A DNA stretch of 32,106 nt from positions 1 to 32,106 of the IMG/VR virus record IMGVR_UViG_3300004463_000242; one strand, given 5' to 3'. The DNA is from a virus. Shown piece after piece: positions 1 through 32,106 of the stretch (its first letter is position 1; each line of letters opens with the position of its first letter). A program made the position numbers and the translations under genes. Below the pieces are notes generated by a model. That model had not been told where the DNA came from, ran no database searches, and worked only from the letters and a program-made list of their open reading frames with translations.

Positions 1-392
1 GCATCAATTCCTAATTGCCGCTCCGAATGGGGTACGCGCTTTTTTCGCCTCTTTTGTGAAAGGATGAACCTAAGGATGACCTAAAAGGTGGGCCTTTTGG
101 TTGGGCCTATTCACGGTAGAAAACGTGCCGGGGACTGATTCCAATCGCTAAAGCGTTAGAGGAATTTTGACCTAATTCCCGTTCTGCCACGCGCTTTCGA
201 GCGTTTTTCCTCAGATTAGGCCGCAGGGATTAGCCGCCGCATTACCCGTACCATAGGCTTTGTTTCGGAGGAATTCGGCCTGCCATTGCCCGGTCGGTTT
301 GCGAGTAAGAATTCCGAATTCCTACCGGAATTCCCGTCCGCAATTGCCTAAGCAATTTCGGCCCTTCCTGGTAGCCGACCGCTTGCCAGGGA

Positions 393-415
393 GCGCTAAC
401 CGCGTGCGGTTGCGC
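393..415. other. GC-rich hairpin
   Basis: Arms AACCGC (398-403) and GCGGTT (406-411) are perfect inverted repeats around a GT. They extend outward as GCGC (393-396) and GCGC (412-415) with one unpaired T. This is the strongest short stem in the non-coding region. No T-run follows, so it is not a typical terminator. Confidence 0.5.
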
Positions 416-463
416 TTCACGCAGCGTACAGACTTGCAAGTAGGGTACGCAAGGGTAACCCTC

Positions 464-599
464 AAGTAGCCTTGAATCCCTGTATCCATGCGGTATCCGG
501 GATGTACCGGGGGATACCAGTAGTCAGCACCTTCCAGCTTGCTATGGTCAGCTAGCAGAATCGTTGCCTAAGTAGGCACAATCCCTTTATCCATGCGGT
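464..599. repeat. Imperfect direct repeat, about 30 bases, two copies
   Basis: The copies are 464-494 and 570-599. Both begin AAGTAG, contain AATCCCT and end TATCCATGCGGT; differences are confined to the middle. They lie 106 bases apart in the gene-free region. The second copy overlaps the small palindrome at 565-578 (TGCCTA/TAGGCA). They may be protein-binding sites or the residue of a duplication. Confidence 0.6.
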
Positions 600-932
600 T
601 TTCACACTGTCGCCTAGCCTGCAAACGAGCGCACATGACAGCAGGCAGCGCCTTAGGTGAAATGCGAAATGGAATGTCCACGAAATGTCGCCGCCCAATT
701 CCAATCCAGTTTTCCGTTTCGAAAACAATCCCCCCGACGTTTGCCGCTTTGACAACGCGCCCCAGGAGACAACAGGGATGGTCGGTACTTCATCGAGTGT
801 TTATTTTATTAGGTACATCGAAAGATTATATTTTTGAACAATCCTCAGGATTGCCGCAGCATTCCTTATTTGTTGTCTTAATCTCTGGCTTCCATAGAGG
901 AGGGCCGGAATAGTTATTTCTTAGAAAGTGTC

Positions 933-960
933 TTGCTCTACAATATTTTCCTTGTATAAT
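933..960 (+). promoter_or_regulatory. Sigma70-type promoter with no gene downstream
   Basis: A -35 element TTGCTC (933-938) and a consensus -10 TATAAT (955-960) are separated by 16 bases. Transcription would start near 967 and run rightwards. No plus-strand gene follows before 3760; the next genes, from 1239, are on the minus strand. The transcript would therefore be non-coding or antisense. Confidence 0.5.
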
Positions 961-1238
961 CGACCCACAAAGACAATTCCCGCCCTGATTTGCAAATATA
1001 GTATGACTATGCGCGGTACACATGACTATGGCCTAGAAAAGGTACAGAACCAGCATGTTTGTTTATTTAGGCAATATCCCCTTGGATATGGCACGTCCTT
1101 ACATCTGCGGCACAACCCCCCATAGTTTGCCTCAGTGATATTCGCCCATCCATACGCATTCATATTGATAGGGGACATTTGATATAGAATTTTATTCATT
1201 TGGATAACACCTATTCATATAAGGGTTTTAGAGACAAA

Positions 1239-1352
1239 TCAATATTTCCTGTCGAAATCCCTATCCTGGTTATGTAGGACCATTAGGTAGCCTCCCACAA
1301 GTGCCAGGATGGGTGTAAGAACAATAAACACAACAAGCAATAAAGTCACCAT
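1239..1352 (-). CDS. Small single-pass membrane protein, 37 aa
   Basis: This short frame encodes a hydrophobic N-terminal helix (about residues 3-26, rich in Leu, Val and Ile) followed by a short charged tail ending DRKY. A stop codon (TAG) sits directly before the ATG, which fixes the start at ATG or the adjacent GTG. The Shine-Dalgarno is weak (GGCGG seven bases upstream). It is the last gene of the overlapping minus-strand run 1239-3695, and two other members of that run also have a membrane segment. It could be a lysis or membrane accessory protein, but no family is recognised. Confidence 0.45.
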   Translation of the reverse strand: MVTLLLVVFIVLTPILALVGGYLMVLHNQDRDFDRKY

Positions 1353-1389
1353 CTAGTAACCGCCAATACAATATCCTCACGTCTTTGTT

Positions 1390-1581
1390 TCATTTAATCC
1401 TCTTACAGATTATTGCTGACTTACGCCCTTCTTTTTCCATTTGCTCCCTTGCCTTTTTTATGGCCCTCTCAGTAATAGGATTTGTGGAACAAGCAATGCG
1501 CCAATTTATATGTGGCGAAATCTCATAACCAAGTGCCTTTGATAAAAGGCGAGTAAACTCTCTATCTTGATCAGTCGCCAT
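1390..1581 (-). CDS. Hypothetical protein, 63 aa
   Basis: This is a charged, probably helical protein, with a lysine- and arginine-rich second half (motif KKAREQMEKEGRK). A good AAAGGAG ribosome-binding site lies four bases before the ATG, which is strong support for a real gene. Its start overlaps the end of the gene at 1571-1711 by 11 bases, as usual in a compact phage operon. No catalytic motif or known family is recognised. The basic character would allow nucleic acid or protein binding, but that is only inference. Confidence 0.7.
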   Translation of the reverse strand: MATDQDREFTRLLSKALGYEISPHINWRIACSTNPITERAIKKAREQMEKEGRKSAIICKRIK

Positions 1582-1711
1582 TTTTCTCCTTTATAGACTC
1601 ACTATATATCCAGAAATACATTCTGTCGGAATACTTCCATAGGCTCCAACAAAGAAGACCATAGGCAACCCAGAAGGAATAGACGAATAGATTGTCCCAA
1701 TATATTTCCAT
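1571..1711 (-). CDS. Small aromatic-rich membrane protein, 46 aa
   Basis: The frame runs from an ATG that shares its A with the upstream TAA stop (TAATG at 1711) to a TGA that overlaps the next gene by 11 bases. Both junctions are typical of translationally coupled phage genes and are the main evidence that it is real. The protein has a hydrophobic, Trp/Tyr/Phe-rich segment at about residues 8-25 and a charged C-terminus ending KEKNGD, so it should span the membrane once. Function unknown; with its small membrane neighbours it could take part in lysis or in changing the host envelope. Confidence 0.6.
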   Translation of the reverse strand: MEIYWDNLFVYSFWVAYGLLCWSLWKYSDRMYFWIYSESIKEKNGD

Positions 1712-1929
1712 TATATCCAATCTGGTGCTTTATCGACTTCAGGTATGGTTAGCCCCCACTTGTCAAACGCAATGGAAAGATCGGCAGGATGATACTCTGG
1801 ATGATTGTTCAAATATTCCTCAACATCCCAATCCAATCTTTCTGTTTCGGTAAGCCCGTAAAAGCCAATGGGCTTTCCTAAAATCAAATCATATAGAACA
1901 TACGTTGGATTTATATCTCTATTTCTCAT
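1711..1929 (-). CDS. Hypothetical acidic protein, 72 aa
   Basis: A soluble, acidic protein with regular aromatic content (motifs YVLYDLILGKPIGFYGL and WDVEEYLNNHPEYHP). It overlaps its upstream neighbour by 11 bases and its downstream neighbour by one base (TAATG), so it sits inside a coupled minus-strand operon. No known domain is recognised. The residues are compatible with a small alpha-beta fold, and nothing suggests a signal peptide or membrane segment. Confidence 0.65.
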   Translation of the reverse strand: MRNRDINPTYVLYDLILGKPIGFYGLTETERLDWDVEEYLNNHPEYHPADLSIAFDKWGLTIPEVDKAPDWI

Positions 1930-2113
1930 TTGTGGGTGAATTCTTTTTCATTTTTAGATACCAACGATTTCTTTCCTCTTCAATCTTTGGCGGACCTGGG
2001 CGATAATTGGTGTATTCCTGTAGTTCCTCATCGGTATAGTTATACAACCCTTTGAGGAAATAGAACAACCACCAATTCTCAAAAGCTTTCTTATAAGAGT
2101 CGCCAAATATCAT
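1919..2113 (-). CDS. Hypothetical protein, 64 aa
   Basis: A small protein with an aromatic N-terminal half (motif ENWWLFYFLKGLYNY), an acidic turn (TDEEL), and a basic, proline-containing C-terminal half. It overlaps the upstream gene by four bases (ATGA) and the downstream gene by 11. The aromatic stretch is not long or uniform enough to call a membrane helix with confidence. No family is recognised. Confidence 0.65.
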   Translation of the reverse strand: MIFGDSYKKAFENWWLFYFLKGLYNYTDEELQEYTNYRPGPPKIEEERNRWYLKMKKNSPTNEK

Positions 2114-2388
2114 TGTGGTGTGTAGTGTACAATAACTCCGTGAATTTGATAATTCTTTGGATTATAACAAGTTACAATAACTTCGCCTGGTTGAAGTATA
2201 TCCCAATCATCAACCTTGAATTTCTTTCCACAAGCCTTTAAAATCTTTTCGGCCATAGTTGGCGCGGTCTTTGTGTCTTCCCTTTTGGTTATGGAGTTTG
2301 AAAATATTAACACCCCAACAGCCAACACGAACATCAGCCAAAGAACAACCAACCAAAATATAATTGCCCCTCTATTCACCAACACCAT
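2110..2388 (-). CDS. Membrane-anchored protein, 92 aa
   Basis: Residues 8-29 form a clear hydrophobic helix rich in Ile, Leu, Val and Trp, preceded by Arg5. The rest (about 31-92) is a soluble domain with the motif DDWDILQPGEVIVTCYNPKNY. The likely topology is an N-terminal anchor with the soluble domain outside. The first codons lie on the left edge of a GC-rich island, while the body is AT-rich like the genes after it. It overlaps the upstream gene by 17 bases and the downstream gene by four. No ribosome-binding site is obvious, so coupling is likely. Function unknown. Confidence 0.65.
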   Translation of the reverse strand: MVLVNRGAIIFWLVVLWLMFVLAVGVLIFSNSITKREDTKTAPTMAEKILKACGKKFKVDDWDILQPGEVIVTCYNPKNYQIHGVIVHYTPQ

Positions 2389-2731
2389 CCAGGCGGGCGA
2401 GCGGGCCTATGATGCGCTTCACCCGGTCATGCTCGGGTGGGAACTCAAGGAACTGCTCGGGCGTCGCGGGCCAGTAGGTGAAGCTCTCCCGCAACGCTTC
2501 CCCAAGTTCCTCCGCGAGTTCGGCTTTCGCGGCGAGGTCACGGAGAGCAGCGCGGGCGGCCTGCGTGTTGGGACGCACGTCGTTGACGAGCACGGTGTCG
2601 ATCCAATCGAACACCCGCTCCACGGTCTGCTGGAGCTTCGCGACACCCTGGTTCTCGGCCGGACGGGTCACGGGCTTGTCGTCGCAGTTCCAGGGATAGC
2701 GGCAATCCTTGTCGCACTTGCAGACGGTCAC
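2372..2731 (-). CDS. Hypothetical protein in the GC-rich island, 119 aa
   Basis: The N-terminus carries closely spaced cysteines (CKCDKDC and a further C by residue 16) that could bind a metal. A helical region of about 80 residues rich in Ala, Leu, Glu and Arg follows. The start is GTG at 2731, overlapping the stop of the upstream gene by four bases (GTGA). The whole gene is GC-rich (39 of 60 bases at 2461-2520), unlike genes on either side, so it probably came in as a block with 2728-3495 from a higher-GC phage. No enzyme family is recognised. Confidence 0.6.
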   Translation of the reverse strand: MTVCKCDKDCRYPWNCDDKPVTRPAENQGVAKLQQTVERVFDWIDTVLVNDVRPNTQAARAALRDLAAKAELAEELGEALRESFTYWPATPEQFLEFPPEHDRVKRIIGPLARLDGVGE

Positions 2732-3495
2732 GCGCCACCCCCGTCCCCGCCGAGCAAGCGGTTGGACTCCCCGAACACAGCAGGATCAGCCTTCACCTGT
2801 CTCGCGCCACCCCCATCCGGCAGCAGCCCTGCGCGCCGCAGGTCATCACCGTGCGTCGGGTCGATCCCCCGCGGGCACGCGCCACCCCCGTCCCCGGCCA
2901 GCGCGGCACGGGCGAAGCATCCAACGCAACCGTCAAGATGCTGTCCCGCATCGGGGTCAGGTTCCGCGACGATACAGTGGTAGTCGCGGTCAATCTCCCG
3001 CAGCACGGCTTTCAGTTCGGCTACCCGGCGGTCGGCGGACTCCAACTCAGCGAGGTACCCGTCAGGCAGCGTCGTCTCCATCGCGTACACCCGGCCCTGC
3101 AACTTGTCCCGCTCCTGCTCCAGTTCGGCTACCCGGCGGGCAAGACGGGACTCCCGCTGTTCGATCCATTCCCCGATCTGCTGCATGTCGGGATCGCTGA
3201 GCAGGAAGTCCACCTCGGCTTGCAGACGGTCACGGTCAGCCTCGGCAGCCTCCGCACGCTCCTCTGCCAGCGAGATTTCTGCCTGCATCGCAGAGCGCCA
3301 GAAGTCGGAGTTGTCGCGGGCGCGAGCGGCAAGGTCGGAGAGAGCGGCGTCGAACTCGACTTGATCCGGCAGCGGGTTGGACGAGTCCGGCCGCCACGCC
3401 TCCAGCGTCTCTACGAGCGTGTCCACGTTCACGGTGTCAGCCTCCTTATATGGAGTGTTTGTATATCCCATATGGTCACCTTCAGATTCAGTCAT
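2728..3495 (-). CDS. Coiled-coil protein with cysteine motif and repeated DGGGA tail
   Basis: The protein is mostly a long coiled coil (about residues 60-170, rich in Ala, Glu, Arg and Leu). It then has a short Cys/His-containing segment (HLDGCVGCFAR), which may bind zinc, and a C-terminal tail in which DGGGA occurs three times at 24-25-residue spacing. Three starts are possible: ATG 3495, coupled by TAATG to the upstream gene; ATG 3471, behind GAAGGTG; and GTG 3432, eight bases after a perfect AAGGAGG. The GC-rich composition begins right at that last site, so GTG 3432 may be the native start and the first 21 residues a later extension. Function unknown. Confidence 0.6.
   Translation of the reverse strand: MTESEGDHMGYTNTPYKEADTVNVDTLVETLEAWRPDSSNPLPDQVEFDAALSDLAARARDNSDFWRSAMQAEISLAEERAEAAEADRDRLQAEVDFLLSDPDMQQIGEWIEQRESRLARRVAELEQERDKLQGRVYAMETTLPDGYLAELESADRRVAELKAVLREIDRDYHCIVAEPDPDAGQHLDGCVGCFARAALAGDGGGACPRGIDPTHGDDLRRAGLLPDGGGARQVKADPAVFGESNRLLGGDGGGA
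2731..2896 (-). repeat. Three-copy GC-rich repeat encoding DGGGA
   Basis: On the plus strand CGCGCCACCCCC recurs at 2731, 2803 and 2878, each time followed by GTCC or ATCC. The spacing is 72 and 75 bases, so all copies stay in one reading frame. On the minus strand each copy encodes DGGGA. In the copy at 2731 the same bases form the stop of one gene and the GTG start of the next, so the copies look like repeated gene-junction sequences. Confidence 0.7.
3441..3447 (-). promoter_or_regulatory. Strong internal ribosome-binding site at GC-island edge
   Basis: On the minus strand a perfect AAGGAGG stands eight bases before GTG 3432. It is inside the longest form of the gene 2728-3495, at residue 22. 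It is much stronger than the sites before ATG 3471 and ATG 3495 and marks the point where composition changes from AT-rich to GC-rich. Confidence 0.6.
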
Positions 3496-3695
3496 TATTT
3501 CTCAATCAGACTAGCTACATACTCAGAAAGTGTATAATAAGTCTGGCCGGTTTCCCGATCAAGAATTTCCACATAGTCCCCGTTCATTTTATCTAGCGCC
3601 TTCTTGTACTCCGGAATGCGCCCTACGTCGATAAATTGCATATATATGATTTCGCCTGTGGCGTCCTCGATTGTCACTACTGCTGGTTTGTCCAT
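3495..3695 (-). CDS. Hypothetical protein, 66 aa
   Basis: A small, probably beta-rich soluble protein (motifs VVTIEDATGEIIY and YVEILDRETGQTYYTL). The frame could also begin at GTG 3701, but ATG 3695 lies six bases after an extended -10 element (TG, one base, TACCAT) with no Shine-Dalgarno. That is the same layout as five other genes in this window, so ATG 3695 is preferred and the mRNA is probably leaderless. It is the first gene of the leftward operon that ends at 1239, and its stop overlaps the ATG at 3495. No family is recognised. Confidence 0.6.
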   Translation of the reverse strand: MDKPAVVTIEDATGEIIYMQFIDVGRIPEYKKALDKMNGDYVEILDRETGQTYYTLSEYVASLIEK

Positions 3696-3701
3696 GACCA
3701 C

Positions 3702-3710
3702 ATGGTAGCA
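3702..3710 (-). promoter_or_regulatory. Extended -10 promoter, leaderless, leftward
   Basis: On the minus strand: TG (3710-3709), one base, then TACCAT (3707-3702), then six bases to ATG 3695. Only four of six bases match TATAAT, including the first two and the last. No -35 element is evident. The predicted transcript would begin at or next to the start codon. Confidence 0.4.
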
Positions 3711-3744
3711 GAAGGATGTAAGGAACCTGTTAGCATCCCTATTG

Positions 3745-3753
3745 TGATATACT
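3745..3753 (+). promoter_or_regulatory. Extended -10 promoter, leaderless, rightward
   Basis: TG (3745-3746), A, then TATACT (3748-3753), followed by six bases and ATG 3760. The start point of transcription would fall at or next to the A of the ATG. It is back to back with the leftward promoter at 3702-3710, making a 64-base divergent control region. Confidence 0.5.
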
Positions 3754-3759
3754 GTAGCT

Positions 3760-3945
3760 ATGAGCTTAATATACTTTAGACCATTCGAACATACCGGACT
3801 TGAATATAGAGAATTAGCTGATGAACTATGGGATAGAGGATTTAAGAGTGTTTCATCAATGATTCACGATATGGCGCGAGTTCAGGAGAATCATGAAAAA
3901 ATTGCGAAAGGAATCAATGACGCTCATAGAAAGGACATATATTAG
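3760..3945 (+). CDS. Small protein with ADELW-GFK helix motif, 61 aa
   Basis: The first gene of the rightward operon 3760-5955. Residues 20-40 contain ADELW, three residues on GFK, then an H..AR ending. The same arrangement occurs at residues 12-32 of the next gene, so the two share a small helical module. The rest is short and charged. There is no Shine-Dalgarno; the start lies six bases behind an extended -10 element, so translation is probably leaderless. Function unknown; the shared module may be a dimerisation or partner-binding helix pair. Confidence 0.65.
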   Translation: MSLIYFRPFEHTGLEYRELADELWDRGFKSVSSMIHDMARVQENHEKIAKGINDAHRKDIY

Positions 3946-3947
3946 AA

Positions 3948-4454
3948 ATGATGGATGATTCAATTAAAATTAGAGCTAAAGCAGATGAACTTTGGGAAAT
4001 GGGATTTAAGGAAATGGCGGATTCTTTGCATCAGCTAGCAAGAGAGGTTGAAGCCAGAAAGAAAGAAGAATTTGAAGCCAATCATAAAAGAATTACAGCC
4101 AAGGAATTGATGGATGCTCTCATTTTCGGATTCTCTAAACCAGCTAAGGCAGTTTGGGAAGAAAAAGAGAAGGAATCTGTTTTAAAGGAAGACGATGTTG
4201 TGATTTTGGATGACAAATATATTGTTTTTCTCAGAGAAGATGAAAAAGGAAATCTGTCTTATGTGTTTCATGTAGCTGCTATTACAGAAGACCCGGTTCC
4301 ACTTGAGGATAGAGAGATTCCTTATATCAATCCATATGCGCAAAGAACCGATCCAAACATTCCCGTCAACGTAAATGAATGGGTCAAAACAAAACTAGAA
4401 AATGGAGAAGAAAATCCGTATGAACTTAGACCGCCAAAAGTCAAAACCAGGTAG
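3948..4454 (+). CDS. Hypothetical protein with ADELW-GFK module, 168 aa
   Basis: Residues 12-32 repeat the ADELW...GFK...H..AR motif of the preceding gene. A lysine/glutamate-rich helix follows, then from about residue 80 a more structured domain with beta-like stretches (DDVVILDDKYIVFLRED and LSYVFHVAAI), and a charged, proline-containing C-terminus. It starts three bases after the stop of 3760-3945 with only a weak ribosome-binding site, suggesting coupling. No known enzyme motif is visible. A truncated paralogue directly upstream suggests a local duplication. Confidence 0.65.
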   Translation: MMDDSIKIRAKADELWEMGFKEMADSLHQLAREVEARKKEEFEANHKRITAKELMDALIFGFSKPAKAVWEEKEKESVLKEDDVVILDDKYIVFLREDEKGNLSYVFHVAAITEDPVPLEDREIPYINPYAQRTDPNIPVNVNEWVKTKLENGEENPYELRPPKVKTR

Positions 4455-4596
4455 CGCCGTACAAAGATTTGGAGATTGGCGCAAAGGCGAACCTCAAGTA
4501 TTAATTGATAATCAAACATGGCTTGAGTTTGGAAAGCCAGATAAAGTTGAATTTAATATTCCGGAAAGGATGAAGAGTGAGCGACAAAGGATTTGA
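4420..4596 (+). CDS. Small basic hypothetical protein, 58 aa
   Basis: The frame opens upstream at ATG 4402, but ATG 4420 is preferred because GGAGAAG lies nine bases before it. The protein is basic at the N-terminus (NLDRQKSKPG), has a central tryptophan-containing segment (DWRKGEPQVLIDNQTW) and ends in a charged stretch. It overlaps the upstream gene by 35 bases and the downstream gene by 20, so it is embedded in a coupled operon. No family is recognised. Confidence 0.5.
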   Translation: MNLDRQKSKPGSAVQRFGDWRKGEPQVLIDNQTWLEFGKPDKVEFNIPERMKSERQRI

Positions 4597-4996
4597 TAAG
4601 CTAGATAGTGCAGATGCTATTCTTAGGCTCTCTTCTCCGGTTGGAATGGAGAACGGAGTAAAACAAGTAATTATCCGCCATTGCGGATTCGAACTGTATA
4701 ATACAAGACCTTATCACAATTATGAAACATGGAGCGATGGATATTTGATTTTAGGAACTAAGGATGGAAAAGCAAAATCATTTGACTGGTTTCTAGAGCA
4801 ATATAGATTGCCTGTTAAAGATAGAGCAGAATTGTTTTTAATTGTGTCTGCTGAAGATTTAGATGATGCTGCTTTTAAAGTCGCCAAAGAATTAAGACAG
4901 ACAGACAAGATTTTAGAATGGTGTAATCGCGTCTTAAGCAAAGGAACAAATCGGGCGCTTTCTCTAAGAAAGAAGTTTTCTAATGTTAGAAGCTAA
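4577..4996 (+). CDS. Hypothetical protein, 139 aa
   Basis: The start is GTG at 4577 with GGAAAGGA six bases upstream, a good ribosome-binding site. The protein mixes beta-type (VKQVIIRHCGFELY, GYLILGTKDG) and helical segments and ends with a basic stretch (RALSLRKKF). It overlaps the next gene, a macro-domain protein, by 14 bases, so the two are probably made together. No catalytic motif is recognised. A role linked to the macro-domain neighbour is possible only by position. Confidence 0.6.
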   Translation: MSDKGFDKLDSADAILRLSSPVGMENGVKQVIIRHCGFELYNTRPYHNYETWSDGYLILGTKDGKAKSFDWFLEQYRLPVKDRAELFLIVSAEDLDDAAFKVAKELRQTDKILEWCNRVLSKGTNRALSLRKKFSNVRS

Positions 4997-5429
4997 AGGA
5001 AATATGTGGGATGCAAATGTTGATGCATTTGTAATCACAACAAATGGATTTGTTAAGAAAAATGGTGAAGCTGTAATGGGACGCGGTTGTGCTTTTGAAG
5101 CAAAACAAAAAATTCCTAGAATTTCAAAGGATTTAGGGAGGGACTTAAGAAATGGTAATAATATTCCATATTGCTATGGATATGAAAACGAAAAAGGAGA
5201 ATCAATTGTTGTCTATACCCTGCCAGTAAAACATAATTGGTGGGAAGAAGCTGATCTAGAATTAATTGAAAAATCCTTGCCGCTCCTTATTGATCTTGTT
5301 GATTTGTTTGGCGATCAAAAGCTTGCCATGCCAAGACCTGGATGTGGAAATGGAAAACTTGATTGGGATGAAGTAAAACCAATTATTGAAAAATATTTGG
5401 ATGATAGATTTATAGTTTATGATTACTAA
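4983..5429 (+). CDS. Macro-domain protein (ADP-ribose / ADP-ribose-1''-phosphate type)
   Basis: The 148 residues fit a single macro domain. Near the N-terminus are the strand DAFVITTNGFV and the glycine loop MGRGCAF, which in macro domains surround the ADP-ribose pyrophosphates. Near the C-terminus MPRPGCGNGKLDW matches the second binding loop as in Poa1-type ADP-ribose-1''-phosphatases. Such proteins bind ADP-ribose, remove it from targets or dephosphorylate ADP-ribose-1''-phosphate. It overlaps a metallophosphoesterase gene by 11 bases, which suggests a shared job on nucleotide products such as those of NAD-dependent host defence; that role is inference. The fold assignment is fairly sure, the substrate is not. 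Confidence 0.75.
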   Translation: MLEAKGNMWDANVDAFVITTNGFVKKNGEAVMGRGCAFEAKQKIPRISKDLGRDLRNGNNIPYCYGYENEKGESIVVYTLPVKHNWWEEADLELIEKSLPLLIDLVDLFGDQKLAMPRPGCGNGKLDWDEVKPIIEKYLDDRFIVYDY

Positions 5430-5955
5430 AGACACCTGGATAATAAGCGATACTCATTTTGGGCACAAGAACATAATTCGGTTTTGCGACCGTCCTCATA
5501 ACCATGAGGATGTAATGATCCATAACTGGAAGATGACTGTGAATCCAGATGATACAATTCTTCATCTTGGTGATGTTGCTTTTGGCAACCCTAAAGAGAT
5601 TTATTATTGGGCGAACATCATAAAAGAAGAACTTCCTGGCCGTAAGTTCCTTATCAAAGGTAATCATGATCATTCAAGATCAATGAAAATCTACAAAGGC
5701 ATCTTCGAGGTTGTCGATCCTTTCGTTCAGGACTTTTCAGACGTAAAATTTTTCTTTTCACACTATCCAGACCATCCAACTTCAATGGAGTGGGATATAA
5801 ATGTGCATGGTCATATTCACAATAATCCTCTTCGTGGAGAATTTTCTCCAATGGTTGATCTTGACAAAATTTATGAGAATGTCAGTATTGAAATGACAAA
5901 TTATGCTCCGATTAAGATGGAAAAGATTCTTATGAAGTGGGGCGTACCTTTTTAG
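5419..5955 (+). CDS. Calcineurin-like metallophosphoesterase, 178 aa
   Basis: All metal-binding blocks of the family are present in order: D11-x-H13 in SDTHFGH, GDVAF at 51-55 (D52), GNHD at 81-84 (N82, H83), SHYP at 114-117 (H115) and HGHIH at 130-134. This is a complete two-metal phosphoesterase of the small, single-domain type. Possible substrates are cyclic nucleotides, nucleotide phosphates or RNA ends; the sequence does not choose. The gene overlaps the macro-domain gene by 11 bases and is the last of its operon, followed by a strong terminator. It is distinct from the longer HTH-containing metallophosphoesterase at 11986-13068. Confidence 0.85.
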   Translation: MITKDTWIISDTHFGHKNIIRFCDRPHNHEDVMIHNWKMTVNPDDTILHLGDVAFGNPKEIYYWANIIKEELPGRKFLIKGNHDHSRSMKIYKGIFEVVDPFVQDFSDVKFFFSHYPDHPTSMEWDINVHGHIHNNPLRGEFSPMVDLDKIYENVSIEMTNYAPIKMEKILMKWGVPF

Positions 5956-5991
5956 ATAAAACGTCACAAAAATAGCATTTTTGAGCAAGTT

Positions 5992-6015
5992 AAAGGCCCA
6001 TTTTGGGCCTTTTTT
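5992..6015 (+). terminator. Rho-independent terminator
   Basis: Arms AAAGGCCCA (5992-6000) and TGGGCCTTT (6004-6012) are perfectly complementary around TTT and run into further T (6013-6015). It ends the operon 3760-5955. A weaker AT-only hairpin (CAAAAAT / ATTTTTG) lies just upstream, before 5985. Confidence 0.85.
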
Positions 6016-6076
6016 GTATAAAAAAGACGTTTTTGCGAGAGTTGAGGCCAATAATAGGCTGTTTCCTCTTATTTTC

Positions 6077-6085
6077 TGTTAAAAT
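6077..6085 (+). promoter_or_regulatory. Extended -10 promoter, leaderless
   Basis: TG (6077-6078), T, then TAAAAT (6080-6085), seven bases, then ATG 6093. No Shine-Dalgarno is present. It comes soon after the terminator at 5992-6015, as expected for a new transcription unit. Confidence 0.5.
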
Positions 6086-6092
6086 CACCAAT

Positions 6093-6347
6093 ATGGCATT
6101 TCAAATGAAAATTTTGGATAAAATTAATTGTCCTCGCTGTAATGCCATAGCCAGTCTTAGATTAGATCAAAAACACCCAAAAAATGATTGGATTTTTATC
6201 TATATAGTATGTCCCACTTGCAAATTGAGCAAGTATAGTCATACAATTGATAAAAAAGAACTCAATCTTCATAAAAAGAGAAAGAAGATTGAGAAAAGTG
6301 GTATTAGTGAAGACAAAAAGAAAATTATTTTTGATAGGCTTAAGTAA
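6093..6347 (+). CDS. Zinc-ribbon protein, 84 aa
   Basis: Two CxxC pairs, CPRC near residue 13 and CPTC near residue 41, make a small zinc ribbon, followed by a very lysine-rich C-terminal half. Such proteins usually bind nucleic acid or RNA polymerase. An in-frame start 90 bases further upstream is possible, but ATG 6093 sits seven bases after an extended -10 element and gives the compact ribbon at once, so it is preferred. A second, differently built zinc ribbon at 13134-13385 has the same leaderless promoter layout. Role unknown; transcription modulation is a reasonable guess. Confidence 0.65.
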   Translation: MAFQMKILDKINCPRCNAIASLRLDQKHPKNDWIFIYIVCPTCKLSKYSHTIDKKELNLHKKRKKIEKSGISEDKKKIIFDRLK

Positions 6348-6375
6348 CTATATGAAAACTTTCTCTGGAGGAGAT

Positions 6376-8187
6376 ATGGACGTAAGCATTATAGTTGGCG
6401 ATGATGATGGTCAGGGATTGAAGGGGACAGTTCCTATTTCTTTAACTGCAAATCCTACTGCTAATTTGGTAAGAATGGATATCATAATTGATGATATCGT
6501 TAAAAAGTCTGGACCATATACAAATCCTTTCACTTATAATTGGGATACAACACAAGTTGCTGACGGGACACATATTATTAAAGCCAATGCTCTTTATAAG
6601 AAGAGAACATCAACAGCTAAAGTCGCTGTAACAGTTGCAAATGAAGCAACTCCACCGCCTCCTCCACCAGGCGATGATCCTGTTGTCACTATAGTTTCAC
6701 CTACAGATGGGGCTACAATTACCGAAAATAATGTTGCTTTCTATGCGACAGTAACAGATGCAGACCCAATTGACCATGTTGACTTATTTGTAAATGACAT
6801 TTTCATTAGATCAGAAGTAGATGCTCCTTATGGATGGGGCGGCCCTGATGGAGTTCCTAATTTTGACTTAAGTAGTTATGCAAATGGAACAATTAAATTT
6901 AAGGCTGTAGCATATGACACTGACTCTCCACAACAATTTGGAACAAAAGAAGTAACTTGCACTCTAAATGTTACTGCCCCTCCTCCTCCGCCTCCTCCTT
7001 CTACTAAGTTAATTACACAAACAATTTCTGATGGGGCTACTCTTAGCGGAACAGTTACATGGAGAGCCACATACACAGATAATGGTGTTGTAACTGATCC
7101 AGGGACGGTTCGGTTTTATGTTGACGGAACACAAGTTCTAGAAGAGGCAGATTCTCCATTTGGAGACACAACTGGATTCTGGAACTCAAATTCTGTTCCT
7201 AATGGAAGTCATGTATTTGAAGTTCAAGCTGTTGATGGATCGGGAAATGTTCTTGCAGCAAATTCAGTAACCGCAACTGTAAGTAATGTTGTAACTCCTC
7301 CTCCACCACCGCCGCCAAATGTTGGAACTCCAATATTTGATGGTAGAGCTATTAATATGAATAGCATTACTTGCAGCACTTTAAGACTTAATCAGCCTGG
7401 TTGGGCAGGTTCGTCAAATTCAAGTCAAGACCCTATTATTTGGGGCGACCCTCCATTTACAAGCGCTAAACAAGGCGTATATGCAATGCAGAGAAATGGA
7501 GTTGGAGATATTACTCTTCAGAGCGATCCTGTATTTGGAAAAGTATATTTGTTTTCAGTTGGCCAAGGTTCTACCAACCCTTATCTAGACCTAAACTCTG
7601 ATGGTCGCGCATCGGCAGAATTAACACGTTTGCGACCAATTGCTATGGGACAAACAGATTGGTATTCAAATGTGTTTAAAATTGTTGCACCATATAATAT
7701 GCCAACAAGTAGTCCATACAATGTAATTTGTCAATACGGATATCCTTCTTTAACTTCTCCACCGCTATCAATTTGTTTTGATAATGGAGGATTGGGAATA
7801 GATCGTCACGTTGGAATAGTACAAACTGCCGGTTCAACTACTGGAATGTATATTGAAAAGCCTAGATTCTGGTCTATGTCTACAATTGTTGGAAAATGGG
7901 TTGAAATGGTAATTGGAGTTAAATGGGCTGTAGATAATACAGGTACCATTGTTGTGTATGCTCGCGTTAAAGAGCTTAACGAAACAACTTTCTCGCAAAA
8001 GTTCTCGCACACAAATACTCCAACATTCCAGCAATTAAGTGGTTCTTCTATCAAAACAAATGTAAATGACAAAATGGGTCTTTACTTTGGAAGATTTCCT
8101 GTTGGATCAATCAAGAACAATATGGTATATCACAGAGGGTTTGTAAGATGGGACAATCAGACTGACGCGATAGCGTCTATGGGCTAA
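6376..8187 (+). CDS. Ig-domain protein with lyase-like C-terminal jelly roll, 603 aa
   Basis: Three bacterial Ig-like domains (about residues 1-90, 100-198 and 210-305; motifs such as VTIVSPTDGATI and DGSGNVL) are separated by polyproline linkers of six to seven Pro near 92, 201 and 307. The C-terminal 290 residues look like a concanavalin-type fold resembling polysaccharide-lyase/heparin-lyase-like proteins (GKWVEMVIGVKWAVDN, then MGLYFGRF). The start ATG 6376 is chosen for its GGAGG four bases upstream; a much longer frame overlaps the zinc-ribbon gene and is unlikely. It is probably a surface-binding fibre or depolymerase. It lies well away from the tail block, beside another beta-repeat protein and a glycosyltransferase. 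The enzymatic role is uncertain because catalytic residues cannot be assigned by eye. Confidence 0.65.
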   Translation: MDVSIIVGDDDGQGLKGTVPISLTANPTANLVRMDIIIDDIVKKSGPYTNPFTYNWDTTQVADGTHIIKANALYKKRTSTAKVAVTVANEATPPPPPPGDDPVVTIVSPTDGATITENNVAFYATVTDADPIDHVDLFVNDIFIRSEVDAPYGWGGPDGVPNFDLSSYANGTIKFKAVAYDTDSPQQFGTKEVTCTLNVTAPPPPPPPSTKLITQTISDGATLSGTVTWRATYTDNGVVTDPGTVRFYVDGTQVLEEADSPFGDTTGFWNSNSVPNGSHVFEVQAVDGSGNVLAANSVTATVSNVVTPPPPPPPNVGTPIFDGRAINMNSITCSTLRLNQPGWAGSSNSSQDPIIWGDPPFTSAKQGVYAMQRNGVGDITLQSDPVFGKVYLFSVGQGSTNPYLDLNSDGRASAELTRLRPIAMGQTDWYSNVFKIVAPYNMPTSSPYNVICQYGYPSLTSPPLSICFDNGGLGIDRHVGIVQTAGSTTGMYIEKPRFWSMSTIVGKWVEMVIGVKWAVDNTGTIVVYARVKELNETTFSQKFSHTNTPTFQQLSGSSIKTNVNDKMGLYFGRFPVGSIKNNMVYHRGFVRWDNQTDAIASMG

Positions 8188-8194
8188 GTCTCCA

Positions 8195-9427
8195 ATGAGC
8201 CTTCTGGCCAAAAAAGGCACATTCACCCTTCCTACCAGCGGCAGCATTGTCGAGACTGGCGTTGGGTTCCAGCCCAAGGCTTTAATGATGTGGTGTACAA
8301 GGGTGACTGCGGCAGGGTATGCCGTCGATCAAGGGGTGACGTTCGGAATGGCAACAGCCCCTACGACGAACATCGTGTCGGCCTCCACCTACTCCGAAGA
8401 CAACGTAGGGACGATCAACAGCGTCCAGTACATACGTAATACCTCCTGTCTGGCGGTGATCGTCCGATCCGGCGGTATCAACATCGTCAAAGTGATCCTC
8501 ACTCTCACGTCGTTCGACAGCGACGGCTTCACGCTGAACTGTTCCGGCGGTTCCGATTCGCTTTTCATCGTCCACTATTTGGCGTTGGGCGGAACCGATC
8601 TGACCGATGCGTGGGCGGGCCAGATCACAAGCCCTACCGTAGCCAGTTCTGTCGGCTACACCGATCCTGGGTTCCAGCCGGACCTATTGCTTGTGGTGTC
8701 ACCGGGGTCTATGACAGCCGCAACGCAGACATCTACCCCTGGAAGCAAGTTCGGGATCGGCGCCGCCGACGCGAGCCTAAACCAGTTCACCTCTTTTGCG
8801 GTGGAGAACTCTGCGATCCCAACCGACCTGCACTCGCTCCAAAAGGCCGAGTTCATCCACACGCTGGCCAACGCCGGAACCGACTCATGCGTTGCGAATC
8901 TGACATCAATGGACCCGACCGGCTTCACACTCAATTGGAGCACCGCGCAGGCGACAGCCAGATACTTCAACATACTGGCGCTCAAAGGTGGCAGTTACAA
9001 GGTCGTTGCCGACACCCAGAAGACATCGACTGGAACGCAAGCTAAGACAGGGATTGGATTCACGCCGAAAGCGCTGATGCTGTTCGGGGCAAACCTACCC
9101 TCTTCCGCGTCTGTGGATGCCACGCTGGCTTCAACTTCCGTTGGCGCTTCGGATGGCACAACCGAAGGTGGAGTGTGGACAGGTTCGACCGACAACGTAT
9201 CGACTACCGATAACAATTCCGCCACGGTAACCGACAAGATTCTACGCCACGCAACGAACCCCTCGACTACGAACGCGGAGGCCGACCTCTCCTCGTTTGA
9301 TTCCGATGGCTACACGCTGGACTGGACGACTGCGGACGCGACGGCCCGCGAGTTCATCTCAGTTGTGTTCGGGTCTTCAGCGGCCCCACCTTCAGCTACA
9401 TTTATTGTCCCAAGATGGGTAATGTAA
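8195..9427 (+). CDS. Triple-repeat beta protein, GC-rich, 410 aa
   Basis: Three tandem units of about 125-130 residues make up nearly the whole protein. Each starts near a GF.P(K/D) motif (GFQPKALM, GFQPDLLL, GFTPKALM) and ends near a SFDSDGFTL or MDPTGFTL motif followed by a hydrophobic strand. No signal peptide is seen. The gene is GC-rich (32 of 60 bases at 8881-8940; 39 of 60 at 9301-9360) against about 40% in its neighbours, so it was probably acquired. The change occurs sharply at the start and again within the last 20 codons. Likely a virion surface or receptor-binding protein; family not recognised. Confidence 0.65.
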   Translation: MSLLAKKGTFTLPTSGSIVETGVGFQPKALMMWCTRVTAAGYAVDQGVTFGMATAPTTNIVSASTYSEDNVGTINSVQYIRNTSCLAVIVRSGGINIVKVILTLTSFDSDGFTLNCSGGSDSLFIVHYLALGGTDLTDAWAGQITSPTVASSVGYTDPGFQPDLLLVVSPGSMTAATQTSTPGSKFGIGAADASLNQFTSFAVENSAIPTDLHSLQKAEFIHTLANAGTDSCVANLTSMDPTGFTLNWSTAQATARYFNILALKGGSYKVVADTQKTSTGTQAKTGIGFTPKALMLFGANLPSSASVDATLASTSVGASDGTTEGGVWTGSTDNVSTTDNNSATVTDKILRHATNPSTTNAEADLSSFDSDGYTLDWTTADATAREFISVVFGSSAAPPSATFIVPRWVM

Positions 9428-9449
9428 TATGCTATAATTAATAGCATAT
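9427..9449 (+). promoter_or_regulatory. Promoter inside a perfect palindrome
   Basis: Arms ATATGCTAT (9427-9435) and ATAGCATAT (9441-9449) are perfect inverted repeats around AATTA. The extended -10 TG-C-TATAAT (9430-9438) lies inside, and the right arm covers the start codon at 9448. It therefore spans the stop of the upstream gene, the promoter and the start of the glycosyltransferase. It may be an operator or an mRNA hairpin. Confidence 0.55.
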
Positions 9450-10557
9450 GAAAATAGCAAATATTATTATCGCAGATTCATGGGGGGAAATTACTCCCGA
9501 AGCATTAAATAAGGGCATTGGCGGTAGAGAAGGTGCCTTGATCTATCTTTCTAGAGAGTGGGCAAAAGCTGGTCATGAAGTGACCAACTTTGTGCCTGTT
9601 GAAAAAGGAAAGAGATTTGGGGAAATTATTGGTTATCATGAATATATTCCCCTCAATCTAACCAAGCCCATGTTGGCTAACTTTGATTGGGATGTGGCAA
9701 TCGCTTGGGAATGTCCTTCTGTATTTGATGATCAAAGAGTACAGGATAGAATTGGGCTTAAGGTTACAGAAATGCAAGTAGCTCATTTGAGCGGGAAAGA
9801 GCAAGCCTCATTGGAAAAGAATTGTGATGTGCTTGCCGTTCTTTCTGAATGGGCTGGCGATCTTTTAATTCATTCAGGGGTTGATTTTCCCAAGGATAAA
9901 ATCAAGGTGTTCCCGAATGGTGTTGACATCACAAGATATCCAAAGGATTTTGTGAAGCAGAAGTTCAACGCTCCTGTTCTAAATAATCCTAAGTTTGTCT
10001 ATTCCTCTTCCCCGGATAGAGGACTATGGCAGCTACTACAATCTTGGCCTCACATTAGAGAAGAGTTCCCTGAAGCGGAACTCTCTGTATGTTATGGGGT
10101 AGAAAAATGGACTAATCATCTTAAATGGTCGCATGGCCGTGCAGGGGAAATGGCAGTCCAAATAACCGATCTAATAAAGCAGCCAGGAGTCAAAGACCTT
10201 GGTAAGATTGGCCAGGACAAACTTGCTAAATTACAAATTGAAGCAGATGCTTGGCTGTATCCGCTTGACTCAATTCAGAGTACAGAAACAGGATGTATTA
10301 CGGCGGTTGAAAATGCCGCAGCAGGGAATACATTAATTACTACAGATTGTGATTGCATGGAGGAGGAATTTGGAAAAATAGGAACAATCATTTCTCTTCC
10401 TTTTGATCCTCAAAGATATGCAGAAGAAGCAATCAAAGTTTTGCGCGATGATGATTTTATGAACTACCAAAGAGAAGCTGGTAGAGAATTTGCCGAGCAG
10501 AGGGATTGGGGGTTGATTTCAAAACAATGGCTACAGTTCTTCAACGACCAAAATTAA
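9448..10557 (+). CDS. GT4-type glycosyltransferase, 369 aa
   Basis: A GT-B fold glycosyltransferase. The N-terminal domain has the GIGGREGAL donor/acceptor loop near residue 23. The linker has FPNGVDITRYP, typical of family GT4. The C-terminal domain has SSSPDRGLWQLLQSW and the ESG-like block STETGCITAVENAAAGN that binds the sugar nucleotide. Length is normal for the family. It may decorate phage proteins or DNA or alter host surface sugars; the sequence does not say which. It follows two surface-type genes, and modification of those proteins is an attractive but unproven idea. Its promoter is an extended -10 nine bases from the ATG, with no Shine-Dalgarno. Confidence 0.8.
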   Translation: MKIANIIIADSWGEITPEALNKGIGGREGALIYLSREWAKAGHEVTNFVPVEKGKRFGEIIGYHEYIPLNLTKPMLANFDWDVAIAWECPSVFDDQRVQDRIGLKVTEMQVAHLSGKEQASLEKNCDVLAVLSEWAGDLLIHSGVDFPKDKIKVFPNGVDITRYPKDFVKQKFNAPVLNNPKFVYSSSPDRGLWQLLQSWPHIREEFPEAELSVCYGVEKWTNHLKWSHGRAGEMAVQITDLIKQPGVKDLGKIGQDKLAKLQIEADAWLYPLDSIQSTETGCITAVENAAAGNTLITTDCDCMEEEFGKIGTIISLPFDPQRYAEEAIKVLRDDDFMNYQREAGREFAEQRDWGLISKQWLQFFNDQN

Positions 10558-10781
10558 GCGTACTTATGGTCACATTGCTTGCTGGACATGCAAATGGAAA
10601 GCAAGTGAAGGAAATGGCAAAGGAGCGCTATGTATCTTATTCTAGCGCCACCCAAACAGTGGCAGAAGCCAAGAAAAGATTACAGGCGCGCTCCCTTGCT
10701 CACGCTATTGTCAGGGCGCAGGGCTTGGGCTTTCTATCCCAACCAACAGGCGCAGACATGCACGTATTTCCTCTAATTTAA
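10527..10781 (+). CDS. LuxR/GerE-type helix-turn-helix protein, 84 aa
   Basis: The sequence follows the LuxR C-terminal HTH pattern: LLAGHANGKQVKEMAKE for the first helices, YSSATQTVAEAKKRL for the recognition helix, and ARSLAHAIVRAQGLGFL for the last helix. It is therefore a small DNA-binding protein without a sensor domain. The start ATG 10527 is the more likely; a TTG at 10506 is also open. Both overlap the end of the glycosyltransferase gene. It converges on and overlaps the minus-strand gene at 10773-10889 by nine bases. It may regulate late genes or the palindrome at 9427-9449; neither can be shown here. Confidence 0.65.
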   Translation: MATVLQRPKLSVLMVTLLAGHANGKQVKEMAKERYVSYSSATQTVAEAKKRLQARSLAHAIVRAQGLGFLSQPTGADMHVFPLI

Positions 10782-10889
10782 TCTATACTTTACGTCTTTT
10801 AGATATATTGCCTTTCTTTTCTCCGAGACTAGCTTTCGGAGAATTTGTCGTTCTTCAAAACTAAGTTTCTTCTTCGGCTTAGTAGGCAT
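10773..10889 (-). CDS. Small basic protein, 38 aa
   Basis: This short frame encodes a lysine/arginine-rich protein (MPTKPKKKLSFEERQIL at the start, then SEKRKAIYLKDVKYRLN). The start overlaps the end of the dNMP kinase gene by 11 bases, the same junction size seen repeatedly in this phage, and it fills what would otherwise be a gap. The ribosome-binding site is weak (AGAGAT). A nucleic-acid-binding role would fit the charge but is inference. Confidence 0.5.
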   Translation of the reverse strand: MPTKPKKKLSFEERQILRKLVSEKRKAIYLKDVKYRLN

Positions 10890-11454
10890 ATGATTCTATC
10901 TCTAGAAACTTCACAAACTCATCTACTCTTTCATATAGTTCTTCCATAGTTCCATTATTTTCAATAGAATAATCAACCAAATATATTGGTGGCGCTATTT
11001 CTGATGCATGAGTATCAAAGCTATCTAGCTCTGAGCGAGTAATTCGCACATTATAGCCGCCAAGCGATTTAATTCTTTGTAGCTCGTTCTCAAATCGAGC
11101 ATCTGTGAATACAAAATCCTTATTTGAGTCAACACCCTTCAAGGCATGATCCACCCAGAAGTCTGTTCCAAAGATATCCCTATGTGCCTCTGTGCCGTAT
11201 CTTTGTAGAAATTCTCTTACTGAAATATTAACAACAGGTTCATCTTCTTCATGATCTGAATCAACGATCTTTATTCTTGCATCGTTGTTGTTCTTCCAAA
11301 CCTCCCAAAAGATTGAATTAACATCAAATAGCGCTGACGCTGATTCCTTTAGTTTGGCTGCAAATGACAGCCTTTCAAATCCATATTCTTCAACAAGATA
11401 CTGACCAACAGTATCTTTCCCTACTCCCTTAAATCCATTAATTCCTACTAGCAT
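10879..11454 (-). CDS. Deoxynucleoside monophosphate kinase, 191 aa
   Basis: The P-loop GFKGVGKDT at residues 8-16 binds ATP. The segment REFLQRYGTEAHRDIFGTDFW, from about residue 79 on, is the signature of phage dNMP kinases of the T4 gene 1 type, and FTDARFENEL is the following conserved block. The enzyme phosphorylates dNMPs to dNDPs for phage DNA synthesis and often accepts unusual bases. Length matches the family. A GAGGAAAA ribosome-binding site precedes the ATG. It lies downstream of the acidic 51-residue gene in the same leftward operon. Confidence 0.85.
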   Translation of the reverse strand: MLVGINGFKGVGKDTVGQYLVEEYGFERLSFAAKLKESASALFDVNSIFWEVWKNNNDARIKIVDSDHEEDEPVVNISVREFLQRYGTEAHRDIFGTDFWVDHALKGVDSNKDFVFTDARFENELQRIKSLGGYNVRITRSELDSFDTHASEIAPPIYLVDYSIENNGTMEELYERVDEFVKFLEIESYAY

Positions 11455-11471
11455 TTTTCCTCTTTCATTTA

Positions 11472-11627
11472 TCAGAAATCTTCTCTTTCATCAATATATC
11501 TATAGTCATCAATTTCATCAATTTTATCCCAATCATCAATTAGATCATCTTCGCTCCAATCTTCATTTTGATCAAATGGCCAAAAATCATCTAATTCTTC
11601 TTCAACCCATTCTTCTCTTTCGTTCAT
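11472..11627 (-). CDS. Extremely acidic protein with repeated Trp motif, 51 aa
   Basis: Of 51 residues, 25 are Asp or Glu and only four are Lys or Arg, so the net charge is about -21. Four tryptophans stand at 7, 16, 24 and 33. Residues 5-16 (EEWVEEELDDFW) and 22-33 (EDWSEDDLIDDW) are two copies of one 12-residue motif. A good ribosome-binding site (AGGTGAT) lies before the ATG. The properties match small DNA-mimic or basic-protein-binding phage proteins such as anti-restriction or anti-histone-like factors, but no family is recognised. It lies between a coiled-coil protein gene and the dNMP kinase gene. Confidence 0.7.
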   Translation of the reverse strand: MNEREEWVEEELDDFWPFDQNEDWSEDDLIDDWDKIDEIDDYRYIDEREDF

Positions 11628-11716
11628 ATTAATCACCTACTTGTATACTATAAAAGAAATAGCATACACATCAATTAAAAACAAAATAATAGATATTGTG
11701 GCAATTATTATTCCTG

Positions 11717-12016
11717 CTAGCGATTGTATAGCTCGTCCTCTAATTTTTCTACCCTCTCTTGTAATGAATCTCTTTCTTCAAGAATTGTCATATATTGTCT
11801 ATATATTTCTTCTGGCCAATTAGGACGAGTTTTTGCTCCAACCAACACCATTTCAGAGTTGCACCAGCCGCATAATTGATCCATGACATTTTCAATTAAT
11901 TCAATATTGATATCATGCCATTCTGAGATAATGGCTAATTGCCTTACTTTTTCAAGATTTTTATAGGCAACTTGCGCTGCATTATCTAATTTAGGGCTGG
12001 TACCGGAGCGCTCCAT
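11717..12016 (-). CDS. Coiled-coil hypothetical protein, 99 aa
   Basis: The N-terminal two thirds are mixed and contain a CGWC pair (in DQLCGWCNSEM). The C-terminal 25 residues form a heptad-like coiled coil (ILEERDSLQERVEKLEDEL). The start overlaps the end of the HTH-metallophosphoesterase gene by 31 bases, so the two are coupled. The CxxC pair could be redox-active or bind metal with a partner, but it is isolated. No family is recognised. Confidence 0.65.
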   Translation of the reverse strand: MERSGTSPKLDNAAQVAYKNLEKVRQLAIISEWHDINIELIENVMDQLCGWCNSEMVLVGAKTRPNWPEEIYRQYMTILEERDSLQERVEKLEDELYNR

Positions 12017-13068
12017 ATATCTGCCTCTTCTTCTGTATTTCCATAATGTTTGTTTTCAAAGATAAATCCTCTACCAGTGGCTTTTACAAGTTGAATATTG
12101 AAGTTGTCTGTTCTGGTTGAGAATGTACCAATCCAAAATGCTTGTTTCCAGTTAGCCTCATTTCTGACATAATCTGGATTTAATTTACATAAACATCCTG
12201 TTTCGAACCATTGTAGCTCGCGGAACCCTGTTCTTGAGTGAGAATCCGCTCTATGCGTGTGACCCATTACTCCTGAAATAAGAGTCTGTTCAAGTCTGGC
12301 CTTAGCTGTATATCCAGACTGTGAACGAATCACTGAACCATGTTCCACAAGAAAATCATCTGTAAGACGGAATCCATTCATTGGCCAATGTCTAATCTCT
12401 AGCTCGTCTAATCCTAGCAGCTTGCTAGGCTTTAGCGCACTAAGCGACTTGAGTGCAGGAGCATTGAAGGCTGGATAAGTGATAAGTCGCTCTTCGTGGT
12501 TTCCAATCGTCTCTTCAAAGCGAGTGTTCGGCATTGCCTTGCGATAAGCGGCACGAATGGCCTTGCCCATATCCAACTCTGATTGTAATATGTCCAAACG
12601 TTCGTTGGCTTTGTTAAATCTGGATATTCCAAAGAAGTCATTTAAATCTCCATTTATGATAAATATATCCGGATCAATTGATTTTGCAATTTCAATAGTG
12701 GCAGCTATCAAAACTTCGTCATGATAAGGGACGTGAATATCGTTGACCCCCATTACAGTTACCCATTGCTTATTGGGAAGATCAATTACTGGCGCAAGCC
12801 CTTCTCCCCAGATTTCTGATTTGGGAATATCAAAATCTGGATCATATCTATATGGATCATAATTTAAATAGCTTGCACTATTTCCACTTGTTATTCTAGT
12901 TAGTTCACTTTTAAATATTCTGCGATAGCCTTTGTCATCTATGAAATAATCAAGAGTTTTTCTATCGCATCGTTTTTTTAGTAAATTGCGAGACACACCA
13001 AGCTGCTCAGCAGCCTCAGTGAGGGTAATAGAACCATTTTCTTGCAATTTATCTTGTTTTTCTGTCAT
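11986..13068 (-). CDS. HTH-metallophosphoesterase fusion, 360 aa
   Basis: Residues 14-55 look like a MerR/excisionase-type helix-turn-helix (LTEAAEQLGVSRNLLKKRC, then a YRRIFKSEL wing). From about residue 100 a calcineurin-like phosphoesterase follows, with ND-I-H in GVNDIHVPY, NGDLNDFF, GNHEERL and GHTHR as metal-binding blocks. A DNA-targeted nuclease or phosphatase is suggested. It starts the leftward operon and has a good GGAGGAAA site before the ATG. The promoter must lie in the 65-base divergent region 13069-13133, shared with the zinc-ribbon gene. It is the second metallophosphoesterase in the window and shows no close similarity by eye to that at 5419-5955. Confidence 0.75.
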   Translation of the reverse strand: MTEKQDKLQENGSITLTEAAEQLGVSRNLLKKRCDRKTLDYFIDDKGYRRIFKSELTRITSGNSASYLNYDPYRYDPDFDIPKSEIWGEGLAPVIDLPNKQWVTVMGVNDIHVPYHDEVLIAATIEIAKSIDPDIFIINGDLNDFFGISRFNKANERLDILQSELDMGKAIRAAYRKAMPNTRFEETIGNHEERLITYPAFNAPALKSLSALKPSKLLGLDELEIRHWPMNGFRLTDDFLVEHGSVIRSQSGYTAKARLEQTLISGVMGHTHRADSHSRTGFRELQWFETGCLCKLNPDYVRNEANWKQAFWIGTFSTRTDNFNIQLVKATGRGFIFENKHYGNTEEEADIWSAPVPALN

Positions 13069-13120
13069 TTTCCTCCAATGTTTGCAACTAACACAAGCTG
13101 TTATATATACACATTATCAC

Positions 13121-13126
13121 TATTAT
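13121..13126 (+). promoter_or_regulatory. -10 element of leaderless gene
   Basis: TATTAT at 13121-13126 is followed by seven bases and GTG 13134. There is no TG extension and no clear -35 element, but the spacing to the start codon is that of the other leaderless genes. Confidence 0.4.
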
Positions 13127-13133
13127 TAATTCA

Positions 13134-13385
13134 GTGATTAGAAAAAAGCTTATTAACGGACACAGAATGACTTGTCCTCGGTGCAAAAAGGACCACGATC
13201 TTCTACAGTATACACGAATGATGACGATAGAAGAGTATGAGTTAGATACTGTACCAATTTACAAATGTCCCTCATGTAAGTTCATGTTTGCACCAGCAGG
13301 AGAAATGGATCATCAAATCTATGAAAAGTTGTATCAGGAAATGCAAAGCACCCTGAAGAAAGTTCTTGAAAGAGTGAATAATTAA
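13134..13385 (+). CDS. Zinc-ribbon protein, 83 aa
   Basis: CPRC near residue 14 and CPSC near residue 45 form a two-knuckle zinc ribbon. A helical C-terminal tail follows (EKLYQEMQSTLKKVLERV). The start is GTG at 13134, seven bases after a -10-like TATTAT and without a Shine-Dalgarno. It ends two bases before the capsid protease gene, so its promoter may also feed the head genes. It resembles the zinc ribbon at 6093-6347 in cysteine spacing only. A role in controlling late transcription is plausible from position. Confidence 0.65.
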   Translation: MIRKKLINGHRMTCPRCKKDHDLLQYTRMMTIEEYELDTVPIYKCPSCKFMFAPAGEMDHQIYEKLYQEMQSTLKKVLERVNN

Positions 13386-13387
13386 AC

Positions 13388-15259
13388 ATGACTGATAGCA
13401 CTAGTTTGGATTTGACAGACCAGGAAATGGACGACTATCTAGAAGTAGTCTACTTCGCCGTTTCAAAGGGGACAGCCAATGTATCACCCGCAGACAAGAA
13501 AAAGCTTCGCCCTTTGTTAAGACATTATGCAAAGATGAAGCATCCTTTCACAGCCTGCGTGCGTGATAACAGAAAGCGTTTCGGGGCACACACCGAAGAA
13601 TACTGCGCTGTCCTAAAAGACTTGATTGTTGGAAATACCAAGTGGCGAGGCAAGGGAAAGAAGTATACCCCTAAAAACCTTGCAGAATCCTTCACAGATT
13701 TTAACGTTTTCTTAACAGACATACTTGAATTCGAAAACGAAGTTCCTGAGGACTTCCTTGGGTATCTAAACCAACTTACCGATGCTGATATTGCATCCAT
13801 AACAGGTGAGAACATTATAGCAGAAAGTTCGGACTTTGCGGAGGGTGACGTGGTTTGGGATTACTCTAAGAGCATGGATTATATCAGACGAGAAGTACAA
13901 GAGGCTCTTAATGAGAATTATGCGCCGCCAGCCGACAACAGCATGGAGGTAGCGGCTGGAAATCAATATTGGGTAGAAGATATTCAACCAGGGCAAGCAT
14001 TGGTTTGTTTTAAATACAATGACTATTTTGTGGTTCCATTTAAGATGAACAAGAACGGCGTGGTTCTAAGCGATGAGGCCGACTGGACTCCTGTCGCCAG
14101 AGCATGGGTTGAGCAGAACTATGCTGAGGAGCCACAGATTCTAGCAGAAATGTACTTCACTGACGAGGGCGATGTTGTCGAAGAGGACGGAGTTATTTGG
14201 AAGACAATTATGCGCGAAGGAACATGGAAGTATTCACCAGGACCAGGCCAGCGTCCAATCGCTAAGCCAATTACCGTTACAAAGGGTGGAGTATCTGACG
14301 CACGAAAGTTTGTTATCTCTCTAGAAGAGTTGAAGAAAAACTTTGAGGCGGGTGCGAAGGATCATGTGACTATCCCAACATCCCACGACGATAAGGTTCA
14401 TGAAAACACAGGATTTATCGAAGCTCTGCGAATTAACACAGATAAGGAAGGCAGAGCGATTCTTGAAGCGGCTCATAACTTTACGGAGCCAGATATCAAG
14501 GCGAAGGTTAAGCGTGGAACTATTGCAAATGTTAGCGCTGGAATTCTCTTTGATTATATCAAGAAGGAGACGGGCACAAAGTTTAACGCGGTATTAGGTC
14601 ACTCAGCGTTAACAAATAGCCCATGGCTCAATGGAATGGAACCATTTCGAAGAGCAGTTAACGCAGGAGAAGACCTTGAAATAATTTCGTTCTCAGAGGA
14701 GGATGAAATGGGTGACATGTCTAACTCAGACACTACTGCACAGAACAAAGGAGGTGTAATCGTGTCAACCCAGGAAACAGAAGCACCAGTAAAGAACACA
14801 TTCTTTGAAGACCTAGGTCTTTCTGAGGATGAGGTTAAGTCACGCCTCGAACGTTTGGAAGCAGTAGAGGCGGAGGTTAGAAAGAATCGCATTGACGCGA
14901 AACTCGCCGCTTGGAAGGAAGAGGGTAAGTCGCCAGCCGTACTTACGGTTGCCGAGCAGGCTCTACTTGCAGACAAGGGCGAAGTTGCTATTAACTTTTC
15001 TGAGAATGGTAAGTCTAACGACCTTTCATTGTCAGAGTTTGTTGAGCGAATTGTTGACGCTTCACCAACTCTAAAGTTGGATGAGGAAGTTGTCGGCGAG
15101 GAAGCACTTGCAGGCGAAAAGCCACCAGCAGATGCTACTCAGGAGAACGCAGACTTCTCAGAAGATGAGAAGACAGAAATCAGTGTTCTTATGTTCGATC
15201 ATGGCATGAGCGAAGAGGCTGCGATTGCAAAAGTTCGATCAGCTAGAGATAGCGCCTAA
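13388..15259 (+). CDS. Capsid maturation protease with fused scaffold, 623 aa
   Basis: Residues 1-100 hold a conserved-looking cysteine domain (HPFTACVRDNRKRFG and NTKWRGKGKKY), which I associate with similar actinophage proteases. From about residue 290 comes a Mu gpI-like protease: TSHDDKVHENTGFI near 332, then FTEPDIKAKVKRGTIANVSAG, and the hallmark GHSALTNSPWLNGM at 404-417. The C-terminal 165-180 residues are acidic and helical, as in scaffolds. The protease cleaves scaffold and capsid tails during head maturation. The gene stands directly before the decoration and capsid genes. Strong ribosome-binding sites inside it point to a separate scaffold product. No portal or terminase gene precedes it, which is unusual. 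Confidence 0.8.
   Translation: MTDSTSLDLTDQEMDDYLEVVYFAVSKGTANVSPADKKKLRPLLRHYAKMKHPFTACVRDNRKRFGAHTEEYCAVLKDLIVGNTKWRGKGKKYTPKNLAESFTDFNVFLTDILEFENEVPEDFLGYLNQLTDADIASITGENIIAESSDFAEGDVVWDYSKSMDYIRREVQEALNENYAPPADNSMEVAAGNQYWVEDIQPGQALVCFKYNDYFVVPFKMNKNGVVLSDEADWTPVARAWVEQNYAEEPQILAEMYFTDEGDVVEEDGVIWKTIMREGTWKYSPGPGQRPIAKPITVTKGGVSDARKFVISLEELKKNFEAGAKDHVTIPTSHDDKVHENTGFIEALRINTDKEGRAILEAAHNFTEPDIKAKVKRGTIANVSAGILFDYIKKETGTKFNAVLGHSALTNSPWLNGMEPFRRAVNAGEDLEIISFSEEDEMGDMSNSDTTAQNKGGVIVSTQETEAPVKNTFFEDLGLSEDEVKSRLERLEAVEAEVRKNRIDAKLAAWKEEGKSPAVLTVAEQALLADKGEVAINFSENGKSNDLSLSEFVERIVDASPTLKLDEEVVGEEALAGEKPPADATQENADFSEDEKTEISVLMFDHGMSEEAAIAKVRSARDSA
14747..14756 (+). promoter_or_regulatory. Strong internal ribosome-binding site for scaffold
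   Basis: AAAGGAGGTG lies five bases before an in-frame GTG at 14762 (residue 459 of the protease). A second site, GAGGAGG, precedes in-frame ATG 14708 (residue 441). Both are stronger than the site before the full gene at 13388. Confidence 0.7.
14762..15259 (+). CDS. Scaffold protein from internal start, 165 aa
   Basis: This frame is the C-terminal part of the capsid protease read from GTG 14762 behind a near-perfect AAAGGAGGTG. ATG 14708, behind GAGGAGG, would give a 183-residue form. The product is acidic with helical segments (SRLERLEAVEAEVRKNRIDA), as expected for a scaffold. Nested scaffold genes of this type are known, for example lambda Nu3 inside gene C. The signal is in the sequence; production of the protein is inferred. 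Confidence 0.6.
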   Translation: MSTQETEAPVKNTFFEDLGLSEDEVKSRLERLEAVEAEVRKNRIDAKLAAWKEEGKSPAVLTVAEQALLADKGEVAINFSENGKSNDLSLSEFVERIVDASPTLKLDEEVVGEEALAGEKPPADATQENADFSEDEKTEISVLMFDHGMSEEAAIAKVRSARDSA

Positions 15260-15276
15260 TAAGGAGGTGAATTTAG

Positions 15277-15660
15277 ATGCCTTTCAACTATGAACAAAGC
15301 GGACAGTGGCTAGATGTTGAGGTACTAAAGTATCCTGCTGGATTAGACGCAATCAAGTCTGTTGTTATTGATGCTACTAACGTAGCCGTAACAGCCGGAC
15401 AGAGAAACGTTATGCCAGCCGGAACAATTCTAAAGTTCAGCACAACTAACCCTGATAAGTATGTTGCATACAATGGATCAGGAACAATTAAGGGTATCCT
15501 TAGACGCCCTGTTGACATTGTAGCCCGCGTGACAGAGGGCGATGCGCCAGCAGCCATGTACTTCTTTGGTTGCGTATTTGCAACATCAGCAATTGTCGGA
15601 TTTACACTATATGCCTCAGCACTCGTTGCTGATCTAGGCAACTACAACAAGTTCGAATAA
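15277..15660 (+). CDS. Head decoration protein, lambda gpD-like, 127 aa
   Basis: A small protein between protease and capsid genes, with the features of the gpD-like family: a flexible N-terminus followed by a beta domain with AGTILKF and DAPAAMYFFGCVF. Such trimers bind the expanded capsid and stabilise it. AAGGAGGTG precedes the ATG and suggests very high expression, equal to that of the capsid gene. Position and length fit; the family call rests on motif reading only. Confidence 0.7.
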   Translation: MPFNYEQSGQWLDVEVLKYPAGLDAIKSVVIDATNVAVTAGQRNVMPAGTILKFSTTNPDKYVAYNGSGTIKGILRRPVDIVARVTEGDAPAAMYFFGCVFATSAIVGFTLYASALVADLGNYNKFE

Positions 15661-15675
15661 GAGGAGGTGAATTAA

Positions 15676-16764
15676 ATGTCCGGATTTACAACATTTGACG
15701 TTTGGGATCAGTCCCTACTTACAAACATCATTCGTAGACCGCCAGAAGGACGTGCCGTAGGCGCGGCGGAGGACACTACTCCTCTTCTTGGTGCACAGAT
15801 TGCGCCTTTGAAGACTCACCCTGGTAGAAACGCAAAGCTAAAGGTTGCGGAGATTCTACCGTTCGGTAAGGGTCAGTTCAGAGCGCCTGACGCGACACCA
15901 CCACTCTTCAGACCTAACGTGGCTTTCAGAGAGGAACTAATCTCTCTAGCCCTCATTGACGAAATGGAAATGATTCCTGAAGAGGATTGGCTAGCGCTCA
16001 ACTCAGCAGACGAGAACATCAGACGCTCAGTTGGTGTATCACTTGTTGATAAGGGTAGAATTCTACAGCTTAGAAACGAGCGAGCTACAGAATGGCTTAG
16101 ATGGCAAGCATTCAGAGGGGAAGTAACAATCCCTTATGACGGCGGAACATCTAACTTGTATATCAGTTACGGTCTACCAGCAGCTAACAAGCCAGTGGCT
16201 TCGGTTCTCTGGTCAAATACTTCAACAGCCGATCCTGTGAGCGACGTGCAGGCGTGGTCAGAAGTTATTGCTGCGGCAACAGGTTTTTATGGAACAAAGC
16301 TCCACATGAACCTCAAGACCTACAACTATCTAATTAACAACACTAACATTAGAAACGCGGTAAACTTCTACTCTAGCGGTGCCAACAGCATCCTTAGACC
16401 ACGAAGACAGGACATTCTTGAACTATTCCAGTCTGTATACACAGGCTTCGAAATCGTTCTTTATGACAACGGTTATCGTGACGTAGGAGAGACAGGAATT
16501 GGTACTACGTCTTTAACTAAGTACCTCCCAGACGGCTATGTTCTAATGACAACTGAATACAACCTTGACGGTGTGCCAATCGCTGACACACTAGACGGAC
16601 AGGTAACAGTTTCATCTGGATATAACTCTGTTGATATTAGACAGGGCTTCCAGGCAGAGGTAATGCTTGACCATGTTGCAAAGACACACTTGCTCCGCGC
16701 AGCATCAGCAAGAATCCCTCGACTACTTATCCCAGAAGCGTTTGTATGGGCGCAGGTAGCTTAA
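15676..16764 (+). CDS. Major capsid protein, lambda gpE-like, 362 aa
   Basis: The length and features match the E-type major capsid family: an early PLLGAQIAPLKT segment, the helix LRNERATEWLRWQAFRGEVT near residue 135, and a C-terminal region with VMLDHVAKTHLLR. The fold is HK97-like. AGGAGGTG precedes the ATG, as expected for the most abundant phage protein. It follows the gpD-like gene directly, as in lambda. No N-terminal delta domain is visible, in keeping with a separate scaffold. Confidence 0.85.
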   Translation: MSGFTTFDVWDQSLLTNIIRRPPEGRAVGAAEDTTPLLGAQIAPLKTHPGRNAKLKVAEILPFGKGQFRAPDATPPLFRPNVAFREELISLALIDEMEMIPEEDWLALNSADENIRRSVGVSLVDKGRILQLRNERATEWLRWQAFRGEVTIPYDGGTSNLYISYGLPAANKPVASVLWSNTSTADPVSDVQAWSEVIAAATGFYGTKLHMNLKTYNYLINNTNIRNAVNFYSSGANSILRPRRQDILELFQSVYTGFEIVLYDNGYRDVGETGIGTTSLTKYLPDGYVLMTTEYNLDGVPIADTLDGQVTVSSGYNSVDIRQGFQAEVMLDHVAKTHLLRAASARIPRLLIPEAFVWAQVA

Positions 16765-16791
16765 TATAAATCACATAGGAGGCAAAGCCAT

Positions 16792-17103
16792 ATGGCAGCT
16801 ACAACAAAGGCAGAAAAGATTATCTTCGCAGAAGAAGCAGTAACAGTCCACTTCATCGACGGTGATGTGGAAACTGACAAAGACGGTAATATCGTAAACG
16901 AACCAATTACCGCCCGAGTGGTTCTTCCAGGAGAGTCAATTGCCCTTGATGAAGTGCCTAGCTATCTAAAAAAGCTTGTAGAGGAGGGTAAGGCTCCCGG
17001 TCTTACTCTCCTCACACCTACACAAGCTAAGAGGCTAGTGAATAAAGCAGAGCGAACAAAGGCGAGTTATACAGATTTGCTTGTTGACGAAGACGACGAA
17101 TAA
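16792..17103 (+). CDS. Small head protein, 103 aa
   Basis: An acidic protein (ending VDEDDE) with a beta-like first half (VTVHFIDGDVETDKDGNI and ARVVLPGESI) and a helical second half. AGGAGG precedes the ATG. Its place between the capsid and connector genes suggests a head-tail joining or head accessory role, comparable in position to lambda FI. No direct sequence similarity to FI is claimed. Confidence 0.6.
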   Translation: MAATTKAEKIIFAEEAVTVHFIDGDVETDKDGNIVNEPITARVVLPGESIALDEVPSYLKKLVEEGKAPGLTLLTPTQAKRLVNKAERTKASYTDLLVDEDDE

Positions 17104-17118
17104 ATAAAGGAAATCCCG

Positions 17119-17649
17119 ATGGGAGCAATCACTGACATAGTACGCCAAAACGTGCCAGCTTCTTATCGGGCGCTAGTAGGCAACACAAATTATGACTTTG
17201 CTCTAAGCGATCTTCAAGGAATCGCAGAGCGAGTCACATATCGCCTTTACGCGACAGTCGCGGGAGTAACTCAAGAATCCTCTGTGTTTACAGGGAACCA
17301 ACTTGAGTTACTCGGCGTACTTACAACTATGCAATTCATCCCCGCCGCAATTGATTATTGGGGGGATCAGTTGGCATCCCAGAATACATCTGGCACAAAT
17401 GAGGACGTTGCCTATTTCGACAGACGCCCTGATTTGTGGAAGGTTTGGGAGAGACTTGCAGCAAGAGCAGCAGAGCTTGCTGATGAGGAACAGATCAATC
17501 TCGTCAAGCTCAAGGCTGTTGTACCAAGAGTATCCTACGGAGACAACGGAAGAGGAATTCTGGTTACACCTGATCCAGAAATCTTCCCATTGCCGTGGGA
17601 TTCGCGCAGATTATCAGACTTAATACCTTGGACTGAGGTAACCTCATAA
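17119..17649 (+). CDS. Head-tail connector protein, 176 aa
   Basis: A mainly helical N-terminal half of 120 residues followed by a beta-like stretch (KAVVPRVSYGDNGRGILV). Length and place after the capsid gene fit an adaptor or connector protein that joins portal and tail. AAAGGAAA precedes the ATG. Its stop overlaps the next ATG by one base (TAATG), so it is coupled to the next connector gene. The function rests on position. Confidence 0.6.
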   Translation: MGAITDIVRQNVPASYRALVGNTNYDFALSDLQGIAERVTYRLYATVAGVTQESSVFTGNQLELLGVLTTMQFIPAAIDYWGDQLASQNTSGTNEDVAYFDRRPDLWKVWERLAARAAELADEEQINLVKLKAVVPRVSYGDNGRGILVTPDPEIFPLPWDSRRLSDLIPWTEVTS

Positions 17650-18257
17650 TGCAATATACAGGCCGTTTATCAATGGAGCTAGTTCAGCGACAAGCACTTG
17701 TTGTGCTTTTCGATGGCCTAAACAACATGATTTCCTCTATGAATTCTACATGGGCTACTGAGGACGATGCCCTGATGACGGCACTTGGAAGGGGAAATGC
17801 GTCTTGGACAGTAGAACCGATTGCAAACGAAAATTTCTACCCTGGTACTATCCCATCATTAATCAATGCCCCGATAGAAAAGTATCCGAACGTCTGCGTG
17901 GTTTGTTACACAGCAGACCCGAAGTATTCATCGGACGACACAGGTGAGAATTATACTCATGTAATGGCGGTAGAGATTATGGTTAAATCAGGGACATTTG
18001 ATTCAAACGCACCATTGACAGATGGAATTTTCTTTGAGCAAGAAGTGAATTCAAGAATTCATAAAACGCTGGACGCGGCTCACCTAACTCTATTAGCCAA
18101 CAGAAACCTAAGCAACACCATCCCTGATCTTCCTGCGCCTAGAGTGACAGTGGGAGATTTGTTTGTTCGAAGAGAGCAGCAGGGACAAGGTTCAAGATGG
18201 TATTGGCAGGGCGGAAGCCTTATTTATGACCTAGACAAGTACGTAGACCTTGAGTAA
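17649..18257 (+). CDS. Tail terminator / neck protein (putative), 202 aa
   Basis: An alpha-beta protein with an N-terminal helix (ELVQRQALVVLFDGLNNMI), a central beta region (NVCVVCYTADPKY and YTHVMAVEIMVKSG) and a C-terminal strand pair (WYWQGGSLIYDLDKYV). This layout and its place just before the tail tube gene fit tail terminator or completion proteins. It is coupled to the upstream connector by TAATG. The assignment is by synteny and shape, not by a clear motif. Confidence 0.55.
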   Translation: MQYTGRLSMELVQRQALVVLFDGLNNMISSMNSTWATEDDALMTALGRGNASWTVEPIANENFYPGTIPSLINAPIEKYPNVCVVCYTADPKYSSDDTGENYTHVMAVEIMVKSGTFDSNAPLTDGIFFEQEVNSRIHKTLDAAHLTLLANRNLSNTIPDLPAPRVTVGDLFVRREQQGQGSRWYWQGGSLIYDLDKYVDLE

Positions 18258-18335
18258 ATAAGGGTTTCTGCGACAAAACACAGGTAGTGTAATTTAAACA
18301 GGATGTAATATCAATATTAAGGAAAGGAGGATAAT

Positions 18336-18929
18336 ATGGCTGACTTTTTCAGAACTGCGATTAACGATAATACCTTCATTCGTGGTGCCGCTCGTCTAAT
18401 GTGGGCAGGTACTACAATTTCGTTCCCAACAACAATTGGGGACATTATTAACCTATCAACTTTTGACGCTCAGACAGGTTGGAATGACCTAGGTGCGACA
18501 AAGACTGGTATTACCGTTACTCACAACAACACTGAGGAAGAGTTCGACGTTGACCAGATTCTTGGAATCATTGACGTTAGACCTGTATCTTACGAGCAGG
18601 CTGTTACAACTGCTCTTGCCGAGGCTTCTCTACAGAGAATGCAGATTGCGTGGCAGGGCGGTCCGATTTCAGGAACAACAGAAGAGCAGATGGGTGTTGG
18701 TGAACCAACAGTATACATTAAGAGACGACTCGCTGTTCTCTTCCAGAAGGCTGACGGTAAGCTCAGAGCACACGTATTCCGCTTGGTAACAAAGTCTGCT
18801 CAGGAGTCCGCTCTTGCGTTCAACAAGACTGGTGAACAGCAGCAGATTCCAGTTAGATTCCGAGCACTTGCGGACACTTCTGTATCTGATGTTTATACGC
18901 GAACTCAGGTTATCTTCAATCAGGTATAA
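18336..18929 (+). CDS. Major tail tube protein, 197 aa
   Basis: AAAGGAGG precedes the ATG, giving the strong expression expected for the tube subunit. The protein is beta-rich with a typical tube-protein look (GWNDLGATKTGITVTHNNT, then EEEFDVDQILG near residue 68). It lies between the connector genes and the chaperone genes, as usual for the tail tube. The 78-base gap before it holds a small palindrome (TAATAT/ATATTA, 18306-18319). Two hairpins follow the gene and may limit read-through. Confidence 0.75.
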   Translation: MADFFRTAINDNTFIRGAARLMWAGTTISFPTTIGDIINLSTFDAQTGWNDLGATKTGITVTHNNTEEEFDVDQILGIIDVRPVSYEQAVTTALAEASLQRMQIAWQGGPISGTTEEQMGVGEPTVYIKRRLAVLFQKADGKLRAHVFRLVTKSAQESALAFNKTGEQQQIPVRFRALADTSVSDVYTRTQVIFNQV

Positions 18930-18946
18930 TATAACAACAATATAGT

Positions 18947-18966
18947 GATATACGCAAAGCGATATC
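18947..18966 (+). other. Small hairpin after tail tube gene
   Basis: GATAT-A-CGC, loop AAA, then GCG-ATATC can pair with one bulged A. It lies between the tail tube stop and the terminator-like hairpin at 19008-19035. It may protect the 3' end of the tube mRNA. Confidence 0.35.
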
Positions 18967-19007
18967 GCCCGAAAGATTTAGCAAAAGCAATCCCTAGGGA
19001 AGGACTT

Positions 19008-19035
19008 AAATGGCCGACCTTAGGGTTGGCCATTT
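19008..19035 (+). terminator. Terminator-like hairpin after tail tube gene
   Basis: Arms AAATGGCCGACC (19008-19019) and GGTTGGCCATTT (19024-19035) pair over 12 positions with one G-U. Only a short T/A stretch follows, so termination is probably partial, lowering expression of downstream tail genes relative to the tube. Confidence 0.6.
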
Positions 19036-19050
19036 ATTATAAGGAGGAAC

Positions 19051-19776
19051 ATGTTTAGTAGAATTCATAGAGGGCCATTGGGAGCGAGACTTCCAGAGGA
19101 AAAGCCCTACGTTGAAAAGTATCCCCTTACGGCTGCAACGCTACCTTCGACGGCGACTCCGGGCACACTAGGAATTCCGTGGTATTCAAGCTTTGACACA
19201 CCGAAAAAGGATGGATTGCGCTACTGGATTGGAAGATCAACCAATCTAGGTTATGTTCGTGGAGGCCACGCCATTTGTGTTCAGCCTGGTGACGCATCGG
19301 CTTTGGATATGTGGTTGTGGTGGAAGTTCTACGATCAGGGGTCAGAGGGTGCATGTGTAGGTTTCAGCCTCTCTCGTGCCCTCTCATTGATGAATAGAAG
19401 CCGTTATGACGCTCGCTGGCTATATCACACAGCACAGGAAAACGATGAATATGAAGATACACCGCCTGCCGAAGGAACATCAGTGAATGCTGGATGTTGG
19501 GTTCTGAAAAATAAGGGTGCCAAGAGATATGATTCCAAGACTGGAACATTCCTCCCTGTAAATATCAATTCAGGAATCAAGGCATATAGATGGGCAACAA
19601 GCGTTGACGACATTCACGCGGCCCTAAAGCATCCTACAGCAGACAAGCTTGGAGCGGTTCCGCTACTTAACTCATGGGGAACAGCATATCCTCGCAAGGT
19701 GTGGTTGCCAGATGAGACACTAGACAGAATTGTATTCCAGGAGAACGGCGAATGTGCCGTATTGACGGATAGATAA
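19051..19776 (+). CDS. Papain-like (C1 family) cysteine peptidase, 241 aa
   Basis: YDQGSEGACVGFSLSRALS at 94-112 matches the papain active-site helix, with Cys102 as nucleophile and Gln96 as the oxyanion-hole residue. LLNSWGTAYP near residue 205 carries the Asn of the NSWG motif (Asn207). A GGHAICV motif, which in the family normally lies between these two, stands before the Cys at 71-77. AAGGAGG precedes the ATG, and the stop overlaps the next ATG (TAATG). It may process a tail protein or cut host peptides on entry. Because it lies among structural genes it may be a virion component; both ideas are inference. Confidence 0.7.
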   Translation: MFSRIHRGPLGARLPEEKPYVEKYPLTAATLPSTATPGTLGIPWYSSFDTPKKDGLRYWIGRSTNLGYVRGGHAICVQPGDASALDMWLWWKFYDQGSEGACVGFSLSRALSLMNRSRYDARWLYHTAQENDEYEDTPPAEGTSVNAGCWVLKNKGAKRYDSKTGTFLPVNINSGIKAYRWATSVDDIHAALKHPTADKLGAVPLLNSWGTAYPRKVWLPDETLDRIVFQENGECAVLTDR

Positions 19777-20276
19777 TGCCTGAATTTATTACAGTTGAAC
19801 AGCGCGGAGACGAGAACATCTTTGATGTGATTGGAAACATGCCCGATAAGGCTGTTCGTTTGCTCAGAGCAACAATTGAGGATATTGCTGATCGAATTGA
19901 ACAGCAGGCTCAATTTAACGCTCCTGAGGATACAGGCGAGCTTAAAGCTCATCCTGTAGAAAGAAGAGATTTGAAGAGACGAGTGCAGGGTCCAGGCGGA
20001 TTGGTTGTCAAATCAGAAATTTCAGTTTCCAAGACTCCTGTATACGCAAAGTGGGTTCATGATGGAACAGGTATTTATGGTCCTAAGGGAACCCCAATTG
20101 TTCCAAAGAAAGCCACATTCATGAGATTCCAGATTGACGGAAAGTGGTTCGCAAAGAGAAGTGTAAGAGGCCAGCAGCCTCAACCTTACTTGAGAGAGGC
20201 TGTTGAAGAAGTGGAGCGTTCATACGTTCCAGTAAAACTAGCTGAGCTAAGGGCCAGACTAGAGACATTAACATAG
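19776..20276 (+). CDS. HK97 gp10-like tail/neck protein, 166 aa
   Basis: The layout resembles the HK97 gp10 family: a long helix (ATIEDIADRIEQQAQFNAP), then PEDTGELKAH (the commonly seen P.DTG.L), then a beta region with YAKWVHDGTGIYGPKG, and a helical end with PYLREAVEEV. Such proteins act at the tail-head interface. It is coupled to the peptidase gene by TAATG and followed by the tail chaperone genes. Confidence 0.7.
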   Translation: MPEFITVEQRGDENIFDVIGNMPDKAVRLLRATIEDIADRIEQQAQFNAPEDTGELKAHPVERRDLKRRVQGPGGLVVKSEISVSKTPVYAKWVHDGTGIYGPKGTPIVPKKATFMRFQIDGKWFAKRSVRGQQPQPYLREAVEEVERSYVPVKLAELRARLETLT

Positions 20277-20287
20277 GAGGCAATGCC

Positions 20288-20818
20288 ATGGCTGGTAAGA
20301 CAGCAACAGTAAAAGAAAACACAGAAGTTGAAGATACACTAGATGTACTCGCGCCAAGCGAGGTCTATTATGAAATTGGAGAAGGGAACGACAAGTTAGT
20401 TCTCGTCCAGAAGCCACTTTCTTTCTTTGGAAAGATTGAGTTCTTTTCGGTTGTAGGTAAGGCAGTACAGAAGATTCTTATTGATGGAGGTTCTCTATCA
20501 GAGCTACTTGACACTCCTGACTTTGATCCTACTGTTCCGCTTACCTCAAACGTAACAGATGCGGATGTGTTCGTCAAGGCTCTTTCAAAGATCGTTGAGA
20601 GCGCCCCTGAACTATTGAAAGACCTTTATCTTGTTATTCTTTCTGTCCCTAAGGGCCAGCGTGAGTATTACGCCCTAAGACTTGAAGAGCTAACGGATGA
20701 ACAGGGTATGAAGATTTTGGATACCTTTGTTGATCAGAATTGGGAAGTGATGACGAGTTTTTTCAAAGAACAGATGCTCCCGCTATTCAACAAGATCAGC
20801 AAGAAGGTCCAAGGTTAG
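20288..20818 (+). CDS. Tail assembly chaperone, short form (gpG-like), 176 aa
   Basis: The gene directly before a frameshift extension and the tape measure is, by synteny, the G-like chaperone. It is mainly helical from residue 45 on and ends in a helical segment (SFFKEQMLPLFNKISKKVQG). It binds the tape measure during tail assembly. AGGAGG precedes the ATG. A slippery heptamer near its end sends part of the ribosomes into the -1 frame and yields a longer fusion. Confidence 0.8.
   Translation: MAGKTATVKENTEVEDTLDVLAPSEVYYEIGEGNDKLVLVQKPLSFFGKIEFFSVVGKAVQKILIDGGSLSELLDTPDFDPTVPLTSNVTDADVFVKALSKIVESAPELLKDLYLVILSVPKGQREYYALRLEELTDEQGMKILDTFVDQNWEVMTSFFKEQMLPLFNKISKKVQG
20758..20764 (+). other. 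-1 programmed frameshift site TTTTTTC
   Basis: In frame the bases read AG(T TTT TTC), which fits the X XXY YYZ rule. Slipping back by one after TTC (residue 159) leads into the frame beginning CAA at 20764. That frame then stays open to 21153. Position and heptamer are typical of siphovirus G/GT chaperones. Confidence 0.85.
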
Positions 20819-21153
20819 GGCCAATAGAAGCGCTAGAGCTTTATTCGTCGGAGCATCCGGAATCGGTAGAGCAGCTTCAAAACTGGTACTGGAAAAAATT
20901 CGAAACAATGTTCGAAGCCTTCATGAAAAGAAAGGCCGTAGACGAGGCTAGGGAATTGAAACATGCAATGATTTCTGGCCTCTGGTCTAACTCAAATTAT
21001 GATGATAACAAGGATACAAGGAAAAAAGCGTTACAAGATATAGAAAATAATTACCAAGAAGCTATTAATATAATATATAATAATGAGAACGAGACAGAGA
21101 TTCAGTTTGATCAAGGTCTGTTCTCGGGTATACCGGAAGACTTTAGAGATTAG
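20764..21153 (+). CDS. Tail assembly chaperone, frameshift extension (T part)
   Basis: This frame has no convincing start of its own (the first possible one is a TTG at 20740). It is entered by -1 slippage at 20758-20764, giving a fusion of 159 residues from the upstream frame plus 129 from here (288 in all). The extension is acidic and helical with conserved-looking WYWKKFETMFEAFMKRKAVD, as in gpT parts that recruit tail subunits. Its stop lies 61 bases before the tape measure start, with an inverted repeat between. Confidence 0.8.
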   Translation, partial: QRTDAPAIQQDQQEGPRLGPIEALELYSSEHPESVEQLQNWYWKKFETMFEAFMKRKAVDEARELKHAMISGLWSNSNYDDNKDTRKKALQDIENNYQEAINIIYNNENETEIQFDQGLFSGIPEDFRD

Positions 21154-21156
21154 CCG

Positions 21157-21214
21157 GTAACACCTGTCCCTTACCGCACGACCATAATTTAAATAAATAA
21201 CGAATAGGTGTTAC
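21157..21214 (+). promoter_or_regulatory. Inverted repeat covering the tape-measure ribosome-binding site
   Basis: GTAACACCT (21157-21165) and AGGTGTTAC (21206-21214) are perfectly complementary. The right arm is the region just before ATG 21215 and includes the AGGTG Shine-Dalgarno. The mRNA could fold so as to hide it. Ribosomes finishing the frameshifted chaperone stop at 21151-21153, four bases before the left arm, and could open the fold. Confidence 0.55.
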
Positions 21215-24200
21215 ATGGCTGACCGCAACGAAGTATTTAGAATCATACTTGAAGGTAGAGATAGGCTCTCTAAGGAGTTCGATTCTGTACGTCGTTCTGC
21301 GGACAAGCTTGATGAATCCCTAAAGCGTTTGAAGAAAAATAAGCCGGACGACTTTCCTCTCTTTGGTGGAGGTAAGGCTACACGCGGTCCTGGCGGACAG
21401 TTTATTAAAAAAGAGGATGTTTCTCTTGTTGATCAGATGCGCCAGAAGGTGGATCAACTCAACAACTCTATTGCGATTCTAAAGAGAAATAAACCTCAAG
21501 AATTTCCTCTCTTTGGAGGCGGACGTGCGGTAAGGGGCGATGATGGTCGCTTCATTCGTGTGCAAGATGTTACCTTGCTTGAAAAGGCAAAGAATAGACT
21601 TGACGCCATTGATAAGGCGCTTGTTCGAATTAGAACAAGAATTAGACGAGGACCGCTCGTTGAGGGAGAAGAGGCTGGCGCGGGTGCTACCCGTGTAGTC
21701 AGAACAGCAACAGGACAATTTGCTCGCGCTGAAGACCTTTCACTAGTTAGAAGGTTGCAGCGCGAGTTTACTGCGCTTGGACGTGTTATTAGAGACGTTA
21801 AGAGAGATTCACAGAGTGGATTCCTTCTCGGCGCAAGACGAACAATTGATGATGTTAAGCGTGTTGGCCTTGCCGTAGACAATCTCAAGGATAAGATTAG
21901 AAATGCTCTTCTTGGAAGCGGCAGAACACGAACAGGTGTTGATCCAGATACAGGAAAGTTTATTTCTGTACGTGATATCACAAATCTCGGTAAGTTCGTT
22001 CAGCTTGTTGAAAACAGCGGCAAGAAGATCGTTGCAGCAAACAAGCGAGTGGCCGACAGTCAGCGTGAAGTAACAAGAGCCGTTTCAGAATCATTTAGAG
22101 CGGGTCTTGATGTTTCCAAGCAGACTGAGCAAATAATTAGAGATAAGGTAAAGCAGAGCCGCGAAGAGTTCCAGAATGAAAAGAGAGCTATCACTGAAAG
22201 AGAACAGCTTGCCAAGGTTGAGCTTACAGCTAGACAGCAGAGACTAAGAAGACGAGTTAGAGAAATTCTCTTCGAGCAAGCTGAAGAAACTGAAGCTCAA
22301 ATTGAAGGTCTTAGAGAAGAGAATAGACTTCTTGGAAACACTGAAGAAGAGTTGGATACGAAGAGATTCAATAGGGCTGAAATTAGACGACTAAGATTTG
22401 AAAAGCGCCAGAGAGAGCAGATCGCTCAGGAGAATCTAACTGCAAAGTTCCAGGCTAGAAGAGTTCAGGTTGGATTTGACTTTGATGAGGAAAGACGACT
22501 ACTTGCTTCTCCTGACACTCAGAAAATTGAAGAAGAGGCTAAGAGAGTTAGAAGAGAATTCCTTTCAACAGGAACAGCGGTTGAACGTGTTGGTAAGAGA
22601 ATGGGTCTTGCCTTCGGAGACGTTGTTAGAGGTGTAAGGGCGGCTAGAGGCGGACTTAAGGATATGGAGCGAGACACAAATCTCGTTCGTAACGCATTCA
22701 CAAGATTCGGATTTGCCGTAGGTTCCGTATTTAAGAACTTCGATGAATTGGTTAACCTCAGATGGCTATTCCTAACTGGTATTTTGACAATCTTCTTCTC
22801 TGTATTGGTACAGATTGGTACAGCCTTGGTTGCCATCGCCGCATCAGCGATTCAGGCGGGAGCAGCAATTGGTGGAGCATTCCTGGCTGGTGTGGCTCAG
22901 GCGCTTCCTGTTGTAGGTCTATTGGCCGCAGCGCTTTCAAGATTTAATACTGTTCTTGACGCAGTTAAGCTAAACGAGAAGCTTGGAAACAAGGTTAAGG
23001 ACAATGTAGATCAGATCAAGCAGGCAAGCCAGAGATTGGCTGATTCTCAATATAGTCTCAAGAAAGCAGTTGAGGCTGTTGGAGACGCTCAATACGCTGT
23101 TGTTCAAGCCAACAAAGACCTCAAGGATTCCTATAAAGACGTTAGAGACGCAACAAAGGATTTAGCTGAGGCTAAGATTGAAGCAGCCAGAAATATTGTT
23201 GATGCAAATCTTGAAGAAAAGGATGCCGCCCTATCTCTAAGAGAGGCGGAACTTGGAGTTCTTGATGCTAAAAAGAAGCTCCGTGAAGAGGAAGAAAGGG
23301 CTAAGAAGGGTGCCGGAGATAAGGAAGAAGCTAGAGCAGCCCTCAGAGAAGCACAACAAAGACTTAAGATTGCACAACAGCAAGGGGATCAATCAGAGAT
23401 TTCTGCTGCTCAGCAGCAAGTGACGCTTGCTCAACAAAATCTAAATGCAATTCTTGATCAGGTTGACTCTGCCAATACAGACCTTAAGGACGCTAAACTT
23501 GGTGTGGAGCGAGCAACTCTAACTGTTGAACAGGCAAGAGTTAGAAATAAGCGTGCTCAGCAGGATGCACAAAAGGCTAGACAAGAAGGAATCAAGGGTT
23601 CAGATGTTGTTAAGTCTGCTCAGGATCAGCTTAAGAAGGCAATTGAATCTGTTGCCAATTCACAGCGCAATGTTCTTCTTGCCAACAGAAACGTAAGAGA
23701 TTCTCTTCATCAGGTGGCTGTCGCTCAGCGCGAGGTTGCTGACGCACGCAAGGAAGAGGCAGATGCGCGTAAGGGTCAATCACAGGCTGACAAGGATGCG
23801 CAGAAAGCGTTTGCCGATCTATCTCCTGCCGAGAAGAAGCTCTTTAATTCGCTTAAGAGACTCAGAAAGGTATTCAAGGATGTATTCGTTGGAAACAGCG
23901 AGAGAGACGGAATCCTTGGCCCAATCACTGAGGCTATAGCCAGATTTGCAGACACACTAACAAAGCTTCTTCTCGATCCTGAAATTCAAAAGGCTGCCAA
24001 AAATCTTGCATCAGTAATTGCTGAAGCCCTGGACGAATTCCGCAAGTTCGTAGGAAGCGCCGAATTCAAGAGCGCACTTCTATTCTTCACTCAGGAGGCT
24101 ATTGATAACGTTCCTAGAATCGTTCAGGGTATGCTCAATCTCGCCAAGGCATTCCTTGATATTGCTCAGTCTGCTTCTCCGATCTTTGACAGATTGCTTG

Positions 24201-26329
24201 ACGGCGCTGTTGGTGTTACAAGAGCAATCAGAAATGCAACTTCACAAAGTGGAGAAGTTAGAAGACCTGAGGAGGGTGGCGCAGGAAGAAAAGATGTTGC
24301 CACTACAATTAATCAGTCAGGTCTGGACAAGTTCCTTGCAGGGGCAGAGAAGCATCTTGATGCATGGCTCAAGCTATCTGGCGCAATTATCAATCTAATC
24401 TTTGCCATCACAGATAGCGCCGCTGCGGGAGCAGGAGAAACATTAATCGGTAAGCTCACAGAACAGCTAAACAAGTTTGCTGACTTTATCAAAGATAATC
24501 CAGAAAAAGTTCAGCAGTTCTTTGATGACGCCATTGTTTCAATTGAAAATCTAACAAGAGTCCTTGGACGACTAACTGGCGCACTTATTAAATCATTCTC
24601 GTCTAAAGAATTCATTGCCTTTGCCGAGTTTGTTTCTGAAATTATTGTTCCTGGTCTGCTTCTATTCATCTTCACTCTAGGTAAGCTTTCTAAGGCTCTC
24701 CTATTCTTGATCAACCTTCCAGTAATCGGAGATTTGGTCAAGTGGGGACTTGCGATTCTTGTTGCTGAGAAGGCGTTCAATAAGGTATTCCCTGTAACAC
24801 AGAAGGTAACTGATGCGTTCAAAAAGCTTGGAGAGGCTGCATTTAAGGGAGCTAAGTTCCTATTGAGTCCTGGCGGCCTTAAGTCTGCACTTGAAACAGT
24901 ACAGTTGAAGGCAATGTATGCTAAGGAAGCTGTTCAAAAGCTAGGTAGAACTGTTGCTGATACAGCATCAACAATGACCAAGAGATTTGTTACAGGCGCA
25001 TCTAAGGCGAAGGATGCCTTGTTCAATCTGGCTACTACTGCTGGTAATGCCGCTAAGGTAATAGCAGGAAGATTGCTTCTTGTTTTAGGGAACCTTGTAA
25101 GATTTATTTATGCTGGTCTATTAAGAGCGCTTCTTGCTCTAAGAATCAGCATCAAGCTTCTAATCGCATCAACAGTAATTGGTGCTCTTATCGTTGCCGG
25201 ACTTCTCCTTATCGAGAATTGGGATAAGGTTAAGGCCGCAGCTAAGAAGCTTGCAGATTGGCTTATCGAGAAGTTCCATGCTGTTGTTGCCTGGGTGAAG
25301 GAAAACTGGAAGAAGATTCTGGTTGGCGCTCTATTGGCTCCGTTCCTACTAGGTGGAGTTGTTATCCTTGCAGTTATTAAGTTTAGAGAGAGAATTCTTG
25401 GAATCTTCAAGGATATTGGCCAAGGAATTATCAATAGATTCAAGCGAGCATTTGATTGGGTAAGAGAAAAGCTTAATGAACTTGGCGGATGGATTACTAA
25501 GAAGCTTCACAGCCTACCTCTTGTTGGTCGGTTCTTCAAGGGTGGAGGAGAAGTAGATGAAAAGACCGCCCCTGTAGTAATCAATGTTTCTCCAAAAGAC
25601 CTTGCTGCGGCACGAAAGATCATCACACATCGCGCAGGTGGTGGAGTAATTCCTGGACATGGAGTTCTGGACAACGTTCCAGCAATGCTTACACCGGGAG
25701 AATGGGTTCTAAACAGAGAACAGCAGGAGAGATTGGCGACTGTTCTGGGAATCACAATGGCTCAGGTGAGAGCCATGGTATTCGGAACAAACTCAAGAAC
25801 TCCACCGAGAACAGGAACATTTGGTGCTGGACGAGGACCAGGCGGACAGGCTGCTCAACATGTTACAAGAGCGAATCTTCCAGCGGGTCTTTCAAGGGGA
25901 ACTCCAAGACGAGTAATAAATTATGCAGATTTTAATTTGGTTTCACAAGAAGATGAAGATGGAGTAACAGTATGGTTCCTAGAGCTTGCCAATGGAACAT
26001 TCGGACAGGTAACAGCAAGAGACGCCACAAGAATTCAGTCCTCAAGAGGAACATGGATTCCTGGATATGTGAAGAGAAGCTCAGCAGGATACAATCAAAA
26101 CATCAAGTCAATTGCAGCAGGAGCAAATGCTAAGTTCAACCTTGGCGGAATCGTTGGTATGCCAGCAATACAGAGATTTGCAGAAGGAGGAGTTGTGCAG
26201 GCGGCAGGACATGGAAATACATCAAGTCAGAAAAATATCACTCAAAACTTTGAGGTTAAGACACAAGGCGAGACAGATTGGGGTTATGTAATGCGTCTCG
26301 GAGCAATTCATGCTCAGGAATCATTCTAA
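21215..26329 (+). CDS. Tape measure protein, 1704 aa
   Basis: The longest gene, just after the G/GT chaperones. The N-terminal 270 residues contain four degenerate repeats with the pattern G.F....D.. (for example GGQFIKKEDVSL, DGRFIRVQDVTL). Then come a basic helical part, hydrophobic segments near 512-575, a long coiled coil near 595-862, further hydrophobic segments near 1135-1187, 1302-1340 and 1364-1394, and a C-terminal GHGVLDNVPAMLTPGEWVL motif common in actinophage tape measures. No lysozyme or peptidase domain is visible. At about 1.5 angstrom per residue the tail would be roughly 250 nm. Ribosome-binding site AGGTG lies in a possible hairpin. Confidence 0.9.
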   Translation: MADRNEVFRIILEGRDRLSKEFDSVRRSADKLDESLKRLKKNKPDDFPLFGGGKATRGPGGQFIKKEDVSLVDQMRQKVDQLNNSIAILKRNKPQEFPLFGGGRAVRGDDGRFIRVQDVTLLEKAKNRLDAIDKALVRIRTRIRRGPLVEGEEAGAGATRVVRTATGQFARAEDLSLVRRLQREFTALGRVIRDVKRDSQSGFLLGARRTIDDVKRVGLAVDNLKDKIRNALLGSGRTRTGVDPDTGKFISVRDITNLGKFVQLVENSGKKIVAANKRVADSQREVTRAVSESFRAGLDVSKQTEQIIRDKVKQSREEFQNEKRAITEREQLAKVELTARQQRLRRRVREILFEQAEETEAQIEGLREENRLLGNTEEELDTKRFNRAEIRRLRFEKRQREQIAQENLTAKFQARRVQVGFDFDEERRLLASPDTQKIEEEAKRVRREFLSTGTAVERVGKRMGLAFGDVVRGVRAARGGLKDMERDTNLVRNAFTRFGFAVGSVFKNFDELVNLRWLFLTGILTIFFSVLVQIGTALVAIAASAIQAGAAIGGAFLAGVAQALPVVGLLAAALSRFNTVLDAVKLNEKLGNKVKDNVDQIKQASQRLADSQYSLKKAVEAVGDAQYAVVQANKDLKDSYKDVRDATKDLAEAKIEAARNIVDANLEEKDAALSLREAELGVLDAKKKLREEEERAKKGAGDKEEARAALREAQQRLKIAQQQGDQSEISAAQQQVTLAQQNLNAILDQVDSANTDLKDAKLGVERATLTVEQARVRNKRAQQDAQKARQEGIKGSDVVKSAQDQLKKAIESVANSQRNVLLANRNVRDSLHQVAVAQREVADARKEEADARKGQSQADKDAQKAFADLSPAEKKLFNSLKRLRKVFKDVFVGNSERDGILGPITEAIARFADTLTKLLLDPEIQKAAKNLASVIAEALDEFRKFVGSAEFKSALLFFTQEAIDNVPRIVQGMLNLAKAFLDIAQSASPIFDRLLDGAVGVTRAIRNATSQSGEVRRPEEGGAGRKDVATTINQSGLDKFLAGAEKHLDAWLKLSGAIINLIFAITDSAAAGAGETLIGKLTEQLNKFADFIKDNPEKVQQFFDDAIVSIENLTRVLGRLTGALIKSFSSKEFIAFAEFVSEIIVPGLLLFIFTLGKLSKALLFLINLPVIGDLVKWGLAILVAEKAFNKVFPVTQKVTDAFKKLGEAAFKGAKFLLSPGGLKSALETVQLKAMYAKEAVQKLGRTVADTASTMTKRFVTGASKAKDALFNLATTAGNAAKVIAGRLLLVLGNLVRFIYAGLLRALLALRISIKLLIASTVIGALIVAGLLLIENWDKVKAAAKKLADWLIEKFHAVVAWVKENWKKILVGALLAPFLLGGVVILAVIKFRERILGIFKDIGQGIINRFKRAFDWVREKLNELGGWITKKLHSLPLVGRFFKGGGEVDEKTAPVVINVSPKDLAAARKIITHRAGGGVIPGHGVLDNVPAMLTPGEWVLNREQQERLATVLGITMAQVRAMVFGTNSRTPPRTGTFGAGRGPGGQAAQHVTRANLPAGLSRGTPRRVINYADFNLVSQEDEDGVTVWFLELANGTFGQVTARDATRIQSSRGTWIPGYVKRSSAGYNQNIKSIAAGANAKFNLGGIVGMPAIQRFAEGGVVQAAGHGNTSSQKNITQNFEVKTQGETDWGYVMRLGAIHAQESF

Positions 26330-26823
26330 TGATAGGAACAGCAATAACATATAATGGTATAACAATCAATGATAATGTTAATCAGCCATTGCGCGAAGCT
26401 CAGTCTCCGTTCTATTACATCATGGTTAATAATGTAGATGGGCTTAGAACAGCAGATATCTCATATGAATCTCACCCTCTTCCTAACATACCAGGAGAAA
26501 AGAGTGGTGACGTATTTAGACGTGGAAAGACAATAACTCTATCAGGCTATATCTATGGTCTTTCATTAGGGTATTTAGAGACTGGCGCAGATGTGCTGCA
26601 TCAAATGTTTGGTTCAACTACATCATTAAACAATCTTTCTTGGACAAGAAGATCAGATGGAATTGCAGTATATCTAAGATGCAGGCCACAACAAGATTTA
26701 TCTATTGTTGAAAGCTTTGATTCTTTAACAAGAAGATGGGCTTGGGTCGTTGGTCTAAGATGCGACATGCCTTACACATATAAGGTTTCAGATAATTCAC
26801 TCTATCCAACGTGGCAAGTTTAA
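26329..26823 (+). CDS. Distal tail protein (Dit-like), 164 aa
   Basis: The first gene after the tape measure, the usual place of the distal tail protein. The start ATG 26329 shares its A with the tape measure stop (TAATG); a frame extending 51 bases further upstream is judged spurious. The protein is beta-rich, with RRGKTITLSGYIYGLSLGYL in the middle, which fits the N-terminal ring-forming domain of Dit proteins. It is shorter than many Dit proteins and seems to lack the galectin-like second domain. Confidence 0.65.
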   Translation: MIGTAITYNGITINDNVNQPLREAQSPFYYIMVNNVDGLRTADISYESHPLPNIPGEKSGDVFRRGKTITLSGYIYGLSLGYLETGADVLHQMFGSTTSLNNLSWTRRSDGIAVYLRCRPQQDLSIVESFDSLTRRWAWVVGLRCDMPYTYKVSDNSLYPTWQV

Positions 26824-28037
26824 TGGCTAATGTAACATGGACAATGAGACTTTATGATACTGACGGAGGAGCAATTTCCGCCGCAGATTATAATGGTGCC
26901 ATTTCAAATGAAATAAAGCATGGATTTGCAAGACAATTAGAGATACCTCTAAACGGAGTTGATCAACTTAATTTCTCTTTATATCTTGATGATCCTATGT
27001 CATATATGATTACTCGCCTTAGAACAGTTGTAAAGCTATGGAGAACAATTAGAAATGATTCTGGAACAGTTATTTATTCTAGTTCACAGCCAACTTTTGG
27101 TGGAGTTGTTGCGTATACTGCACGAAATGGCGCAGAAAATACAATGCAAATTGTGTGTCAATCTCCATTATGGAGATTACAGTCTAGATTCCATATTCTT
27201 AACCACTATCTAAAAACAAATGTGGATACAGGGGAAGACTATACTCAGTCAGAATTAATGTGGAAATTAATTGATCTTGTTAATAATGCTTTCGGACTTG
27301 AGGACTCAAATACAGGAATTATTAAAGGAGTATTCACCGCCGCAAATGATCCTACTGTTGCTCCTTATTTTGTTGCGAAAGGTTCAAACACATGGACTCA
27401 TATCTTTGAAACGATCATGAATAGACCTGGCGGAGTCGATATTGCTCCAACCTATATTCATACAGATGGCGATCCTGCAATCATGGTATTCAATACTATG
27501 GAGAAGAGAGGAAATAATTTTGCCACAACGTTTAGATATAGAACAGGGTCAAATGATAATCTAGATAACTTAGTAGAGGAAAATCAACCCGTCCCAGGGG
27601 AATTTGCAAATTATCTTTGGGCTGTAGGCCAAGGTGGACCTAACTCTGGTAAAATTGCATTAGAAGAAAATATAAATGATGATTCTGACGGATATTCAAA
27701 TATTGGTATTTATATGAGGAGAGCAGATTTTCCTGATATTAAAAAGATTGGTTTGGCCGGTCCTCCTCCAACACATTTGAAGGCTATTGCCCAATCAGAA
27801 TTTGCACAATCTAGAGTTCCTAAAACAAATTATTCTTGTGAAATATCTCCAGTAAGCAGTCTATATTATGGAAACGATTATAGCGTTGGAGATACTGTTA
27901 CATTACTAGGCGGAAAAGGCTCTCTAGATGTTGATGCCACACAAAGAATTTATGATGCAGCACTGAGTATGTCTGAAAATAACATTGAGTCAGTTTCGGT
28001 TTCATTAGCTGATGACTTTACGGAGACTTTTGTATAA
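26823..28037 (+). CDS. Gp37-like tail protein, 404 aa
   Basis: The sequence and place fit the siphovirus Gp37-like family first described in Rhodococcus phage ReqiPepy6, related to tail-hub proteins (gp27/Tal type). Supporting segments are QLNFSLYLDDPMSYMITRLR near residue 55 and the late SVGDTVTLLG segment common in this group. ATG 26823 overlaps the upstream stop (TAATG). It should form the tail hub next to the distal tail protein. No peptidase motif is visible. Confidence 0.7.
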   Translation: MANVTWTMRLYDTDGGAISAADYNGAISNEIKHGFARQLEIPLNGVDQLNFSLYLDDPMSYMITRLRTVVKLWRTIRNDSGTVIYSSSQPTFGGVVAYTARNGAENTMQIVCQSPLWRLQSRFHILNHYLKTNVDTGEDYTQSELMWKLIDLVNNAFGLEDSNTGIIKGVFTAANDPTVAPYFVAKGSNTWTHIFETIMNRPGGVDIAPTYIHTDGDPAIMVFNTMEKRGNNFATTFRYRTGSNDNLDNLVEENQPVPGEFANYLWAVGQGGPNSGKIALEENINDDSDGYSNIGIYMRRADFPDIKKIGLAGPPPTHLKAIAQSEFAQSRVPKTNYSCEISPVSSLYYGNDYSVGDTVTLLGGKGSLDVDATQRIYDAALSMSENNIESVSVSLADDFTETFV

Positions 28038-28429
28038 TGCCTAAAACACCAAATTTTAGAAGAAATAGAACTATACCTGAATTGATTTCAGATATAAGAA
28101 AGCCTAAAAAAGAAGCCGATACTGCTTGGTATAAAGTTGGAGCTTCAGAAGCTTATCAAATTTCTTTTCAAGGAGCATGGGCTAATGTAGGAGGTTCAGG
28201 AAATCCTGATGCCCAATGGTATGTGGATGAAACAGGAGAAACGAAAGTAATAGGACTGGTTACGACCGATGATAATGAAGCGGCAGAAGGAACTGTAATT
28301 TTTGAATTCCCAGAGGAAACAAGACCAAGATACAAAGAAGTATTTGTTTGTGCAGTAGAAGGTGGCGGTACAGCAAATATTTCTGTATATCCAAACGGTG
28401 AAGTTGTTTTAGAGAATTTTAATGGTTAA
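28037..28429 (+). CDS. Minor tail protein, 130 aa
   Basis: A short, beta-rich protein with a basic N-terminus and segments WYVDETGETKVIGLV and VFEF/YKEVFVCAVEGGG-like strands. It is coupled to the hub gene by TAATG and overlaps the next gene by eight bases. Proteins like this often attach fibres or form the outer baseplate. The role is from position only. Confidence 0.6.
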   Translation: MPKTPNFRRNRTIPELISDIRKPKKEADTAWYKVGASEAYQISFQGAWANVGGSGNPDAQWYVDETGETKVIGLVTTDDNEAAEGTVIFEFPEETRPRYKEVFVCAVEGGGTANISVYPNGEVVLENFNG

Positions 28430-29087
28430 AATACATTTAAGCAAGATACATTTTAGACCTTATAGTGAAGGAGAAATTCCAACTGATTTTGGAAACTCTA
28501 GCTATTCTCCCCCTGTAAGATTTATTGATTTAACAACCATAAAATTTCGTCCATATCAAGAACCAGATTTAACATCTGGAACGTCTGGTGGTGGCGGGAG
28601 CGGCTTTATATTTCCAGTTGAATCAGATTTATCATCAGCGGGAGGTTCGCTACAAGGAGATAATTCTTCTGTAGTTGGAATTCCCGCTGCAATAGGATCG
28701 GCTTTGGGCTATGGAAGCACCTCTTCCACCCCATCACTTGGATATGGAGGAGGCCAACCATTATTTTATCGCTTCATTGCTCCGTCTGATGGAACATTAA
28801 CTGTGCAAACTTCCGCAGGAGTATCAGGCACTCCAATTGGCGATTCTATCATAGTAATATTCACTGATCCAGCATTAACTTCTAACACAGTAGTTGCCGC
28901 CAACGATGATTTTTCTGGACTTTATTCAAAAAAAATATTATCTGTATCATCAGGCGTAACATATTATATAGCTGTAGATGGATATAATCCAGGGGCTGGT
29001 TGGGATGCTGATCTTATACGGACTACAGAATGGTTGCCAGATGAAGCATATAATGGAACATTCACTTTAACTTGGAGTTTTATATAA
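28422..29087 (+). CDS. Minor tail protein with PPC-like beta domain, 221 aa
   Basis: An N-terminal adaptor of about 50 residues contains KIHFRPY and again IKFRPY, a short internal repeat. A glycine-rich linker (SGTSGGGGSGF) follows, then a domain resembling pre-peptidase C-terminal (PPC) beta sandwiches: FYRFIAPSDGTLTVQTSAG, VVAANDDFSG, YYIAVDGYNPG. PPC-like domains bind polysaccharides or proteins, so this is a candidate host-binding tip protein. The stop overlaps the next start (TAATG). Confidence 0.65.
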   Translation: MVKIHLSKIHFRPYSEGEIPTDFGNSSYSPPVRFIDLTTIKFRPYQEPDLTSGTSGGGGSGFIFPVESDLSSAGGSLQGDNSSVVGIPAAIGSALGYGSTSSTPSLGYGGGQPLFYRFIAPSDGTLTVQTSAGVSGTPIGDSIIVIFTDPALTSNTVVAANDDFSGLYSKKILSVSSGVTYYIAVDGYNPGAGWDADLIRTTEWLPDEAYNGTFTLTWSFI

Positions 29088-31258
29088 TGCCTTTAATTTT
29101 AACAGCGCCTAACTCAAATTCTATAAGAACATATAGAAATGGAGTTAAAGTATTTAGATTGCATGACTTTCTCGGTCCTGCTAGAGGAACGTTGAGCACG
29201 GAAAATGATTCTTCATCTGTTTGTGGAACAGTTATTAGAGACACTCAAACTGTCTCTTATTCTGGTTCTTTGGGAAGTGAAACAATTTCAACAAATCTGA
29301 AATCTTCTGGATCAGATACCGCTCGTATTCATATGGATGATCTTAATTTGAACCCAAATTTTAGATATCATTTAATTATAGGCGCTAAAGCAGAAGGAGC
29401 AGTTGATCCAACTAAACGAAACGCTGCACACACATATTTGCAAATCGGGTCAAATGCAGCAGGAATTGGTTTATATGGCGCTAAAGCAGATTTGATAGCA
29501 TTAACTGATATTGGAGCAACAAACGCTCCAAATCCGCTCACAAATCCATATTATACTTTGTTGACTGCTGGAACAGCAATGTCCCCTGGAACTTTTACAG
29601 AAGGATATGAATGGTTATTAATTAGAGCAGGAACAGGGACGGGAGGAACTTTTGAATGGGTGCTTGATGTTTTATATTTAATTCCCAATGGAGCATATAC
29701 ATTTAACAATCCAAATAATCCTTATGTCGCAAATAATTTTAGATACTTAAATTCGGATTTTTTTGATCCTGTTGAAGATTTTGATACTAATGTATATGAC
29801 GATAGTTTTGATGATGTTCCATTGGATTGGGCCGGACAGTATTCAGTAATGCCAGTCGCGCCACAAGGAAATATATGTTTGTTGGGACAAAATTCTTCAG
29901 CAGATTATCAAGAAGGAAATAATGAAAAAAGTTTTCCTGATATTACTAACAATTTCACAACATCTAATTGGCAAAAAGACCCATCATCTGATTTAACAAT
30001 TTGCGCTGGAAGTATTTTTACTCCAAGCCATCAAATAGATGAAGATCAGTTCGATAGAACAACTACTGAAAACCTTAATCAATATTTGGGCGAAAGTTCC
30101 GAGAATAGAGCATGGAGAATTCTTAATGATCACCCAATGCAGGCTGTTGGGTCACCACGCGGAATATATTGTGATGGAACTCAAATGATTTTTTCAAAAG
30201 GAAAGTATGACCTTGATTTTGAATTCTATTTTCCAGACCCACCAGACAGCGTATCTGGAAGCACAGGCGATCCCATTGCTGTTCAATTGGGTAGCACAGC
30301 CAATGAAATTGGAACTGGTTCAACTAATGAAAAACATCAAGTTTTAAATGAAATGAATCATTGTATTATGGAATGTATGGTTTCCACAGATCATATCTTG
30401 GTTGCTGGATTTCAAATGTATGCTGGATTTGCTAGAACAACTTCTGGAGATTTTATAGGAGTTTGTCTCGATATACCTTCACAGGATTCATTTGGATTGA
30501 GAACCTCATCTTCAATATTTGCAAGTCTTGTTTATTATCAAACTTTTGGAATAGAAAGAGAACTTCAAACGCAACCTCACGAAACACATCTTGATGGTCC
30601 GACTGAACTTACTTCTTCGTTCGCTGCAAATACTTGGATTAGAATAAAAGTAGAAAGATTATGGTATAAATATAGAGCAAAAGCATGGCTGGATGGAGAT
30701 ACAGAGCCATCTAGCTGGCAATTCGAAGCATTTATGCCTATGCCAACAGATACAGATAGCACAATTGATGTTCATGAATATCCATGGACAACTCATTCTA
30801 ATCTTGGTCTTATTAGAAGAGATACTCAGAATCAATATCCAACTATGGGAGTCAGATATTTTCGACCAATTGAAAATATGTCGGGAGGCTCAATGCTATT
30901 TGATAGTCCAGCAAATGTTAGAGTGACAAGCACATATTGGAAGGATTTAGTTTTAACTAGTGAATCATATGGAATTACTCCATCAAACGTTCATCTACAA
31001 ATGGGAAGCTATGATGACATATTAGATTATGGTTCAATAACTATTCCATATGACTCACAGAGGGTTATTATCGCGCCTACAGCAAAGTATATCTTTAACG
31101 CAGATGATAATGGTTTTTATGTTTCTTTATATAAAGAACCAGGTGCCCCTGATTCACAGGCAACTGCTTTAGGCGACATAATTGAAAAACAAGTTATATC
31201 AGGTCCGATACATCTTGAATCAATTAGATTCAGATCGCACGAAGATGGAGACGCTTAA
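29087..31258 (+). CDS. Large minor tail protein, 723 aa
   Basis: The last gene of the tail block. ATG 29087 overlaps the upstream stop (TAATG); a frame 15 bases longer exists but lacks support. Two long beta-rich regions are visible. The second contains WIRIKVERLWYKYRAKAWLD followed by EPSSWQFEA, as in concanavalin-like jelly rolls of phage tail-tip proteins. It may form the tail tip or spike. It ends overlapping the stop of the opposing gene at 31255-31608. Confidence 0.7.
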   Translation: MPLILTAPNSNSIRTYRNGVKVFRLHDFLGPARGTLSTENDSSSVCGTVIRDTQTVSYSGSLGSETISTNLKSSGSDTARIHMDDLNLNPNFRYHLIIGAKAEGAVDPTKRNAAHTYLQIGSNAAGIGLYGAKADLIALTDIGATNAPNPLTNPYYTLLTAGTAMSPGTFTEGYEWLLIRAGTGTGGTFEWVLDVLYLIPNGAYTFNNPNNPYVANNFRYLNSDFFDPVEDFDTNVYDDSFDDVPLDWAGQYSVMPVAPQGNICLLGQNSSADYQEGNNEKSFPDITNNFTTSNWQKDPSSDLTICAGSIFTPSHQIDEDQFDRTTTENLNQYLGESSENRAWRILNDHPMQAVGSPRGIYCDGTQMIFSKGKYDLDFEFYFPDPPDSVSGSTGDPIAVQLGSTANEIGTGSTNEKHQVLNEMNHCIMECMVSTDHILVAGFQMYAGFARTTSGDFIGVCLDIPSQDSFGLRTSSSIFASLVYYQTFGIERELQTQPHETHLDGPTELTSSFAANTWIRIKVERLWYKYRAKAWLDGDTEPSSWQFEAFMPMPTDTDSTIDVHEYPWTTHSNLGLIRRDTQNQYPTMGVRYFRPIENMSGGSMLFDSPANVRVTSTYWKDLVLTSESYGITPSNVHLQMGSYDDILDYGSITIPYDSQRVIIAPTAKYIFNADDNGFYVSLYKEPGAPDSQATALGDIIEKQVISGPIHLESIRFRSHEDGDA

Positions 31259-31608
31259 GCCTCTAATCTATATCCGCGCAAAGAAACTCCAGTAGAAGAA
31301 ATATCGAAATACAAGGATTCAGATGCTCCTTGGTTAAATACTCCTCTTTTAAATGGACCTACGTACTTAGTTGATCCAGGACTAAGCGAAACAATAAGGT
31401 CCACAATAGTAAGATCGCCATCATAAACTGCGGAAACATCAAATGTGGCGTTGACTGATCCTGCATTGGAAACATTAATAAGTTCAACAAAAGTGCGTCC
31501 ATCGTTTCCTACAATCTGGTGTCCATTTGTTATATCAGCATATGTGGCGATAGCCTGTGAAACACCGGCCCGGATAATTGACGTAATAGGTAATTCTGTT
31601 CTAGCCAT
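31255..31608 (-). CDS. Small beta-sandwich virion-type protein, 117 aa
   Basis: The sequence has the pattern of a small beta domain I associate with actinophage head or tail genes: NGHQIVGNDGRTFVELINVS, repeated strands, then STKYVGPFKRGVFNQ. This suggests a decoration or fibre-head protein. It is unusual in being on the minus strand, facing the tail operon, with overlapping stops. There is no Shine-Dalgarno; ATG 31608 lies six bases after an extended -10 element, so it is probably leaderless. Confidence 0.65.
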   Translation of the reverse strand: MARTELPITSIIRAGVSQAIATYADITNGHQIVGNDGRTFVELINVSNAGSVNATFDVSAVYDGDLTIVDLIVSLSPGSTKYVGPFKRGVFNQGASESLYFDISSTGVSLRGYRLEA

Positions 31609-31614
31609 ATAAAG

Positions 31615-31623
31615 ATAGTAACA
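31615..31623 (-). promoter_or_regulatory. Extended -10 promoter, leaderless, leftward
   Basis: On the minus strand: TG (31623-31622), T, TACTAT (31620-31615), then six bases to ATG 31608. The element overlaps the T-run of the terminator at 31627-31646, so one transcript ends where the next begins. Confidence 0.5.
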
Positions 31624-31626
31624 AAA

Positions 31627-31646
31627 AGAGCCTCCGAAGAGGCTCT
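31627..31646 (-). terminator. Rho-independent terminator with TTCG loop
   Basis: On the minus strand AGAGCCTC, TTCG, GAGGCTCT forms a perfect eight-pair stem with a very stable tetraloop, followed by a run of T (31627-31623). It ends the transcript of the gene at 31658-31897. Confidence 0.9.
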
Positions 31647-31657
31647 ATTTGATTGCA

Positions 31658-31897
31658 TTAAACCATTATAACTCCGCTGTCTTCTGTTCCCCCAACACCC
31701 TTAACTGTAACCTCGCATTCCCCTTCATAGTCCTTCGGGAAAGTTACTACTGCTCGGCCGTCATTAAGAACATGCGATCTTGTGGAAACATCCCCTCCGT
31801 CAGGATTCACACACTTAATTTCTACTTTCTTTCCGTGAACAAGCACAGAATCCCAAACGATTTCAACAGCTTTTCTATCTAGCGATACCTCAACCAT
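31658..31897 (-). CDS. Small Ig-like beta protein, 79 aa
   Basis: A good AGGAGG ribosome-binding site precedes the ATG. The protein is almost all beta strands (VEIVWDSVLVHGKKVEIKCV, GRAVVTFP, GECEVTVKG) and could be a single small Ig-like or decoration domain. It forms its own transcription unit, with a promoter at 31922-31930 and a terminator at 31627-31646. Function unknown; a virion accessory role is possible. Confidence 0.7.
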   Translation of the reverse strand: MVEVSLDRKAVEIVWDSVLVHGKKVEIKCVNPDGGDVSTRSHVLNDGRAVVTFPKDYEGECEVTVKGVGGTEDSGVIMV

Positions 31898-31921
31898 TGC
31901 GCCTCCTTTATTGACTAATTA

Positions 31922-31930
31922 AGCATAGCA
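31922..31930 (-). promoter_or_regulatory. Extended -10 promoter for 31658-31897
   Basis: On the minus strand: TG (31930-31929), C, TATGCT (31927-31922). The start codon is 24 bases further on, and an AGGAGG lies between, so unlike its neighbour this transcript has a normal short leader. It begins just after the terminator at 31932-31955. Confidence 0.45.
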
Positions 31931-31931
31931 A

Positions 31932-31955
31932 AAGACCGCCATTATCAGCGGTCTT
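31932..31955 (-). terminator. Terminator of the tRNA transcript
   Basis: AAGACCGC (31932-31939) and GCGGTCTT (31948-31955) are perfect inverted repeats around eight bases. On the minus strand the stem runs into TTTT-G. It follows the tRNA genes in the direction of transcription. Confidence 0.8.
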
Positions 31956-31983
31956 ATTACTTACACTGTGCTGTCAACTCTAG

Positions 31984-32055
31984 CTCCACTCCTAGGATTC
32001 GAACCTAGATCGCCGGATTCAGAGTCCGGTATCCTACCAGTTAGACGATGGTGGA
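31984..32055 (-). tRNA. tRNA-Gln (anticodon CTG)
   Basis: On the minus strand a 72-base cloverleaf is readable. The D arm contains AACTGGTAG. The anticodon arm is CCGGA / CTCTGAA / TCCGG with CTG at the anticodon. The T arm is CTAGG / TTCGAAT / CCTAG. Five of seven acceptor pairs are standard (TCCAC/GTGGA); the two inner ones do not pair. No CCA is encoded. It reads CAG codons. Confidence 0.85.
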
Positions 32056-32068
32056 AAGTTGGAAGCTT

Positions 32069-32106
32069 TCTTCGTGAAGGGAGTCGAACCCTCGTCCTCC
32101 GCCTTT
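32069..32106 (-). tRNA. tRNA, partial at window edge
   Basis: The 3' part of a second tRNA on the minus strand: T arm GAGGG / TTCGACT / CCCTT, followed by acceptor strand CACGAAG. The anticodon loop is cut off by the end of the window; only its final A residues remain, so the identity cannot be given. It lies 13 bases before the tRNA-Gln in the same transcript direction. Confidence 0.75.

Follow-up and report, generated by a model that had tools for sequence, protein, structure and literature searches.

The window is an entire IMG/VR virus record (32,106 bases), and it encodes a strongly acidic protein of 51 amino acids, most of whose conservation lies in a short C-terminal block around W33 and in its negative charge. 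The protein belongs to an ORFan family from a small group of uncultivated phages; the family is new and narrow, and its kind is ordinary. We propose that it is a disordered polyanion that is made together with genes for replication and nucleotide metabolism, and that it docks onto one partner via the C-terminal aromatic motif. This proposal is tentative: we find it plausible, but hold it with a little less confidence than doubt.

A real gene for a very acidic protein

The gene lies on the minus strand, and its ORF begins with ATG:

11472..11627, minus strand: acidic protein gene, 51 amino acids (ATG at 11627, TGA at 11472-11474)
11634..11638, minus strand: AGGTG ribosome-binding site of the acidic gene (from the sequence)

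An alternative GTG, three codons upstream of the ATG, falls within the AGGTG site. The initial annotation had described an ORF of 51 residues, 25 acidic and 4 basic, with tryptophans at positions 7, 16, 24 and 33, and had not given its strand; translation of the minus strand (MNEREEWVEEELDDFWPFDQNEDWSEDDLIDDWDKIDEIDDYRYIDEREDF) confirms this composition. The protein is thus 49% aspartate or glutamate (25/51) and has 4/51 lysines or arginines. Among the 203 ORFs of at least 40 amino acids in the window, it is the most acidic (46% D/E for the form that starts at the GTG, versus 22% for the runner-up).

A direct search with the acidic protein sequence alone did not find any relatives. Contigs with relatives were instead reached via the major capsid protein and the metallophosphoesterase, and the small acidic ORF was then located in the same slot. 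This identified five relatives, all in IMG/VR phages with a common major capsid protein: L002 (57% identical to the window's protein), L006 (68%), L012 (44%; from a contig of 102,756 bases), L013 (36%) and L014 (33%). Between the window's gene and its two closest relatives, dN/dS is 0.27 (versus L002) and 0.16 (versus L006), with about 0.1 for the C-terminal half versus both, and the C-terminal half has a dN/dS of 0.07 between L014 and L013; these values are rough, as dS is near saturation and each comparison has just 43–58 codons, and comparisons between subgroups are uninformative. By these codon comparisons, the gene is under purifying selection relative to its closest relatives. We consider it to be a real gene because of the relatives in the same slot of five other phage contigs and because of the dN/dS of 0.16–0.27.

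L013 and L014 form a distant subgroup, and the profile similarity between them and the rest does not reach significance by itself (E of about 1.3 among 10,519 ORFs). What ties them to the other members is the C-terminal block and synteny. Scans of 50,697 phage records and of 84,980 species, each represented by one genome, gave no relatives of the acidic protein; since a search can readily overlook sequences this short and biased, the result says only that close relatives did not turn up. Weak relatives of the neighboring genes did not indicate any single host.

Searches of family libraries agree with the initial annotation's statement that no described family is known to have this motif. Pfam, NCBIfam, PADLOC, and PDB have no match to the acidic protein, even at E = 10, and in PHROG there were only two chance-level matches for the family, neither of them convincing. 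We rejected phrog_24688 (E = 0.039, for L013 only), which matches the unconserved N-terminal part and did not recur across the six records searched. We also rejected a candidate promoter directly before the acidic gene (11674-11647, 9/12 matches): promoter-like matches in this region are at chance number, and the hexamers are lost in L002 and L006.

The C-terminal block and the charge are conserved, and the tryptophan repeat is not

The alignment of the six members has one well-conserved region:

11496..11537, minus strand: conserved C-terminal block, residues 31-44, DDWDKIDEIDDYRY (from the alignment, the dN/dS of about 0.1 versus L002 and L006, and a shuffle test)

All six members have the block, whose consensus is [DEN][DE]W[DN]xI[DE]x[VI][DE]DY. 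The invariant columns of the alignment are M1, E10, W33, I36, D41, and Y42. In the distant pair of L013 and L014, the score of the block is matched by 0 and 7 of 20,000 shuffles, with the block having been picked after the alignment was viewed.

The N-terminal half is fast-evolving and aligns poorly. Nevertheless, the net charge is −17 to −26 in all members. The initial annotation had raised the possibility that the acidic residues would not be conserved among homologs; instead, each of the six members has 23–28 acidic residues and 2–6 basic ones. In L002 and L006, codons for the tail of the acidic protein double as the start of a following gene of 74 amino acids, which is absent from the window. 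Because of this overlap, the last residues of the protein are partly shaped by the following gene in those two phages.

The initial annotation also reported a duplicated W..E..L..D.W motif with periodic tryptophans. The two 12-residue stretches do match at 6 of 12 positions, yet when the same residues were shuffled 2000 times, 416 of the shuffled sequences held a pair that is at least as alike. For the window's protein and the three relatives closest to it, the aligned residues are W/Y/W/W at Trp7, W/W/W/Y at Trp16, and W/W/I/F at Trp24. The leucine of the first copy is not kept in the closest relatives, and Trp33 is the only one of the four tryptophans that is invariant in all six members. 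With most of these tryptophans and leucines lost in relatives, the duplicated motif is not a feature of the family. We rejected the motif as a structural repeat, as it is unconserved and no better than chance for this composition (about one in five shuffles).

The acidic gene lies upstream of a dNMP kinase gene

In the window, a minus-strand operon encodes, in order, a metallophosphoesterase, a coil protein of 99 amino acids, a candidate membrane microprotein, the acidic protein, and a deoxynucleoside monophosphate (dNMP) kinase. A glycosyltransferase and a basic helix-turn-helix-like (HTH-like) protein are also among the neighbors.

11986..13068, minus strand: metallophosphoesterase (PF00149; phrog_221) with an N-terminal helix-turn-helix-like part; the operon's first gene
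11717..12016, minus strand: coiled-coil-like protein, 99 amino acids; same operon
11637..11744, minus strand: candidate membrane microprotein, 35 codons, IRGRAIQSLAGIIIATISIILFLIDVYAISFIVYK; in the −1 frame of the coil gene, with no ATG, GTG or TTG start and a possible ATT start
10879..11454, minus strand: dNMP kinase (PF21448, phrog_139); the next downstream gene in the six records, save for one small intervening gene in L002 and L006
10506..10781, plus strand: basic HTH-like protein, 91 amino acids, convergent; pI 10.3, weak match to a phage sigma factor; in all six records

The frame of the candidate microprotein (34–35 codons, ending in SFIxYK) is conserved between the coil and acidic genes in the window, L002, and L006. 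These three genomes also share a GAGAGGG site, placed seven bases ahead of an ATT or ATC codon; translation of the microprotein may therefore begin at an unusual start codon or result from a frameshift out of the coil gene.

What lies upstream of the acidic gene varies: four records have the metallophosphoesterase operon, while L013 and L014 have a polymerase-type exonuclease and two small ORFs. On contig G001 (102,756 bases), the operon is co-directional with the genes for DNA polymerase and single-stranded DNA-binding protein (SSB) and is opposed to the structural genes, which suggests that it is expressed with the replication genes.

In all six records, the acidic gene is upstream of the dNMP kinase gene and on the same strand, despite the changes in its upstream neighbors. 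So we considered that the acidic protein might be a regulatory or stabilizing partner of the kinase, which could tune the enzyme or tether it to a nucleotide-synthesis complex. This seems unlikely to us, although it deserves some weight. The kinase is itself acidic (pI of 4.5–4.9), and another small gene intervenes in L002 and L006. Furthermore, there was no family member among the ORFs of 75 further kinase loci from outside the clade; in general, then, the kinase does without the acidic protein. The annotated phages that we inspected also had no family member beside their kinases.

On electrostatic grounds, the kinase (pI 4.5–4.9) makes a poorer candidate partner than would a basic protein such as the convergent HTH-like one (pI 10.3). 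The acidic protein might antagonize a basic DNA-binding protein, either this phage protein or a nucleoid or transcription protein of the host. Their charges are opposite, and the HTH-like protein is encoded nearby in all six records. However, the HTH-like gene (82–94.5% protein identity across the relatives) is far more conserved than the acidic gene, and both may merely belong to a common genome core. We view such antagonism as improbable. The HTH-like protein is also more conserved than the adjacent kinase.

A different explanation is that the short ORF mainly couples translation of the upstream gene to that of the kinase, in a tightly packed operon, and that the peptide itself matters little. 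The spacing is tight, as coupling would lead one to expect: in L012 and L014 the acidic gene touches or overlaps the kinase gene, and in L002 and L006 it overlaps the gene that comes next. But the purifying selection is at the amino-acid level, and both the motif and the charge are conserved, so we think that this explanation is very unlikely to be correct.

Structure prediction gives no support for rigid DNA mimicry

Given the family alignment, AlphaFold2 did not predict a fold for either of two different members (pLDDT of 57.8, pTM of about 0.2), although this alignment is thin and low confidence from six sequences does not prove disorder. Charge-hydropathy values are on the disordered side for all six members. 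From these predictions, the acidic protein is probably unfolded.

The initial annotation suggested that the protein is a DNA mimic or a binder of a basic protein, for instance in anti-restriction or anti-CRISPR. As the acidity is conserved, a binder is plausible. The predictions do not support rigid mimicry of DNA by a folded protein like Ocr or ArdA: AlphaFold2 gives no fold, PDB has no match, and the charge-hydropathy values point to disorder. As for anti-restriction or anti-CRISPR, nothing recognizable in the surroundings points there; the neighbors are enzymes that act on nucleotides and nucleic acids.

Ocr from phage T7 inhibits type I restriction and mimics DNA. It has 116 residues (34 acidic and 6 basic) and is a folded, elongated homodimer (PMC4872106). 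The acidic protein resembles Ocr in that it is small, phage-encoded, and far richer in acidic than in basic residues. Unlike the folded dimer Ocr, it has just 51 amino acids and no predicted fold, and it is encoded in a nucleotide-metabolism operon; it has no sequence similarity to Ocr. Similarly, p56 of phi29, Ugi of PBS2, and Gp46 of SPO1 are short, strongly acidic, phage-encoded inhibitors, which are folded and have defined partners. The acidic protein is likewise short, acidic, and phage-encoded, and it showed no similarity to them in family and structure-sequence searches (Pfam, PHROGs, NCBIfam, and PDB). Those general libraries (Pfam, PHROG, NCBIfam, and PDB) also gave no match between the acidic protein and known anti-CRISPRs.

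Overall, a small phage-encoded protein with 49% acidic residues might be a rigid DNA mimic that inhibits a restriction, CRISPR, or repair enzyme, in the manner of Ocr, ArdA, p56, or the acidic anti-CRISPRs. With no predicted fold, a fast-evolving N-terminal half, no match to a solved or catalogued protein, and no recognizable anti-defense neighbor, we consider that there is only a slim chance of this.

The proposed role of the acidic protein

We propose that the protein serves a tailed phage as a small accessory factor, polyanionic and intrinsically disordered. It would be made from the minus-strand operon that includes the metallophosphoesterase and dNMP kinase genes, which runs in the direction of the replication genes, and its partner would be one that is produced or encountered in the course of replication. 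Acting as a linear-motif binder, the protein would insert its acid-flanked W-x-x-I-x-x-[VI]-x-D-Y stretch into a groove on a single partner protein. The negative charge of the acidic N-terminal half would shield a basic surface of that partner or compete for it; this surface would probably be one that binds nucleic acids. We infer the disorder in the cell, the binding, the nature of the partner, and the competition with nucleic acid. A charged peptide could equally serve in a complex that is internal to the phage.

A more specific version of our proposal is that the disordered polyanion switches off a nucleic-acid-binding protein of the host or the phage, via W-x-x-I-x-x-[VI]-x-D-Y, and so competes with DNA without being a folded mimic. 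We would not expect this narrower version to be correct, but it is not far-fetched. If the motif does dock on a nucleic-acid-binding protein, then the acidic protein would be a very small inhibitor that acts without a fold. As matters stand, it adds another narrow family to the ORFans, one whose minimal motif (W33, I36, D41, and Y42) is clear.

Linear motifs of the acid-flanked W-x-x-I type, such as the eukaryotic LIR motifs, and the acidic, aromatic tails of SSBs also have an aromatic and an aliphatic residue, spaced by two, among acidic residues in a disordered segment. The likeness to the acidic protein is one of chemistry only and does not imply common ancestry; furthermore, the acidic protein does not have the terminal Pro-Phe of SSBs. 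We considered and rejected mimicry of the SSB tail. The terminal phenylalanine of the window's protein is not kept in the relatives (L002 and L006 add an aspartate, and the others end differently), and the SSB that is encoded on the 102-kb contig does not have a similar tail.

Other features of the window

A block at about 2250-3500 of the window is 60–68% G+C, in a region that is otherwise 36–44% G+C. This block looks as if it was imported from a high-G+C source. Its ORFs, at 2372-2731 and 2728-3495 on the minus strand, have no match in PHROG. The window also encodes a second calcineurin-like phosphoesterase (5419-5955, plus strand; phrog_547), which is overlapped by the gene for a macro-domain-like phosphatase (4983-5429, plus strand; phrog_335). 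Near the end of the contig is a gene for tRNA-Gln (CTG), at 31983-32055 on the minus strand.
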